Shown one piece after another: positions 1-64,000 of a stretch of DNA of 64,000 bases. Under the pieces are notes generated by a model. That model made no database searches and was not told the DNA's origin. It was given only the letters and a program-made list of their open reading frames with translations. Source of the stretch: Thioalkalivibrio sp. ALE31 (GTDB lineage Bacteria; Pseudomonadota; Gammaproteobacteria; Ectothiorhodospirales; Ectothiorhodospiraceae); NCBI RefSeq assembly GCF_000377405.1, contig NZ_KB905023.1, positions 124,001 to 188,000 on the forward strand, in the 5' to 3' direction. How positions within the stretch are numbered: position 1 is the stretch's first letter; every line of letters begins with the position of its first letter. Made by a program: the position numbers and the translations under genes.

Positions 1-1
1 C

Positions 2-943
2 CTGATCGTTCGCGACACTCGCGGGGAGCCGGATGCCGCGGCCGCGCTCTACCGGCGCGGCGTGGAATCGGGCGTCGCGCGCATCATCGGCCCACTGCGG
101 CGCGAATCGGTTCAGCAGGTCGCAACCAGCGATCAGGCCGTTCCATCCGTGCTGCTGAACCGGGCCGGCACCATTGCCCACGAAGCGATGACCACGCTGG
201 CTCTGAACCCGGAAGAGGACGCCCGGGCCGTGGCCGATCGCGCCGCGCGCGCCGGCTGGCTGCACCCGCTGGTGATCCTGCCGGAGGGGGCCTTCGGCGA
301 TCGCGTGGCGAGCGCCTACCAGGCGACGCTCGCCGAGGACGATCGACGCCCGCGCGACGTGATCCGGGTCCAGCCCACTGCGGGCGAACTGAACGCCACC
401 ATTGGCAATGCCCTGGGGATCCCGCAAAGCGAATCCCGCATTCGCGAGGTGGCGCGCCGGACCGGGCTGGAACTGGAGGCGGATCCGCAGGTACGTGCCG
501 ATGTGGACCATCTGTTCATCGCCGGGTCGGCCCCGCAGGTGCGGCGTATCGTGCCGCACGTGCACTTTCACCGCGCGAGCCACCTGCCGATGATGGCGAC
601 GGCCCATGTCTATTCGGGCCGTCCGGATGCGAATCGCGATGCCGACCTGAACGGGATCGTATTTCCCGACGCGCCGCGCCTGTTCGACCGAGTAAGCCCG
701 CTGGGCGAAGAAGCGGACGCCGGCGACGAGGCACTGCCCCGTTTTGTCGCCCTGGGGATGGACGCGCTGCGCCTGAGCCTGCGCCAGGAAGCGGTGCGCA
801 GCGCCCCGCATCACCAGCTGGTCGGCGCCACCGGGACCTGGGGCCTGAACCCGTTCAATCATGAATGGGTGCGGGAGCCGGCCTGGGCGCGCTTCGAGCG
901 CGGCGAACCCCGGCGCATCGACCTCCCCGCCGGAGGCTCCTGA
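2..943 (+). CDS. lpoA: LpoA-type PBP activator, 3' part (cut by window edge)
   Basis: This is the C-terminal part of an LppC/LpoA-family outer-membrane lipoprotein. LpoA spans the periplasm and stimulates the transpeptidase activity of PBP1A. The frame is open from base 2 with no start codon, so the N-terminus, with the lipobox and TPR-like half, lies outside the window; 313 codons remain. The visible part is the periplasmic-binding-protein-like half: an opening GPLRRESV stretch, a VRADVDHLFIAG segment, and the HLPMMATAHVYSG region followed by DLNGIVFPDAP, all characteristic of LppC proteins. yraN follows immediately (TGA then GTG), the usual lpoA-yraN order in gammaproteobacteria. Its likely partner, PBP1A, is encoded near the right end of this window. 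Confidence 0.85.
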   Translation: MIVRDTRGEPDAAAALYRRGVESGVARIIGPLRRESVQQVATSDQAVPSVLLNRAGTIAHEAMTTLALNPEEDARAVADRAARAGWLHPLVILPEGAFGDRVASAYQATLAEDDRRPRDVIRVQPTAGELNATIGNALGIPQSESRIREVARRTGLELEADPQVRADVDHLFIAGSAPQVRRIVPHVHFHRASHLPMMATAHVYSGRPDANRDADLNGIVFPDAPRLFDRVSPLGEEADAGDEALPRFVALGMDALRLSLRQEAVRSAPHHQLVGATGTWGLNPFNHEWVREPAWARFERGEPRRIDLPAGGS

Positions 944-1300
944 GTGTTTCGCCCGGGCGTCTCGGGACAGGCCGCCGAGGACCGGGCCGCCGCCTACCTC
1001 GAGACCCGCGGCCTGGAGATCCGGGCTCGCAACGTCCGCCGCCCGTATGGCGAGCTCGACCTCGTCGCCCAGGAGGGTGACACGCTCGTGCTGGTGGAGG
1101 TACGCAAACGCAGCCACCCCGGGTTCGGGGGCGGCGCGGAGAGCATCGACCGGCGCAAGCAGGCGCGCCTGCTACGGGTCGCCGAGGCCTATTTACAGGA
1201 GCATGCCTGGAACGGGCCGGTGCGTTTCGATGTCATGACTCTGGATGGTCGCGACCGGATCGACTGGCTGCAGGACGCCATCCAGGCACCCACCGATTAA
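944..1300 (+). CDS. yraN: YraN / UPF0102 family endonuclease-like protein
   Basis: A 118-residue protein of the YraN (UPF0102) family, which has a restriction-endonuclease-like fold; its cellular role is not firmly established. It shows the family layout: an N-terminal GQAAEDRAAAYL helix, the G-E-L-D-L-V core with the acidic residues of the nuclease-like site (about residues 41-46), then VLVEVRKR carrying the E-x-K/R element (about residues 51-55). The GTG start directly abuts the lpoA stop codon, so the two genes are translationally linked. The family is usually about 115-130 residues, so this copy is full length. Confidence 0.85.
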   Translation: MFRPGVSGQAAEDRAAAYLETRGLEIRARNVRRPYGELDLVAQEGDTLVLVEVRKRSHPGFGGGAESIDRRKQARLLRVAEAYLQEHAWNGPVRFDVMTLDGRDRIDWLQDAIQAPTD

Positions 1301-1309
1301 GCCCACCCC

Positions 1310-2689
1310 ATGACTCCACTGGCCCGCGAACTGGAACAACTGCTGGCACCCGGCGATCGGCTACTCGATCCGGCGGACTGCTGGACGTATGGCGCGGACA
1401 ACTCGAAGCTCCACGCGGTCCCGGACGCAGTGGCCTTCCCGCGCGACGCGGATACCGTGCGCGAGCTGGTAGGACTGTGCCGGCGCCTGGGCGTCGCCCT
1501 CACCTGCCGCGGGCGCGGGACGGGCACCACGGGCGCCGCGGTGCCGGACCACGGGGGGCTGGTGGTGTCCTTCGAGCACATGAACCGCATCCTCGAGGTG
1601 GACCCGGACAATCGCTGGCTGATCGCGGAACCCGGCGTCACCAACGGCGAGATCCAGCAGGCCGCGGGACGCCACGGCTTTTTCTGGCCACCGGATCCGA
1701 CCAGCAGCGCCTACTGCACCCTGGGCGGCAACCTGGCGTACAACTCCGCGGGGCCGCATGCGGTGAAGTACGGCACCCCGCGGGACAACACCCTGGGCCT
1801 CGCCGGCGTGGCCGGCACCGGAGAGGCCTTTCGCACCGGGGTCCACACCACCAAGGGTGTCGTGGGTTACGACCTCACCCGGCTGCTGATCGGCTCCGAG
1901 GGCACGCTGGCCGTGATCACGGAGGCCACGCTGCGCCTCACCCCCAGGCCGGAGGCGACCCGCCTGATCCAGGCGGTATATCGCAATGTCGGCGACGCTG
2001 CCCGCGCCGTCTCGCGCCTGATGGCCCGAGCGGAAGTCCCCTCGGCGCTGGAATTCATGGACCACTCCGCCATTGCCATGATTCGAGACTATGATCCGGA
2101 CTGCCCCCTGCCCGCGGACGCCGGCGCCATCCTGATGATCGAAACGGATGGCACCGAGGCCGGTATCGACGCCACCACCGCCGGCGTGCGCGCCGCGGCC
2201 GAGGGCCCCGGTTGCCTGGAGACCCACAGCGCCGACACCCCCGAGGCGGCACAGGCCCTGTGGGCCGTACGCAAGGCCCTGTCCCCGGCGCTGCGGACCG
2301 TGGCGCCGAAGAAGATCAACGAGGATGTGGTCGTGCCGGTCTCGCGCATCCCCGACCTTATCGCGGGCCTGGACCGCCTGGCCACGGAGCACGCGATCAA
2401 GATCGTGAATTTCGGCCATGCCGGCAACGGCAACATCCACGTGAACCTGCTGGTCAACCCGGACGACCCTCAGGAACTGGCGGCGGCCGAACGCTGCCTG
2501 GACGGGGTCTTTACGCTGGTCCTCGCGCTCGGCGGCACCCTGTCCGGGGAACACGGCATCGGTCTGGTCAAGCGGCCCTATGTGGCGCGCGAGTTGGACC
2601 CGGTGGCTCTGGGGCTGATGGCGGGCATCAAGCGCGAGTTCGATCCCGACAACATCCTCAACCCCGGCAAGGCACCCGGCCCGGCCTGA
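1310..2689 (+). CDS. FAD-linked oxidase, GlcD / D-lactate dehydrogenase type
   Basis: A 459-residue flavoprotein of the GlcD/DLD family, which oxidises 2-hydroxy acids such as glycolate or D-lactate to the 2-oxo acid. An N-terminal FAD-binding-4 domain (about residues 35-215) carries the RGRGTGTTG flavin loop (68-76) and PPDP...CTLGGN...NSAGPH (127-150). The C-terminal FAD-oxidase domain has [12 protein letters not shown] (about 368-380), the GEHGIG motif (about 413) and a closing [11 protein letters not shown]. No glcE or glcF partners are adjacent, so a stand-alone D-lactate dehydrogenase is as likely as the glycolate oxidase subunit. It starts 9 bases after yraN and probably shares its transcript. 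The substrate cannot be read from sequence. Confidence 0.85.
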
Positions 2690-2721
2690 GGCGACGCCCC
2701 CTTCGTCCGGCACACATCCCC

Positions 2722-2750
2722 GGAAAAGAAACGGGCCCCATACGGGGCCC
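2722..2750 (-). terminator. Rho-independent terminator after sspB
   Basis: Read on the minus strand, a perfect 7-bp GC stem (GGGCCCC / GGGGCCC, 2733-2750) with a 4-base loop is followed by a T-rich run (complement of 2722-2732). It lies just beyond the sspB stop and faces the end of the convergent oxidase gene, so it ends the petABC-sspAB transcript. Confidence 0.75.
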
Positions 2751-2756
2751 TGCGCA

Positions 2757-3185
2757 CTACTTGACGACCTTTAGCGACGGCCCCTTGCGCCTGGGCGCCG
2801 GGGCATCCTCTCCACCCCCGCCATCACCGGACCCATCCGGCGGCGTACCCGGACCATCGTCCTCGGGGCCGGGCCCCGGCTCACTGCCGAACATCATGCC
2901 CTGCCCGTTCTCGCGGGCGTAGACCGCCAGGACCGCTGGCATCGGCACAAACACATCCATCGGGTTGCCGGCGAAGCGGGCCGAGAAGGCCACGGCGTCG
3001 TCCCCGATATTCAGCGCCTGTACCGCGGAGGGACCAACGTTCAGGGTGATCTTGCCCTGATCCACAAAGGCCTCGGGCACGACCACACCCTCGACCGTGG
3101 CGTCGACCAGGATATGCGGCGTGAAGCCGTTATCCGTGACCCACTCCCACAGCGCACGGAGCAGATAGGGGCGCGACGAAGTCAC
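2757..3185 (-). CDS. sspB: ClpXP protease specificity-enhancing factor SspB
   Basis: SspB binds ssrA-tagged proteins from stalled ribosomes and delivers them to ClpXP. The 142-residue protein begins SSRPYLLRALWEW after the start and keeps the core features of the family: NGFTPHILVDA, the GKITLNVGPSAV strand and the AFSARFAGNPMDVFVP segment (about residues 65-80). It ends in a long acidic, Gly/Pro-rich linker followed by a short basic-hydrophobic tail (GPSLKVVK), which matches the conserved ClpX-docking peptide of SspB. The GTG start at 3185 overlaps the sspA stop in a GTGA junction. Longer in-frame readings upstream run inside sspA and were rejected. Confidence 0.92.
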   Translation of the reverse strand: MTSSRPYLLRALWEWVTDNGFTPHILVDATVEGVVVPEAFVDQGKITLNVGPSAVQALNIGDDAVAFSARFAGNPMDVFVPMPAVLAVYARENGQGMMFGSEPGPGPEDDGPGTPPDGSGDGGGGEDAPAPRRKGPSLKVVK

Positions 3186-3808
3186 AGGCGCAGCTCGCGC
3201 TCGGCCTCGGTCAGACTCACCTGGAAAGACTCGCGCTTGCACACACGGTCGGCGTATTCCTGGATCGCCTGCGGCAGCGAGGTCAGGTCGATACCGACCG
3301 CCGGAAGCCGCCACATTACGGGGGCAATGGCACAGTCGACGATGGAGAACTCGTCACTCAGGAAGTACGGCTTGAGTTCGAAGATCTCCGCCGAGCTCAC
3401 CAGGCTCTCGCGCAGGATCTTGCGCGCCTTGGTCAACCCCGAGCCGGAGGCCTTGTAGACCGCGTCCAGCCCCTCGTACCAGTCGCGTTCCACGCGATAA
3501 AGCGCCAGCCGCGCGGCCGCCCGCGAAACCGGGTCCACCGGCATCAATGGCGGATGCGGAAAGCGCTCGTCCAGGTATTCGGTGATGACATGCGTCCCGT
3601 ACAGGGCCAGGTCGCGATCCACCAGGGTCGGGACCTCGTTGTACGGATTCAGATCGGAGAGATCCTCGGGCAGCTCGTCCGGCCCGAGATTCACGACATC
3701 CACGGCGATGTCCTTCTCCGCGAGGATGATGCGCACCCGGTGGCAGCGCACACAGTCGTGAGCAGAAAACAGGGTCATAACGGAACGACGGTTGGCGACC
3801 AGCGCCAT
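3182..3808 (-). CDS. sspA: Stringent starvation protein A
   Basis: A 208-residue GST-fold protein that binds RNA polymerase and modulates transcription in stress and stationary phase; it has no expected glutathione transferase activity. The start is placed at the ATG giving MALVANRRSVMTLFS, which matches the SspA family N-terminus, with GGGAGA upstream; the open frame extends nine codons further without support. A thioredoxin-like N-terminal domain (about 10-85, with DCVRCHRVRIILAEK and NEVPTLVDRDLALYGTHVI) precedes a helical C-terminal domain. The gene order petABC-sspA-sspB is widely conserved in beta- and gammaproteobacteria, which supports the assignment. Confidence 0.93.
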   Translation of the reverse strand: MALVANRRSVMTLFSAHDCVRCHRVRIILAEKDIAVDVVNLGPDELPEDLSDLNPYNEVPTLVDRDLALYGTHVITEYLDERFPHPPLMPVDPVSRAAARLALYRVERDWYEGLDAVYKASGSGLTKARKILRESLVSSAEIFELKPYFLSDEFSIVDCAIAPVMWRLPAVGIDLTSLPQAIQEYADRVCKRESFQVSLTEAERELRL

Positions 3809-3865
3809 GGCTTTCTCCCTAGCCCGGCCAGGCACGAGGCCACGCCGGGCAGACGGTCAATAACA

Positions 3866-3898
3866 CCGGCGCGCGATCATCCCTGATCGGTGCGCCGG
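3866..3898 (-). terminator. Strong hairpin between petC and sspA
   Basis: An almost perfect inverted repeat (CCGGCGC...TGATC arms around a 4-base loop, with one bulge) occupies the petC-sspA gap. On the minus strand it is followed by a moderately T-rich stretch (GTGTTATTG). It could be a leaky terminator or a stabiliser of the petABC message; the weak T-run makes full termination uncertain. Confidence 0.4.
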
Positions 3899-3914
3899 CG
3901 ACGGTTCAGGCCGC

Positions 3915-4658
3915 CTAGTGTACGTCTTTCCAGTACTCCTTTTTCAAGAAGTAGGCCAGAATCGTGAAGATCCCGAGGAAAATCAGGACGTACAGGCCGA
4001 TCCGCTGGCGGTCCAGCTGCATCGGCTCGCCCATGTAGGAGAGGTAGGTGACGATGTCGCGCACGGCGCGGTCGTATTCGCTGGGCGTCATGCTACCGGA
4101 GCGCACCAACTCGAGACGCTCGTTGCCGTCCTCGTCGACAACCTTCTCCTGCCACCCCTGGAGCTCCCACAGCACGTGCGGCATGCCGACGTTGCTGAAC
4201 ACGGTATTGTTCGCGCCCAGCGGACGCGACTCATCCACATAGAAGCTCTTCAGGAAGGTGTAGACCCAGTCCTCGCCATGGATGCGGGTGGTCATGGTCA
4301 GGTCGGGCGGGACCACGCCGAAGGCCTCTTCGCCGTAGTCGTCGCTCATGGCGTTCTTCATCAGCGAACCCACGCCGACCGGATCACCGGCTTCGTCGGT
4401 AATGAAGATGAAGTTCTCTTCCATGTGCTGCTCGGTCAGCCCGATATCCCGCGCGACGCGGTTGTAGCGCATGTACTCCGTGGAGTGGCAACCCATGCAG
4501 TAGTTCATGAACAGGTTGGCACCGCGCTGCAGCGAGGCCTCATTGGTCACGTCAATATTGGCCTTCTCCAGGTCACCGTCGTACCCGGCCGCCGAGGCGG
4601 CCGGGACGGTGAACAGGGCCGCAGCGGCCAGGAACGTAGTTGCAATCAGCGTTTTCAT
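3915..4658 (-). CDS. petC: Cytochrome c1 of the bc1 complex
   Basis: The haem c subunit of ubiquinol:cytochrome c oxidoreductase (complex III). It takes electrons from the Rieske protein and passes them to soluble cytochrome c on the periplasmic side. The 247-residue protein has a cleavable signal peptide (about 1-23, ending ASA-A), the haem-binding CMGCH motif at residues 54-58, and a C-terminal membrane anchor (about 220-240, LYVLIFLGIFTILAYFL) followed by a short basic cytoplasmic tail. Its ATG shares one base with the petB stop (TAATG), so translation is coupled. It is the last of petABC and precedes sspAB. Length and layout are normal for the family. Confidence 0.95.
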   Translation of the reverse strand: MKTLIATTFLAAAALFTVPAASAAGYDGDLEKANIDVTNEASLQRGANLFMNYCMGCHSTEYMRYNRVARDIGLTEQHMEENFIFITDEAGDPVGVGSLMKNAMSDDYGEEAFGVVPPDLTMTTRIHGEDWVYTFLKSFYVDESRPLGANNTVFSNVGMPHVLWELQGWQEKVVDEDGNERLELVRSGSMTPSEYDRAVRDIVTYLSYMGEPMQLDRQRIGLYVLIFLGIFTILAYFLKKEYWKDVH

Positions 4659-6067
4659 TACGAAGTCACCCTTTCCGGAACGGCACGGTCACGGCCCAGG
4701 CCACGCGCGAAGGCGGGGGCCACCATGGTCACGAACAGATACACGGTCGGAATCAGCCAGGACCACATGATCAGACTCGCGTCACTCGGATCGAAACGCA
4801 GGATGTCGTAGATCGTGTAGATGCCCACCACCACGGCGAATGCGATCAGGCTGAAGACCGCGGAGCGTTCCTTGCTGAGGAACCACAGCAGGAAGAAGAA
4901 CGCGAAGTAGACCGTGGAGAAGCGCAGGCTCATCTCGCTCACTTCCGTGGTGGCCTGCTGCAGACCCAGCCAGCCGAGGATCACGAAGGCCACCACGAAC
5001 ACCGCCAGGTTGAACTTGGCCGCGAACGAGCGGTAGCGCATCGACAGTACCGGATTGCGATCCAGCCACGGGATGAAGAACAGCATCACCACCGCAAGGC
5101 CCATCGCGACCACGCCGAGGAACGGATCCGGCACGGATCGCAGCACCGAATACATCGAGGTGAAGTACCACACCGGCGGGATGAGATCCGGGGTGACCAG
5201 CGGGTCGGCCGGGATCATGTTGTCCGGCTTCAGGAACAGGCCGCCACCGGTCGGGAAGAAGAACATGATCACGGCAAAGACCATCAGGAACACGCCGACA
5301 CCGACCAGATCCTTCACGGAGTAGTACGGGTGGAACGGGATGCCATCTTTCGGGATGCCGTTCTCGTCCTTGTTTTCCTTGATGTTGATGCCGTCCGGGT
5401 TGTTGGAGCCCACTTCGTGCAGCGCAATGATGTGCGCGGCCACCAGCATGATCAGCACCAGCGGCAGGGCAATCACGTGCAGCGCGAAGAAGCGGTTCAG
5501 CGTGGCATCGGAGAGCAGGAAGTCACCGCGAATCCAGGTCACCAGGTCCGGCCCGATGTACGGGATGGTCTGGAACAGGTTCACGATCACCTGTGCGCCC
5601 CAGTAGGACATCTGGCCCCACGGCAGCAGGTAGCCGGCGAAGGCCTCGGCCATCAGCACCAGATAGATCAGCACACCGAAGATCCAGATCAGCTCGCGCG
5701 GCTTCTTGTAGGAGCCGTACAGCAGTGCCCGGAACATGTGCAGATAGACCACCACGAAGAACATCGAGGCGCCGGTGGAGTGCATGTAGCGGATCAGCCA
5801 CCCCCACTCCACGTCGCGCATGATGTACTCGACCGACGCGAACGCGAGTTCCGCATCGGGCTTGTAGAACATGGTCAGGAAGATGCCGGAGACGATCTGG
5901 ATGACCAGCACCAGCAGTGCCAGGGAGCCGAAGAAATACCAGAAGTTGAAGTTCTTCGGCGCGTAGTACTGCGCCAGATGCTCGTTCCACATCTGGGAGA
6001 GCGGGAAGCGGGCATCGACCCAGCCCAGCAGACCGCCCTGGATCTTGGTATCAGGATTGCTGGCCAT
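4658..6067 (-). CDS. petB: Cytochrome b of the bc1 complex
   Basis: The integral membrane cytochrome b subunit, 469 residues, which carries both b haems and the Qo and Qi quinone sites. Predicted transmembrane helices cover most of the chain. The haem-ligand histidines lie in the second helix (MHSTGASMFFVVVYLHMF) and the fourth (FFALHVIALPLVLIMLVAAH). The Qo-site motif usually written PEWY appears as PVWYF after LIPP. The protein is longer at its C-terminus than the minimal cytochrome b/b6, giving the full eight-helix form rather than the split b6/subunit IV form. It lies between petA and petC with essentially no spacing. Confidence 0.95.
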   Translation of the reverse strand: MASNPDTKIQGGLLGWVDARFPLSQMWNEHLAQYYAPKNFNFWYFFGSLALLVLVIQIVSGIFLTMFYKPDAELAFASVEYIMRDVEWGWLIRYMHSTGASMFFVVVYLHMFRALLYGSYKKPRELIWIFGVLIYLVLMAEAFAGYLLPWGQMSYWGAQVIVNLFQTIPYIGPDLVTWIRGDFLLSDATLNRFFALHVIALPLVLIMLVAAHIIALHEVGSNNPDGINIKENKDENGIPKDGIPFHPYYSVKDLVGVGVFLMVFAVIMFFFPTGGGLFLKPDNMIPADPLVTPDLIPPVWYFTSMYSVLRSVPDPFLGVVAMGLAVVMLFFIPWLDRNPVLSMRYRSFAAKFNLAVFVVAFVILGWLGLQQATTEVSEMSLRFSTVYFAFFFLLWFLSKERSAVFSLIAFAVVVGIYTIYDILRFDPSDASLIMWSWLIPTVYLFVTMVAPAFARGLGRDRAVPERVTS

Positions 6068-6670
6068 TTAGATCGCCTCCCCGTCTTCGTCTTCACCAAT
6101 GACAAGCAAGGTGTCCGTCCGGTACATGTGGCGCGGGATCACCAGGTTGGTCGCCGCCGGCATATTGCGATACACGCGGCCGGCCAGGTCGAAGCGGGAG
6201 CCGTGGCAGCCGCACAGCCAGCCACCCTGCCAGTCGGACCCCATCTCGGGGTCACCGATCTCCGGGCGGTAGGTGGGCGAGCAGCCCAGATGGGTGCAGA
6301 TACCGATCACGACCAGGAACTCGGGATTGCGCGAACGGTGCTCGTTCTGCGCGTATTCCGGCTGCTGGCTCTCGACCTCGGACTCCGGATCACGCAGGCG
6401 GTCGGTCACCTCGGACAAACCGGCGATCATCTCTTCGGTGCGTCGCACGACCCAGATGGGCTGGCCGCGCCATTCGACGCTGACACGCTGGCCCGGCTCG
6501 ACAGCGGACACGTCGAACTCGACAGGGGCCCCGGCCGCCTGAGCGCGCGCGCTGGGCTGCAAGGACGCCAGGAACGGGGCCGCGACAGCGGCGACCCCGG
6601 CTCCGCCTACGACAGATGTCGCGGCGACGAGGAACCGGCGCCGGCCTCGGTTTACGCCTTGGTTTGCCAT
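6068..6670 (-). CDS. petA: Rieske iron-sulfur subunit of the bc1 complex
   Basis: The [2Fe-2S] Rieske protein that takes electrons from quinol at the Qo site and passes them to cytochrome c1. The 200-residue form starts at the ATG preceded by GGAGAGA and begins with a twin-arginine type signal (RGRRRFLVA, then a hydrophobic anchor, about 10-35). The cluster is bound by C125, H127, C153 and H156 in CTHLGC and CGCHGS; C130 and C155 form the usual disulfide. The flexible hinge is the Ala/Gln-rich stretch near residues 38-48. Its stop codon is next to the petB start. An in-frame upstream extension of 34 codons has no ribosome site and was not used. Confidence 0.95.
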   Translation of the reverse strand: MANQGVNRGRRRFLVAATSVVGGAGVAAVAAPFLASLQPSARAQAAGAPVEFDVSAVEPGQRVSVEWRGQPIWVVRRTEEMIAGLSEVTDRLRDPESEVESQQPEYAQNEHRSRNPEFLVVIGICTHLGCSPTYRPEIGDPEMGSDWQGGWLCGCHGSRFDLAGRVYRNMPAATNLVIPRHMYRTDTLLVIGEDEDGEAI

Positions 6671-6992
6671 GTTTGTCTCTCCAAACAACGTGTTGAAATC
6701 GTATTCCCGCAGCCACGCAACCAAGGCGCAGCCTGAACGCGAGGGGCCTTGGCCGCACGCGCGAATACCCATCTGGGCGGGCTGTAAAATCCGATAGAAT
6801 TCCCGAACACGCTAATAAGGTCAAGTAGATTACTGCCTTAAGACCGAGCATTGCGCTTGGTCACGCGCGCCAAAAACCTCTATAACCAACTGATTACAGA
6901 AGGGCGCGGACGGGGCATCCGGCACGCCCCCAAAGCGAACAGGCTGCACTGCAATCTCGCACGCGGTCGCGTGCGGGCGGGATCGCCCCCGC
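6671..6992. other. Intergenic region upstream of petABC
   Basis: About 320 bases with no plausible gene. It is clearly more AT-rich than its surroundings between 6780 and 6900 and should hold the leftward promoter of petABC. A TTGACC-like hexamer is visible on the minus strand (near 6819-6824) but no well-spaced -10 hexamer stands out. A short perfect inverted repeat (GCACGCG/CGCGTGC, near 6958-6974) follows the NIF3 gene; it lacks a T-run, so it is not a convincing terminator. Confidence 0.4.
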
Positions 6993-7742
6993 TCAGGCGG
7001 GATTGTCGATCTCGATAAACTGGTGTTCGAGACCGAAGCGCTCCGCGCACCACTGGCCCAGGGCCGGGGCCCCGTAGCGCTCGGTCGCATGATGTCCGGC
7101 AGCGAAGTAGTGCACCCCCAGCTCGCGCGCCTCGTGGGTGGTCTGCTCGGAGATCTCGCCACTGATATAGGCATCCACTCCCTGTGCCGCGGCCTCGGAA
7201 AGCAGGGACTGGGCCCCGCCGGTACACCAGGCGATGCGGCGGATGGGATGGTCACCGGCCTCCACGCACAGCGCCTCGCGCCCCAGCACGTTGCTGATAT
7301 GCGCCTGCATGTCGGGCGCCGACATCACCCGCGCCGGGCTCCCCACCTGGCCGACGCCGTCCTCGCGCAGTACACCATCGATCGCGAATCCCAGGCGCCC
7401 AGCCAACTGGGTGTTGTTGCCAAGCACCGGGTGGGCATCCAGCGGCAGGTGGTAGGCGACCAGGTTGATGTCATGGGCCAGCAGCAGGCGCATGCGCTCG
7501 CGCTTCATGCCGGTCACCTCCTGCGGTTCGCCCTTCCAGAAGTACCCGTGGTGCACCAGGATCAGGTCGGCCCCGGCCTCCACCGCCGCCTCCACCAGTG
7601 CCAGGGAGGCGGTCACCCCGCTGACGATCCGGCGGATCTCGCGACGTCCCTCCACCTGCAGGCCATTCGGGCAGTAATCGCGGAAGCGCTCCGGCTCGAG
7701 CTCCGCATTCAGTGCCTGCATCAGTTCATCGCGATTGACCAC
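6993..7742 (-). CDS. NIF3 family / GTP cyclohydrolase 1 type 2-like protein
   Basis: A dinuclear-metal protein of the NIF3 (YbgI) family, 249 residues; the physiological reaction is unsettled. Metal-binding motifs are visible: LVHHGYFW, the YHLPLDAHP segment, and the C-terminal YISGEI...HYFAAGHHATE. The start is the GTG at 7742: it has an AGGGG ribosome site and leaves 21 residues before DYCPNGLQVEG, close to the spacing in the E. coli homologue. An ATG 42 bases upstream (7784) is possible but has no clear ribosome site and would touch the divergent protease start. The very long open frame that continues across the protease gene is a GC-rich shadow. Confidence 0.85.
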   Translation of the reverse strand: MVNRDELMQALNAELEPERFRDYCPNGLQVEGRREIRRIVSGVTASLALVEAAVEAGADLILVHHGYFWKGEPQEVTGMKRERMRLLLAHDINLVAYHLPLDAHPVLGNNTQLAGRLGFAIDGVLREDGVGQVGSPARVMSAPDMQAHISNVLGREALCVEAGDHPIRRIAWCTGGAQSLLSEAAAQGVDAYISGEISEQTTHEARELGVHYFAAGHHATERYGAPALGQWCAERFGLEHQFIEIDNPA

Positions 7743-7784
7743 GGCGGGATCCCCTGTTGAACGCTGATTCGGTATATTCGACAT

Positions 7785-8906
<1,122 letters not shown>

Positions 8907-8932
8907 CGCCGAACCGCTAGCGCCCGCGTCGC

Positions 8933-9841
8933 CTATCCACCGGCCGGCGAACTGACCGTGGTCAGTACCGCGGTCAGCAGCAGGATCGACCCGACCAGAC
9001 CGCCCTCCAGCGCGATACTGCGGCGCAGCCGCCCGGGGGCCCCGGGTTCGCCGCGCTCGAACGCCGGCACCAGCCGCCACTTGTTCGCGGCGGCCAGCAG
9101 CAGGAGCAATCCGACGATCAGGACCTTGCCGATCAGGAACTGCCCATAGCCCGTGGTGAGCAATGGCGTGACACCGCCCAGCAGCAAGGCCGCCAGCACC
9201 ACACCGGCCAGCACCAGCAGCCCGACCCCGAACGCCGCCACCTGGCCGAAGCGCGCCAGGATGCGCGCGGCATCACAACCCGCCGGCGGGTGCCCCGCCA
9301 GGCGATACAGCGGCCACAACGAACCGACCCAGAAGGCCGCAGTCAGCAGATGCAGCACCAGCAGCCCTCCCAGCAGGACGCGCGGCTCGTCCACCGTGTG
9401 CCCGACCTGCACGAAGGCGAGCATCACCAGCAATACGCCGGCAAGGCTGAGACCGTAGCCCAGCCCCGGCAACCGACGGGCATCCAGCAGGATCGCCTGC
9501 ACCAGCAACAAACCGCTCACAGCCAGCACCAGCCGGGTTCCCTGCGCCCCCTCGAACACCACGCCGAGCAGCATGGGGTCGAAGGCAGCCGCACCATTGC
9601 CACCCCCGAGGTATCCGGCCTGCAGCGGCCACTGGACCAGGGCCAGTACGATCGCGACCCAGGCCGCGATCGCACCCATGCGGCTGGCCGCCCGGCGATC
9701 CGGATCAGGCAGATCCGGAAACGCCAGGCGAAACAGCACCGCCCCGGCCGCCAGCAGGGCACCGGCATAGAACCCGGCCACCACCAGCATCATGGCGACC
9801 GTCCAGGCATCCACACCGGCAAGCGCAGACAGCCAGGCCAC
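8933..9841 (-). CDS. copD: CopD-family copper resistance membrane protein
   Basis: A 302-residue polytopic inner-membrane protein of the CopD family, proposed to move copper across the cytoplasmic membrane together with periplasmic CopC. About eight hydrophobic helices are apparent. Typical segments include the N-terminal AGFYAGALLAAGAVLFRLAFP, the VQVGHTVDEPRVLLGGLLVLHLL stretch with histidines inside a helix, and a C-terminal TTGYGQFLIGKVLIVGLLLLLAAANKWRLVPAF, which is the CopD signature. It is the last gene of the leftward copper operon, three bases after copC. It converges on the DegS-type gene with a 26-base gap. Confidence 0.85.
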   Translation of the reverse strand: MAWLSALAGVDAWTVAMMLVVAGFYAGALLAAGAVLFRLAFPDLPDPDRRAASRMGAIAAWVAIVLALVQWPLQAGYLGGGNGAAAFDPMLLGVVFEGAQGTRLVLAVSGLLLVQAILLDARRLPGLGYGLSLAGVLLVMLAFVQVGHTVDEPRVLLGGLLVLHLLTAAFWVGSLWPLYRLAGHPPAGCDAARILARFGQVAAFGVGLLVLAGVVLAALLLGGVTPLLTTGYGQFLIGKVLIVGLLLLLAAANKWRLVPAFERGEPGAPGRLRRSIALEGGLVGSILLLTAVLTTVSSPAGG

Positions 9842-9844
9842 GGC

Positions 9845-10213
9845 TCAGTCCTCCACCGTGAAGCGGAAGCTCCCGGACATCATGTGGCCGTCACGGGCCA
9901 GACCACGCCAGCGCACCTCGTAGCGCCCCGGTTCCAGATCACCGGCCGGACGCACATGGTACTCCTCGGTCGGATCACTGCCCGGCTCGTTCTCCAGGGA
10001 CACGCGGCCCTGCGGGCCGATCACGTCGAACTGGGTGATGCGCATCGCGCCATCGAAGTGAATCCCGATCTCCTCCGGGGTGCCCTGCACCGTGGAGCCA
10101 TCCTCCGGGACCTGTCCCATTTCGCCCTCGTGGGCCAGCAGGGGGCTGGCGAAGGCCAGCAGCAGGGCCGCAAGGGCGGAACGCAGGATATTGCGGTTAC
10201 CAATCGTCATCAT
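9845..10213 (-). CDS. copC: CopC-type periplasmic copper-binding protein
   Basis: A 122-residue CopC-domain protein. It starts at the first of two adjacent ATG codons, with GAGG upstream, and has a signal peptide ending LLA. Cleavage there would leave histidine as the first mature residue (HEGEM), as needed for the CopC copper(II) histidine brace. The C-terminal DGHMMSGSFRF supplies the second conserved Asp-x-His of the site. The beta-barrel core (GIHFDGAMRITQFDVIGPQG) is standard. A longer open frame upstream contains low-complexity sequence and is not needed. It lies immediately before copD, matching known copCD pairs. Confidence 0.88.
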   Translation of the reverse strand: MMTIGNRNILRSALAALLLAFASPLLAHEGEMGQVPEDGSTVQGTPEEIGIHFDGAMRITQFDVIGPQGRVSLENEPGSDPTEEYHVRPAGDLEPGRYEVRWRGLARDGHMMSGSFRFTVED

Positions 10214-10319
10214 GTCGTCCTCAAGTTGTTCAAGTGCAGTCGTGTCGTGTCGGAATCCGCCGGCCACAGGCCACCGGGGGCCGCCTTGCGGCGCTCCCGG
10301 TGCCCGCACCGGTGGAAAC

Positions 10320-11753
10320 TCAGTGGTTGTGGCCTCCGTGGCCGTTGTGTCCTCCATGCCCCCCGTGGCCGCCATGGCCTCCGTGCCCGCCATGCGCATC
10401 GCGGCTGGGGGTCGGGAGCCCGTCGGAATCCGCACCCGCGACCTTGCCGCGGCGCACCGGATTGCCGAAATCCGGATCGCGGCTCACGCGGCGGGCCACC
10501 TCCCCGTCCGGGTGCCAGTACCAGCCGGGATCGCGGAAGTCCCCGGGCTCCAGGTCGTCGCGCACCTTGATCAGGGTGAACATGCCGCCCATGCCGATGT
10601 TGCCGAACGGCCCCTGGCCCATCCCCATCGGCAGGGTGTTCTCCGGCCCGCGCATGTGGCCGCCGTCGGTATGGTCCTGGTGATCCGCCATGCCGTGTTC
10701 GCCCATGGCCATATAGCCGGGCAGCAGCGTACGGATCTCCTCCTCGAGGCCGGACTGGTCCACACCCAGGGTGTTGGCGATGCCGTGCCCCATCGGGTTC
10801 ATGGTGTGGTGGGACATGTGGCAATGGAATGCCCAGTCACCCGGTGGCGCGACGAACTCGATATCGCGGGTCTGGCCGACCGCGACGATCTCCGTGGTCT
10901 CCTTGCGCCACTGGTTGCGCGGCCAGCGCCCGCCATCGGAGCCGGTCACCTCGAACGACACCCCGTGCACGTGCATCGGGTGGTTCCACATCGACAGGTT
11001 GCCCATGCGGATGCGCACGCGCTCGCCCGTTTTCGCCACCAGCGAGTCGATGGCCGGGAACACCTTCGAATTCATCGACCACAGGTCGAAGTCCACCATG
11101 ATCGACGGGTCCGGCGTGCGCGTGCCCGGGTGCAGCCCCCAGTTGTGCAGCAGGATCGCGTAGTCGCGGTCCACCGGCTCGATCTCGCCATCCTTCGGGT
11201 GGATGATGAACATCCCCATCATCCCCATCGCCATCTGCACCATCTCGTCGGCGTGCGGGTGGTACATGTGCGTACCGTGCTGGTTCAGCTCGAACTCGTA
11301 GACGAAGGTCTCCCCCGGATGGATCGGCGGCTGGGTCACGCCCTTCACCCCGTCCATGCCCGAAGGCAGATGGATGCCGTGCCAGTGCACCGAGGTGTAT
11401 TCCGGCAGGCGGTTGGTCACGTAGATGCGAACCTTGTCGCCCTCCACCGCCTCGATGGTCGGCCCCGGGGTGGTGCCGTTGTAGCCCCAGCACTTGGCCA
11501 CCGAGCCGGGCGCGAACTCGTGCTCGATCTCCTCGGCGACCAGGTGGAACTCCTTCACGCCGTTGTTCATTTCGTACGGCAGGGTCCAGCCGTTCGGCGT
11601 ATGCACCGGCATGTAGCCCTGTTCGGTGCGTTCGCCGGGCGTGGCGTCGCCCTCGTTGTGGTGCTCGTGACCCGTTTCGGCCATTACCCGGGTCAGGGTA
11701 GTTGCCGGCAGCATTGCCGCGCCGGCGGCCAGCAGGAAGTTACGCCGTTTCAT
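10320..11753 (-). CDS. Multicopper oxidase with histidine-rich C-terminal tail
   Basis: A periplasmic three-cupredoxin-type multicopper oxidase, 477 residues, probably oxidising Cu(I) to the less toxic Cu(II). It begins with a twin-arginine signal (MKRRNFLLAA, cleavage near residue 25). All four copper motifs are present: HWHG (123-126), HMYHPH (162-167), HPMHVHG (268-274) and HCHMSHHTMNPM (310-321), with C311 and M321 as type-1 copper ligands. Metal-binding additions flank the core: a His/Glu cluster after the signal peptide and a terminal run of about seven GGH-type triplets. Its ATG shares one base with the stop of the TolC-like gene upstream. CotA/CopA-like naming is possible, but the substrate is not proven. 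Confidence 0.9.
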   Translation of the reverse strand: MKRRNFLLAAGAAMLPATTLTRVMAETGHEHHNEGDATPGERTEQGYMPVHTPNGWTLPYEMNNGVKEFHLVAEEIEHEFAPGSVAKCWGYNGTTPGPTIEAVEGDKVRIYVTNRLPEYTSVHWHGIHLPSGMDGVKGVTQPPIHPGETFVYEFELNQHGTHMYHPHADEMVQMAMGMMGMFIIHPKDGEIEPVDRDYAILLHNWGLHPGTRTPDPSIMVDFDLWSMNSKVFPAIDSLVAKTGERVRIRMGNLSMWNHPMHVHGVSFEVTGSDGGRWPRNQWRKETTEIVAVGQTRDIEFVAPPGDWAFHCHMSHHTMNPMGHGIANTLGVDQSGLEEEIRTLLPGYMAMGEHGMADHQDHTDGGHMRGPENTLPMGMGQGPFGNIGMGGMFTLIKVRDDLEPGDFRDPGWYWHPDGEVARRVSRDPDFGNPVRRGKVAGADSDGLPTPSRDAHGGHGGHGGHGGHGGHNGHGGHNH

Positions 11754-13342
11754 CAGTGATGCCCTCCGTGACCGTCGTCGCCGTGGTCACTGTGATCGCC
11801 ATGGTCATGATCTCCGTGATCCCCGTGATCCCCGTGATCCCCGTGATCCCCGTGATCCCCGTGATCCCCGTGATCCCCGTGATCCCCGTGATCCCCGTGG
11901 TCGCCGTGGTCGCCGTGGTCGCCGTGGTCGCCGTGGTCGCCGTGACCGCCATGGTCTCCGTGATCCATCGCGGACGGATCATGTTCGAGCGCGTCGGTTT
12001 CAAGATAGCCCTCGTCACCCGGCACCCCGCCTGGCAGCTCGCCGGCCACGGTGAAGGCCAGGTCGACCCGGGCCCGCCAGTACTCACCCAGTGCGGCCAC
12101 CGCGCGCTGCCAGTCGGCCAGCTCTTCCTGCTTGGTCACCAGCAGGTCGAAGACATCGTCGAACATGAAGTTCACGCGCTCCTGCACGCGCTCCAGCTCG
12201 ATCTCCCGGGCCGGCAGCAGTTCGTAGCGCTTGGTGCCGAACTTGTCGCGGTGATGGGCCAGGCGGACGAAGTGCTGGTGCACATCGGCGGTGACCGCCT
12301 GCTCCAGCCGGGCCCGGCGGGCCTCGCCGTCCTCCAGCCGCGCCTCGGCGCGGGCGATGCCGGCCTGGTTCTGGTTGAAGATCGGCAGGGTGAAGGAGAT
12401 ACCTCCGCCCCACAGGCGGGTGCCGTCCGTCTCGCGCTCGAACTCGATACCGGGCTCGATGTCGCCCAGCCAGCGATAGCGGCGCACCAGGGCCACGCCC
12501 TCGGTGAGCCCCTCCAGGGCATGATCCAGGGCCCGCAGGTCCAGACGCTGCTCCAGGGCCTGCGCGACCAGGGCATCGCGATCGTCCACACCGGCCAGCG
12601 GCAACGGCAGCTTGCCGGGGATCTCCCAGCCATCCACCTGGCCGGGAAGACCCATCAGGTGGGCCAGGCGCAGACGGGTTTCGCGCTCGCGCTGCCGCGC
12701 ATCCTCGAGCTTCAGCCGGGCCTCGGCCGCACGGATGCGCAGCTGTGCCCGCTTCAGGTCGGGGATATTGCCGGCGTCATAGAAGCGCTCGCCCAGCAGC
12801 GAGCCAAGATCCGCGGCACGGGTCTCCAGCGCCTGTACCTGAGCCCGCTGGCGCGCAGCCACTGCGTCATACCAGGCACGTTCGGTGTCCGAGGCCAGGG
12901 CTACCATGCCCTCGGCCAGCTGCAAGCGGGTGGACTCCCAGTGGGATTCGGCAATGTCCTGGCGGGCGCTGCGCATCAGCAGGCCAGAAATACCCCAGGC
13001 CAGGCCAACCCCGACTTCGTTGCCGCCACCGCCCTCGGGGCGCATCACCGACAGCGACAGGGTGGGATTGGAAAACTGGGCGGCCTCGACCACGTCGGCG
13101 GCCGTCAGATCCAGCTTGGCGTAGGCCTGCTGCATGCGCGGGTTGCGCCACAGGGCCTGATGAATGGCCTCCTCGAGCGTCAGCTCGCCGGAGGGGCGGG
13201 GCATCTCCGACTCGGGCAGGTCGATCCCCTGCACCGAGATGTCCTCCGCCAGTTCGGAGCGGTCCAGCTCGGGCGCAGTGACCGCGCAACCGGCGAGGAA
13301 CAGCACCGATACGACGGGGAGCAGCAATCGGGTTGCTCGCAT
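11753..13342 (-). CDS. TolC-family outer-membrane lipoprotein with long HGD-repeat tail
   Basis: An outer-membrane efflux-channel family protein (CusC/TolC type), 529 residues. The start is the ATG with AAGGAG nine bases upstream. A lipoprotein signal ends in LAGC (Cys19). The two OEP repeats span about residues 50-260 and 265-450, rich in long amphipathic helices (for example ARLKLEDARQRERETRLRLA). The last 60-70 residues are almost pure HGD/HGG triplets, encoded by a 9-bp tandem array, which is very unusual for this family. No RND pump or membrane-fusion partner is in the operon, so it may work with pump parts encoded elsewhere or as an outer-membrane metal sink. Translationally coupled to the oxidase downstream. 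Confidence 0.85.
   Translation of the reverse strand: MRATRLLLPVVSVLFLAGCAVTAPELDRSELAEDISVQGIDLPESEMPRPSGELTLEEAIHQALWRNPRMQQAYAKLDLTAADVVEAAQFSNPTLSLSVMRPEGGGGNEVGVGLAWGISGLLMRSARQDIAESHWESTRLQLAEGMVALASDTERAWYDAVAARQRAQVQALETRAADLGSLLGERFYDAGNIPDLKRAQLRIRAAEARLKLEDARQRERETRLRLAHLMGLPGQVDGWEIPGKLPLPLAGVDDRDALVAQALEQRLDLRALDHALEGLTEGVALVRRYRWLGDIEPGIEFERETDGTRLWGGGISFTLPIFNQNQAGIARAEARLEDGEARRARLEQAVTADVHQHFVRLAHHRDKFGTKRYELLPAREIELERVQERVNFMFDDVFDLLVTKQEELADWQRAVAALGEYWRARVDLAFTVAGELPGGVPGDEGYLETDALEHDPSAMDHGDHGGHGDHGDHGDHGDHGDHGDHGDHGDHGDHGDHGDHGDHGDHGDHGDHDHGDHSDHGDDGHGGHH
11809..11961. repeat. 9-bp tandem minisatellite inside the TolC-like gene
   Basis: Seen directly: nine perfect copies of GATCCCCGT (11818-11898) followed by five copies of GGTCGCCGT (11899-11943), flanked by degenerate copies such as GATCTCCGT and GACCGCCAT. 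On the coding (minus) strand both unit types read His-Gly-Asp (CACGGGGAT or CACGGCGAC), so gain or loss of units keeps the reading frame. Confidence 0.97.
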
Positions 13343-13473
13343 CGTGAAAATCTCCTTGATCGGACTTCGATTCCGCATCCCGCGCGAACGCGCGACACGG
13401 CCTTGCCGCCCGCCGGCACCGAGTGGAACCCGGACGTGCGGACAGCCCCGGCGCTCGGGCCGGTACAGTCAGA

Positions 13474-13947
13474 TCAGGAGAGGATCGGGGGTCGGTATAA
13501 CGCGGCCGCGGGCGGGCCGCTCTGGAAGGAATACAGGCGCATGGCCTGCGTGACCGGGGTCAGCAGATGCATGCCGGTGATGGACGGCATGCCCTGGCAG
13601 TGGCTGCAGGCCGAGCAACTCGCCAGACAGGCGCCATCTAGGCAATCCGCGTGCACGATCACCCCGCTGGCGTCAGAGGAATCGGATGCTTCATGGGCGT
13701 GGTCGCCGCCATGCCGAGTATCGGCGGGACCGTCCTGCGCATGGTGATCATGGTGGTCGCCGTGCGCGTGATCATGCGAATGATCATGGTCCGCGTGATC
13801 CGCCGCCTTGTCGCCCTGCGACTGGGCCCCGTGCATCGCATGCCCGGCGTGACTGCCTCCCTCGCTCGCAACCGCCGCAAGCGCCGGCAGGCCGGCAATC
13901 GCCAGCACCAGCATCCAGCACAGCAGTCGATGGAAGACCCGTTTCAC
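13474..13947 (-). CDS. Small exported His/Cys-rich protein, first gene of copper operon
   Basis: A 157-residue exported protein of unknown function. The GTG start at 13947 gives VKRVFHRLLCWMLVLAIAGLPALA, a clean signal peptide, with GAGG upstream. The mature part begins with a dense histidine/aspartate region (HDHSHDHAHGDHHDHH) and ends with a cysteine cluster (DCLDGACLASCSACSHC, about residues 105-121) and a hydrophobic tail. The Cys-x2-Cys end resembles DUF2946/CopL-type small proteins found beside copper genes, but I cannot assign it firmly. As the first gene of the operon it is a candidate metal sensor, scavenger or chaperone. Longer readings upstream cover repeat sequence and were not used. 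Confidence 0.65.
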   Translation of the reverse strand: MKRVFHRLLCWMLVLAIAGLPALAAVASEGGSHAGHAMHGAQSQGDKAADHADHDHSHDHAHGDHHDHHAQDGPADTRHGGDHAHEASDSSDASGVIVHADCLDGACLASCSACSHCQGMPSITGMHLLTPVTQAMRLYSFQSGPPAAALYRPPILS

Positions 13948-14030
13948 GTCGGCCAAACCTCGTTTGGGGCCATCTCGGCCCAGCAAGCGGCCTGCAACAT
14001 ACCACAACCCACACCCTTGGGCGCCACCCC

Positions 14031-14183
14031 TTGTAGGAGGCCAGCCCTCTGGCCGATTGGGACCAGACCAGCGCCCCATCGGCGAGAGGCTCGTCTCCTA
14101 CAAATCCGGGGCTGGCCCTGTTGGTGCCCTGGGCGGCCGGGGCCATTCCTGCGCCCCATCGGCCAGGGGACTGGCCTCCTACG
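14031..14183. repeat. REP-like palindromic repeat cluster (three copies)
   Basis: One direct copy (14031-14061, starting TTGTAGGAGGCCAGCCC) and two inverted copies (14071-14104 and 14151-14183). The inverted copies share GCGCCCCATCGGC and end in CTCCTAC. Each copy can fold on its own and copies of opposite sense can pair with each other. The last copy overlaps the 3' end of pepN and includes its TAG stop. Related fragments recur near 31749-31826. Confidence 0.85.
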
Positions 14184-16815
14184 CCAGCGCGCGCTCGATC
14201 ACATCGCGCAGGTCGCGCGACAGTTCGAGCGCGGCGAGGCGTTCGAGTTCCGCCCGCATCTGTTCGCCGCGAACGCTGTCCACCTTTTGCCAGCGCGTCA
14301 GCGGCTGGGCCAGGCGCGCGGCGGTCTGCGGGTTCATCGCGTCCAGCTTCTCGACAAAGCCGCCCATGCGGCGATAGCCCTCGCCGTCTTCCTGGTGGAA
14401 GTGGCGTTCGTTGCGGGCCATGAACGGCCCGAGCACCGCGCGCACCCGGTTCGGGTTGGTCCAGCGGAACCCGGGGTGCTCCAGCAGCGCCTCCAGGCGC
14501 TCGAAGCCTCCGGGGACCTGGCTGCCGGCCTGCAGACCGAAGTACTTGTCCAGCACCAGCGGGTCGTCGCGGTAGCGCTGCTCGAAGTCCGTCAGCAGCA
14601 CCTCGCGGGCCTCGTGATCCAGTTCGTTCACCGCGTTCAGCGCACCCATGCGCATGGTCATGCTGCGCGCCTTCTGGTACTGCGCCAGGGCCTCGGGCAC
14701 CGCGGCCTGGTCGCGGGCCGCCACACGCAGCGCCAGCAGACGGTTGCGCAGCTGGCGCAGGCCCATCGCCTCGGCGGTGAAGGCACCATTGTCCACGTCG
14801 TCCAGCTTCGGCTGGATCTGCTGCATCGCGCCGGTCAGCGGGGCATAGAGGCGCTTCTCCAGGTCGTCGCGCTCCATGCGCAGGCGCACCGGATCGACGC
14901 GCTCGAACAACTCGGCCAGCTCGCGCGTGGGCGGCAGCTGCAGGATGGTCGCCAGCAGCACCGGCTCGATCGCCGGATCCTCGATCAGGGCGTGCAGGGC
15001 GTGCTCGATGGCGGCCTCCAGCGCGGAGTCGGCGGCGTCGTGCTCGATGCGCGCACGGATGGCGCGACGGAACAGGGTCTGCGCGGCCTCCCAGCGGGCG
15101 AAGGCATCATCGTCATGCGCCAGCAGGTGCGCCAGTTCGTCCACGCCCTGGTTGGCGTTCAGGATCACCGGGGCGGAGAAGCCGCGTAGCCAGGAGATCG
15201 CGGCCACCTCGGCGGACAGGTCCTCGAAGCAGAAGGTGTGCTCGGCGGCGTCCAGCTCCAGCACCCATTCGTCGCGCGCGGCTTCGTCGCCGTCCCGGCG
15301 CGCGCGGATGCGCTGGCCGTCGGCATCGAGAAAGGCCATGCGCACCGGGATCACCACCGGCTCCTTGTGCGCCTGGCCCGGGGTCGGCGGGGTCTCCTGC
15401 GCGAGTGTGATACGGGCCGGTCCGCCGGGGCCGTCGAACGCGGTGCCTGCGGTCACATGCGGCGTGCCGGCCTGGGTATACCAGCGCTTGAAACGGGCGA
15501 GATCGCGCCCGCTGGCCTCGGCCATCACCGCGACAAAGTCGTCCGTCGTCACGGCCTGGCCGTCGAAGCGCTCGAAGTATAGGTCCAGCCCGCGACGGAA
15601 GGTCTCGCGCCCGATCAGGGTGCGCAGCATGCGGATCAGCTCCGCGCCCTTCTCGTAGACGGTCAGGGTGTAGAAGTTGTTGATCTCGGCGTAGTGGTCC
15701 GGGCGCACCGGGTGCGCCAGCGGTCCGGCGTCCTCCGGGAACTGGAAGGCGCGCAGCATGGCGACATCGTCGATGCGCTTGACGCCGAACAGGGTGCAGT
15801 CGGTGGTGAATTCCTGGTCGCGGAAGACCGTGAGCCCTTCCTTGAGTGACAGCTGGAACCAGTCGCGGCAGGTCACGCGGTTGCCCGACCAGTTATGGAA
15901 ATACTCGTGGGCGATCACCGACTCGATGGCGACAAAGTCACTGTCGGTGGCGGTGTCGGGGCTGGCGAGCACGTACTTGGCGTTGAACAGGTTCAGCCCC
16001 TTGTTCTCCATCGCCCCCATGTTGAAGTCGTCCACCGCGACGATCATGTACACGTCCAGGTCGTATTCGCGGCCGAAGGCCTCCTCGTCATAGCGCATCG
16101 CGCGCTTCAGCGAGGCCAGCGCGTGATCGCAGCGATCGGCGTTGTGCGCCTCCACAAACAGCTCCAGCGCGACCTCGCGCCCGGACATGGTGGTGAAGGT
16201 GTCGCGCTGGCAGGCCAGATCCCCGGCGACCAGCGCAAACAGGTACGACGGCTTGGGGAACGGATCCTCCCACACCGCGTAGTGGCGCCCGCCGTCCAGC
16301 TCGCCGGCCTCCACGCGGTTGCCGTTGGCCAGCAGCACCGGGTACTGCGCCCGGTCCGACTCCAGGCGCACGCGGTAGGTGGTCAGCACATCCGGACGAT
16401 CGGGGAAGAACGTGATGCGGCGAAAGCCCTCCGGCTCGCACTGGGTACACAGCATGCCGCTGGAGGCGTACAGGCCCTCCAGCGCGGTGTTCTGCTCCGG
16501 GTGGCAGCGGCTGACGATCTCCAGCCGCGCCGCCTCCGGCAGGCCGTGCAGCAGCAGGCCCTCGGCGTCCTGCTCCAGCAGGCCCTCGCCCGGCTCCGCG
16601 CCATCCACCGTCAGCGACGCCAGCTCCACACCATCGCCGTACAGCCGCAGCGCCCCGTTCGGCTCCGCCGCCTGCGGGTTGCGGCGCACCGCCATGCGCG
16701 TGGTCACCTCGGTGGTCGCCGCGTCCAGCTCAAAGTCCAGCTCCAGGCTCTCCACCACAAACGCCGGCGGCTGGTAATCGCTCAGATAAACCGCCTGGGG
16801 ACTCGCATCACGCAT
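14179..16815 (-). CDS. pepN: Aminopeptidase N
   Basis: An M1-family zinc aminopeptidase, 878 residues, a cytosolic enzyme that trims N-terminal residues from peptides during protein turnover. The exopeptidase motif GAMEN lies near residue 265 and the zinc site HEYFH near 300, with the second glutamate in [13 protein letters not shown] downstream. The length matches the E. coli-type PepN (about 870), and the C-terminal superhelical domain is complete. The ATG at 16815 has GGAG six bases upstream; a TTG four codons earlier is less likely. The stop codon TAG is part of an inserted palindromic repeat, so the last residues may differ from close relatives. Confidence 0.95.
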
Positions 16816-17194
16816 TCCAAACTCCAAATCATCAATAACCGTTCAACACGTATCACGCCCACGCGGTCCACACCCCAAACCCGGACAAGGACCCCGTCAT
16901 TGCGAGGCCCCGCAGGGGCCGTGGCAACCTCCATCCGCACCCCCCACGCTTCTCCGTCCCGGCCCGGGCCACCCCCACAGATCGCCACGTCGCTACGCTC
17001 CTCGCGATGACGCCGATTATTCCCCCGTCATTGCGAGGAGCGCAGCGACGAAGCAATCTGCCGGCCCGAAACCACCGGAGCCCTCGAATCCACCGCGCTG
17101 CCAGCCGCAGGAGATTGCTTCACCGCCTTCGGCGCCTCGCAATGACGGCGCCGGGGATCTGGCGCTGCGCGTCCAATCCGTTAGCATACCGCGC
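16816..17194. repeat. Palindromic repeat cluster between pepN and tatD
   Basis: No gene. The divergent gap holds four copies of the repeat whose core is GTCATTGCGAGGAGCG...GACGAAGCAATCT: a fragment near 16894-16906, an inverted copy (about 16980-17012), a near-complete direct copy (17026-17059) and an inverted copy (17112-17147). Neighbouring copies in opposite orientation could form long hairpins. Promoters for pepN and tatD must lie at the edges; none is obvious. Confidence 0.9.
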
Positions 17195-18016
17195 ATGGAA
17201 TGGATCGATATCTGCTTCAACCTCACCCACGAATCCTTCAACAAGGAACGCGACGAGGTCCTCGAACGCGCCCGCGAGGCCGGCGTGTCCTGGATGCTGA
17301 TCACCGGCGCCGACGCCCACCAGAGCGAAAAGTGCCTGGAGATCGCCGACCAGTACCCGGACTGCTGCCGCGCCACCCTGGGGGTGCACCCGCACCTGGC
17401 CAAACAGTGGACCGACGCGATCGCCGCCCGGTTCAGTGACCTCGCCCGCGCGGACGAAAACGTCGTCGCCATGGGCGAGATGGGGCTGGACTACAACCGC
17501 GACCACTCGCCGCGCCCGCAGCAGCGCATCGCCTTCGAGGCCCAGCTGGAGCTGGCCGCCGATCTCGGCCTGCCGGTGTTCCTGCACGAGCGCGACGCCC
17601 ACCACGACTTCGCCCAGATCCTGCGCCGCTGGCGCGACAAGCTGCCGGCCGCCGTGGTGCACTGCTTCACCGGCGAGGCTGACGCCCTGGCCGAATACCT
17701 CGACCTCGACTGCCACATCGGCATCACCGGCTGGGTCTGCGACGAACGCCGCGGCACCCATCTGCACCCGCTGGTCCCGCGCATCCCGCGCGGCCGCCTG
17801 ATGATCGAGACCGACGCCCCCTACCTCCTGCCGCGCACCCTGCCCAAGGGCAGCGGCAAGAAGATCGGCAACGGCCGGCGCAACGAGCCCGCCTTCCTGC
17901 CCCACATCGGCGAATACGTGGCCCAGCTGCGCGACGAGACCCCGGAAGACCTCGCCACCCACACCACCGCCACTGCCCGCGCCTTCTACAACCTGCCCGC
18001 AACGGCCAGTGCCTGA
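17195..18016 (+). CDS. TatD-family metal-dependent hydrolase
   Basis: A TIM-barrel metal-dependent hydrolase of the TatD family (3'-5' DNA/RNA exonuclease activity is known for E. coli TatD), 273 residues. Family features: the opening [12 protein letters not shown] (in place of the more usual DTHCHL; the same form occurs in E. coli TatD itself), [18 protein letters not shown] with the metal-binding glutamate, [15 protein letters not shown] and the final [11 protein letters not shown]. The last segment, with [10 protein letters not shown], is characteristic of TatD proper rather than YcfH or YjjV. It overlaps the next gene by 8 bases. Confidence 0.88.
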
Positions 18017-18776
18017 TACCCCGGACAGCGGACCGCAACGGGTCGCGCTGGTCACCGGCGCGGCGCGCGGGATCGGCCTCGGCATTGGCGAGCGCCTGGT
18101 GCGGGATGGCTGGCAGGTGGTGCTGGCCGATATCGACGGCCCCGAGGGCGAACGGGCCGCCGCGCAACTGGGCCCCGCCGCCCGGGCCATCACGCTGGAT
18201 GTCCGCGACGAGGAACAGGTCCGCGAGGCCATCCGGCGCACGGAGGAATGGCACGGTGGCCTCGATGCCCTGGTCAACAACGCCGGCATCAGCGACCCGC
18301 ACTCCGGGCCACTGGATGAGCTGGAGCTGGCCGACTGGCAGCGCTGGCTGGATACCAACCTCACCGGCGCCTTCCTGCTCGCCAAGCATGCCCTGCCCCT
18401 GCTGCGGCGCCGTCGGGGCGCCATCGTGAACATCAGCTCCACCCGCGCCCTGCAGTCAGAGCCGGACACGGAGGCCTACGCCGCCAGCAAGGGCGGGCTG
18501 GACGCCTTCACCCACGCCCTGGCCATCAGCGCCGGGCCGGAGGTCCGCGTCAACGCCATCCGCCCCGGCTGGATCGACACCCGCAGCCCTGATCAGCAGC
18601 AGGCCGAACCGCTATCCGCACAGGACCACACCCAGCACCCGACCGGCCGCGTCGGCCAGCCCGCCGACATCGCCGCCCTGACCACCTTCCTGCTCGGCCC
18701 GGACGCAGGCTTCATCACCGGCCAGATCTGGAGCGCCGACGGCGGCATGACCCGCCGCATGATCTACACCGACTGA
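18009..18776 (+). CDS. Short-chain dehydrogenase/reductase
   Basis: A classical SDR, 255 residues, starting at a GTG inside the tatD end (GTGCCTGA). The nucleotide-binding motif TGAARGIG is at about residues 16-23, the acidic residue after the second strand (ADIDG) favours NAD(H), NNAGIS is present, and the catalytic Ser, Tyr and Lys are in VNISS and YAASK (Tyr157, Lys161). The C-terminal INGQIW-type segment ([13 protein letters not shown]) is normal. The substrate cannot be deduced; neighbours do not define a pathway. Confidence 0.85.
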
Positions 18777-18855
18777 CGCCATTTGGAGGGAAAGAGTAGC
18801 CCTAAGCCCGCAATCGACCTTCCACACACTCTGTTGGTCGGGTGAGATCCGCCAC

Positions 18856-19407
18856 TTACCGAGACCCGACCTCGTTATGCAGCTCGCGCTGGTCTCGAGA
18901 GACCTCGGCCCGGATCAGCTCGGATCGCAGGCTGGAAGCAGGTACCTCGAAACGTTCGAGCGAAGCCCCCCAGCGCAGGTGCTCCGCAAAGTCCACGTCA
19001 GTTAGCCGGTAGGCCCGGCCGAGTCGCTCGGTCGGCATCACCCGCTCGGCAACCTCAAGGTCGTTATCCAGCACGGCCAGAACCTGAATCGACGCGTCGC
19101 TCGTCGCGTCTCGAAAGATGTAGCCCTCACGGAAACCGAAAAGCAGTCGGGCCTGCTCCTGGCTGCGCGCCTCCCAGATATCGACTGCCCGGTCGACATA
19201 CGCCCGGCGATGCACCGCATGCTTTGCCCGTTCCTTGGGGTCGGTCATCCCCTCCGCCTTCAGGCGGTCCCGCAGTGCTTTCGTCTTCTCGCGGTGCACG
19301 AGCAATGTGCTAACCACCCCAAGGTTCTCCCAATGGTGCCGGCCGATCTGATAGACCCAGTCGGAAAAATATTTCCACGGATCCTGAATTTCTCGGGTCT
19401 TTGCCAT
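18856..19407 (-). CDS. Unknown protein, second gene of a two-gene unit
   Basis: An unrecognised 183-residue soluble protein, acidic and basic residues mixed, with no signal peptide or membrane segment. The N-terminal third is helical and aromatic-rich (WKYFSDWVYQIGRHHWENLG), followed by a charged helix (HREKTKALRDRLKAEG). The ATG shares a base with the stop of the WYL-like gene (TGATG), so the two proteins are made together. Base composition is visibly more AT-rich than the flanking housekeeping genes, suggesting acquisition by transfer. No function is proposed. Confidence 0.6.
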   Translation of the reverse strand: MAKTREIQDPWKYFSDWVYQIGRHHWENLGVVSTLLVHREKTKALRDRLKAEGMTDPKERAKHAVHRRAYVDRAVDIWEARSQEQARLLFGFREGYIFRDATSDASIQVLAVLDNDLEVAERVMPTERLGRAYRLTDVDFAEHLRWGASLERFEVPASSLRSELIRAEVSRDQRELHNEVGSR

Positions 19408-20000
19408 CAATACGCTTCCGGTATCAGGTGTTCCATTTGTTCGAGAAGTGCTTCAACGGCCGCTGATGGCCGCACAAAACGCTTCGAGAGATTGGGGCCG
19501 GCAATGGCCCACCGCTTCGGGCGGGGTGGATCAACATAGAGGAGGTAGACCGGGTTCTTCCTTGGAGCACCGTTCTTCTTCGGCTCATGCAGCCCCACGC
19601 AATTCCCTTGCGGAATCACATGCCAGGGCGTTCGGGTCAGACGAGACCCAATCACCAGGCCGGCTTCATCAATCGCCACTTCCGGCCGCATGCGATCAAG
19701 AGGGTGCAGCTCCGGATCGCTCGATTCATCCGGAGATTTGAGCCACTCCCTGTCAATGCTATCGAGCCCCAGAATCTGGTCGCGCGGCCACAGCTCCCCC
19801 GTTTTCACGCTCACCACGTCCGAGCGGATGTTCGATCCCCGAAAGCGTCGATGCTGATTACGCAGAATCGACCACCCCTCTACGTACAACACCGCGTCTT
19901 TCACGAACAGCCTTTTCGCCACTAGGTCCCGCTCGGTGATTGCACCCCGCGCGTCCTGGTACATGAAGCGCAAGCGGTGATCCCCCACCCACAATTCCAC
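19407..20000 (-). CDS. WYL-like domain protein (putative)
   Basis: A 197-residue protein starting at GTG with GGAGG six bases upstream. Residues about 3-75 resemble a WYL-type SH3-like fold: an RFMYQDARGAITERDL opening strand pair, a middle VLYVEGWSILRNQHRRFRGSNI that parallels the hydrophobic-strand plus R-x-FR-x-x-xI pattern of WYL domains, and then DVVSVKTGE. WYL domains sense ligands, often nucleic acids or nucleotides, in regulators and in defence systems. There is no N-terminal helix-turn-helix, so this is not a standard WYL repressor. The C-terminal half is unrecognised. This assignment is a pattern judgement, not a profile hit. Confidence 0.5.
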   Translation of the reverse strand: MELWVGDHRLRFMYQDARGAITERDLVAKRLFVKDAVLYVEGWSILRNQHRRFRGSNIRSDVVSVKTGELWPRDQILGLDSIDREWLKSPDESSDPELHPLDRMRPEVAIDEAGLVIGSRLTRTPWHVIPQGNCVGLHEPKKNGAPRKNPVYLLYVDPPRPKRWAIAGPNLSKRFVRPSAAVEALLEQMEHLIPEAY

Positions 20001-20329
20001 TTTTGCCTCCGCACGAAAGTTCGGCTCTAAAGCTGAGCATGGCCCGGATGTCCGCCGGGGTCCACCTTCAGGTTTTGCATGGCCTTAGAGGGTCAGACCT
20101 CGCCTTTTGCCTCCAGAAAAGGGCCTCAGACTAGAAAACACAACCATGGATCGATCATGCTTTTAGCAGTCCAAGTGCACGAACGCCACCGGCCGTACTT
20201 GGGCAACCCATAAGTCGAGCTCTTGGGAATCATTCGTTCGACACGTAGGTACCCGTTGGCGCGTTGCCTCCGATGACCTGCGGGCGCAGGATATTGGGTC
20301 TGTTGGCGAAGGGTGCGGGGATTGTGCGT
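20001..20329. other. Divergent intergenic region, no clear gene
   Basis: About 330 bases between the leftward WYL-like gene and the rightward ACT-domain gene. It is AT-richer than average. The sequence GGAGGCAAAA occurs twice on the minus strand, once as the ribosome site of the WYL-like gene and once about 100 bases upstream. A 17-codon open frame (minus, 20027-20080) precedes the WYL-like gene and could be a leader peptide, but nothing else supports it. Confidence 0.35.
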
Positions 20330-20875
20330 ATGAAGACTTCGGTGATTCTGACCGTGATCGGGCCGGACCGGCCGGGGCTGGTGAGCGCGGTGGCGGCGCG
20401 GGCTCGGTCGGCGGGCGGCAACTGGCTGGAAAGCCGGATGACGCAACTGGCCGGACAGTTTGCCGGAGTGGTACTGCTGGAGGTGGATACCGAGAATGCC
20501 GACGCGCTGGAGGCCGCGCTGCGCGGGCTGGCAGGCGACTCGCTGCAGGTGCATATCCAGCGCGGCAGCGAGCTGCCCCCGGCGGCGCGGCATCCGGTGG
20601 TGCTGGACCTGATCGGGCACGACCGACCGGGGATCGTGCAGGACATCACCGCCGTACTCTCGCGCCACGGCGTGAGTGTCGAGACGCTGGAGACGGCCTG
20701 CGAGCCGGGCTCGATGACCGGCGAGCCGATGTTCCGCGCGAAGGCCCGCCTGGGCGTGCCGGAAGGCCTGGACCTGCACACGCTGCAGGACGACCTGGAG
20801 GCCCTGGCCAACGAGTTGATGGTCGACCTCGAACTCCACGACCCGCTGCAGGAACCACCCGAGGCCGTGGCCTGA
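20330..20875 (+). CDS. Double-ACT-domain protein, GcvR-like
   Basis: A 181-residue protein made of two ACT domains. The first (about residues 3-75) has LTVIGPDRPGLVSAVAARA and the second (about 87-165) has LDLIGHDRPGIVQDITAVL; both show the G-x-DRPG-[LI]V ligand-binding signature. This is the layout of GcvR, the regulator of the glycine cleavage system, and of related ACT proteins; there is no DNA-binding domain. No gcv genes are adjacent, so GcvR function is only inferred. The ATG at 20330 is chosen because ACT homology begins within four residues of it. Confidence 0.75.
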   Translation: MKTSVILTVIGPDRPGLVSAVAARARSAGGNWLESRMTQLAGQFAGVVLLEVDTENADALEAALRGLAGDSLQVHIQRGSELPPAARHPVVLDLIGHDRPGIVQDITAVLSRHGVSVETLETACEPGSMTGEPMFRAKARLGVPEGLDLHTLQDDLEALANELMVDLELHDPLQEPPEAVA

Positions 20876-20915
20876 CCGTCTCCCGACGCAGGTAGGCAAC
20901 ATCCTGCAATCGCAG

Positions 20916-20993
20916 GGTGCCGTTGAGCGCAGCGAAACGCACCACTCCCTGCGCGGTCCGAGCCCCGATGCGATTCGCTTCGCTCATCGCATC
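20916..20993. repeat. Two REP-like palindromes between convergent genes
   Basis: Two short inverted repeats of one family in opposite orientation: 20916-20943 (GGTGC...AACGCACC arms around GAGCGCAGCGA) and 20967-20993 (8-bp arms GATGCGAT/ATCGCATC around TCGCTTCGCTC). They sit between the end of the ACT gene and the end of the RLAN ligase gene, a typical REP position. Confidence 0.7.
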
Positions 20994-21026
20994 CTGCGAC
21001 GTGGCGACGGGCAGACCCCGTTCCAA

Positions 21027-22511
21027 TCAGGGTGCTGCGCGGTGGCGGCGGGCGGCGTCGAGGCGGCGGACGAAGTCCTGCATCAGGGTGGTGTAGAGGG
21101 TTTCGCCGAGGACCTTGTCCTCGATGCCGGCGTCGAGGTTGGGGTTGTCGTTGACCTCGATGACCATCACGCCGCGCGGGGTCTGCTTGAGATCGACGCC
21201 GTAGAGGCCATTGCCGATCAGGTTGGCGGCCTTGACGGCCGTCTTGACCACGGCGGCGGGCACGTCCGCCAGTGCCAGTGTGCGGAAGCCGCCCTCGCGC
21301 GGGCCGCCCTTGGCGTCGTGGTTGACGATCTGCCAGTGCTTGCGCGACATCAGGTACTGCGAGGCGTACAGCGGCTGGCGGTTGAGCACGCCGATGCGCC
21401 AGTCGAACTCGGTGTAGACGAACTCCTGGGCGAGGATCAGATCGCTCTCCTTCAGCAGCCGCCGGGCGATGGATTCCAGCTCGGCGCGGTCGTTCGCCTT
21501 GAATACGCCGCGCGAGAAGCTGCCGTCCGGGATCTTGAGCACCACGGGATAGCCGATCTGTTCCTCCGCGCGCAGGATGGTCTCGCGGTTGAGGATCACG
21601 GTCTTTGGCGTCGGCACGCGATGGGCGGCCAGGCGCTCGGCCAGATAGACCTTGTTGGTGCAGCGCAGGATGGAGTCGGCATCGTCGATTACCACCATGC
21701 CCTCGGCCTCGGCCTTGCGCGCGAAGCGATAGGTGTAGTGGTCGATGGCGGTGGTCTCGCGGATGAACAGGGCGTCGAACTCCGCCAGTCGTGGCAGATC
21801 GCGCGCCTGGATCAGCTCGACATCCATCCCCTGTTCCTGCCCGGCGCGGGCGAAGCGCTTGAGCGTGGCCGGCGTGGACGGGGCCATCGCCTCGTCCGGG
21901 TTGTGCAGGATGGCCAGCTCGTAGCGCGCGCTGCGTGCCCCGCGGCGGCGGCGCCAGGGTTTGGAGAGGTAGCGCTCCAGCGCGGCGAAGAAGGCCGGCT
22001 CCTGCTCGGGTTCCAGCGCGTTCAGCGCGAACGAGCGAAGGGCGTGGATCTGCCAGCGTCCCTGAAGCCGGAACTCCACCCGGAACATCGGCGCGGGGAA
22101 CAGGGCGAACAGCTGCGCGGCGATCTCCTGCAGCGCCGGCTCGTCGCACTGGCCGAACAGCACGGTCAGCTCCAGCCGCTCGGGCTGCACGCCCTGGCGG
22201 CTGCGGCCCAGAACGCGCGCCACGCGCTCGTCCAGCTCCTCGGTATCCAGACTGTAAATGGACTTGCGCGACAGGTCCTGCAAGGTACGCACGCTGGGGA
22301 TCACCCGGTGCCCGCGCGCCTCCGCCAGCAGCGAGCCGTAGTACCCGGCGGACAGGTAACGCTGGCTGCGGCACAGGTTGATCACACGCAGGGTGGCCGG
22401 GTCGTCGGCGGCCGGGCCGCGCAGGTAGTCGTCGATGGCCATGACCGGAAGGTCGGGGAAGTGCGGCTTCCAGTCCGCCCGGCGCTCGACCAGGATGCGG
22501 TGCTCAGGCAT
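21027..22511 (-). CDS. RimK-like ATP-grasp ligase with N-terminal RLAN domain
   Basis: A 494-residue fusion of an N-terminal RLAN domain (RimK-like ATP-grasp N-terminal, about 1-160) and a C-terminal ATP-grasp domain (about 290-485). The ATP-grasp part shows DDADSILRCTNKVY, VVLKIPDGSFSRGVFKA (phosphate loop region), LAQEFVYTEFDWRIGVL and the metal-binding MVIEVNDNPN near residue 460. RimK-type enzymes form amide or peptide bonds between a carboxylate and an amine using ATP. Its ATG lies inside the end of the upstream GNAT/C39 gene (8-base overlap), so the two proteins are produced together. The substrate is unknown; protein tagging or a peptide-type metabolite are both possible. Confidence 0.85.
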   Translation of the reverse strand: MPEHRILVERRADWKPHFPDLPVMAIDDYLRGPAADDPATLRVINLCRSQRYLSAGYYGSLLAEARGHRVIPSVRTLQDLSRKSIYSLDTEELDERVARVLGRSRQGVQPERLELTVLFGQCDEPALQEIAAQLFALFPAPMFRVEFRLQGRWQIHALRSFALNALEPEQEPAFFAALERYLSKPWRRRRGARSARYELAILHNPDEAMAPSTPATLKRFARAGQEQGMDVELIQARDLPRLAEFDALFIRETTAIDHYTYRFARKAEAEGMVVIDDADSILRCTNKVYLAERLAAHRVPTPKTVILNRETILRAEEQIGYPVVLKIPDGSFSRGVFKANDRAELESIARRLLKESDLILAQEFVYTEFDWRIGVLNRQPLYASQYLMSRKHWQIVNHDAKGGPREGGFRTLALADVPAAVVKTAVKAANLIGNGLYGVDLKQTPRGVMVIEVNDNPNLDAGIEDKVLGETLYTTLMQDFVRRLDAARRHRAAP

Positions 22512-23673
22512 GCGCGCCCTCCGCCGCCCGGCGCGGGCCGACGATCACCGCTGCCTGCAGGCCCGCGCGGCCGTAGCGCGCCATGCGCTCGAAGTCCGCA
22601 CGCGCGATCGGCATGTTCACCGAGTCCACCGCGCGCTCCCCTTGCTCCACGTCCACGAACGGGTCATGCACGTAGACAAAGCGCTCGTCGAAACCCGTCA
22701 CCGTGACCCAGTGCGGGAAGCGCTCGGCATACAGCCGCACGCTGCTGATCAGAACCACCGGCACCCCGCCCTCGCCAAAGCGCGCCTCCAGCTGGGACAC
22801 GTTCACCGGGCCGTGCACCACCGGCACCCCGAGCTGTTCCAGCTCCTCGACCATGTCCTCCTGCACCAGCTGCATCACCTCCTTCTTCTCCGCGCTGCGC
22901 ACGGAATCCGCGAAGGCCACGCCGCGATCGCGCACCAGCAGTTGCACCTCGAACCCACGATGGGCGGCCGCCAGCGCGAGCCCGTACGGCCCGCAGCCGC
23001 CGTGGCCCGAGGTCATAAAAATCGTGGTGGCGTCGCGCCACAGGCGCAGCTCCAGGCGCCGGTCCAGCTTCAGCGCCGGGTCCACCGCGCGCATCGCCAT
23101 CATCAGCGCAGCCGGGCCACAGGTGAACTCCAGCGTCTGCGCGTAGTACGGGGCGCGTACCAGCGCCGGATCGGGGCCGGTCGCCAGCGACTTCTGCAGC
23201 CGCAGCGCATCCATGTGGTCCTCGTAGTAGTCGTCGATGGTGCCGAGGTCGCGATACCCGAGCCCGCGGAACAGGGCCAGGCTGGCCGCATTGTCGCGCC
23301 GCACCTCCAGACGCAGATCGGTCCGCCCGTGCTGGCGCGCCGCGTCTTCCGCCGCCTCCACCAGGCGCCGGCCCAGCCCCTGGCCGCGCGCCCGCGCGCT
23401 GACCGCAATCGAGTACAGCCGCGCCAGCGACGTCCCGCGGCTGAACAGCAGCATCACGTAGCCGAGCAAGCCCTCCCCACCGGGACCCTCCGCCACCAGC
23501 GTGACCGCATGCCCACGCGTGAGCAGGTAGCGAAACTGCCGCCGCGAGATGCGATCGATCTCGAACGCCGCATCTTCCAGCGCGACTAGCGCCTCCAGAT
23601 CCTCCAGCGTGGCCGGACGGATCAAGGCCGATTCTGCGGCGGGCGCAACCCGTTGCTTGACCTGCTGGCTCAC
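22504..23673 (-). CDS. GNAT acetyltransferase fused to C39-like peptidase
   Basis: A 389-residue two-domain protein. The N-terminal GNAT fold (about 15-160) includes the acetyl-CoA loop ARARGQGLGRRLVEAAE and the closing LFRGLGYRD. The C-terminal C39-like papain-fold peptidase (about 175-380) has Cys185 in the FTCGPAALMMAM motif, then His in PHWVTVTG (about residue 320) and Asp in VYVHDPF (about 331). C39 peptidases cut after double-glycine leaders in peptide export; here there is no transporter, so a cytosolic role with the coupled ligase is likely. The GTG start has a GGAG site; longer readings are unsupported. Confidence 0.85.
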   Translation of the reverse strand: MSQQVKQRVAPAAESALIRPATLEDLEALVALEDAAFEIDRISRRQFRYLLTRGHAVTLVAEGPGGEGLLGYVMLLFSRGTSLARLYSIAVSARARGQGLGRRLVEAAEDAARQHGRTDLRLEVRRDNAASLALFRGLGYRDLGTIDDYYEDHMDALRLQKSLATGPDPALVRAPYYAQTLEFTCGPAALMMAMRAVDPALKLDRRLELRLWRDATTIFMTSGHGGCGPYGLALAAAHRGFEVQLLVRDRGVAFADSVRSAEKKEVMQLVQEDMVEELEQLGVPVVHGPVNVSQLEARFGEGGVPVVLISSVRLYAERFPHWVTVTGFDERFVYVHDPFVDVEQGERAVDSVNMPIARADFERMARYGRAGLQAAVIVGPRRAAEGAHA

Positions 23674-23771
23674 GCTCCTCTCCCGGCGGCGGCCCGATCT
23701 CCATCGTAGCGCAACCACCGGGCGCCAATAGCCCGCTCCAGCAGGAATATTTGCCGACGGCAAGACCCCGG

Positions 23772-24440
23772 CTAACGCAGTGCCCCGGACAGTTCGTCCA
23801 GGCTGCCGATGGTGGCCGTGGGCTCCCCACCCCAGGGGTCGAACAGCCGCTGCCGCGCCCGGTCGAGCCAGACCGTACGCATGGCCGCAGCCTGCGCACC
23901 GATCACGTCGAAGGGGTTGCCTGAAACCAGCCATGCCTGCTGGGGCAGCACATTCGCCCTCTGCAGGAAATGCCGGTACACGCGCGGGTCCGGCTTGAAG
24001 CAGCCGATCTCGTCCACGCTGACGAGATCCTCGAAGCGATCCTCCAGGCCGGCGTTCCGCAACAGCCCGCTGACCGTCTCAGCCGTCCCGTTGGAGAACG
24101 CGAACAGACGGTGTCCCTCCGCCCGCAACTCGTCCAGGGCCGACCCCGCATCGGCGAAGGCCGGGAGCTCTCGGTAGCACCGCAACAGCTCCGCCTCCTG
24201 CTCCGCTTCGAGCGCGATACCCAGTACCTCGCAGCAGAACCGCAGCGCCTGCTCGGTGCAGGTATCGAAATCCGCGTACGCCCCCATCAGCCCGCGCCGG
24301 AAGGTGTACTCCAACTGCTTCTCGCGCCAGGCACGTGCCAGTACCGGTGCCCGCTCGCCCATCCACCCTTCGAGCGTCGCCGTAACCCCCTGGGTATCGA
24401 TCAGCGTCCCGTACACATCAAACGCCAGCGTCTGCCGCAT
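23772..24440 (-). CDS. HAD-superfamily hydrolase, 2-haloacid dehalogenase type
   Basis: A 222-residue HAD hydrolase of the L-2-haloacid dehalogenase (type II) subfamily. Key residues: the nucleophile Asp in FDVYGTLID (about residue 8), Ser in FSNGTAE, Lys in FKPDPRVY and the SGNPFDVIGA motif, which corresponds to the SSN-x-WD motif of true dehalogenases but has Phe in place of Trp. Family members include real dehalogenases and phosphatases, so activity on haloacids is unproven. The ATG is preceded by GGGAGGGG. It stands alone on the minus strand. Confidence 0.8.
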   Translation of the reverse strand: MRQTLAFDVYGTLIDTQGVTATLEGWMGERAPVLARAWREKQLEYTFRRGLMGAYADFDTCTEQALRFCCEVLGIALEAEQEAELLRCYRELPAFADAGSALDELRAEGHRLFAFSNGTAETVSGLLRNAGLEDRFEDLVSVDEIGCFKPDPRVYRHFLQRANVLPQQAWLVSGNPFDVIGAQAAAMRTVWLDRARQRLFDPWGGEPTATIGSLDELSGALR

Positions 24441-24558
24441 AGCCCCTCCCGGATGTAACCACCAAACCGCCATCTCGCACTACCGGCCGCAAGATGCCAG
24501 TATGAGAATTCCGCTTGCGCCGGTCATCGCCCCCCAGCGATACCAGGAAGATGGTGAC

Positions 24559-24783
24559 ATGAAGATCAAAGACCTTATTGACGAAGCCGAGTCCCTGCCC
24601 GTGGAAGAGCGCGCTCTGGTGGTCGATTCCCTTCTGCGCAGCCTGAACCCGCCCGATGCGGGCGTGGACCGCAAATGGGCGGAGGTCTCGCGAAAGCGCC
24701 TGAAAGAGATCCGCTCGGGCACAGTCGAAGCGATTCCGGGCGAACAGGTCTTCGAGAGGATATGGAGCCGGTTTGAACGATGA
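24559..24783 (+). CDS. Addiction-module antitoxin component
   Basis: A 74-residue protein of the 'putative addiction module component' family. It has the typical opening MKIKDLIDEAESLPVEERALVVDSLL, a helical stretch ending in a short linker, and WAEVSRKRLKEIRSGTVEAIPGEQVFERI, the usual antitoxin end. It overlaps the following RelE/ParE-type gene by four bases (ATGA). The first part probably dimerises and the second wraps the toxin. Confidence 0.85.
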   Translation: MKIKDLIDEAESLPVEERALVVDSLLRSLNPPDAGVDRKWAEVSRKRLKEIRSGTVEAIPGEQVFERIWSRFER

Positions 24784-25078
24784 GTTTTCGCTTTCACCCG
24801 GAAGCAGAGCAAGAACTCACCGAGGCCGTTCAGTACTACGAAGAAATCGAGCCCGGCCTCGGGAACGATTTTGCAGTTGAAGTGTTTGCAGCTGTGCAAC
24901 GCGCCATCGCCTACCCGCGTGCCTGGACCGTTCTGGAGGGCGAAGTGCGGCGCTCATTCGTGAAGCGGTTTCCGTATGGGGTTCTCTACGCAGAAGAGGA
25001 CGGGGCATCCTGATTCTCGCGGTCATGCACCTGCACCGCCACCCGGATTACTGGAAGGAACGCACACGGGAAGGCTGA
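24780..25078 (+). pseudogene. RelE/ParE-family toxin, frameshifted near its end
   Basis: The open frame from the ATG gives 77 residues (to 25013): a RelE/ParE-type toxin core with FHPEAEQELTEAVQYYEEIEPGLG and VRRSFVKRFPYGVLYA. After EED the frame changes at a run of G residues (25002-25005) and soon stops. The expected family C-terminus, ILILAVMHLHRHPDYWKER, is fully preserved in another frame and continues to a stop at 25076-25078. One added or two removed bases would restore a toxin of about 99 residues. The lost strand contains the conserved HxHRHPxYW end, so the encoded short product is probably inactive, unless the shift is a sequencing error or is corrected by slippage. Confidence 0.75.
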
Positions 25079-25190
25079 TGACTGCCCCCCAGACAGCGGC
25101 AGCCATGCGGCTGGCCAAGGATCTGGACATGCGGGTACGACACGGCACACTGAGTGCGATGTCCCGTCAATCGAAGCACTGGAGTCGTCG

Positions 25191-25505
25191 ATGAGCATGC
25201 AGGAGACCATTACCCGGAAGCTGGAGGAGCGCTTTGCGCCCGAGCATCTGGAGGTGGTGAACGAGAGCCACATGCACAACGTGCCGCCGGGTTCGGAGTC
25301 GCATTTCAAAGTGACGGTGGTGTCCGAGGCCTTTCGTGATCAGAAGCTGATCGCGCGGCACCGGCTGGTGAATCAGGCCCTGGCCGACGAGCTGGCCGGG
25401 GGCATCCATGCCCTGGCGCTGCACACGCTGGACCCGGACCAGTGGTTCGAGCGTGCCGGCCAGGTCGCCGATTCCCCGCCCTGCATGGGTGGAGGCAAAG
25501 ACTGA
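25191..25505 (+). CDS. bolA: BolA family protein
   Basis: A 104-residue BolA-family protein. BolA proteins bind monothiol glutaredoxins and [2Fe-2S] clusters and some act in transcription of envelope and stress genes. The class II KH-like fold shows LEVVNESHMHNVPPGSESHFKVTVVS, with the histidines used in cluster binding, and the DQKLIARHRLVNQALADEL signature (about 48-66). Length and sequence fit BolA itself rather than the shorter IbaG. The C-terminal 20 residues (with Cys and GGGKD) are variable. Start ATG 25191 or the second Met two codons later. Confidence 0.9.
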   Translation: MSMQETITRKLEERFAPEHLEVVNESHMHNVPPGSESHFKVTVVSEAFRDQKLIARHRLVNQALADELAGGIHALALHTLDPDQWFERAGQVADSPPCMGGGKD

Positions 25506-25515
25506 AGTCTTGCCA

Positions 25516-26721
25516 ATGACGGACGCCCCTGCGGCCGAATCGGCCGTCGACCACATCCTGCGCGCCCGGCTGAAAGCACCCGGGCTGATGGACCTGCTCG
25601 GCCAGATCGAGGCCAGCCTGAACCCGGCGGCCAGCCACCCGCCGCTGTCGGGCGTATCCGAGCACCTGGGGCCGGACCGCCACATCGTGCTGTGGCTGAT
25701 CGACGGCTTCGCCACCCGCTATCGCCGCCACACACCGCTGCTGGGCGCGGACTACGTAAGCGACCTCGAGACCGTGTTCCCCAGCACCACGGCGACCGCG
25801 ATCAGCAGCATCCTGACCGGGCGCACACCCGCGCAGCATGGCCTGCTCGGCTGGCACACCCGCCTGCCGTCCGCCGAGCGCACGCTGACGGTGCTGATGG
25901 GTCAGGAGCGCGACGCCGAGGATCGTCCGGCCACGCTCGGCTACCGCGAGCTGACCGGCCGCGTACAGCCGGACCGCCTGGTCGACCGGCTCGGCTGCCA
26001 CACCACCATGATCGGCCCGGACTGGATCGGCGGCACACCCTACAACCGCATGATGAACGGCTCCGCCGCGTTCATCGGCTTCGAGGACCTGTCCGAGCTG
26101 CCGGCACGGGTGGCCGCGCATGTGAACGCGACACCGGGGCCGCATTTCACCTACGTCTACTGGTCGGAGCTCGACCACCTGGGCCACGCCTACGGCCCGG
26201 AGAGCCCGGAGGTGGAGCGCCACCTGAAGCAGCTGGACCTGGCCTACACCGCGACCTGCGCGCAGATCCAGCGCCCGGAAAGCGTGTTCCTGACCACCGC
26301 CGACCACGGCATGCGTACCATGGAGCGCCGGCTGGACCTGCGCGAGCACCCGGCGGTGCAGGCCTGCCTGTGCCACCGCCTGACCGGCGAGCCGCGTGCC
26401 GCCATCGCCCATGTACGCGAAGGACGCGACACGGACTTCCTGACGGCCCTGGACGCCGCCTTCGGCGCGGACGTAGCCGCAGTCCCCGCCGCGGACTGGC
26501 TGGGGCCCGGCACCCTGGGCCTGCCCCCGGGGCATGACCGTGAGCACCCCGAGCTGCGGGCGCGCGCCGGCGACTACCTGCTTCTGCCCGCGGAGGACGC
26601 CTACCTGGTGGACCCGCCGGCCGACGACGAGGGGCCATTCTTCGTCGGTGCCCATGGCGGCCTGTCGCCGGAGGAGCGGCATATTCCCCTGTTTCTTCGG
26701 AATATCGGCCAGTCGCGGTAA
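25516..26721 (+). CDS. Alkaline-phosphatase-superfamily phosphodiesterase / nucleotide pyrophosphatase
   Basis: A 401-residue protein of the type I phosphodiesterase/nucleotide pyrophosphatase family. The two-metal site can be followed: Asp in WLIDGFA (about residue 61), the nucleophile Thr in VFPSTTATA (about 87), SELDHLGHAYGP (Asp and His, about 218-226), TADHGM (Asp and His, about 262) and a late His in VGAHGG (about 379). No signal peptide is seen, so it is cytosolic. Start ATG at 25516, ten bases after bolA. The natural substrate is unknown. Confidence 0.8.
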   Translation: MTDAPAAESAVDHILRARLKAPGLMDLLGQIEASLNPAASHPPLSGVSEHLGPDRHIVLWLIDGFATRYRRHTPLLGADYVSDLETVFPSTTATAISSILTGRTPAQHGLLGWHTRLPSAERTLTVLMGQERDAEDRPATLGYRELTGRVQPDRLVDRLGCHTTMIGPDWIGGTPYNRMMNGSAAFIGFEDLSELPARVAAHVNATPGPHFTYVYWSELDHLGHAYGPESPEVERHLKQLDLAYTATCAQIQRPESVFLTTADHGMRTMERRLDLREHPAVQACLCHRLTGEPRAAIAHVREGRDTDFLTALDAAFGADVAAVPAADWLGPGTLGLPPGHDREHPELRARAGDYLLLPAEDAYLVDPPADDEGPFFVGAHGGLSPEERHIPLFLRNIGQSR

Positions 26722-26786
26722 ACTGCCGGGTTCTGTGCCGGTCAAACGGGCTGGCGCTGGCTGAAACAAGACTGTCCCGAGATCCC

Positions 26787-27089
26787 ATGAACGACACCGC
26801 CGACCAGACCTACAACAATGCCGCCCAGCACCTGATCGAGCTGGCGAACCGGCTTGCCGATGACGGCCAGGCCGCTGAAATCGGCGACGTCGCCGACGGC
26901 CTGCTGGCCGGTGCCGTGCACTTCTGGCTGTACAGCCGCCAGCCCTGCGGCGATCCGTTGTGCGAGGACTGCGCCCCGTTCGCGGACGCCGAGAGCCGTC
27001 TGGCCATGCTGCACGAGCTGATCGACGAGCTGGCGCGCGACAGCGACTACTTCCACGCCACCACCGACACCACCGTCGGCCACGCCTGA
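26787..27089 (+). CDS. Small conserved-looking Cys-containing protein, function unknown
   Basis: A 100-residue acidic protein, not recognised. It is mostly helical (AAQHLIELANRLADDGQAAEIGDVADGLLAGAVHFWLY) with a central C-G-D-P-L-C-E-D-C cluster (about residues 54-61) that could bind a metal, then a second helix. The gene is 18 bases upstream of lhr, reads the same way, and keeps the codon bias of real genes here. It may share a transcript with lhr and the phosphodiesterase. Confidence 0.6.
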   Translation: MNDTADQTYNNAAQHLIELANRLADDGQAAEIGDVADGLLAGAVHFWLYSRQPCGDPLCEDCAPFADAESRLAMLHELIDELARDSDYFHATTDTTVGHA

Positions 27090-27107
27090 CCCGCTACGCC
27101 CGAGCCG

Positions 27108-30100
27108 ATGCCGGTCACGCCCTTTCGCCCCGCGACCGATACCTGGTTCGGCGAGGCCTTCGGGCAGGCGACCGCGATCCAGTCGCGCGGCTGGCCCGCG
27201 ATCCGGGCCGGCCGCCACTGCCTGCTGATCGCCCCCACCGGCAGCGGCAAGACCCTCGCCGCCTTCCTCAGCGCCATTGATCGCCTGACCGGCGAGCCCG
27301 CCCCGGATGCCCGGCGCGGCTACTCGGTGCTGTACATCTCGCCGCTGAAGGCGCTGGCCACCGACATCGAACGCAACCTGCGCGCCCCGCTGACCGGGAT
27401 CGCGCAGACCGCCACGCGCTTGGGTGATGATGCCCCGCGCGAGCCGGTGGTACACATCCGCACCGGCGACACCCCGCAGGCCGAGCGCCGCGCCCAGGCG
27501 CGCGAACCCGGCGACATCCTGGTGACCACCCCCGAGTCGCTGTACCTGCTGCTGGGCTCGAAGGCCGCCGAGAACCTCGAGTCCATCCACACTGTGATCA
27601 TCGACGAGGTACATGCGCTGGCCGGCAACAAGCGCGGCGCGCATCTCGCCCTGTCGCTGGAACGCCTGGCCGAGCGCTGCGGCGAGGACCCGCAGCGCAT
27701 CGGGCTGTCCGCCACCGTGCACCCGGTGGAGGTCGCGCGCGGCTTCCTCGGCGGTGACCGCGAGGTGGAGGTGATCGACGCCGCCGAGCCCCCGCGTCTG
27801 GACCTGGAGATCCTCGCCCCCGAGGAGCCGCCCGCCGAGCACGCACCCGCCACCGTCGAGGCCACGGAGGCGCAAAGCCCCATCCCGTCCGGCTCCATCC
27901 TCGGCGCGGTGTACAGCCAGGGCACCGGGCAGCTCCCCACCGCTGGCGGCGACCGCGCCGCACGCCTGGAGCCGCGCCTGCTGGCCGCGATCCTCGAGCA
28001 CCGCTCCACCATCGTGTTTGTGAACAGCCGCGGGCTGTGCGAGCGACTGGTCCAGCGCATCAACGAGGCCTGGCGGGAGCAGCAGCCGGAGGATGCCGAA
28101 CCGGTGGAGGACCTGGTCGCCGCCCACCACGGCAGCGTCTCCCACGAGCGCCGCGCCGAGATCGAGGGCCGGCTGAAGACCGGGCGCCTGCGCGGCATCG
28201 TCGCGACCAGCTCGCTGGAGCTGGGCATCGACATGGGCGCGGTGGATCTGGTGATCATGGTCGAATCCCCCGGTGCGGTCGCGCGTGGCCTGCAGCGCGC
28301 CGGGCGTGCCGGGCACGGGGTGGGCCAGGTCTCGCGCTCGCTGCTGCTGCCACGCTTTCGCGGCGACCTGCTCGAATGCGCGGTGATCGGCGAGCGCATG
28401 CAGGCCGGCGCGCTGGAACCGATCCATGCCCCGCACAACCCGCTGGACGTGCTGGCCCAGCAGCTCGTCGCGATGGTCTGCGAACGCCCGCGCACGGTGG
28501 ACGAGCTGCACGCTCTGGTCCGCCGCGCCGCGCCCTGGCGCGAGCTGTCGCGGGCGCTGCTCGAGGCCACGCTGGACATGCTCTCCGGCCATTACCCCAG
28601 CACCGACTTCGCCGACCTGCGCCCCTGGCTCGCCTGGGACCGCGCCCGCGACGAACTGACCCCGCGCCGGGGGGCGGCACTGGCCGCGCGCCTGAACGCC
28701 GGGACCATCCCCGACCGCGGGCTGTACGGCGTGCATGTCGGCGAGGGCGGGCCGCGCATCGGCGAACTGGACGAGGAGATGGTGTTCGAGCTGAAGACCG
28801 GCGAGAACGTGACCCTGGGCGCCAGCACCTGGCATGTGGAGGCGATCACCCGCGACCGCGTGCTCGTCTCCCCCGCCCCCGGCGAGGTCGGCAAGCTGCC
28901 GTTCTGGCATGGCGATGGCCCCGGCCGCCCGATCCAGCTCGGCCAGGCCATCGGCGCCGCCACCGAGCGGCTGGCACGCATGGGCCGCGCCGAGCGCACG
29001 GCCTGGCTCAGGGAACACGCGCCACTGTCGGAGGCGGCGGTGGAGACCCTCTGCGACTACATCGACGAGCAGCGCGAGGCCACCGGGCAGCTGCCCTCGG
29101 ACCAGCGCATCGTGGTCGAACGCTTCCGCGACGAGGTCGGCGACTGGCGCGTCTGCATCCTGACCCCGTTCGGCGCGCGCGTACACGCCCCCTGGGCGCT
29201 GGCCCTGCAGGGCGCGCTGACCAGCCGCTCCGGCTTCGAGGTGCAGGTGATGTACACCGACGACGGCATCGTGCTGCGCCTGGCCGACAGCGAGGACCTG
29301 CCCGAGCTGGACGCCTTGTTCCCCGACCCGGAGGAGCTGGAGGAGGCGGTCACCCGCGAGCTGGGCCACTCCACCCTGTTCGCCAGCGCCTTTCGCGAGA
29401 ACGCGGCGCGCGCCCTGCTACTGGTGCGCAACCGCCCCGGCCAGCGCACCCCGCTGTGGGCACAGCGGCTGAAATCGCAGCAGCTGCTGGCCTCGGTGCG
29501 CGAGTACGCGAGCTTCCCGGTGGTGCTGGAGACCTACCGCCAGGTGCTGGCCGACGTGTTCGATCTGGACGCCCTGCGCCAGATCCTGCGCGGCGTGCAG
29601 GAACGCCGCATCCGCGTGCACGAGGTGGAGACACCGCAGGCCTCGCCGTTCGCCCGCAGCCTGGTGTTCGCCTATGTCGCGGCCTACATCTACGAGCAGG
29701 ACGCGCCGATGGCCGAGCGCAAGGCCCAGGCGCTGACGCTCGACCGCGGCATGCTGGCCGAACTGCTGGGCCAGGCCGAGCTGCGCGAGCTGATCGACCC
29801 CGAGGCCCTGGCCGAGCTGGAGGCCGAGCTGGCGCATGCCACCGAGGCGACCCGGGTGCCCGACGCCGACGCCCTGCACGACCTGCTGCGCCGGCGCGGG
29901 GACCTGACGCGGGACGAGGTCGCAGCCGCCTGCACCGAGGCGCCGGGACCGTGGCTGGAACAGCTCGCCCGCTCCCTGCGCGCGGTGGAGGTGCGCATCG
30001 CCGGCGAGCCGCGCTGGATCGCCGCCGAGGACGCCGCACTGTACCGCGATGCCCTCGGCGTGGTGCCTCCGCCCGGCCTGCCCGCCGGCTTCCTGGAACC

Positions 30101-31628
30101 GCCGCAGCGCCCGCTGGAACAGCTGCTGCGCCGCTACGCCCGCACCCACGGACCGTTCCGCAACGAGGACCTAGGCGCACGTTACGGCCTCGCGCCGGGC
30201 ACTCTGCTGCCGGCGCTCGAGAGCCTGGAGCGCGCCGGCGTGCTGCTGCGCGGCGAGATCCGCCCGCAGGGCACCGGCGAGGACTGGTGCGAACTGGACA
30301 TCCTGCGGCGACTGAAACGCCGCACCCTGGCGCGGCTGCGCGACGAGGCGGCCGCGGTCGATGCCCGTGCGCTGGGCCGCTTCCTGCCCGCCTGGCAAGG
30401 CCTGACCGAGCCCGGCCGCGGGGCCGGCGCCCTGCGCGACACGCTGACGCAACTGGAGGGCATCGCCCTGCCCTGGTCCGCCTGGACCGCCCACGTACTG
30501 CCGATGCGGGTGCGCGACTTCTCGCTGGACGCGCTGGACCGCATCACCGCCTCCGGCGAATTCGTCTGGGTGGGCAGCGGCGCGCTGGGCCAGCGCGACG
30601 GGCGCATCCGCTTCCTGCGCCGCGAACAGGCGATGGTGCTGCTGGAACCGGAGGCCGATGCCGCGGATGCCGAGGCCCACGACGACCCGCTGGCGCAGGC
30701 GATCCTGGAGACCCTGGACCGGCGCGGCGCCTGCTTCTACCTGGAGCTGGAACGCGCGGCCCGCAACGCACAGCCGGACGCCCGCCAGGACGCGATCGAG
30801 GCCGCGATCTGGGACCTGGTCTGGGCCGGGCAGATCACCAATGACACCTTTGCCCCGCTGCGCAGTCTGGGCCAGCGCAAGACGTCGGCGCCCGGCCGCC
30901 GGCGCTCGGGCCAGGGCCTGGCCGGCGGGCGCTGGTCGCGGGTGGCCGACCTGATCGATCCCGGCGTGTCGCTGACGGAGCGCGCCCCCGAACAGGCCGA
31001 GAACCTGCTGGCACGCTACGGCGTGGTCAGCCGCGAAATGGCCCGCGCCGAGGGCCTGCCGGGCGGCTTCGGGCGCGTGTATCCCGTCTACCGCGCGATG
31101 GAGGACGCCGGCAAGCTGCGCCGTGGGCACTTCGTCGAGGGCCTGACCGGCGCGCAGTTCGCCCGCGCCGGCGCAGTGGACCGCCTGCGCGCCCTGGAAC
31201 GCGCGGCCGACGACACCCCCGAACCGCAGTGGCTGGCAAGCGTCGACCCGGCCAGCCCCTGGGGCCAGCTCCTGCCCTGGCCGCAGCCGCCGGAAGCGGC
31301 CGAGGGCCGCCTGCGCCGCGTCGCCGGGGCACTGGTCGCGCTAGCCGGCGGCCAGCCGCTGCTGTACCTGGCCGCCTCCGGCCGCCAACTGTTCGTCTGG
31401 GAGACCATCCCCGGCATCGACACCGGCGAGGCCCACGCGGCACTCGTCACCGAGGCGATTCGTCAGCTCGCCAGCAGCGCCTGGCTGCCGAAGCGCCGCG
31501 GCGTGACCATCGAGAGCATCAACGGCGAACCGGCGCGCCAGTCCCCGTTCGCCGCCGCCCTGCGCGCCGGCGGCGCACTGGGCGAGGTGCGCGGCCTGCG
31601 CCTGGAGCCACCCGCCGGCCGCCGCTAA
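27108..31628 (+). CDS. lhr: Large ATP-dependent helicase Lhr
   Basis: A 1506-residue superfamily 2 helicase, the long bacterial Lhr form. The motor (about 1-450) has Walker A APTGSGKT (about 41-48), DEVH in IIDEVHAL (about 165-168), SAT, and motif VI QRAGRAGHG (about 393-401). A winged-helix and Lhr-core domain follow, then a long C-terminal extension of about 600 residues (Lhr-CTD) with repeated winged-helix-like segments. E. coli Lhr is 1538 residues and moves 3' to 5' on single-stranded DNA, with a role in DNA repair; its C-terminal domain has uracil-DNA glycosylase activity in some bacteria. The reading frame is intact throughout. The start MPVTPFRPATDTWF matches the family N-terminus. 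Confidence 0.92.
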   Translation: MPVTPFRPATDTWFGEAFGQATAIQSRGWPAIRAGRHCLLIAPTGSGKTLAAFLSAIDRLTGEPAPDARRGYSVLYISPLKALATDIERNLRAPLTGIAQTATRLGDDAPREPVVHIRTGDTPQAERRAQAREPGDILVTTPESLYLLLGSKAAENLESIHTVIIDEVHALAGNKRGAHLALSLERLAERCGEDPQRIGLSATVHPVEVARGFLGGDREVEVIDAAEPPRLDLEILAPEEPPAEHAPATVEATEAQSPIPSGSILGAVYSQGTGQLPTAGGDRAARLEPRLLAAILEHRSTIVFVNSRGLCERLVQRINEAWREQQPEDAEPVEDLVAAHHGSVSHERRAEIEGRLKTGRLRGIVATSSLELGIDMGAVDLVIMVESPGAVARGLQRAGRAGHGVGQVSRSLLLPRFRGDLLECAVIGERMQAGALEPIHAPHNPLDVLAQQLVAMVCERPRTVDELHALVRRAAPWRELSRALLEATLDMLSGHYPSTDFADLRPWLAWDRARDELTPRRGAALAARLNAGTIPDRGLYGVHVGEGGPRIGELDEEMVFELKTGENVTLGASTWHVEAITRDRVLVSPAPGEVGKLPFWHGDGPGRPIQLGQAIGAATERLARMGRAERTAWLREHAPLSEAAVETLCDYIDEQREATGQLPSDQRIVVERFRDEVGDWRVCILTPFGARVHAPWALALQGALTSRSGFEVQVMYTDDGIVLRLADSEDLPELDALFPDPEELEEAVTRELGHSTLFASAFRENAARALLLVRNRPGQRTPLWAQRLKSQQLLASVREYASFPVVLETYRQVLADVFDLDALRQILRGVQERRIRVHEVETPQASPFARSLVFAYVAAYIYEQDAPMAERKAQALTLDRGMLAELLGQAELRELIDPEALAELEAELAHATEATRVPDADALHDLLRRRGDLTRDEVAAACTEAPGPWLEQLARSLRAVEVRIAGEPRWIAAEDAALYRDALGVVPPPGLPAGFLEPPQRPLEQLLRRYARTHGPFRNEDLGARYGLAPGTLLPALESLERAGVLLRGEIRPQGTGEDWCELDILRRLKRRTLARLRDEAAAVDARALGRFLPAWQGLTEPGRGAGALRDTLTQLEGIALPWSAWTAHVLPMRVRDFSLDALDRITASGEFVWVGSGALGQRDGRIRFLRREQAMVLLEPEADAADAEAHDDPLAQAILETLDRRGACFYLELERAARNAQPDARQDAIEAAIWDLVWAGQITNDTFAPLRSLGQRKTSAPGRRRSGQGLAGGRWSRVADLIDPGVSLTERAPEQAENLLARYGVVSREMARAEGLPGGFGRVYPVYRAMEDAGKLRRGHFVEGLTGAQFARAGAVDRLRALERAADDTPEPQWLASVDPASPWGQLLPWPQPPEAAEGRLRRVAGALVALAGGQPLLYLAASGRQLFVWETIPGIDTGEAHAALVTEAIRQLASSAWLPKRRGVTIESINGEPARQSPFAAALRAGGALGEVRGLRLEPPAGRR

Positions 31629-31659
31629 CCCAACTTGCAGGGAAAGGGCCAGGAAGGGC

Positions 31660-31694
31660 TTTTCACCACAGAGCGCACAGAGGACACGGAGAAG
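31660..31694. repeat. CACAGAG...ACACGGAG dispersed repeat copy
   Basis: A copy of the repeat family with the core TTCACCACAGAGCGCACAGA continuing to GGACACGGAGAAG, just after lhr. The same family appears as three copies between 54826 and 55078. Confidence 0.7.
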
Positions 31695-31748
31695 TTTGGG
31701 TCTCGGTTAACAGGAAGATGAGAAGGCTGGAAGGAGAGCTTCGGGGGT

Positions 31749-31826
31749 GTGGCCGATTGGGCGGCATCCCGCCGCAGGGCGGCATTCGCACCCCCCCCAG
31801 CCGGTAGGAGCCTGCTCGCAGGCGAA
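31749..31826. repeat. REP-like fragments between lhr and hisC
   Basis: GGCCGATTGGG (31751-31761 region) recurs from the 14031-14061 repeat, and GGTAGGAGCCTGCTCGCAGG with a GCCTGC/GCAGGC hairpin lies at about 31803-31822. The gap separates the convergent lhr and hisC ends. No T-run follows either hairpin, so these are repeats rather than intrinsic terminators. Confidence 0.6.
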
Positions 31827-31859
31827 GCCCCTGCCCACGGTGGTGCGACCAGGAAGGTG

Positions 31860-32954
31860 TCAGGTGGAGAGGGCCTGCCCCAGCGCCGCCAGGAAGGCGT
31901 CGTTTTCGTCGGGGCGCCCGACCGTGACGCGCAGGCAGTCGGCGAGCAGGGGATGCGCGCGGCCGACGTCCTTGATCAGGATGCCGGCGTCGCGCAGGGC
32001 GGCGAAGGTCGCATGCCCGTGTCCCTCGCGCACCCGGAACAGGATGAAGTTCGCCTGGCTCGGAAAGACCTGTTCGACGCCCGTCGTGGCCGCCAGGCGC
32101 TCGCCCAGGCGGTCGCGCTGGTCGATGATCCCCCGCGCCTGGGCATCCAGTGCCTCGCGATGATCCAGGGCGAAGGCGACGGAGCGCTGGGTCAGGGTGT
32201 TGATGTTGTACGGCAGGCGCAGCCGGTCCAGCGCGTCGATCCAGGCCGGGGTGCCGGCCAGATAGCCGAGCCGCGCACCGGCCAGCCCCAGCTTGGACAC
32301 CGTGCGCATCACCAGCAGGCCGTCATCCACCCCGACCCGCGAGAGGAAGCTGTGCGCGGCGAACGGGGCGTAGGCCTCGTCGACCACGGTAACCCCCGGA
32401 TTCGCGTCGACGACCGCCTCCACCGTCGCGGCGTCGTCCAGCGTCCCGGTGGGGTTGTTGGGGTAGGCCAGAAACACCACGGCCGGGTTGTGCTCGGCCA
32501 TCGCCGCGCGCATCGCCGCGAGATCCAGGGTGAAGTCCGCGTTCAGGGGCACGCCAACGAACGGTACGCCCAGCGCCCGGGCCAGCACGCCGTACATCAC
32601 GAAGGTCGGTTCGGGCGCCAGCACCGGTCGACCAGACCCGGCGATCGCCGTGATCAGGATCTGGATTAGCTCGTCGGAGCCGTTGCCGAACATCAGCCCG
32701 GCGGCCTCGGGCACGCCGTGGGCGGCGCGCACCTGCCCGGCCAGGCCCAGCGCCTGGGCATCCGGGTAGCGATTCAGTTGCGGGTCGCGCAGGGCCTCCA
32801 GCCAGGCGTCTTCCAGCGCGCCGGGCCAGGGGTGCGGGTTCTCCATCGCGTCCAGCTTGATCAGGCCGGTTGCGTCGGCCACCTGATAGGCCGGCTGCGC
32901 CAAGACCTCCGGGCGCATCAGGGCGTCCGGGGTTCGTGTCGAGCGTGCGGTCAT
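31860..32954 (-). CDS. hisC: Histidinol-phosphate aminotransferase
   Basis: A PLP-dependent class II aminotransferase (364 residues) that converts imidazole-acetol phosphate to histidinol phosphate with glutamate, in histidine synthesis. The N-terminal [11 protein letters not shown] and [12 protein letters not shown] segments, the [11 protein letters not shown] loop, DEAYAPF (Asp to the PLP nitrogen) and the PLP lysine in [15 protein letters not shown] (about residue 218) are all present. Its ATG overlaps the hisD stop (ATGA). It is the last gene in the murA-hisG-aroG-hisD-hisC run. Confidence 0.93.
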
Positions 32955-34252
32955 CGACTGCGCAGTTCGGCGGAACGCGCGTGCGCGGTCAGGCCCTCGC
33001 CGTGCGCCAGCGCGGCGGCGGTCGTGCCGAGCTTCGCCGCGCCCGCGGCCGAGCAGTGGATGATGCTCGAGCGCTTCTGGAAGTCGTAGACACCCAGCGG
33101 CGAGGAGAAGCGCGCGGTACGCGAGGTCGGCAACACGTGGTTGGGCCCGGCGCAGTAGTCGCCCAGGGCCTCGGAGGTGTAGCGGCCCATGAAGATCGCG
33201 CCGGCGTGACGCAGGCCGGCGTCCAGCATCGCCTGCGGATCGGCCACGGACAGCTCCAGGTGTTCCGGGGCGATGCGGTTGGCAACGGCAACGGCCTCGG
33301 CCGAGTCGCGTACCTTCACCAGCGCCCCGCGCTTGTCGAGGCTGGTGCGGATGATCTCGGCGCGCGGCATCTCGGCCAGCAGGCGGTCCATGGCCTCGGC
33401 GACGCGGTCGAGGAAGGCCGCGTCCCAGGACAGCAGGATGGACTGGGCCTGTTCGTCATGCTCGGCCTGCGAGAACAGGTCGGCCGCGATCCAGTCCGGG
33501 TCGGTCTCGCCGTCGCAGACCACCAGGATCTCCGACGGGCCGGCGATCATGTCGATGCCGACCGTGCCGAACACCTCGCGCTTGGCCGCGGCCACGAAGA
33601 TGTTGCCGGGGCCGACGATCTTGTCCACCGCCGGGATGGTATCGGTGCCATAGGCCAGGGCCGCCACCGCCTGGGCGCCGCCCACGGTGAACACGCGGTC
33701 CACCCCGGCCACGGCGGCCGCGGCCAGCACCAGATCATTCAGTTCGCCGCCCGGGGCGGGCACGACCATCACCAGCAGCTCGACGCCGGCGACCTTCGCC
33801 GGGACCGCGTTCATCAGCACGGAGGACGGGTAGGCCGCCTTGCCACCGGGCACATACAGGCCGACGGAATCCAGCGCGGTCACGCGCTGACCGAGGACCG
33901 TGCCGTCTTCGTCGGTGAAGTCCCAGTCCTGCATCTTCTGGTGTTCGGCGTACTGGCGGATGCGCGCGGCGGCGGTCTCCAATGCCGCGCGCTGCTCCGG
34001 CGGGATGGATTCCAGCGCGGCCTGCAGGCGCTCGTGCGGGATCTCCAGGTCCGCGACCGCAGGGCGATCGAGGCGATCGAATTTGGCGGTGTAGCGCAGC
34101 ACGGCCGCATCGCCCTCGGCGCGCACGGCCCCCAGGATCTCGTCCACCGCATCGCGTACGCCGGTGTCGGCAACGGACTCCCAGGACAGCAGGTGCTCCA
34201 GGGCCTGGTCGAAGTCGGGCTGCTGGGTATCGAGTCGGGCAATGGAGGGCAT
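32951..34252 (-). CDS. hisD: Histidinol dehydrogenase
   Basis: A zinc- and NAD-dependent enzyme (433 residues) that oxidises L-histidinol to L-histidine in two steps. The chain is full length and contains [52 protein letters not shown], the zinc-ligand region [14 protein letters not shown] (Gln and His) and [27 protein letters not shown] near the C-terminus, which is the HisD signature. Thirty-seven bases separate it from the DAHP synthase upstream. It overlaps hisC. Confidence 0.95.
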
Positions 34253-34289
34253 GGCGTATTCCTCGGTTCAGACGGGCACGGACGTCTTG

Positions 34290-35357
34290 TCAGGCAGGCA
34301 CGGGCGTCTTGCGGCGGGCCCGCACGGCCTCGGCCAGCAGGCGCAGGGTGGCCTCGCTGTCGTCCCAGCCCATGCAGGCATCGGTAATGCTCTGGCCATA
34401 TTTCAGCGGCTTGCCGGGCAGGATGTCCTGGCGGCCGCCGGTCAGGTGGCTCTCCAGCATCACACCCATGATGCGTCGGTCACCGCCGGCGATCTGTTCG
34501 CCCAGCACCCGTGCCACCTCGACCTGCTGTTGCGGGTCCTTGCGGCTGTTCGCGTGGCTGCAGTCGACCATCACCATCTCCGGAAGCTCGGCCATGCGCA
34601 GCTCCTTGCAGGCCTGTTCGATGCTCGCGGCATCGTAGTTCGGCTGCTTGCCGCCGCGCAGGATGATGTGACAGTCGTCGTTGCCGGTGGTGGAGAAGAT
34701 TGCCGAGCGCCCGGCCTTGGTCACCGACAGGAAGTGGTGCGGGCGCGAGGCTGAGCGGATCGCGTCGATCGCCACCCGCAGGCTGCCGTCGGTGGAGTTC
34801 TTGAAGCCCACCGGGCAGGACAGGCCGGAGGCCAGTTCGCGGTGCACCTGGCTCTCGGTGGTGCGTGCGCCGATCGCGCCCCAGGCGACCAGGTCCGCGA
34901 TGTACTGCGGGCTGATCAGGTCGAGGTATTCGGTAGCCGCCGGCATGCCCTTGACCGCCAGATCGCGCAGCAGCCCGCGCGCCACGCGCAGGCCCTTGTT
35001 GATGTGGAAGCTGCCGTCCAGGTCCGGGTCGTTGATCAGGCCCTTCCAGCCGACCGTGGTGCGCGGTTTCTCGAAATACACCCGCATCACGATGTGCAGG
35101 GCATCGGAGAGTTCCTCGCGCAGGGTCTTCAGGTGATCGGCATAGTCCAGCGCGGCATCCACGTCGTGGATCGAGCAGGGGCCGACGATCACCTGCAGGC
35201 GATCGTCCTCGCCGTGCAGGATGCGGTGGCAGGCCTGGCGTGCCTCGAACACGGTGTCGGCGGCCGCATCGGTGATCGGCAGCTCCTCGCGGACGGTGTC
35301 CGGGGCGGACACCTCCTGGATTTCGCGGATTCGGAGGTCGTCGGTATCGGCGGTCAT
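34290..35357 (-). CDS. aroG: DAHP synthase, class I (AroFGH type)
   Basis: 3-deoxy-7-phosphoheptulonate synthase (355 residues), the first step of the shikimate pathway: phosphoenolpyruvate plus erythrose 4-phosphate to DAHP. Family I-alpha features are clear: DDLRIREIQEV opening, VIVGPCSIHD (metal Cys, about 63), RVYFEKPRTTVGWKGL, KNSTDGS, the HIILRGGKQPNYD stretch and MVDCSHANSRKDP. Which amino acid inhibits it cannot be decided reliably, so the symbol is nominal. The gene lies between hisG (11-base gap) and hisD (37-base gap) in the same direction, an unusual guest in a histidine operon. Confidence 0.9.
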   Translation of the reverse strand: MTADTDDLRIREIQEVSAPDTVREELPITDAAADTVFEARQACHRILHGEDDRLQVIVGPCSIHDVDAALDYADHLKTLREELSDALHIVMRVYFEKPRTTVGWKGLINDPDLDGSFHINKGLRVARGLLRDLAVKGMPAATEYLDLISPQYIADLVAWGAIGARTTESQVHRELASGLSCPVGFKNSTDGSLRVAIDAIRSASRPHHFLSVTKAGRSAIFSTTGNDDCHIILRGGKQPNYDAASIEQACKELRMAELPEMVMVDCSHANSRKDPQQQVEVARVLGEQIAGGDRRIMGVMLESHLTGGRQDILPGKPLKYGQSITDACMGWDDSEATLRLLAEAVRARRKTPVPA

Positions 35358-35368
35358 GGTGTTCTCGG

Positions 35369-36019
35369 TTACGTCGTCGCGGGCGTGACGGCCTCCCGCA
35401 GGCCCTCGATGAGATTTTGAATGGTTCTATGTCGCATCTTCATGGCTGCCTGGTTCACGATCAACCGGGAACTGATAGGGGTAATCAGTTCCAGCGGCTC
35501 CAGGCCATTGGCCTTGAGGGTGTTCCCGGTATCGACCAGGTCCACGATGTAGTCGGCCAGACCGACCAGCGGCGCCAGTTCCATCGAGCCGTAGAGCTTG
35601 ATGATCTCGACCTGACGGCCCTGCTGGGCAAAATAGTTCTGCGTGATGTTCACGAACTTGGTGGCGATGCGCAGGCGCTGCTGCGGGTCCGGCTGCTGGC
35701 CCGGGCGCCCGGCCAGCATCAGGCGACACTGGGCGATGTGCAGGTCCAGCGGCTCGTACAGCCCCGCGGCCCCGTGCTCCATCAGGACGTCCTTGCCGGC
35801 CACGCCAATGGATGCCGCGCCGTGCTGCACATAGGTAGGCACGTCGGTCGCGCGCACCACCACGATCTTCACGTCCTCGCGGTTGGTGTCGAGGATCAGC
35901 TTGCGCGTCTTGTCCGGATCCTCCAGCAGTTCAATCCCGGCGCTGGCCAGCAGCGGCAGGGTGTCCTTGAGGATGCGGCCCTTGGACAGGGCGATGGTCA
36001 GGGCGTTGGGATCCATCAT
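35369..36019 (-). CDS. hisG: ATP phosphoribosyltransferase, short form
   Basis: The first enzyme of histidine synthesis, joining ATP and PRPP. At 216 residues it is the short (HisG-S) form, which lacks the C-terminal regulatory domain and needs HisZ for activity and feedback control; hisZ is not in this window. Core motifs: [44 protein letters not shown], and the PRPP-binding [18 protein letters not shown]. Two adjacent ATG codons are possible starts. It lies 37 bases after murA. Confidence 0.94.
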
Positions 36020-36056
36020 GGGTCAGGCGTTCGTCCGGTTCCGTGTGAGTCGCGTA

Positions 36057-37406
<1,350 letters not shown>

Positions 37407-37724
37407 TCAGGCCACGGATCGGGCCGCGGAGTCGGTGATGATCGCCTCCAGGTCATACAGCCCCAGCAGCGGCCGAAGCCCGTCCGGCAGGGGTTCGAAG
37501 ACCAGCGTGCGGCCCTGCTCCCGCGCCCGGCGCCAGAGGATGACGAGGAAGGCCACGCCGGCGCTGTCGATGCGTCCGGCCCGGGACAGGTCCACCCGTG
37601 CATGCTCCGGCAGGTGCGCCATCAGCCCGCGCGCCCGGGCCTCCAGCCCGGAGACGGTGGCGAAGGTCAGCGGCCCGCTGACGACCAGGCCACCGTCATC
37701 GGCCCGGATCTGTGCATCGCTCAC
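37407..37724 (-). CDS. mlaB: STAS-domain protein MlaB
   Basis: A 105-residue cytoplasmic STAS-domain protein that binds the MlaF ATPase and is needed for the Mla phospholipid transporter. The fold is covered by GGLVVSGPLTFATVSGLEA, RVDLSRAGRIDSAGVAFLVILWRRAR (with the conserved DSAG loop) and the final helix. The GTG start overlaps the mlaC stop (GTGA). It ends the mlaFEDCB run. Confidence 0.9.
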   Translation of the reverse strand: MSDAQIRADDGGLVVSGPLTFATVSGLEARARGLMAHLPEHARVDLSRAGRIDSAGVAFLVILWRRAREQGRTLVFEPLPDGLRPLLGLYDLEAIITDSAARSVA

Positions 37725-38386
37725 GGGTTGCCGGCCCCGTTGTCCTGGATGGCATCGCCCACCGCGTCCTCGACCAGGCTCTCGTCCCCGTCTTCCAGGC
37801 GTTCGATCAGGGCGTCCAGACCGTCGCGGTTGATCTCCTCGTTGAAGCGGGTGCGGAAGTTGCCCACGAAGCTGAGCCCCTCGGCCTCGACATCGAAGAC
37901 CTTCCATTCGCCGTTCACCGGGCGCAGCCGGTAGTTCACCTGGATGTTCGACTGGCCGGATCCCATCACCACCTCGGTGGCCACCACCGCCATGCGTTCG
38001 TCCTGGCGCGAGCGGCGCTCGATCACGCGCACATCCTTGTCCAGATGGTCGGCCAGCTGCACCCCGTAGGCCTGCAGCAGCGTGTTCTTGAAGGCCTCGG
38101 TAAACCGGCTTTGCTGCTCGCTGCTGGCATCCCGCCAGTGGCGCGCCAGGACCAGCCGGGCCATGCCGTTGACGTCCACGCCCGGCAGGATCTTGTCCTC
38201 GATGACACCGATCACGAAGTCCGGATCCTCCTGCGCACGCGACTCGTTGGCGCGCAGCTCCTCGTACACCGCGTCGATGGACTGCTGGATGATCTCGGCG
38301 GGATTGTCGGCCTGGGCCGGCGCCGCCAGCAGCAGGACCATCAGCCCCAGCGGCAGGCTCCACATATAGTCACGCAACCGTGTCAT
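37721..38386 (-). CDS. mlaC: Periplasmic phospholipid carrier MlaC
   Basis: MlaC ferries phospholipids between the outer-membrane MlaA complex and the inner-membrane MlaFEDB transporter. The 221-residue precursor starts at the ATG with GGAGC upstream and has a signal peptide ending APAQA. The mature protein has the Tox-REase-like MlaC fold: IIQQSIDAVYEEL, LPGVDVNGMARLVLARHWRDASSEQQSRFTEAFKNTLLQAYG and VEAEGLSFVGNFRTRFNEEINRDGLDALIERL. An alternative GTG 33 bases upstream overlaps the mlaD stop but has no strong site. Confidence 0.92.
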   Translation of the reverse strand: MTRLRDYMWSLPLGLMVLLLAAPAQADNPAEIIQQSIDAVYEELRANESRAQEDPDFVIGVIEDKILPGVDVNGMARLVLARHWRDASSEQQSRFTEAFKNTLLQAYGVQLADHLDKDVRVIERRSRQDERMAVVATEVVMGSGQSNIQVNYRLRPVNGEWKVFDVEAEGLSFVGNFRTRFNEEINRDGLDALIERLEDGDESLVEDAVGDAIQDNGAGNP

Positions 38387-38411
38387 GTCTCTTGCTCCGG
38401 GTTTGGGCGAA

Positions 38412-38870
38412 TCAGTCACTACCCAGGTTGGTCATGAAACGACCAATGAGGTTCTCCAGCACCAGGGCCGACTGGGTAAACATCAGCTCGTCGCCGTCCT
38501 GCAGGGTTTCGTAGTCGCCGCCCGGCTCCAGGGCGATGTACTGCTCGCCCAGCAGCCCCGCGGTATGGATGGCCGCCTGCGTATCCATCGGCAGATAGTC
38601 GTGCTCCGAGCGGATGGCGAGGGTCACCTCGGCGCGGAAGCGCTCCGGATCGTAGCGGATATCCGCAACCCGGCCGATGCGCACACCCGAGACCGTGACC
38701 GGGGCCCGGGTCTTGAGCCCGCCGATGTTGTCGAAGTAGCCGGTCACCGTGTAGGTGTCGCGGTCGTGGTAGTCGGTCACGTTGCTGACCTGGACCGCCA
38801 GGTAGAACAGCGCCCCGATGCCCAGCAGTACGAAGACACCCACTGCCAGTTCGAAGAAACGTACCTTCAT
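38412..38870 (-). CDS. mlaD: MCE-domain protein MlaD
   Basis: The MCE-domain subunit (152 residues) that forms the hexameric lipid channel of the Mla transporter on the periplasmic face of the inner membrane. A single N-terminal transmembrane helix (about 5-27) is followed by the MCE fold: VTGYFDNIGGLKTRAPVTVSGVRIGRVADI, then AAIHTAGLLGEQYIALEPGG (about 92-111). Length is normal. Confidence 0.93.
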   Translation of the reverse strand: MKVRFFELAVGVFVLLGIGALFYLAVQVSNVTDYHDRDTYTVTGYFDNIGGLKTRAPVTVSGVRIGRVADIRYDPERFRAEVTLAIRSEHDYLPMDTQAAIHTAGLLGEQYIALEPGGDYETLQDGDELMFTQSALVLENLIGRFMTNLGSD

Positions 38871-38898
38871 ATTGCCACCCTAGGGAAATACTGGTTGG

Positions 38899-39681
38899 TC
38901 AACCCGCGCCGAACATCAGCCCGGTCAGGATGAAATCGAGGCCCAGCACCGCCAGCGACGCGACCACCACCGTTTGCGTGGTCGCGCGCGAGATGCCCTC
39001 GGAGGTCGGCTGCGCGTTGAAGCCCTGGAACACCGCGATCCAGGTCACCACGAAGCCGAACACGATGCTCTTGATCACGCCGGACAGCACATCCTCGTTC
39101 CAGTCGGTCACCGACTGCATCTGCGAGAAGTAGGCGCCGCTGTCCACGCCCAGCAGCCCCACCCCGACGATATAGCCACCCATCACCCCTACGGCGCTGA
39201 AGATCGCGGCCAGCAGCGGCATGGAGAGGAATCCGGCGACAAAGCGTGGCGCGAAGATCCGGCGGTACGGATTCACCGCCATCATCTCCATCGCCGAGAG
39301 CTGCTCCGTGGTCTTCATCAGGCCCAGCTCTGCGGTCAGCGCCGAGCCGGCGCGGCCGGCGAACAGCAGCGCGGTAACCACCGGACCCAGCTCGCGCACC
39401 AGCGACAGCGCCACCACCCCGCCCAGGGCCTCGGCCGCGCCGAAGTTCACCAGCGTGATGTAGCCCTGGTACCCGAGCACCATGCCGACGAACAGCCCCG
39501 ACACGATGATGATCAGCAGCGAGCGCACGCCCACCGAATACACCTGGGCGAGTGTCAGGCCGAACCGACGGATGACGATATCGAGGCTCGCCAGCACCCG
39601 CATCAGGAAGACGAAGGCGCGACCGAACACCACCAGGGCGTTGATCGTGGTCCGGCCCAGCGAGGCAATCGCGTCAGTCAT
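38899..39681 (-). CDS. mlaE: Mla transporter permease MlaE
   Basis: A 260-residue inner-membrane permease of the MlaE family. Five to six hydrophobic helices are seen, with the conserved GYQGYITLVNFGAAEALGGVVALSLVRELGPVVTALLFAGRAGSALTAELG segment that contacts the ATPase, and MKTTEQLSAMEMMAVNPYR after it. The ATG at 39681 overlaps the mlaF stop by 8 bases; a longer reading upstream lies inside mlaF and is a shadow. Confidence 0.93.
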   Translation of the reverse strand: MTDAIASLGRTTINALVVFGRAFVFLMRVLASLDIVIRRFGLTLAQVYSVGVRSLLIIIVSGLFVGMVLGYQGYITLVNFGAAEALGGVVALSLVRELGPVVTALLFAGRAGSALTAELGLMKTTEQLSAMEMMAVNPYRRIFAPRFVAGFLSMPLLAAIFSAVGVMGGYIVGVGLLGVDSGAYFSQMQSVTDWNEDVLSGVIKSIVFGFVVTWIAVFQGFNAQPTSEGISRATTQTVVVASLAVLGLDFILTGLMFGAG

Positions 39682-40507
39682 CGCGGCGCTCCCCCTGTCC
39701 CAGCAGGTCGTCGCGATAGGACGCGCCCGGATAGTGGAACGGCACCGGCCCGTCCGGGCGGCCCTGCAGGAACTGCGCGCTCCAGTCGGAGGCGCGCGCC
39801 TCCAGCTCGTCCGGCGGCCCGGCATCCACCACCCGGCCATTGGCGATCAGCACCACATGGTCGGAGATCGCCATGGCCTCCGCCACATCGTGCGAGACCA
39901 GCACGCTGGTGAGCCCCAGGCTCTCGTTGGTCTGGCGAATCAGGCTGACGATCTGGCCCATGGTGATCGGATCAAGCCCGGTGAACGGTTCGTCGTAGAG
40001 GATCAGGTCCGGGTCCAGCGCGATGGCCCGCGCCAGGGCGACGCGCCGGGCCATGCCCCCGGACAGCGAGGCCGGGTCCAGCTCGCGCGCCGCGCGCAGA
40101 CCCACCGCCTCCAGCTTCAGCAGCACCAGTGCGTGCAGCACATCCTCCGGCAGATCGGTGTGCTCGCGCAGCGGGAAGGCGACGTTCTCGAATACGGAAA
40201 GGTCGGTCAGCAGCGCGCCGCTCTGGAACAGCATGCCCATGCGCTTGCGCAGGGCGTACAGGCGGCGGGTGGAGAGCTTCGCCACCTCCTGGCCATCCAC
40301 CCAGATGCGCCCCGCGTCCGGGCGCAGCTGTCCGCCGATCAGGCGCAGCAGGGTCGTCTTGCCGCTGCCGCTGGGGCCCATCACGGTCGTCACCTGCCCG
40401 CGCGGGATACGCATCGACAAGTCGTCGAAGACCACCTTGCGCCCGCGCCGGAAACGCAGGTTCTCGATCACGATATGCGGACTGTCTGCCACTGCCGGGT
40501 CAGCCAC
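39674..40507 (-). CDS. mlaF: Mla transporter ATPase MlaF
   Basis: The ABC ATPase (277 residues) that powers phospholipid movement by MlaFEDB. Walker A GPSGSGKTTLL (about 46-56), the Q-loop region MLFQSGALLTDLS, signature LSGGMARRVALARAI (about 148-162), Walker B LILYDEPFTGLDP and the switch His in VLVSHDVAEA are all intact. It begins the leftward mlaFEDCB operon, which protects outer-membrane lipid asymmetry. Confidence 0.94.
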   Translation of the reverse strand: MADPAVADSPHIVIENLRFRRGRKVVFDDLSMRIPRGQVTTVMGPSGSGKTTLLRLIGGQLRPDAGRIWVDGQEVAKLSTRRLYALRKRMGMLFQSGALLTDLSVFENVAFPLREHTDLPEDVLHALVLLKLEAVGLRAARELDPASLSGGMARRVALARAIALDPDLILYDEPFTGLDPITMGQIVSLIRQTNESLGLTSVLVSHDVAEAMAISDHVVLIANGRVVDAGPPDELEARASDWSAQFLQGRPDGPVPFHYPGASYRDDLLGQGERRDD

Positions 40508-40580
40508 GCGCGCTCCTCGCCATTAAGAACCCGGAAGTCTGGCCGCCGGCCGGTGGACCGTCAAACCCACGGGGAGATGC

Positions 40581-41234
40581 TCATCCCATTCCCAGTAGCT
40601 GGGCGATGGTCCGAAAGTCCGACAGACGGTCCGGGCGGGCCCGCAGGAAGACCGGAGTCTCGCCGCTTCCGCCGGCCGCACCCAGGGCCTCCACCAGCGC
40701 ACGCCAGCCCGGCGCGCCCAGGCCCGGCTCGGGGGTGATCTGCCAGGCTCCACCCACGGTCGTCGATCCCGTCGGGGCCGGATAAAACAAAGCCGCCTCG
40801 GCGTGGGTGATCGTATGTGGCTCACCGGGTCCATAGACCATCAGTCGCGCCAGGCCGGCCGCCTCGAGCGCCTCCCGGATTGCCGAGACCTGCGCCGCCG
40901 TCATCGGCCCCGGCGCCACTGCCTGCAGACAGGGGCCCGCGGCCTCGGCAAGCGCGAGCGCCCGCGCGGCCCCCGACTCGGGCGTAACCTCCGCCGGCCA
41001 CTCGAGCGTCAGCCGCAGCGCGGGGGCGACGGCCTCGTCCCAGTCGCCGAACGCGGGGGCCGAGGTCTCCAGCCACAGCGCGGCGGGCAGCAGCAGGCGG
41101 CTGTGATAGTGGGTGTAATACTCGAGTTGCCACTCGCGCGGCAGATCCTCCGGGAAGAAGCCTTCCCACCAGTCCTCGCCGGGGCCCGCGACTCCGGCGG
41201 CCTGCAGCGCCAGCGCTTCCTGATCGTTCGTCAT
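40581..41234 (-). CDS. Conserved hypothetical protein, function unknown
   Basis: A 217-residue acidic, probably cytosolic protein with no signal peptide. The N-terminal EDWWEGFFPEDLPREWQLEYYTHYHSRLLLP recalls the F/YPEDLPxxWxLxYY pattern of a small uncharacterised proteobacterial family distantly reminiscent of DUF72. The middle is Ala-rich and helical; the end has PVFLRARPDRLSDFRTI. It precedes mlaF in the same direction (74-base gap) and is divergent from the flavin monooxygenase gene. I do not assign a function. Confidence 0.55.
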   Translation of the reverse strand: MTNDQEALALQAAGVAGPGEDWWEGFFPEDLPREWQLEYYTHYHSRLLLPAALWLETSAPAFGDWDEAVAPALRLTLEWPAEVTPESGAARALALAEAAGPCLQAVAPGPMTAAQVSAIREALEAAGLARLMVYGPGEPHTITHAEAALFYPAPTGSTTVGGAWQITPEPGLGAPGWRALVEALGAAGGSGETPVFLRARPDRLSDFRTIAQLLGMG

Positions 41235-41336
41235 GTCTCTCCTTCCGTGCCGTCACCGCCCGACCATCACCACGTTGTAACCGTATCCTCGCGCAGTCTG
41301 CTTGTATCGCCCCCGTGCGCGCGGCACAGTTGCGCC

Positions 41337-42434
41337 ATGCGCTTCGACCTGTTCCATGAACTCTCGGTGCCCGACTTCCTGCAGACCTCCGAATCGGAGG
41401 TGCTGGAGAACACCCTGCGCCTGTGGGAGCGGGCCGACCGCCTGGGCTTCGGCACCGCCTGGCTGGTGGAACACCACCTGATGCCGGAGTTCTCGCACTC
41501 CACCGCGCCGGACCTGGTCCTGGCCGCCGCCAGCCAGCGCACCGAGCACCTGCGCCTGGGGCTCGGCGTAGTGCCCCTGCCCTACCACCACCCGCTGCGG
41601 GTGGCCCAGCGGGTCGGCATGCTGGACCAGCTCTCCGGCGGTCGGCTGGACCTCGGCATCGGACGCGGCTTCTCGCCGCGCGAATATGCCACATTCGGGG
41701 CCGAGATGAGCGAGTCCCGCGCGCGGGTCGATGCCGGGCTGGACGCGCTGCGCCAGGCCTTCGCGACCGGCCGCATCACCCAGGACGGCCCGTTCCATCA
41801 CCTGGACGACGTGCCCGTGATGCCGCGCCCGGTGCAGGCCCCGCACCCGCCGATCTGGACCGCCGCGGTCAGCCCGGAGTCCTTCACCTGGGCGGCCGAG
41901 CAGGGCATCGGGGCGCTGGCGGGCCCGTTCAAGCCCTGGCAGATGATCCGCGAGGACATCCGCCTGTACCACGAGGCCTGGGATGCCTCGCGCACCGATA
42001 TCGCCCATCCGCCGCGCGTCGGCATGACGCTTGGAGTCCTGTGCCTGCCGGACGGCAAACGCGCCCGGCGCGAGGCCAAGCCCGCGTTCGAGTGGTTCTA
42101 TCGCCACATGTTCCAGCAGACCCTGCCGGTGCTGGAACGCCTGATCGACGGCTACGACTACTACCGTTCGCTGGGCCGCTTCCGCCATCTGGTCAAGGCC
42201 GGGATCAACCTGAAGATCCTCGATATGCTGGGCATGACGCTGGTCGGCACGCCCGCCGAGTGTCGCGAGCGCATCGAGGGACTGCGCGAGGCGGGGGTCG
42301 ACCAGGTCCTGCTCGCCTTCGGCGCCGGCGCCGTCCCGCAGGCCCTGGCCGAGGAGTCCATGGACTGCTTCGCGGAGGAGGTCATGCCCGCGTTCGCCGA
42401 TCCCGCTCCAGCCGTCGCCCGTAGCGCGACCTGA
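41337..42434 (+). CDS. Luciferase-like flavin-dependent monooxygenase
   Basis: A 365-residue (beta/alpha)8-barrel monooxygenase of the bacterial-luciferase-like superfamily, using reduced FMN or F420. Family segments: MRFDLFHELSVPD, WLVEHHLMPEFSHSTAPDLVLAAASQRT, LRLGLGVVPLPYHHPLRVAQRVGMLDQLSGGRLDLGIGRGF (the LLM signature, about 78-117) and GTPAECRERIEGLREAGVDQVLL near the C-terminus. The substrate is unknown. The coding region begins at the ATG at 41337; the open frame extends upstream through the divergent gene without support. It is followed after 15 bases by an epimerase gene, so the pair may act together. Confidence 0.82.
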   Translation: MRFDLFHELSVPDFLQTSESEVLENTLRLWERADRLGFGTAWLVEHHLMPEFSHSTAPDLVLAAASQRTEHLRLGLGVVPLPYHHPLRVAQRVGMLDQLSGGRLDLGIGRGFSPREYATFGAEMSESRARVDAGLDALRQAFATGRITQDGPFHHLDDVPVMPRPVQAPHPPIWTAAVSPESFTWAAEQGIGALAGPFKPWQMIREDIRLYHEAWDASRTDIAHPPRVGMTLGVLCLPDGKRARREAKPAFEWFYRHMFQQTLPVLERLIDGYDYYRSLGRFRHLVKAGINLKILDMLGMTLVGTPAECRERIEGLREAGVDQVLLAFGAGAVPQALAEESMDCFAEEVMPAFADPAPAVARSAT

Positions 42435-42449
42435 GGGCCACACGGACCC

Positions 42450-43376
42450 ATGCATATCGCCGTGACCGGCGCGGCCGGATGCGTGGGACAGGCCCTGCTG
42501 CCCGCCCTGGCGCGCGAGCCGGCGATCCTGCGCATCCTCGCGCTGGACCGGACCCCGCCGGCACTCCCCCCGCCGGGAGGCGCCGCCGTCTGCGAGGCCC
42601 GGGTGGGCGACCTGACGCGGCTCCGGCCGGAGGATCTGGCCGGGGTCGACACCCTGGTGCACCTCGCCTTCCAGTTGATGGGGGGCCACGGCCGCCGCCA
42701 CGACCGTGCCTGGGTCCGGCAGCAGAATGTCGCCCTCAGTGATCAGGTCTTTCGGACCGCGATCGCCGCCGGCGTGCGCCACCTCGTGTTCCTGTCCAGC
42801 GCCGCGGTCTACGGCCCCTGGCCGGACAGCCCGCAGCCCCTGACCGAAGACCACCCGACCCGGCCGCGCTTCCCCTATGCAGAGGACAAGGTGGCCGTGG
42901 AGCAGGCCCTGCGCGCCCTCGCCCGCGAACGCCCTGAATGCCGCGTGACCATCCTGCGCCCACCCGCGATCGTCGGGCCGCATGCGCACCCGCTGCTGCT
43001 GCAGATCGCCCGCGGACGTTTCTATCCCGCCGCGGGCGAGCAGCCGGTGCAGATCCTGTGGGAGGACGACGCCGCGGCGGCGATCGCCCGCAGCGTGACC
43101 ACCCGCACACAGGGCACCTTCAATCTGGGGGCCGAACCCGCCTGGTCACTGCGGGCCATGGCTCGCCACCAGCGGCGCTGGGGGGTACCGGTCCCCCTGG
43201 GACTGATCCGCGCCCTGCACCCGCTGGCCTGGCGCCTGAGCGCCCGCGCGGGCGACCCCGGGTGGGTGCGCGGGCTGGACGGCCCGCTGGTGCTGGACTG
43301 CGCCCGCGCCCGCGAGCAGCTGGGCTGGGCCCCGCGGGTCAGTACCGCCGCGTGCCTGGAGCGCCTGCGCCACTGA
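42450..43376 (+). CDS. NAD-dependent epimerase/dehydratase family protein
   Basis: A 308-residue extended short-chain dehydrogenase. The N-terminal MHIAVTGAAGCVGQALLPAL contains the nucleotide-binding G-x-x-G-x-x-G, LVHLAFQLMGG follows, HLVFLSSAAVYG carries the active Ser, and YAEDKVAVEQAL has the Tyr and Lys in Y-x3-K form. The C-terminal half is typical of nucleotide-sugar or UDP-galactose-4-epimerase-like proteins. The substrate is unknown. Adjacent to the luciferase-like gene. Confidence 0.8.
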   Translation: MHIAVTGAAGCVGQALLPALAREPAILRILALDRTPPALPPPGGAAVCEARVGDLTRLRPEDLAGVDTLVHLAFQLMGGHGRRHDRAWVRQQNVALSDQVFRTAIAAGVRHLVFLSSAAVYGPWPDSPQPLTEDHPTRPRFPYAEDKVAVEQALRALARERPECRVTILRPPAIVGPHAHPLLLQIARGRFYPAAGEQPVQILWEDDAAAAIARSVTTRTQGTFNLGAEPAWSLRAMARHQRRWGVPVPLGLIRALHPLAWRLSARAGDPGWVRGLDGPLVLDCARAREQLGWAPRVSTAACLERLRH

Positions 43377-43432
43377 CACAGCGCCCCAATCCGCTACAAT
43401 CGCGGCCTGACCGTTCGGGACCCGTCTGCCCC

Positions 43433-44410
43433 ATGGCCCTACCCATCGCCGCCGTCATCGTCGGCCTGATCCTGCTGACCTGGAGTGCCGACCGCTTCGT
43501 GTTCGGCGCCTCCGCCTTTGCCCGCGGGGTCGGCGTGAGCCCGCTGGTCATCGGCCTGACCATTGTCGCCTTCGGCACCTCGGCCCCGGAACTCGTGGTC
43601 TCGGTCCTCGCGAGCCTGCAGGGCAACCCGGGCGTGGCGGTAGGCAACGCGATCGGCTCGAACATCGCTAACATCGCACTGGTGCTGGGGGCCGCCGCGG
43701 TGGTCGCACCACTGGCGATTGGCCGCGGCATGGTTCGCCGCGAACTGCCGATCCTGTTGCTGGTCAGCTTCGGCGTACTGCTCCTGCTGGTCGGCGGCGA
43801 GCTGGGCCGGATGGAAGGCATCGCCCTGCTCGCGGGACTGACCGCATTCACCGCCTGGATGGCGTTGACCGCCCGCCGCGCGCAACAGGCCTCGGGCGAG
43901 GATGCCCCCGAAGTCGTGCGCGGCATGGTGGAGACCATCCCGGACAGCGATCGCCTCGGTCCCGCGATTGCGTGGCTGGTGTTCGGGCTGCTGCTCCTGC
44001 TGGCCAGCAGCCAGGCCCTGGTCTGGGGCGCGGTGGAAATCGCCGAACAACTGGGAGTCAGCGATCTCGTCATCGGCCTGACCATCGTCGCGATCGGCAC
44101 CAGCCTGCCCGAGCTGGCCACATCGGTGGTCGCCGCCTTCCGCCGCGAGGCGGGGCTGGCGATCGGCAACGTGGTCGGCTCCAACCTGTTCAACCTGCTC
44201 GCGGTGCTGGCGGTTCCGGCCCTGATCGCGCCGCTGGCAATCGACGCCGACGTCCTCGCACGCGACTATCCCGTGATGCTGGCACTGACGGTGGCCCTGT
44301 TCCTGATCGCGCTGGGCCGCCGGGGACAGATCCTGCGCTGGCAGGGCGCCCTTCTCCTCGTCGCCTTCGCAAGCTACCTTGTCTATTTGGGAATTACGGC
44401 AACTGCATGA
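43433..44410 (+). CDS. Calcium/sodium antiporter, CaCA family (YrbG type)
   Basis: A 325-residue membrane exchanger with about ten transmembrane helices. The two inverted alpha repeats are clear: GLTIVAFGTSAPELVVS (about 43-59) with GNAIGSNIANIALVLG, and GLTIVAIGTSLPELATS (about 218-234) with GNVVGSNLFNLLAVL. The acidic Glu of each PEL motif binds the cation. YrbG lies in this position before kdsD in E. coli. The stop overlaps the kdsD start (ATGA). Confidence 0.9.
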   Translation: MALPIAAVIVGLILLTWSADRFVFGASAFARGVGVSPLVIGLTIVAFGTSAPELVVSVLASLQGNPGVAVGNAIGSNIANIALVLGAAAVVAPLAIGRGMVRRELPILLLVSFGVLLLLVGGELGRMEGIALLAGLTAFTAWMALTARRAQQASGEDAPEVVRGMVETIPDSDRLGPAIAWLVFGLLLLLASSQALVWGAVEIAEQLGVSDLVIGLTIVAIGTSLPELATSVVAAFRREAGLAIGNVVGSNLFNLLAVLAVPALIAPLAIDADVLARDYPVMLALTVALFLIALGRRGQILRWQGALLLVAFASYLVYLGITATA

Positions 44411-45384
44411 ACTTCAACCCCGAAACCACCCGCAACCTGGCCCTGGCCGTCCTCAACGACGAGGCCGAGGCCGTGCACAACCTCGCCCGGCGCATCGACG
44501 ACAGCTTCCTCGAGGCCTGCCGCTGCATCCTCGAGTGCAAGGGCCGCGTGATCGTCACCGGCATGGGCAAGTCCGGGCACATCGGCAGCAAGCTGGCCGC
44601 GACCCTGGCCTCCACCGGCACCCCCGCGTTCTTCGTGCACCCGGGCGAGGCCAGCCATGGTGATCTCGGGATGATCACCCGCGAGGATGTGGTCATCGCG
44701 CTGTCGAACTCCGGCGAGACCGACGAAATCCTCACCATCCTGCCGCTGATCCGGCGCCTGGGCGTGCCGCTGATCGCGATGACCGGCAACCCCGGCTCGC
44801 GTCTGGGCGCCGACGCCACCGTGCACCTCGACGTCAGTGTCGAGCGCGAGGCCTGCCCGCTGGGCCTGGCCCCCACCTCCAGCACCACCGCGGCGCTGGC
44901 GATGGGCGACGCCCTGGCGGTCGCGGTACTGGATGCACGCGGCTTCACCGCCAACGACTTCGCCCGCTCGCACCCTGGCGGCCGGCTGGGCCGGCGGCTG
45001 CTGGTGCATGTCGCCGACATCATGCACACCGGCGACGCGATCCCGCGCATCACGCCGGAGGCCCCGCTGAAGGACGCCCTGTTCGAGATCACCCGCAAGG
45101 GCCTCGGGCTGGTGATCGTGGCCGGCGCCGACGACCGCATCCAGGGCGTGTTCACCGATGGCGACCTGCGCCGCACCCTGGATGCCGGGCACAGCCTGGA
45201 CGGCCTGACCATCGGCGAGGCGATGACCACCGGCGGCCACACCGCGCAGCCCGACTGGCTGGCGGTCACAGCACTCGAGACCATGGAGAGCCGGCGCATC
45301 AACGCCCTGCCGGTCACCGACGCCGACCAGCGCCTGGTCGGCGTGATCAACATGCACGACCTGCTGCGCGCCGGGGTGGCCTGA
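44407..45384 (+). CDS. kdsD: D-arabinose-5-phosphate isomerase
   Basis: KdsD interconverts ribulose 5-phosphate and arabinose 5-phosphate, the first step of Kdo synthesis for lipopolysaccharide. The 325-residue protein has an N-terminal SIS domain (about 30-190; GMGKSGHIGSKLAATLASTGTPAFFVHPGEASHGDLG, SNSGETDEI, TSSTTAALAMGDALA) and two CBS domains (about 205-320; VADIMHTGDAIPRI and IGEAMTTGGHTAQP). It overlaps kdsC downstream by one base. Confidence 0.94.
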   Translation: MNFNPETTRNLALAVLNDEAEAVHNLARRIDDSFLEACRCILECKGRVIVTGMGKSGHIGSKLAATLASTGTPAFFVHPGEASHGDLGMITREDVVIALSNSGETDEILTILPLIRRLGVPLIAMTGNPGSRLGADATVHLDVSVEREACPLGLAPTSSTTAALAMGDALAVAVLDARGFTANDFARSHPGGRLGRRLLVHVADIMHTGDAIPRITPEAPLKDALFEITRKGLGLVIVAGADDRIQGVFTDGDLRRTLDAGHSLDGLTIGEAMTTGGHTAQPDWLAVTALETMESRRINALPVTDADQRLVGVINMHDLLRAGVA

Positions 45385-45923
45385 TGAACCTGGATGCCGC
45401 GACCCTGCGCACCCGCCAGCAGGCCGTACGCCTGCTTATCCTGGACGTGGACGGCGTGCTGACCGACGGCAGCCTGTTCCTGGGCGATGGCGGCGAGCAG
45501 TACAAGGCCTTCAACAGCCGCGACGGCCACGGGATCCGCCTGGCGCTGGACGGCGGCCTCGACATCGCCATCCTGACCGGGCGCACCTCCGGGGTGGTCG
45601 AACACCGCATGCGGGACCTGGGCGTGGAGCACCTGATCCAGGGTCGCCGCGACAAGGGCGAGGCCCTGCACGAGTTGCTGCAGCGCACCGGCCATGACCC
45701 GGCGGAAGCCGCCTTCATGGGCGACGACATCGTCGATCTGCCGGCCATGCAGCGGGTCGGGCTCGGGATCGCGGTCGGGGACGCCCACCCGCTGGTATGC
45801 CGCCACGCCCAGTGGGTCACCGAGGCCCACGGCGGGCGCGGCGCCGTGCGCGAGGCCTGCGAGGGGCTGCTGGCCGCGCAGGACCGGCTGGACGCCCTAC
45901 TCGAGACCTACCTGAACGGATGA
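45384..45923 (+). CDS. kdsC: 3-deoxy-D-manno-octulosonate 8-phosphate phosphatase
   Basis: KdsC hydrolyses Kdo-8-phosphate to Kdo. It is a small tetrameric HAD phosphatase (179 residues). Motif I LLILDVDGVLTDGSL with the nucleophile Asp, motif II TGRTSG, the QGRRDKGEAL Lys region and motif III FMGDDIVDLPAM are all present. Start overlaps the kdsD stop (TGATG) and the end overlaps the lptC start (ATGA). Confidence 0.95.
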   Translation: MNLDAATLRTRQQAVRLLILDVDGVLTDGSLFLGDGGEQYKAFNSRDGHGIRLALDGGLDIAILTGRTSGVVEHRMRDLGVEHLIQGRRDKGEALHELLQRTGHDPAEAAFMGDDIVDLPAMQRVGLGIAVGDAHPLVCRHAQWVTEAHGGRGAVREACEGLLAAQDRLDALLETYLNG

Positions 45924-46507
45924 GCCGGCGGAGACGCAACCGGTACGGTCTGGCGCCGCCGTTGGTCCTGTTCACGCTGGCGTGCGCAAGCCCCGCAACC
46001 GCCGAGGTCACCCCGCCCGAGGGCGAGGTGACCCTGCAGATCGACGGATTCACGCTGCACGCCACCGGCGACGACGGTGAGCGGACCCACCGGCTGCAGG
46101 GCACCCGACTGCGCGAATTCGGCCGCGACGGGCCGCAGTGGGTGGATGACCCGGAACTCGACCTGTTCGCCGATGGCGGTATCGAATGGCGCTGGACCGC
46201 CCCGGCGGCCCTGCACCGCCCGGCTGACGAAACCCTGGACCTGGTCGGCCCCACCCACGGCGTACAACCAGCCCGCGGCGAACGCGTGCAGACGGTCATC
46301 GACTCGCGGGATGTACGCATCGCCACAGACACCATGATCGCCACCTCGGACGCCCTCTCCACCCTGAACCAGCCCGGGCTGTTCCAGCGCGGCACCGGCC
46401 TGCGCGTGGACTCGCGAGCGGATACCATAGAGCTGTTCCATGACGTGTACTCGCTCTACAGCGAGGCGAGCGAGGAGGACCCCGCGCATGACCCCGATCC
46501 CGAATAG
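45920..46507 (+). CDS. lptC: LPS export protein LptC
   Basis: LptC is a bitopic inner-membrane protein that passes LPS from LptB2FG to periplasmic LptA. The 195-residue protein has a basic N-terminus (MSRRRRNRYG), an N-terminal hydrophobic segment and the OstA/LptC beta-jellyroll-type core (for example VTLQIDGFTLHATGDDGERTHRLQG and VRIATDTMIATSDALSTLNQPG). The hydrophobic segment is short and ends ATA-E, more like a signal peptide than usual. Identification leans on position between kdsC and lptA. Confidence 0.85.
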   Translation: MSRRRRNRYGLAPPLVLFTLACASPATAEVTPPEGEVTLQIDGFTLHATGDDGERTHRLQGTRLREFGRDGPQWVDDPELDLFADGGIEWRWTAPAALHRPADETLDLVGPTHGVQPARGERVQTVIDSRDVRIATDTMIATSDALSTLNQPGLFQRGTGLRVDSRADTIELFHDVYSLYSEASEEDPAHDPDPE

Positions 46508-47015
46508 CCGCCGCCTGCCGGGCCTGCTTGCGGCGGCCGGCCTCCTCTCCGCCCTGCTGGCGACGCCGGCCCTGGGCCAGCAGGGGTCGGGACCCTCGCT
46601 GCCGGTGGAGATCACCGCCGACCACGCGGAGATGGACGAACGCCAGGGCCTGGGCACCTACACCGGGGACGTGATCGTGATCCGCGGCGACATGACGCTG
46701 GAGGCCGACACGGTCTACGTGCGCACCCGGGATCGTCGCCCCTACGAGATGGAGGCCCACGGCGAGCCGGCCCGCCTGGAATCCCCCGACCCCGAGACCG
46801 GCGAGATGCGCATCGCCACCGCGCTGCGCATCGACTACCTGCTGAACGATGACCGCATGATCCTCACCGACCAGGCCCATGTGATCACCGCCAGCGAAGA
46901 GGCGCGCGGCAAGCGCATCACCTACGACCTGACCACCGACGTGATCGAGGCCGAACGCGGCGAGGACGACAGCGAACGCGTACGCATCACCATCCAGCCA
47001 CGCGACGACGAATGA
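46488..47015 (+). CDS. lptA: LPS transport periplasmic protein LptA
   Basis: LptA forms the beta-jellyroll bridge that carries LPS across the periplasm. The 175-residue precursor has a signal peptide (about 1-27, ending ALG-Q) and the OstA-type domain: [40 protein letters not shown], then [15 protein letters not shown]. Start at the ATG inside the lptC end (20-base overlap) with GAGGAGG upstream. It overlaps lptB by 4 bases. Confidence 0.93.
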
Positions 47016-47782
47016 ACGCACCCGCCACCAGCCCGGCGCCAGCACCCGCCGAGGCCCGTGATCGCCTGATCGGGCGCGAACTGACCAAGCGCTACGGCCA
47101 GCGCACCGTGCTCGACCAGGTGGATGTCGACCTCGCACCGGGCGAGGTGGTCGGCCTGCTGGGTCCCAACGGCGCCGGCAAGACCACCTGCTTCTACAGC
47201 CTGGTCGGGCTGATCCGCCCTAACGCCGGGCGCATCACCCTGGGCGGGCACGACATCACCCGCGCGCCCATCCACGTGCGCGCCCGCGCCGGTCTCGGCT
47301 ACCTGCCCCAGGAGGCCTCGATCTTTCGCCGCCTGAGCGTGTGGGACAACCTGCAGGCCGTGCTGGAACTGCGTCCCGGACTGGACCGCCACGAACGCCG
47401 GCGTATCGGCGACGCGCTGATCGAGGAGTTTCAGCTCGAGACCGTGCGCCACAGCCCCGGGATCGCGCTGTCCGGCGGCGAACGTCGGCGCGCCGAGATT
47501 GCGCGGGCCCTGGCCGGTGACCCGCAATTCATCTGCCTGGACGAGCCCTTTGCCGGGGTGGACCCGATCTCGGTGGGCGATATCCAGGATGTAATTCGCC
47601 ACCTTGCAGCGCGCGGCATCGGGGTTCTGATCTCCGATCACAACGTGCGCGAGACCCTCGGGATCTGCCACAGGGCCTATATTCTGAGCGAGGGGCGCCT
47701 GCTGGCCGCCGGGACACCCGACGAGCTACTGGCCGACCCCCAGGTGCGCCGGGTCTATCTCGGCGAGAATTTCCGCCTGTGA
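47012..47782 (+). CDS. lptB: LPS export ABC ATPase LptB
   Basis: The ATPase of the LptB2FG LPS extractor. A 256-residue ABC protein: Walker [17 protein letters not shown] (about 51-66), Q-loop [17 protein letters not shown], signature [15 protein letters not shown] (about 153-167), Walker [17 protein letters not shown], and switch [12 protein letters not shown]. The [10 protein letters not shown] and DHNVRE segments are specific to LptB. An extra N-terminal stretch of about 20 residues, rich in Ala/Pro, precedes the core. Confidence 0.95.
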
Positions 47783-47871
47783 TGCCGGCACGCGCACAAC
47801 CCGCGCCGGTGCACAAACCACGAGGCACGATTTAAGATCGCTCTTATGGTCACCCGCGCCCCGCACAGCCA

Positions 47872-49353
47872 ATGCTGAAACCCGGCCTGAATCTTCAGCT
47901 GGGTCAGACGCTCACCATGACCCCGCAACTGCAGCAGGCCATTCGCCTGTTGCAGCTGTCCACGCTCGAACTACAGGTGGAGATCCAGCAGGCGCTGGAG
48001 AGCAACCCGATGCTGGAGCAGGTGGAGGACGAGGACGAGATGGCCGCGACCGAGCGCCTGGACGCGGAGGGCGAGGTGGTGGAAGGCGACCGCATGGAGG
48101 CCACTACCACCAGCGATGACGTGATTCCCGAGGAGCTCACCACCGACAGCCGCTGGGACGACATCTACGAACCGCCGCCCGCCCCCAAGGGCGTGGATGA
48201 CCGCGACCCACTGGAGAACACCAGTGACGATGACGGCGAGGGCCTGCAGGACCACCTGCTGTGGCAGCTGCACCTGAGCCACCTGACCCCGCGCGACCAG
48301 CGCATCGGCGCGGCCCTGATCGACGCGATCAGCCCCGATGGCTATCTCGAAGGCGACCTCGAGACCCTGGCCGAGACCATCAGCCGCGGCGAGGACGAAC
48401 CCGTCGGCGTGGACGAGGTCGAGGCGGTCCTGCACTGGATCCAGCAATGCGACCCGCTGGGCGTGGGCGCGCGCGACCTGCGCGAATGCCTGGAGATCCA
48501 GCTGCGCGAACTGGCCCCGGACGCCCCCGCCCGCGAGGCCGCCCGGGCGATCCTGGAACACGGCATGGACAGCCTGGGCAAGCGGGATTACAAAGCCCTG
48601 CAACGCCAGTCGGGTGTGCGCGACCCGGACGAACTGGCGCGCGCCCTGGACCTGATCCGCACCCTGAACCCGCGGCCGGGCGCGCAGATCAGTGCCGCCA
48701 CCTCCGAATACGTGGTGCCCGATGTCTACGTGCGCCACACCCCGGAGGGCTGGCGCGTGGAGCTGAACCCGGAGATCGCGCCACGCATCCGTATCAACGA
48801 CCTCTACGCCGGCATGGTGCGCCAGGTATCGGATGCCCGCGACAGCGCCTTCATGCGCGACCAGCTGCAGGAGGCGCGCTGGTTCCTGAAGAGCCTGCAC
48901 AGCCGCAACGACACCCTGCTGCGCGTCGCCGAGGCGATCGTCCATCGCCAGCAGGGCTTCCTGGAACACGGCGAGGTCGCGATGCAGCCATTGATCCTGC
49001 GCGATATCGCCGAGATCCTGGAGATGCACGAATCGACCATCTCCCGGGTCACAACCCAGAAATACATGCACACCCCGCGCGGGGTCTTCGAGTTCAAGTA
49101 TTTCTTTTCCAGCCACGTCGGCACCAACGACGGTGGCGAGTGTTCCGCCACCGCCATCCGTGCCATGATTCGCGAATTGATCGACGACGAACCCGCGAAC
49201 AAGCCGCTCAGCGATGCCCGGCTCGCCCAGATCCTGGCGGACCGGGGCATCAATGTGGCGCGTCGCACCGTAGCCAAGTACCGCGAGGCGATGCACATCC
49301 CTTCATCCAGCGAACGCCGGCAGATGGCCTCGATGCCCACCGGCCACAAGTAA
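47872..49353 (+). CDS. rpoN: RNA polymerase sigma-54 factor
   Basis: Sigma-54 directs transcription from -24/-12 promoters with AAA+ activators. The 493-residue protein has region I (MLKPGLNLQLGQTLTMTPQLQQAIRLLQLS, Gln/Leu-rich), an acidic region II linker (about 55-115), the core-binding domain, the helix-turn-helix near residues 375-395 (LRDIAEILEMHESTISRVTTQKYM) and the RpoN box ARRTVAKYRE at about 463-472. It follows lptB after 89 bases, as in other gammaproteobacteria. Confidence 0.96.
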   Translation: MLKPGLNLQLGQTLTMTPQLQQAIRLLQLSTLELQVEIQQALESNPMLEQVEDEDEMAATERLDAEGEVVEGDRMEATTTSDDVIPEELTTDSRWDDIYEPPPAPKGVDDRDPLENTSDDDGEGLQDHLLWQLHLSHLTPRDQRIGAALIDAISPDGYLEGDLETLAETISRGEDEPVGVDEVEAVLHWIQQCDPLGVGARDLRECLEIQLRELAPDAPAREAARAILEHGMDSLGKRDYKALQRQSGVRDPDELARALDLIRTLNPRPGAQISAATSEYVVPDVYVRHTPEGWRVELNPEIAPRIRINDLYAGMVRQVSDARDSAFMRDQLQEARWFLKSLHSRNDTLLRVAEAIVHRQQGFLEHGEVAMQPLILRDIAEILEMHESTISRVTTQKYMHTPRGVFEFKYFFSSHVGTNDGGECSATAIRAMIRELIDDEPANKPLSDARLAQILADRGINVARRTVAKYREAMHIPSSSERRQMASMPTGHK

Positions 49354-49369
49354 CCAAGGAGTCCCGACC

Positions 49370-49708
49370 ATGCAGATCAACCTGACCGGCCACCATGTGG
49401 ACCTCACCGACGCCCTGCGCGACTACGTCAACGAGAAGTTCGCGAAGCTGGAGCGCCACTTCGACAAGGTCATCGACGTGCACGTCGTGCTGACCCACGA
49501 GAAGACCCAGAACCAGTTCAACAAGGCCGAGGCGAATCTCCAGGTCAGCGGCAATCACATCCACGCCGAGGCCTCCCACGAGGACATGTACGCCGCCATC
49601 GACGCGCTGATCGACAAGGTCGACCGCCAGCTGATCAAGCACAAGGAAAAGGTCAAGGATCATCACCGGGCCGAGGGCGCCCAGCGCAACCGCGAGCAGG
49701 CCTCCTGA
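49370..49708 (+). CDS. hpf: Short ribosome hibernation-promoting factor
   Basis: HPF binds the decoding centre and promotes 100S ribosome dimers in stationary phase. The 112-residue length is the short form, so dimerisation needs RMF or another helper. The opening MQINLTGHHVDLTDALRDYVNEKFAKLERHFDKV and the HIHAEASHEDMYAAIDALIDKVDRQLIKHKEK helix are diagnostic. AAGGAG lies just upstream. It is positioned between rpoN and ptsN as in E. coli. Confidence 0.95.
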   Translation: MQINLTGHHVDLTDALRDYVNEKFAKLERHFDKVIDVHVVLTHEKTQNQFNKAEANLQVSGNHIHAEASHEDMYAAIDALIDKVDRQLIKHKEKVKDHHRAEGAQRNREQAS

Positions 49709-49711
49709 CCC

Positions 49712-50179
49712 ATGTCCATTGCCGAGCTGATCACCGCCGAGCGCATCCGCCTGGAGCCGGAATGCTCCAGTCAGAAGCGGGCCCTGGAGGCCCTGTCGGA
49801 ACTCCTCGCCGGCGGCGGTGATGCCGGCGGACCGGGCAGCACCGCGATCTTCGAGGCCCTGTCCGCGCGCGAAAAGCTGGGCTCCACCGGCCTGGGCCAT
49901 GGGGTTGCGATCCCCCATGGCCGCCTGGCCGATCTCGAGGCTCCGCGCGTGGCCGTCCTGCGCCTGGAGAGCGGCGTCGACTTTGACGCCATGGACCACG
50001 AGCCGGTCGACATCCTGATCGCCCTGCTGGTCCCGGAGGCCGCCACCAGCGATCACCTCGACCTGCTGGCCCAGCTGGCGCGCGGGCTTTCGCAACCGGA
50101 CACCATTGCCGCCCTGCGCCGGGCCGGCGATGCCGCCAGCCTGGAACAGGAACTCGTCCGCCGCTTCCGCGAGGGCTGA
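49712..50179 (+). CDS. ptsN: Nitrogen-regulatory PTS EIIA (PtsN)
   Basis: EIIA-Ntr (155 residues), a regulatory phosphocarrier linked to potassium and nitrogen control. The phospho-acceptor His69 lies in GLGHGVAIPHGRL; the end LLAQLARGLSQPDTIAALRRAG is a family feature. The spacing of 3 bases from hpf suggests coupling. It accepts phosphate from the HPr-type carrier of this cluster. Confidence 0.93.
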   Translation: MSIAELITAERIRLEPECSSQKRALEALSELLAGGGDAGGPGSTAIFEALSAREKLGSTGLGHGVAIPHGRLADLEAPRVAVLRLESGVDFDAMDHEPVDILIALLVPEAATSDHLDLLAQLARGLSQPDTIAALRRAGDAASLEQELVRRFREG

Positions 50180-50230
50180 TCCCGTGCGCCCCGCACCCTG
50201 CCACGCCACCGATCCCCGCCGGCCCTGCTC

Positions 50231-51232
50231 ATGAACGAGGCACTGGGCGAAGGCGGGATTGCCCGCGACATCAACGTGGAGAGCCTGATCCAGGCTATGG
50301 GCAACCGCCTGGATCTGCGCTTCGTGCATGGCGAGCACGCCGCCCCCGACCGCAAGCTGGTCGGCGAGGACGGGGATGACCTGCCACTGGCCGGCCACCT
50401 CAACCTGATCCGCCCCAACCGCATCCAGGTCATCGGGGACTTCGAGGCCCGCTACATCGCCGGCCTCAGCGACGACCAGCGCAACGACCTGATCCTGGAG
50501 ATGGCCCGCACCGGCACCACCGCGGTGATCTTCGCCGAGGACACCTGCCCGTTCTCGGAGATGCCCCATGCCCCGCAGGAGGCGCTGCCGCTGATCCTGT
50601 GTTCCAGCACCAGCAGCCACGAGATCATCGCGCTGCTGCGCTACTTCCTGCAGCAGCGTCTGGCGCACTTCGAGGTGCGCCATGGCGTGTTCATGGAGAT
50701 CCTCGGCATCGGTGTCCTGATCAGCGGGGCCTCCAGCGTCGGCAAGAGCGAGGTGGCGCTGGAGCTGATCTCGCGCGGGCACCGCCTGATCGCCGACGAT
50801 GCCCCCGAATTTGCGCGTATTGCCCCCGACATCGTGCGCGGTCACTGCCCGGCCCTGCTCCAGGACCTGCTCGAGGTGCGCGGGCTGGGGGTCCTGAACA
50901 TCCGCGCCATGTACGGCGACTCCGCGATCAAGGGCGGCAAGTACCTGCGGCTGATCATCGACCTGCGCGATCACGGCGAGCCCTCGCCGGTCCCCGACGA
51001 CCGGCTGAACGGCCGCCGCGGCGAGATCGACATCCTTGGCCTGCGGATCCCGCTGATCAGCCTCCCGGTGGCGCCGGGTCGCAACATCGCGGTGATGATC
51101 GAGGCCGCCGTGCGCAACCACATGCTGCACATGCAGGGCTACAGACCTGCGCGCCCGCCAGCGCCGGCAGATGAGCGGCGAGGCCGAGGAGCCGCCCTAC
51201 CACCGGGCCGTGCCCGCCACGACCGTCCCTAA
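50231..51232 (+). CDS. hprK: HPr kinase/phosphorylase
   Basis: HprK phosphorylates HPr on a serine and removes it again, linking PTS carriers to metabolic state. The 333-residue chain has the N-terminal receiver-like domain (about 1-130), His151 in VRHGVFMEI, the Walker A loop GASSVGKS (166-173), the catalytic Asp pair in GHRLIADDA (189-190) and the signature LEVRGLGVLNIRAMYGDSAI. The C-terminal tail after about 305 is Arg/Pro-rich and unconserved. HprK between ptsN and rapZ is common in beta- and some gammaproteobacteria but absent from E. coli. Confidence 0.93.
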   Translation: MNEALGEGGIARDINVESLIQAMGNRLDLRFVHGEHAAPDRKLVGEDGDDLPLAGHLNLIRPNRIQVIGDFEARYIAGLSDDQRNDLILEMARTGTTAVIFAEDTCPFSEMPHAPQEALPLILCSSTSSHEIIALLRYFLQQRLAHFEVRHGVFMEILGIGVLISGASSVGKSEVALELISRGHRLIADDAPEFARIAPDIVRGHCPALLQDLLEVRGLGVLNIRAMYGDSAIKGGKYLRLIIDLRDHGEPSPVPDDRLNGRRGEIDILGLRIPLISLPVAPGRNIAVMIEAAVRNHMLHMQGYRPARPPAPADERRGRGAALPPGRARHDRP

Positions 51233-51258
51233 CCCGGACCCGGAGGGCTGAGCCCGCC

Positions 51259-52131
51259 ATGCGCCTGCTGATCGTCAGCGGTCTGTCCGGATCCGGCAAG
51301 ACCGTGGCCCTGCACACCCTGGAGGACGCCGGCTACTTCTGCGTCGACAACCTCCCCCTGCCGCTGCTGCCGGACCTGATCCGCCAGGTGCGCCAGGGCC
51401 ACTACGACACCGAGGGCGATCGCCATCTGGCGGTGGGCGTCGACGTGCGCAGCGGGCTGGAGGCCCTGAAGGGGTTTGCCAGCCTGCTGGCCGGGCTACG
51501 GGCGGAGGGCCTGCAGGTGGAGGTCCTGTTCCTGCAGGCCTCAAGCGACGTACTGCTGCGGCGCTACCACCTGACCCGGCGGCGTCACCCGCTGGCGCGC
51601 GATGGCGTGCCCCTGGTGGAGGCCATCGACCGCGAACGCGAGTGGCTGGGCCACGTCGCGGCGGAGGCCGACCTGACGGTGGACACCTCGCGGCTGTCGA
51701 TGCACGACCTGGCCCGTACACTGCGCGACCGCATGGGCGAGCGCGGAGAGCACGAGCTGTCCCTGCTGTTCCAGTCCTTCGGCTTCAAGCATGGCGCGCC
51801 GATGGACTCGGACTTCGTGTTCGACGTGCGCTGCCTGCCCAACCCCTACTACGAACGCGAGCTGGCCGGCCTGACCGGCCGCGACCCGGCCGTATGCGAG
51901 TTCCTCGAGGGGCACGGGGAGATCGCGGCCATGTTCGACAGCATCCAGGGCTTTCTCTCGCAGTGGCTCCCGCGGCTGCTGGAGGACCACCGCAGTTACG
52001 TGACGGTCTCGATCGGCTGCACCGGTGGCCGACACCGCTCGGTATACCTGGTCGAACGCCTTGCGGGGGCGTGGCGGGACCGGGAACATGTTACTGTTAG
52101 CACCCGTCACCGCGAGCTGGGCAAGCAGTAA
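51259..52131 (+). CDS. rapZ: RNase adapter RapZ
   Basis: RapZ (290 residues) is a P-loop protein that in E. coli binds the GlmY/GlmZ small RNAs and guides RNase E to control glucosamine-6-phosphate synthase. Walker A GLSGSGKT is at 8-15. The C-terminal domain has SFGFKHGAPMDSDFVFDVRCLPNP and the CTGGRHRSVYLVERLA signature (about 254-269). It is in its usual cluster with rpoN and ptsN. Confidence 0.95.
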   Translation: MRLLIVSGLSGSGKTVALHTLEDAGYFCVDNLPLPLLPDLIRQVRQGHYDTEGDRHLAVGVDVRSGLEALKGFASLLAGLRAEGLQVEVLFLQASSDVLLRRYHLTRRRHPLARDGVPLVEAIDREREWLGHVAAEADLTVDTSRLSMHDLARTLRDRMGERGEHELSLLFQSFGFKHGAPMDSDFVFDVRCLPNPYYERELAGLTGRDPAVCEFLEGHGEIAAMFDSIQGFLSQWLPRLLEDHRSYVTVSIGCTGGRHRSVYLVERLAGAWRDREHVTVSTRHRELGKQ

Positions 52132-52182
52132 CCACGAAGCGCGGGGGCAGGCCCCTACGGAACCCGCAATTGGAGCAGATCC

Positions 52183-52608
52183 ATGGGCGTTGGTCTCATT
52201 CTGATCACGCATCAAAACCTGGGCGACACCCTCTTGCAGACCGCACAAAGCATGCTTGGCGGCCTGCCCGATGACTGCGAGTCCATGGCGATGTCCCAGA
52301 ACGACGACCCCGACGAGGTCCTGGCCCGCGCCCGCGAGCGCCTGACCACTCTGGACAGCGGCGCCGGGGTACTGATCCTGACCGACATGTTCGGTTCCAC
52401 CCCCTCCAACGTCGCCAGCCGAGTGGCTCGCGGGGCCAACGCGCGCGTGATCGCCGGGATCAACCTGCCGATGCTGATCCGCGTCCTCAACTACCAGCAT
52501 CTCCCGCTGACCGAGCTGGTCAACAAGGCCCTGTCCGGCGGGCATGACGGAATCCTTCTCTGCGACCAGGAGTGCAGCGATGCCGCAGCGCGTAGTCCCC
52601 ATCGTTAA
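52183..52608 (+). CDS. PTS EIIA component, mannose type
   Basis: A stand-alone mannose-family EIIA domain (141 residues). The phospho-acceptor is His10 in LILITHQNLGD, and the GAGVLILTDMFGSTPSNVASR and INLPMLIRVLNY segments complete the signature. No IIB, IIC or IID components follow, so it is a regulatory rather than sugar-transport protein. The HPr start lies inside its 3' end. Confidence 0.88.
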   Translation: MGVGLILITHQNLGDTLLQTAQSMLGGLPDDCESMAMSQNDDPDEVLARARERLTTLDSGAGVLILTDMFGSTPSNVASRVARGANARVIAGINLPMLIRVLNYQHLPLTELVNKALSGGHDGILLCDQECSDAAARSPHR

Positions 52609-52849
52609 CCGCCTGGGGATGCACGCGCGTGCTGCGGCCAAGTTTGTCAGCCTGGCCAGCCAGTACGCCGCCGATGTCACCGTCTCCCGCAACCAGCAGG
52701 AGGTCAACGGCAAGAGCATCATGGGGGTCATGATGCTGGCCGCGGCCCAGGGCAGCGAGATCACCATCGAGACCGAAGGCGAGGATGCCCCCGAGGCGCT
52801 GGACGCGCTGACCGAACTGGTGGCCGACCGTTTCGGCGAAGAGGCCTGA
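52580..52849 (+). CDS. ptsH: HPr phosphocarrier protein
   Basis: An 89-residue HPr. His15 in NRLGMHARAA is the phosphate carrier, and Ser46 in NGKSIMGVM is the HprK target. Both sites are intact, fitting the hprK gene in the same cluster. It overlaps the EIIA gene by 29 bases. Enzyme I (ptsI), often next in this order, is not present downstream. It could equally be labelled NPr/ptsO. Confidence 0.92.
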   Translation: MPQRVVPIVNRLGMHARAAAKFVSLASQYAADVTVSRNQQEVNGKSIMGVMMLAAAQGSEITIETEGEDAPEALDALTELVADRFGEEA

Positions 52850-52903
52850 CCCCCCTGACGCCTGTGTGCCGCTGAACAGGCGGCTATCCCCCTTATCCCG
52901 GCC

Positions 52904-53794
52904 CTAACCCGGCCCGACGCCGAGGTCGGACACCTCCGCCGCCAGCCCCTCGAACCCGAGCTGCGCGAGCTTGCGCTCGGCCAGGCGCACGGCCGCGTAC
53001 AAGGCCTGCTCGGGGGGGGTGCCGGAGACCAGCGCATCGATCAGGCCGGCATTGAAGGCATCTCCCGCACCCACGCTGTCCACCACCTGCAGACCGGGCG
53101 TGGGTGCACAGGGGTGGATCGCGCCACGGGCAGCCAGCCAGGCCCCGGCGCTTCCGGCCGTCACGGTCAGGATGCGGTCGGGGAAGCGGCTCGCCATCTG
53201 CCGCAGCGCGTCCTCCGGTGTGTCCGCCACAGTGGCAGCCCAGTCCCGCGAAAGCATCAGGACGTCGGCATACTCCAGGCAGGCCTCCAGGCCGGGACGG
53301 GGTTTCTCCAGCTCCAGCGATACGGGCTGGTCGAAGATACTCGCGCGCGCGGCTGCCAGGATCGCGACCAGGGCTTCGGGGTTACGGCCCTCGAAGTGCA
53401 GCCAGTCGTATTCCGACCAGGGCACGCCGGAGACATCCGCTTCCTCCAGTTCGGGGAGATCGCGGTGGTGGACGATGGTACGGCTGCCGGTGGCCCGGGA
53501 ACGCAGGATATGCGAGGTCGGCGTCGCTCCGGGCTTCCGCACGCAGTGCCGCACGTCCAGCCCGCGCGCCTGCAACTGCTCGACCAGGGCATCCCCGCCC
53601 GCGCCCCGGGCAATCACCGCGGCCAGTCCCGGGCGATGCCCGAACTGGGCCAGGATCGCCGCGGTATTGGTAGCGTTGCCGCCGGGCTGGGTCGTGCTGG
53701 CGAGCGCGCGGATCTCCGCGTCCTCGGCGGGAAATGCGGCGACGTCGAGGGTATGGTCGAGGGTCACAATGCCGGTGGCGAGGATGCGTGCCAT
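52904..53794 (-). CDS. PfkB-family carbohydrate kinase
   Basis: A ribokinase-like sugar or nucleoside kinase, 296 residues. N-terminal GGNATNTAAILAQFG is the substrate-binding motif (about 38-52) and the ATP/anion-hole motif VDSVGAGDAFNAGLIDAL (about 238-255) has the catalytic Asp. The order and length are standard for PfkB. The substrate is not clear. It converges with HPr over a 54-base gap that holds a 7-bp hairpin without T-run. Confidence 0.85.
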   Translation of the reverse strand: MARILATGIVTLDHTLDVAAFPAEDAEIRALASTTQPGGNATNTAAILAQFGHRPGLAAVIARGAGGDALVEQLQARGLDVRHCVRKPGATPTSHILRSRATGSRTIVHHRDLPELEEADVSGVPWSEYDWLHFEGRNPEALVAILAAARASIFDQPVSLELEKPRPGLEACLEYADVLMLSRDWAATVADTPEDALRQMASRFPDRILTVTAGSAGAWLAARGAIHPCAPTPGLQVVDSVGAGDAFNAGLIDALVSGTPPEQALYAAVRLAERKLAQLGFEGLAAEVSDLGVGPG

Positions 53795-53931
53795 GCGGGC
53801 TCCAGAGGTCCGGGGGCGCCATTCTGGCGGCTCGAGCCGACTACGTCATCTCCCGGGCCCGACCCGCATTCGTCATCGGGAAGCGCTCCTGCGACAATAA
53901 GCATTCCGTTTCTGGAGCTCCCCCGACGCGT

Positions 53932-54342
53932 ATGGCCACGTTCCCCTCTCCCCAGTCCGCGGAAGCCGCGTTCTACGAAGCCTTTCAGGCGGGCGACCCG
54001 CAGGGCATGCGCGAGGTCTGGCACGACAGCGACGAGTGCGTCTGCATCCACCCCGGGGGCGAACGCCTGCAGGGCACGGACGTGATCCTGGAGAGCTGGG
54101 ACGACATTCTGCCCGGCATGCGCGGCGTCGTGGTCCACCGCACCCAGGTGACGGCGATCCCGGGCGATGACCTCGTCCTGCACGTCCTGCGGGAAAACCT
54201 CTACGTCCACGGGGAGCGCCGAGGCGTGATGCTGGCGACCAACGGGTACCGCCAGGTGGGCGACAGCTGGCGCATGGTGCTCCACCACGCCAGCCCGGAC
54301 CCGGAACCGGCCCCGGAATGGCCGACCGGGGGCATGCACTGA
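53932..54342 (+). CDS. SnoaL/NTF2-like protein, first of a tandem pair
   Basis: A 136-residue cone-shaped alpha+beta (NTF2-like) protein. The first helix AAFYEAFQAGDPQGMREVW and the WHDSDECVCIHPGGERLQGTDVILESWDDIL block are close to those of its downstream neighbour, and SWRMVLHHASPDPEP ends the fold. Such proteins are often ketosteroid-isomerase-like enzymes or ligand-binding domains. Substrate unknown. Its stop overlaps the next start (TGATG). Confidence 0.75.
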   Translation: MATFPSPQSAEAAFYEAFQAGDPQGMREVWHDSDECVCIHPGGERLQGTDVILESWDDILPGMRGVVVHRTQVTAIPGDDLVLHVLRENLYVHGERRGVMLATNGYRQVGDSWRMVLHHASPDPEPAPEWPTGGMH

Positions 54343-54779
54343 TGGAGACCGATGCCGACCGCTGCGTCGAGGCGTACTACACCGCGTTCCGCGCCGCCGA
54401 CATCGAGCAGATGATGCGCCTGTGGGCCGAACGCCCGGACATCGTCTGCATCCACCCGGGCAGCCCGCGCGCGCACCGCGGCGTGGCGGAGGTGATGGAG
54501 AGCTGGCTGCTGGTCTTCGCGCGCGAACTGAACATCGGTATCGAGCCAAAGATCGCGGGACGCCACGACAGCGGCGAAGTCATCAGCCTGGTCATCGAGG
54601 AGGCGATCACCCGCCCGGGCGACGTGGCGCCGACCGGGACCATCCTGATCAGCCAGACCTGGCGACGGGTGGATTCGCGCTGGCGGCTCCTGTTCCATCA
54701 CGCCTCGCACGGCCGCCGCTCGCCCCCCTCCCAGGAAGGCATGTTCGTCCCCGACGGCGGCGGCAACACCCGCCACTAG
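54342..54779 (+). CDS. SnoaL/NTF2-like protein, second of a tandem pair
   Basis: A 145-residue paralogue of the preceding gene, with CVEAYYTAFRAADIEQMMRLW, WAERPDIVCIHPGSPRAHRGVAEVMESW and SRWRLLFHHASHG in matching positions. The shared W-x(5-6)-C-IHPG pattern in both copies probably lines the cavity. It probably arose by duplication, and the two may form a heterodimer. Start ATG at 54342 overlaps the previous stop. Confidence 0.75.
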   Translation: METDADRCVEAYYTAFRAADIEQMMRLWAERPDIVCIHPGSPRAHRGVAEVMESWLLVFARELNIGIEPKIAGRHDSGEVISLVIEEAITRPGDVAPTGTILISQTWRRVDSRWRLLFHHASHGRRSPPSQEGMFVPDGGGNTRH

Positions 54780-54825
54780 CCGCCTGCACCACGCAGGCCC
54801 ACGCGGAATTCAAGGTCAAGGGCGG

Positions 54826-55078
54826 TTGCACCACAGGGGGCACGAAGAACACGAAGAAGGGCTGAATTCTTGGGCGGCCGGTACGGGGATGTCACGTCTG
54901 CCGGGGACCTTCACAACCACTGTGGTTCAAGGGTTCGAAAACCAAAGAATCGGGACGGTCTCGTATCTTTGTGGGCTAAGTGGCACACAAATCCTTTCCC
55001 TTCTCTGTGTCCTCCGTGACCGCTGTGGTCAAAACGCTTTTGACCTACTTCGTGTCTTCGTGAGCTTCGTGGTCAATT
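54826..55078. repeat. CACGAAG/CACAGAG dispersed repeat copies
   Basis: The gap after the SnoaL pair has one direct copy (54826-54862, CACCACAGGGGGCACGAAGA onward) and two inverted copies (about 54999-55033 with CTCTGTGTCCTCCGTGACCG, and 55046-55078 with CTTCGTGTCTTCGTGAGCTT). They share a 10- to 12-base internal periodicity. The last copy overlaps the 3' end of aroK. No gene is seen in the gap. Confidence 0.8.
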
Positions 55079-55624
55079 CGACCCAGCGTCGGAGCGGGGT
55101 TGGCAGAGGTCGGGGCGCTGCACCTGGAGGGCCGAGCACACGCCCTTGACGGCGTCGCGCACACGTCGACCCTTGCCCTCCAGTGTCAGACTGGCGATCT
55201 CCTGGTAGAGCGGATCACGGGCCTCGAACAGCTCCTGCAGCCGCGCCTTCGGATCCGCCGCCTCCGCGATCAGCGGGCGCTTGCGGTTGCGCCGAGTGCG
55301 GCGGTACTGCTCCTCCACCGGGACGCGCAGGTAGATCACGAACTGGTCGCGCAGCAGCTCGCGATTCTCCGGGCGTTCCACGATCCCGCCACCCGTGGCG
55401 ATCACGGCCCCTTCCTGTTCCAGCAGGGACTCCAGCATCGCCGTCTCGCGCTTGCGAAACCCCGCCTCGCCCTCGAACTCGAAGATGGTCGGGATATCCA
55501 CACCGGTACGCCGCTGGATCTCCTGATCCGTGTCGAAGAAGGGACGCCGCAGCAGCCCGGCCAGGCCGCGCCCGATTGTGCTCTTGCCGGCCCCCATAGG
55601 GCCTACCAGTACGATGTTCTGCAT
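55073..55624 (-). CDS. aroK: Shikimate kinase
   Basis: Converts shikimate to shikimate 3-phosphate using ATP. The 183-residue P-loop kinase starts MQNIVLVGPMGAGKSTIGRGLA with Walker A GPMGAGKS (about 8-15); DTDQEIQRRTG binds shikimate, ATGGGIV is the second motif, and RNRKRPLI is the lid. The order pilMNOPQ-aroK is usual in gammaproteobacteria; aroB is not seen next to it in this window. A dispersed repeat overlaps its 3' end. Confidence 0.94.
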   Translation of the reverse strand: MQNIVLVGPMGAGKSTIGRGLAGLLRRPFFDTDQEIQRRTGVDIPTIFEFEGEAGFRKRETAMLESLLEQEGAVIATGGGIVERPENRELLRDQFVIYLRVPVEEQYRRTRRNRKRPLIAEAADPKARLQELFEARDPLYQEIASLTLEGKGRRVRDAVKGVCSALQVQRPDLCQPRSDAGSN

Positions 55625-55651
55625 GGGGGCAAGGCTACTGGCTGGGTCCGA

Positions 55652-55680
55652 CAAAGAAAAGCCGGGGACTGGCCCCGGCT
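55652..55680 (-). terminator. Intrinsic terminator between pilQ and aroK
   Basis: An 8-bp GC stem (AGCCGGGG/CCCCGGCT, 55660-55680) with a short loop is followed on the minus strand by a TTTTCTTTG run. It lies after pilQ and just before the aroK start, so it would end or reduce transcription from the pil genes into aroK. T residues on the other side make it partly bidirectional. Confidence 0.8.
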
Positions 55681-55728
55681 TTTCGGATCAACTCCCGGTG
55701 CCTTCGGCAGCCGGGGTATCACGCGGAC

Positions 55729-57861
55729 TCAGTCGAGTACGCGCGGGGTCACGAAGATCAGCAATTCGGCCTTGGTGTTCTCCGTGGAGCGGTTGCGGAA
55801 CAGGTTGCCGAGGAACGGGATGTCCCCGAAGAAAGGCACCTTCTCCAGGTTGGTGCGGCTGTCGATCTCGTACACGCCGCCCAGCACCACGGTCTCGCCA
55901 TTGCCGACAAAGACCTGGGTCTCCACCTCGCGCTTGTTGATCCCCGGCACGCCGAGGATAACGCGCTGGCTGGGCTCATCCTTCTTGACGTTGATGTCGA
56001 GGATCACGTTTCCGTTCGGTGTGATCTGCGGCGTCACCTCGGTGGAAAGCACCGCCTCGATGAACTGGGTGGACGTCGCCCCGGAGGCGGTCGCCTCCTG
56101 ATAGGGGATCTCCTCACCCTGCTTGATCGTGGCGGTCTGGCCGTTGGCGGTGATGACACGCGGGCTGGAGATGATCTCGCCGCGACCCTCGACTTGCAGG
56201 GCCGACAGTTCGAGATCCAGCAAAATGCCGCTGCGCAGGATGCTGAGCCCGGCACTCCCGGCATTCCCGCCTGCAGGCAACGAACTGTTCAGGCGATCAC
56301 CAATTGCAAGGCCGCCCATATTCCCGGGGCTGGTGCCAAGGGCACTGTCGGAGCCTTCCAGCGATCCGGACAGGCCCGCAGGCGTACGTCGATCGCTCCC
56401 CCGAGTCGCGCTAATGCCAAATCGAGCGCCCAGTTCGCGGTTGAAGGTGTCTTCCGCAATCACAATGCGGGTCTCGATCAGGACCTGCTGGACCGGGACG
56501 TCCAGCGTCGAGACCAGACGACGCACGTCCTCGATCCGGCTCTGAGTGTCCTGCACCAGCAGGGTATTGGTACGCGTATCGATGGTGATGCTGCCACGCT
56601 CGGACAGGAACTGGCCGCCATCACCACCCCGGATCAGCGAGGCAATCTGTTCCGCCTGGGCGAAGTTGATCTGCACGAACTCGGTGCGCAGGGGCTCCAG
56701 CTCCTGGCGGTCACGCTGTGTCTCCATCTCCTGGCGCTCGCGCGCGGCGATCTCCTGGCTGGGGGCGACGTACAGGACGTTGCCGTCCATGCGCTTGTCG
56801 AGGCCGCGGGCGCGCAGAATGATGTCCAGCGCCTGGTCCCAGGGGACGTTGTTCAACCGCAGCGTGATGTTGCCCCCCACGGTATCGCTGACCACGATGT
56901 TCAGATCGGTGAAGTCCGCCAGCAGCTGCAGGACGGAGCGCACCTCGATGTCCTGGAAATTCAGCGACAGGCGTTCACCCTCGAATTCCTCTTCCTCACG
57001 CGCACGGGCCTGGCGCTCCGCCTCGGAGATCGGGGCGACCTCGAGGACAAACTGGCGGTCGCTCTGGTAGGACAGGATCTCGTATTCCCCGCGCGCCTCG
57101 ACCTCCATACGCACGCGGTCACGTTCCGCGACGGTGTCGATCATATGCACCGGGGTGGCAAAGTCGACGACGTCGAGGCGGCGCTCGAGGGCTTCGTCGA
57201 TCATCGCGCGGGGGAAGGTCATCTCGATGCGCCCCGCCTGCTCACGGACGTTGATCTCGGCGCCGGAGCGCGAGAGATCGACCTCGACGCGACCCTCGCC
57301 CTCGCTGCCGCGACGGAAGTCGATTCCGGTAATCTCGACCGGGCGCGCACTGCGGGTGACCGGGGTCGGTTCACCCGCGCGGTCCACGACCTGCTGGGTT
57401 CGGGCATCCGCCTCGGAGACCCCGCGACCCAGGGTCAGGATCAGGTTATTGCCCTCCACCCGGGTCTGGTACTCGGAGGCCTGGGTCAGATTGAGGACCA
57501 CGCGCGTGCGGTTGCCCGCCTCTACGGAGCTTGCGCGCAGGATGGGCCCCACGTTCAGGTCGGTCTCGCGCTGTGGCAACGAGTTGCCCACGTTGGGCAG
57601 ATCCAGCGCAATACGCGGCGGCGAATCAATCGCGAAGGCACGGATGTCGGAAGGCGGTGCTTCGGAGAAGCGCAGGTTCACCTGCACCCGGTCCCCGCTC
57701 AGGCTGCCGGCCCGGATCTCTTCCAGTTCGGTGGCAGCCACCCCCTGGGACACCATGAACAGCAGGCCGGCCACGACCGTCCCTGCGAAAGCGCGCATGG
57801 AAGAACCCATGTTGAATCCCCTGTTGGTTATGCCGACCTTGCGGCGAATGCTCGTCATCAT
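55729..57861 (-). CDS. pilQ: Type IV pilus secretin PilQ
   Basis: The outer-membrane secretin through which type IV pili exit, also a route for DNA uptake in competent species. The 710-residue precursor starts at the ATG with GGGGGAG; a hydrophobic signal begins near residue 22 (RAFAGTVVAGLLFM). An AMIN domain region (about 40-150), a second AMIN-like part, an STN domain (about 300-350, LSLNFQDIEVRSVLQLLADF), an N-type secretin repeat and the secretin barrel (about 440-700, with VLIETRIVIAED and VILDINVKKDEPS) follow. The end is complete. It overlaps nothing; 18 bases separate it from pilP. Confidence 0.94.
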   Translation of the reverse strand: MMTSIRRKVGITNRGFNMGSSMRAFAGTVVAGLLFMVSQGVAATELEEIRAGSLSGDRVQVNLRFSEAPPSDIRAFAIDSPPRIALDLPNVGNSLPQRETDLNVGPILRASSVEAGNRTRVVLNLTQASEYQTRVEGNNLILTLGRGVSEADARTQQVVDRAGEPTPVTRSARPVEITGIDFRRGSEGEGRVEVDLSRSGAEINVREQAGRIEMTFPRAMIDEALERRLDVVDFATPVHMIDTVAERDRVRMEVEARGEYEILSYQSDRQFVLEVAPISEAERQARAREEEEFEGERLSLNFQDIEVRSVLQLLADFTDLNIVVSDTVGGNITLRLNNVPWDQALDIILRARGLDKRMDGNVLYVAPSQEIAARERQEMETQRDRQELEPLRTEFVQINFAQAEQIASLIRGGDGGQFLSERGSITIDTRTNTLLVQDTQSRIEDVRRLVSTLDVPVQQVLIETRIVIAEDTFNRELGARFGISATRGSDRRTPAGLSGSLEGSDSALGTSPGNMGGLAIGDRLNSSLPAGGNAGSAGLSILRSGILLDLELSALQVEGRGEIISSPRVITANGQTATIKQGEEIPYQEATASGATSTQFIEAVLSTEVTPQITPNGNVILDINVKKDEPSQRVILGVPGINKREVETQVFVGNGETVVLGGVYEIDSRTNLEKVPFFGDIPFLGNLFRNRSTENTKAELLIFVTPRVLD

Positions 57862-57879
57862 GTTCTTCTCCCCCAACCG

Positions 57880-58422
57880 CTATTCGGTCAGCGCTACCGA
57901 ATTCTCGCGTTCCACATGGCCCCCGAAGGCATCCGGCACCACCTCGATCAGCCGGATCTGGGTGGGCGTGATTTCGACGATTTCGCCGTGGTTCTGTCCC
58001 ATGTAGTTGCCTTCGGTTACCCGCTGGACCCCGCGGTCCGGGGTTCGGACCAGGGCATAGCGAACGCCATGCTGCTCCAGCGACCCGACCATGCGCAGGG
58101 AATCCAGCGGGAAGCCCTCGAGGAACTCGCGCGGGCGATCGGGATCGACCTCGGCATCACCCGGCTGCCCCTCGGCCGCCGCCAGCTCCGGCTGCGCGAT
58201 TACCGACGAGTCAAACGGCGACCGCGTATGTCCGGGATAGAGGTACGGTTCGTGCGGGTCCAGGGTCGGGATCGGCTCGATCCCGCTCCCCGGGCGCTCC
58301 TTTACCTCGGCGATATAGCGCTCGAGGTCGCGGTTATCCTGGGTACAGCCGGAAAGCAGGAAGCCACCCGCCAGCACCAGGGCCAACCCGGGCCACACCA
58401 CCTGCATGGAAGAATGCTTCAT
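57880..58422 (-). CDS. pilP: Type IV pilus assembly lipoprotein PilP
   Basis: PilP is an inner-membrane lipoprotein joining PilNO to the PilQ secretin. The 180-residue precursor has a signal ending LLSGC (lipobox, Cys26), an unstructured Pro-rich region with DPHEPYLYPGHTRSPFD, and a C-terminal beta domain with FLEGFPLDSLRMVGSL and YALVRTPDRGVQRVTEGNYMGQNHGEI. Its ATG overlaps the pilO stop. Confidence 0.93.
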   Translation of the reverse strand: MKHSSMQVVWPGLALVLAGGFLLSGCTQDNRDLERYIAEVKERPGSGIEPIPTLDPHEPYLYPGHTRSPFDSSVIAQPELAAAEGQPGDAEVDPDRPREFLEGFPLDSLRMVGSLEQHGVRYALVRTPDRGVQRVTEGNYMGQNHGEIVEITPTQIRLIEVVPDAFGGHVERENSVALTE

Positions 58423-59003
58423 CAGTTCTCCTCCAGGTAGCGGTAGGTGCGGGCGACTGCATCCATCAGCAGGTCATTGTCGGAATCACCGGGACGGATA
58501 TGCATGTTGTGCATGGTCACCACCCGAGGCAGGGCCGACACCCCGCTGACGAACTCGGCAAGGTCCTCGTATCCGCCGCGGACCCGCAGCCGGATCGGGA
58601 CCTCGGCGTAGAAGTCACGGCGGTTCTCGCCGCGCGGCTCGAACAGCTCGATTTCCAGCCCCGCCTGCAATCCGGTCTGCGAGATGTCCACCAGCAGACT
58701 GGGGATCTCCGCGCTGCTGGGCAGCAGCTCGAGCAGGGAGGCGAACATGCGCTCCATCTCCTCCAGCTGGTCCTCGTAGGCCTGAAGGTTGGCGGCGCGC
58801 TGCTGCTTGTCCTCGAACTCGTCGCGCAGCTGCAGTTCACGGCTCTCCGCGCGCTCGAGATCCGTGCGCTGATCACCGATGAACAGGTAGTAGGACAGGC
58901 CGAGGATGGCCAGGACAATCACGACCAGGATCAGGCCCTTGACGCCCCAGGAGGCCTCCCCGATGTTGTTGAAGTCGATCTGGTTGAGTTCCTTGAGATC
59001 CAT
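58422..59003 (-). CDS. pilO: Type IV pilus alignment protein PilO
   Basis: A 193-residue inner-membrane protein with a short cytoplasmic start, one transmembrane helix (about 23-43, GLILVVIVLAILGLSYYLF), a coiled coil (about 50-90, RAESRELQLRDEFEDKQQRAANLQAYEDQLEEM) and a ferredoxin-like periplasmic domain. It pairs with PilN to build the alignment complex. Coupled to pilN and pilP by one-base overlaps. Confidence 0.93.
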   Translation of the reverse strand: MDLKELNQIDFNNIGEASWGVKGLILVVIVLAILGLSYYLFIGDQRTDLERAESRELQLRDEFEDKQQRAANLQAYEDQLEEMERMFASLLELLPSSAEIPSLLVDISQTGLQAGLEIELFEPRGENRRDFYAEVPIRLRVRGGYEDLAEFVSGVSALPRVVTMHNMHIRPGDSDNDLLMDAVARTYRYLEEN

Positions 59004-59566
59004 CAGGAATCCCCCTCTTCGGCATCCGGCCGGGTCTGCGTGGCATCCAGACGGAAGTCACGCACCTGGAGACGGCCCTCTTCCCGGGTCTCGATGATCT
59101 GCAGGTTGGAACTGCCCAGCCAGGGCGACGCGTCGATCCGGCGCATCAGCGCGGAGATCCGCGTGTTGGACTCGGAACGCCCGACCAGCCGGACATTCTC
59201 GCCCTCCTGACGAACCTCGCTGAGGAATGTGCCATCGGGCAGCGTCTCGACCAGCTGGTCAAACAGGTGGACCGCCTCGGGACGGCGGGCCTGCAGGGTC
59301 TGGATCACTTCCATGCGGGCGATAAGCGCCTCGCGCTGCTCGTCCAGATCTCGGATCCGGGCAATCTGGCGGTCCAGCTCGCGGATCTCGCTCTCCAGCA
59401 TCTGGTTGCGCGACTGCTGATGGTCAATCAGCGCGCCCATGAAGCTGTAGCCGGCGAAGGCCAGCAGGACGCCGACCACGGCGGCGCCGCCGGCCGCACC
59501 GAAGAACTGCTTGCGCCGTTGCTCGCGGGCCTTCTCGCGCCAGGGAAGGAGGTTGATGTAGATCAT
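59003..59566 (-). CDS. pilN: Type IV pilus assembly protein PilN
   Basis: A 187-residue bitopic protein. The cytoplasmic N-terminal motif INLLPWREKAREQRRKQFF binds PilM (INLLPWR is the family signature), the transmembrane helix is about residues 22-45, then a coiled coil (about 48-80) and the periplasmic ferredoxin-like domain. It overlaps the pilM stop by 4 bases. Confidence 0.94.
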   Translation of the reverse strand: MIYINLLPWREKAREQRRKQFFGAAGGAAVVGVLLAFAGYSFMGALIDHQQSRNQMLESEIRELDRQIARIRDLDEQREALIARMEVIQTLQARRPEAVHLFDQLVETLPDGTFLSEVRQEGENVRLVGRSESNTRISALMRRIDASPWLGSSNLQIIETREEGRLQVRDFRLDATQTRPDAEEGDS

Positions 59567-60630
59567 GACGCATACCCCCGCATGGCCAGGCCACAGGCGG
59601 TCATCAGCGCCGGGGCATCATTGGCGAAGCGTTCCTGGTTGACCCGCTTGGCCAGCGCCATGCCGCGGAACGGATTGGCGATGGAGACCGGCGTGCCGGC
59701 AGCCTCCTCCAGCAGTTCGTCCACACCCGGGATGGCCGCACACCCGCCGCCCAGGAGGATGTGGTCGATGGTGTCCTGCGGGCGCGTGACGTAGAAGTAC
59801 TGCAGCAGCCGCTGGATCTGGTCGACCATGGTCTGCTTGAAGGGCTCGAGGATGGAGCTGCCGTAGTCGGCCGGCAGGTCACCGCTCATCTTGGCGGACC
59901 CGGCTTCCTGATAGTTCATGCTGTAGCGGCGCATAATCTCCTCGGTAAGCATGCGACCGCCGAAATTCTGCTCGCGGGTGTAGACCACGCCCTCGTCCTG
60001 GCTGACGACGTACACCGCGGTGACCGAGGAGCCGACGTCCACCACCGCCACGATAGGCTTGCTTTCGCGATCGGGGATCTGCTCCATCAGGCGCTCGGCG
60101 GTGTGCTCGATCGCGTAGGCCTCGACGTCCACCAGCTCGGGGGTCAGCTTGGCGGCCTCGGCAATGGCCACGCGCGAATCGACGTTCTCGCGGCGCGAGG
60201 CCACCACGAGGACATCCACCATCTGCGGGTTCTTCTCGTTCTTGCCCAGGACCTGGAAGTCCAGGTTGACCTCTTCGAGGGTGTAGGGGATGTACTGATC
60301 GGCCTCCACGAAGACCTGGCCTTCGAGTTCCGCATCGCCCAGCGCGGCCGACATTTGAATGGTCTTGGTGATGACAGCGGAGGAGGGGACGGCCATCGCA
60401 CAGTGCTTGAGTCGAGTCCCGGACCGCTTGACCGCCCGGGCCAGGGCATTGCCCACGGCCTCGGTGTCCTGACAGACCTTGTCGACCATCACCCCGTCCG
60501 GCAACGGCTCGACCGCGAAGGCCTCGACCCGGTACCCCTTACCCTGTCGCGCCAGCTCCAGCACCTTGACGGCTGCCGAGCTGATGTCCACGCCCAGGAC
60601 CCCATGTTTGGATTTTCCGAGACTCAGCAC
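59563..60630 (-). CDS. pilM: Type IV pilus assembly ATPase-like protein PilM
   Basis: An actin-like cytoplasmic protein (355 residues) that binds the PilN tail and links to the pilus motor. It starts at GTG (60630) with GGGGG four bases upstream and begins VLSLGKSKHGVLGVDISSAAVK, with the phosphate-1 Asp near residue 14. IVAVVDVGSSVTAVYVV and LLGGGCAAIPGVDELLEEA are the other ATP-site segments. First gene of the leftward pilMNOPQ operon. Confidence 0.94.
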   Translation of the reverse strand: MLSLGKSKHGVLGVDISSAAVKVLELARQGKGYRVEAFAVEPLPDGVMVDKVCQDTEAVGNALARAVKRSGTRLKHCAMAVPSSAVITKTIQMSAALGDAELEGQVFVEADQYIPYTLEEVNLDFQVLGKNEKNPQMVDVLVVASRRENVDSRVAIAEAAKLTPELVDVEAYAIEHTAERLMEQIPDRESKPIVAVVDVGSSVTAVYVVSQDEGVVYTREQNFGGRMLTEEIMRRYSMNYQEAGSAKMSGDLPADYGSSILEPFKQTMVDQIQRLLQYFYVTRPQDTIDHILLGGGCAAIPGVDELLEEAAGTPVSIANPFRGMALAKRVNQERFANDAPALMTACGLAMRGYAS

Positions 60631-60697
60631 ACATCCCCCTGTATACCCCAACGAAAGTAACTGGTAGCGTTACAATCACGTATGCTAGCTCGTTCAC

Positions 60698-60725
60698 AAT
60701 ATACACCGCGACTTCGAGGTTGCAA
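60698..60725 (-). promoter_or_regulatory. Candidate promoter for pilMNOPQ
   Basis: On the minus strand TTGCAA (complement of 60720-60725) and TATATT (complement of 60698-60703) are separated by 16 bases, a plausible sigma-70 type promoter about 70 bases upstream of the pilM GTG. Its -35 hexamer overlaps the left arm of the perfect palindrome 60724-60744. Confidence 0.45.
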
Positions 60726-60744
60726 GTCGCATTGAATGCGACTT
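60724..60744. promoter_or_regulatory. Perfect 21-bp palindrome (operator candidate)
   Basis: Two 10-base arms, AAGTCGCATT and AATGCGACTT, around a single G. It sits in the gap between the divergent pilM and PBP1A genes, 30 bases upstream of the PBP1A ATG and touching the candidate pilM -35. The form suits a dimeric regulator. No T-run follows, so it is not an intrinsic terminator. Confidence 0.55.
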
Positions 60745-60773
60745 CTCACCTTGGCCTCACTTTTTTTGCTGTC

Positions 60774-63152
60774 ATGAATCCGGTCTTGAAGATTATTTCG
60801 GCGCTGCTGGCCCTGATTCTGGCAGCCGGTATCGGCCTGTCCGTCGCCCTGGCGGCCCTGTACATCTACTATGCGCCCACCCTCCCCGAGGCGGACGCCG
60901 TGCGGGACGTACGCCTGCAGACACCCCTGCAGGTACGCAGTGCGGATGGACGCCTGATGGGCGAGTTCGCGGAAGAACGGCGCATCCCGGTGCCGATCGA
61001 CGCCATCCCGCAGCAGGTTCGCGACGCCTTTATCGCAGCCGAGGACGAGCGCTTCTACGATCATCCCGGCGTGGACGTGATGGGCCTGGCCCGGGCCGCG
61101 CTGAACCTCGTCTCCACCGGCGGCCAGCGCACCCAGGGCGGCAGCACGATCACCATGCAGCTGGCGCGCAACATCTTTCTTACGCGCGACCGTACGTATG
61201 AACGCAAGCTCCGCGAGATCTTCCTGGCCATCCGTCTGGAACAGGAAATGTCCAAGGACGAGATCCTCGAGCTGTATCTGAACAAGATCTATCTGGGCCA
61301 GCGGGCCTACGGTATCGAGGCTGCCTCGCGGGTCTACTTCGGCCGGTCGCTGGAGGATCTGGAACTGGACGAGATCGCCACCCTCGCGGCCCTGCCCAAG
61401 GCCCCCTCCACGACCAACCCGGTCGCCAGCCCCGAACGCGCCGAGATCCGCCGCAACTATGTGCTGCGACGGATGTTGGAGACCGGCGCAATCGACGAGG
61501 CCGCCTTCGAAACGGCGGTGTCGCGCCCGGTCCTGTCGGAACGCCACACCGCCGCGACCGAAATCGACGCCCACTGGGTCGCGGAGATGGCACGCCAGAT
61601 GGTTGTGAACCTGTGGGGTGACGAGGCCTATCGCCGCGGGCTCCAGGTGCACACCACGATTGATTCCCGCCAGCAGGAAGCGGCCAATCAGGCCCTCCGG
61701 GAAGGATTGCTGGAATATGACGAGCGTCACGGTTTTCGCGGTCCGGAGATGCGCATTCCGGAGGCCACCCTGGACGATTCCGATGCCCGCGAACGGGCAC
61801 TGAAGGCCATCGGCATCCACGGACGCCTGCTTTTTCCCGCCGTGGTGCTGGGCCTGGACGAGGACGGGACCCTGCGGGTCGACGGTGGCCGCATCGGCGA
61901 GCAGACAATCCTGCCGGAGGACCGCGAATGGGCCGGATCGCCCGATTTCGCCCGCGGCGACGTCATCCGCATCCGCCCCTACACCGACGGGCGCTGGCGC
62001 CTGGCGCAGAAGCCGGAGGTTACCGGGGCCGTGATCGCGCAGGCCCCGGAGGACGGTGCCATCACAGCCCTGGCCGGCGGGTTCGATTTCTTCGAGAACC
62101 GCTACGACCGGACGACCCAGGCCCAGCGCCAGCCCGGCTCGGCCTTCAAGCCACTGGTGTACGCCCTCGCCCTGCGCGAGGGCTACCGCCCCGAAGGGAC
62201 CGTCATCGACGCCCCGATGGTCTTCAACGACCCGGCGCTCGGGGCGGAATGGCGGCCCCAGAACTACACCCGGCGTTTCCATGGCGAGACTACCCTGCGC
62301 GAGGCACTGGCCAACTCCCGCAACCTCGCGTCCATCCGGCTGCTGGACCGCCTGGGTACCGGGAACGTCCACCTGGAACTGACCCGCTTCGGCCTGGACC
62401 TGGAAACCCAGCCAAACAACCTGTCCATGGTCCTGGGCACGGGGACCCTGACCCCGCTGCAGCTCAACAACGCCTATGGGGTATTCGCCAGCGGCGGCCG
62501 CCTGAACAGCCCCTGGATCATCACCCGCATCGAGACCGTGGATGGCGAAGTGCTCTACGAGGCCCCCACCGAACGCGCCTGCCCGGCCCCCTGCTCCAGC
62601 CCCAAGGGGCAGGACCTGCCGCTGGTCGCGAGCAGCGGGCCCCTGCAGTACACCGACCCCACTCCGGTCCTGCAGCCCGGGGTCGCCTGGCAGATGGGCG
62701 AGATGCTGCGCGGCGTCATCACCTCGGGCACGGGCCGGCGCGCCCTGGAGCTCGGGCGCTCCGACCTGGCCGGCAAGACCGGCACCACCAACGATTACCG
62801 CGACGCATGGTTCGCCGGGTTCAACGCGGACCTGGTCGCGACCGCCTGGATCGGGTTTGACGACAATCGCGAACTGGGCCGGCGCGAGAGCGGCGGACGT
62901 GCGGCACTGCCGATCTGGACGCGCTTCATGGGGAGCGTTCTGGCGGATGAGCCGGAACGCCCGCTGGAGCGCCCCGACGACCTCGTGCGCGTCGCCATCC
63001 TGCCGAATGGCCAGCGCGCGCCCAGTGACGACACGCCGGGCGCGCGCAACCAGTGGCTACTGCCCCATCAGATCCCGGAGCGCGGCCACGTGATCCCGGG
63101 GAGCAACGGAGACGGCGACAGCGGCAGTCAGCAACCCGAACTGGTGTTTTGA
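60774..63152 (+). CDS. mrcA: Bifunctional penicillin-binding protein 1A
   Basis: A class A PBP (792 residues) that polymerises and crosslinks peptidoglycan. A membrane anchor is near residues 5-30. The GT51 glycosyltransferase has the catalytic Glu90 in AAEDERFYDHPGVD and QGGSTITMQLARN. The PBP1A-specific OB-like insert follows. The transpeptidase has the nucleophile Ser in PGSAFKPLVYAL (about 455), SRN, and KTGTTNDYRDAWFAG (about 665). Start ATG at 60774; longer readings run into the promoter region. Partner LpoA is encoded at the left edge of this window. Divergent pilM next door is the normal gammaproteobacterial order. Confidence 0.95.
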   Translation: MNPVLKIISALLALILAAGIGLSVALAALYIYYAPTLPEADAVRDVRLQTPLQVRSADGRLMGEFAEERRIPVPIDAIPQQVRDAFIAAEDERFYDHPGVDVMGLARAALNLVSTGGQRTQGGSTITMQLARNIFLTRDRTYERKLREIFLAIRLEQEMSKDEILELYLNKIYLGQRAYGIEAASRVYFGRSLEDLELDEIATLAALPKAPSTTNPVASPERAEIRRNYVLRRMLETGAIDEAAFETAVSRPVLSERHTAATEIDAHWVAEMARQMVVNLWGDEAYRRGLQVHTTIDSRQQEAANQALREGLLEYDERHGFRGPEMRIPEATLDDSDARERALKAIGIHGRLLFPAVVLGLDEDGTLRVDGGRIGEQTILPEDREWAGSPDFARGDVIRIRPYTDGRWRLAQKPEVTGAVIAQAPEDGAITALAGGFDFFENRYDRTTQAQRQPGSAFKPLVYALALREGYRPEGTVIDAPMVFNDPALGAEWRPQNYTRRFHGETTLREALANSRNLASIRLLDRLGTGNVHLELTRFGLDLETQPNNLSMVLGTGTLTPLQLNNAYGVFASGGRLNSPWIITRIETVDGEVLYEAPTERACPAPCSSPKGQDLPLVASSGPLQYTDPTPVLQPGVAWQMGEMLRGVITSGTGRRALELGRSDLAGKTGTTNDYRDAWFAGFNADLVATAWIGFDDNRELGRRESGGRAALPIWTRFMGSVLADEPERPLERPDDLVRVAILPNGQRAPSDDTPGARNQWLLPHQIPERGHVIPGSNGDGDSGSQQPELVF

Positions 63153-63757
63153 TGGGCGCCCCTTCGCGTATCCGCCAGGAACTGGCGCAGGAGGCCGCGC
63201 GCATCATGCTTGACGACGGCATCCGCGACTTTGCGCTCGCCAAGCGCAAGGCCGCCGAGCACCTGGGAGTGGACAACCGTCACGAGATGCCCGGCAATCT
63301 GGAGATCCAGGATGCCGCCATCGAGCGCAGTCGGCTGTTCGCCAGCCCGGCCAGCCGCGCCGCCTATCGTGAACGACTGGCGGCGGCCCTGATCGTGATG
63401 GAGCGCCTGCGCCATCTCGAGCCGCGCCTGGTCGGCCCCCTGCTCCAGGGCCTGGTCGAATCCCAGCCCCTGCTCAATCTGCATGGTTTTGCCGAGACCG
63501 TGGAGGAGGTAATCCTGGAACTGGGTGAACGGGGTATCCAGTGCGAGACCGGGGAACGCCGCTATCGCAGCCGTCAGGGCCGCGAGCAGCGTATTCCCTT
63601 CCTCGCCTTTCGCGGCCCCGACGACACCGACGTGGAACTCACGGTCTTCCCGCTGGACGGGTTGCGCCAGTCGCCCCCCTCCCCGGTGGACGGGCGACCG
63701 ATGCCCCGGGCCACGCGCGCGGAGGTAGAAAGGCTGCTGGCAGAGGCCGACGCCTAA
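63152..63757 (+). CDS. Conserved protein of unknown function
   Basis: A 201-residue cytosolic protein. The N-terminal segment IRQELAQEAARIMLDDGIRDFALAKRKAAEHLGV resembles an uncharacterised proteobacterial family whose C-terminal half looks nucleotidyltransferase-like (GPLLQGLV, then LNLHGFAETVEEVILELGERGI and DDTDVELTVFPLDGLRQ). The usual G-S catalytic motif is weak here, so I do not claim activity. The ATG overlaps the PBP1A stop (TGATG), so it is translationally linked. Confidence 0.6.
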   Translation: MGAPSRIRQELAQEAARIMLDDGIRDFALAKRKAAEHLGVDNRHEMPGNLEIQDAAIERSRLFASPASRAAYRERLAAALIVMERLRHLEPRLVGPLLQGLVESQPLLNLHGFAETVEEVILELGERGIQCETGERRYRSRQGREQRIPFLAFRGPDDTDVELTVFPLDGLRQSPPSPVDGRPMPRATRAEVERLLAEADA

Positions 63758-63825
63758 GAAGCGCCGGCAGCAGCGGACTAACCAGGGGATCGAGATCAAG
63801 CGCCGCCGGCGCGCTGCGATCGCCC

Positions 63826-63993
63826 AGGAGCCTATCGGGCTTGGGTGGTCGTCGCGAGCGTGATGGGAGAGTGAGACCCTTTTTTCGGTCTCTCGAGGCG
63901 CATAGTGGGGACTATGTAACGAGAGAGAGCGGAACAGGGGCCGCTCTCCCATACGCGCAGCAGATCACTCCCAAATCCGACAGGCTCCTAGTA
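63826..63993. mobile_element. MITE-like element with long imperfect inverted repeats
   Basis: About 165 bases bounded by inverted ends: AGGAGCCTATCGGGCTTGGG on the left and the complement of CCCAAATCCGACAGGCTCCT on the right. The similarity continues inward with ATGGGAGAG on the left and CTCTCCCAT on the right. The centre holds ACCCTTTTTTCGGTCT. There is no open frame, so it is non-autonomous. Target duplications could not be identified. The remaining bases 63758-63825 and 63994-64000 show no gene. Confidence 0.65.
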
Positions 63994-64000
63994 ACACCCC

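Follow-up and report, generated by a model that had tools for sequence, protein, structure and literature searches.

The CopABCD and PcoABCD systems of Pseudomonas and E. coli comprise a multicopper oxidase, CopC and CopD together with an outer-membrane part, CopB, and in P. syringae both CopA and CopB bear short His/Met repeats. Another arrangement is found on annotated beta-proteobacterial plasmids, of Burkholderia and Janthinobacterium, where operons encode in order a TolC family protein, a copper oxidase, a copper-binding protein, CopC and CopD. Outer-membrane channels that carry a lipoprotein signal are represented by CusC, SilC and OprM. Copper genes can also be preceded by a leader of the CutF/CopL kind, i.e., a small exported protein with a Cys motif and a Pro-rich C-terminus, as in R. 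capsulatus (CutF) and Xanthomonas (CopL); in R. capsulatus, copper-dependent stalling on CutF opens a stem that hides a Shine-Dalgarno (SD) sequence, and the most frequent neighbours of CutF-like genes are OEP genes (PMC9973294). Additionally, His-rich low-complexity regions are described in prokaryotic metal proteins (PMC6821194). In a literature search conducted largely outside the subscription journals, no paper turned up that describes an outer-membrane factor with a repeat-bearing tail.

The 64,000 nucleotides of Thioalkalivibrio sp. ALE31 analysed here (the window) contain a gene cluster that resembles each of these systems in part. An OEP/TolC-family channel gene is followed in the same orientation by genes for a multicopper oxidase, CopC and CopD, and is preceded by a leader open reading frame (ORF). 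Its features are the following:

8933..9841, minus strand: CopD-family membrane protein (PF05425, E 1.9e-21)
9848..10219, minus strand: CopC-domain periplasmic protein, start not fixed (PF04234, E 2e-19)
10320..11753, minus strand: multicopper oxidase with a twin-arginine-type signal, MKRRNFLL (PF07732, PF07731)
10323..10394, minus strand: His/Gly tail of the oxidase (HGGHGGHGG...HNH), read from the sequence and differing between species
11753..13342, minus strand: OEP/TolC-family outer-membrane factor lipoprotein gene, 529 aa plus stop, starting with the ATG at 13342 (ORF, PF02321, AlphaFold2)
11756..12001, minus strand: His-rich C-terminal tail of the channel protein, 82 aa, of which 25 are His and 26 Asp or Glu (sequence, model)
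11753..11770, minus strand: terminal CAC GGA GGG CAT CAC TGA (HGGHH*) of the channel gene, read from the sequence
11807..11815, minus strand: GGAGATCAT, the final unit of a run of 15 Gly-Asp-His triplets, read from the sequence
11816..11896, minus strand: nine identical GGGGATCAC units, each encoding Gly-Asp-His, read from the sequence
11897..11941, minus strand: five identical GGCGACCAC units, each encoding Gly-Asp-His, read from the sequence
13351..13366, minus strand: 3' arm AGUCCGAUCAAGGAGA of a predicted stem, holding the SD of the channel gene (pairing with the 5' arm)
13467..13481, minus strand: 5' arm UCUCCUGAUCUGACU of that stem, lying over the final codons of the leader ORF and its stop (pairing with the 3' arm)
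13474..13947, minus strand: CutF/CopL-like leader ORF, GTG start inferred (weak NF033807 match, motifs)

Since the same gene order occurs on the Burkholderia and Janthinobacterium plasmids, with homologous proteins, and the neighbours are copper genes, the cluster is, as judged from its gene content, a known kind of copper operon, and its predicted metal is copper and not zinc. The initial annotation had left the choice between the two metals open; its copper half is borne out by the multicopper oxidase, CopC and CopD that follow the channel gene, and a zinc function is rejected on the same adjoining genes. Unlike the plasmid operons, the Thioalkalivibrio cluster has no separate copper-binding protein between the oxidase and CopC, and the plasmid channel proteins, which are ~29-30% identical to that of Thioalkalivibrio, lack a His-rich tail. 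The cluster shares a multicopper oxidase, CopC and CopD with CopABCD/PcoABCD; unlike in those systems, the outer-membrane part is of the OEP/TolC type instead of CopB (PF05275 was matched in none of 30 genomes of the genus, one genome per species and most of them draft assemblies), and the oxidase scores 172.8 bits against the TIGR01480 copper_res_A profile, below the cut-off of 479, with multicopper oxidase domains present. The channel resembles CusC, SilC and OprM in its fold and lipoprotein signal; unlike for these proteins, there is no pump gene in the cluster and the eight RND-like matches of this genome to the heavy-metal RND profile (TIGR00914) all fall below the cut-off and outside the cluster. 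A Cus-type pump was rejected on these grounds, and a generic RND transporter could still serve as a partner of the channel. Thus, the locus is a known copper module, here in a variant form with an arrayed tail.

The channel protein begins with an LAGC lipobox (Cys19; G18 and C19 are invariant across 17 sequences) and matches the OEP domain PF02321 with an E-value of 5.6e-40 (137.6 bits, cut-off 22). No homologue of solved structure was found by sequence. The AlphaFold2 model of the protein, of moderate confidence (mean pLDDT 67.6), matches the fold of OprM, CusC, SilC and TolC in Foldseek (E down to 1.7e-12). Residues 455-529, within the tail, are disordered in this model (pLDDT below 50). In the OEP/TolC-type family the C-terminus lies on the periplasmic side, and members of the family are trimers. 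Weak Pfam/NCBIfam matches to collagen-like proteins, below their cut-offs, were discarded as due to Gly periodicity only. These data agree with the initial annotation of a TolC-like lipoprotein and support its placement of the tail at the periplasm.

Within the sequence that encodes the tail, TRF reports a single array with a period of 9 and 17.7 copies (11808-11966). Read on the plus strand, its units are GATCCCCGT, nine times, and GGTCGCCGT, five times; on the coding strand all 14 read Gly-Asp-His (GDH), and GGAGATCAT adds one further unit to give an unbroken run of 15 triplets. The initial annotation had described nine plus five units encoding His-Gly-Asp, which is the same array read in another register, and its range of 11753-11968 correctly delimits the repeat-rich tail including the stop codon. 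A 27-bp pattern encoding GDH has 13 matches in the window, as against 0.00 expected from 100 shuffles, and a 36-bp GDH-type pattern is matched in 11 of the 30 genus genomes, the listed places forming one cluster per genome that, where compared, coincides with the channel gene locus. The nine GGGGATCAC units (11816-11896) also constitute a G-quadruplex-type motif on the coding strand, which is unconserved in relatives and could affect the stability of this allele. The tail contains 13 GATC sites, and a Dam-family methylase is encoded at G000:C3:126302-127087; of the 30 genomes, this one alone has such a match above the curated cut-off.

Across the genus, the channel gene lies beside the multicopper oxidase gene in 16 of the 30 genomes (78-100% identity), the named matches including Thioalkalivibrio ALJ21, ALJ3, ALJT, ARh2, ALJ24, HL17, AL 2, ALE14, AKL19 and ALMg11. 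Tandem Gly-Asp-His and/or Glu-Gly-His (EGH) arrays that differ in length or unit make-up are present in 14 of the 16. In the main clade, GDH runs reach maxima of 15 (the window), 10, 3, 9, 15, 19, 13, 23, 18 and 7 units; in the second clade, the longest runs span 1-9 units for GDH and 4-21 for EGH, and two metagenome-assembled genomes (MAGs) of the genus have short unarrayed tails with 10-11 His. Tail lengths range from 49 to 163 aa, every one in frame, as had been anticipated from a unit of three codons, and unit number differs between species; the identical number in all related strains that would have spoken against a variable tail was not what the comparison gave. In the nearest relative, G012, the core is 96.9% identical at the nucleotide level and the array is different: it consists of ten GDH units of GGAGATCA(C/T), and the GGGGATCAC and GGCGACCAC blocks are absent. 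Therefore, the interior of the array has been replaced while its flanks were kept alike. Identical units are grouped in blocks, which is the pattern that local duplication would give. Slippage would be the simplest mechanism for such changes and agrees with the unit maps; the same pattern would also arise by unequal recombination or gene conversion, either of which could have acted instead.

Changes at the DNA level appear to be filtered at the level of the peptide. The 177 GDH units make use of 11 of the 16 synonymous DNA forms available, and third codon positions hold 192 of the 268 differences between neighbouring in-register units, a count that takes in GDH/EGH boundaries and other unit types and is thus a rough guide. 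Moreover, the unit motif has switched from GDH to EGH with a His kept at every third residue. As the variation of the GDH unit is mostly synonymous, DNA expansion would therefore act under selection for the peptide. Beyond the genus, two relatives at 57-60% identity have HD/HE-rich, non-GDH tails, and tails that are rich in His/Met but composed differently occur upstream of an oxidase gene in several homologues at ~40% identity or less, e.g., MDHSEHSMEAP repeats in L065 and HDMSGHDMSGHDM in L076. Others lack a His-rich tail (L071, L072, L074 and the plasmid loci L077 and L078); thus, a putative metal-binding tail is common yet optional in this channel subfamily. Taken with the short tails of the MAGs, the tail-less homologues indicate that the module can do without the tail. 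Within the subfamily, the arrayed version belongs to Thioalkalivibrio, as far as the collected sequences go.

The tail is bounded by two fixed ends, the OEP core and the terminal HGGHH*. The latter is present in 15 of 15 genus relatives read (one with GGAGGA) and also in two relatives at ~60% identity. The Gly-Gly codons of HGGHH provide GGAGGG (11762-11767), which is the SD of the oxidase gene, 8 bases before its ATG, and this ATG overlaps the stop codon of the channel gene (TGATG). Therefore, the constancy of HGGHH is at least partly due to a ribosome-binding-site constraint and not to peptide function alone, a single codon pair serving the peptide and the ribosome-binding site alike. This fixed end separates the variable array from the coupled oxidase gene. 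The tail shares with the His-rich regions of prokaryotic metal proteins its His/Asp-rich composition and its place on a metal-handling protein, and differs from them in being an exact array of 9-bp units that varies between species and ends in a fixed SD-encoding motif (PMC6821194). The double use of the tail end, the His tail of the oxidase and the CutF/CopL-like leader at the start of the cluster had all escaped the initial annotation.

The leader ORF has a signal peptide, a His-rich middle, the sequence CLASCSACSHC and a C-terminal YRPPILS*. Its match to the CopL_fam profile NF033807 is weak and nearly full-length (E 0.0045, 17.6 bits, cut-off 40), and a profile search found no DUF2946 in it. 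With the Cys motifs CLASC/CSAC/CSHC, the Pro-rich RPPILS* end and a predicted SD-hiding stem all present, it likely belongs to the CutF/CopL-like kind already known. As in CutF/CopL (PMC9973294), it precedes copper genes and the predicted stem conceals the SD of the next gene; unlike in CutF/CopL, the leader would control the outer-membrane factor and not the oxidase directly, the 5' arm of the stem sits in the leader's own last codons, and the CopL_fam match is weak. Specifically, UCUCCUGAUCUGACU can pair with AGUCCGAUCAAGGAGA about 100 bases downstream, both arms together spanning about 130. The total fold energy of the leader-channel region is no better than that of shuffled sequences (z -0.46), so the case for the stem rests on the covarying arms. 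Pairs 1-9 hold in 16 of 16 genomes, and pairs 12-15 are altered on both sides between the two clades (G-C to C-G, A-U to G-C, C-G to U-A and U-A to A-U); in three genomes of the second clade, pair 14 or 15 is mismatched. These two-sided changes may represent one set of changes on one branch. An RPP-ending frame is also found upstream of distant homologues (L037-L039, L063, L064, L066-L068 and L076).

Collectively, these observations are consistent with a model in which the array encodes a disordered, periplasm-facing, putative copper-binding tail on an outer-membrane factor that would act together with the multicopper oxidase of the adjoining downstream gene, within a presumed copper-detoxification operon (leader, outer-membrane factor, oxidase, CopC, CopD). 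A His recurs at every third residue of the tail, usually with an acidic residue in the same triplet. Were the channel trimeric, like its family members, about 75 His would be brought together on its periplasmic side. There the tail could capture copper near the channel entrance and the oxidase, and that it acts as a local buffer or hand-over site is, in our assessment, moderately likely. The main competitor is that slippage expanded a few GDH codons and that selection does no more than tolerate the resulting low-complexity, disordered end, its length being functionless. This drift is possible, if unlikely: short-tailed and tail-less homologues exist, the array codons GGA, GGG, GAT and GAA deviate from the channel gene's own usage, as copied founder units would, and pairwise differences in array or tail length are not clearly related to core divergence (Mantel r 0.12, p 0.25), a result compatible with drift and tuning alike. 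Yet a His at every third residue survives many unit rewrites and the GDH-to-EGH switch, neighbouring units differ mostly at third positions, and other His/Met-rich tails are frequent upstream of an oxidase gene in distant homologues. A further proposal keeps the copper-binding tail and makes it mainly a copper donor or docking arm for maturation of the oxidase instead of a capacity buffer. In its favour, the channel and oxidase genes overlap and are neighbours even in distant homologues, and the oxidase too bears a His/Gly tail; the latter is shorter and of other composition, and we regard this role as rather improbable.

Alternatively, the repeat could act as DNA or RNA, be it through a G-quadruplex, a cluster of GATC (Dam) sites or a structure in the mRNA that controls the coupled oxidase gene. 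The array lies directly upstream of the oxidase start, the window's units fit a G-quadruplex motif (GGGG-N5 nine times on the mRNA strand) and the GATC-rich tail coincides with a Dam-family methylase in this genome. Nevertheless, such a role is very unlikely, given that many relatives have no GGGG unit or a single one, GATC sites number from 0 to 19, the other 29 genus genomes have no Dam match above the cut-off, and conservation lies in the peptide pattern and the GGAGGG end. The G-quadruplex and Dam-cluster readings were rejected for the lack of conservation of their motifs, and that of an mRNA structure because the array folds no better than shuffles (z 0.36). It is least credible of all that the unit numbers are assembly artefacts: most assemblies are drafts and one contig ends shortly past the array (L027, L007), but the arrays differ in synonymous unit types besides number, are in frame everywhere, and reach the longest GDH run, 23, in the 2-contig assembly G005.

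Expansion or contraction by multiples of 9 bp would alter the length of the tail and leave untouched the channel domain and the terminal HGGHH*. The latter has to be kept, since ribosome binding at the oxidase gene depends on it. Surface antigens and on/off switches are the usual subjects when tandem-repeat variation in bacteria is discussed; at this locus, repeat number would determine something graded, namely how many metal ligands a channel carries, between two fixed ends under different constraints. Adaptive tuning of the tail, as put forward in the initial annotation, is possible but a hypothesis. A more elaborate version is a contingency-like metal-buffer locus, in which 9-bp slippage in the first structural gene diversifies periplasmic copper-binding capacity between cells, translation of the oxidase is held constant by the fixed HGGHH*/SD end, and a leader peptide that senses copper governs how strongly the cluster as a whole is expressed; it is speculative and quite improbable. 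With its many sequenced species, Thioalkalivibrio would allow dose-response tests on natural alleles.

Repeats of other kinds were also observed at these loci. The oxidase gene adjoins the channel gene even in distant homologues, and the HGG-type tail of the oxidase is longer in L026 than in L024. In L065, the C-terminus of the channel homologue is a repeated tandem peptide, MKKQMDHSEHSMEAP, which reaches the contig end and is possibly an independent array.
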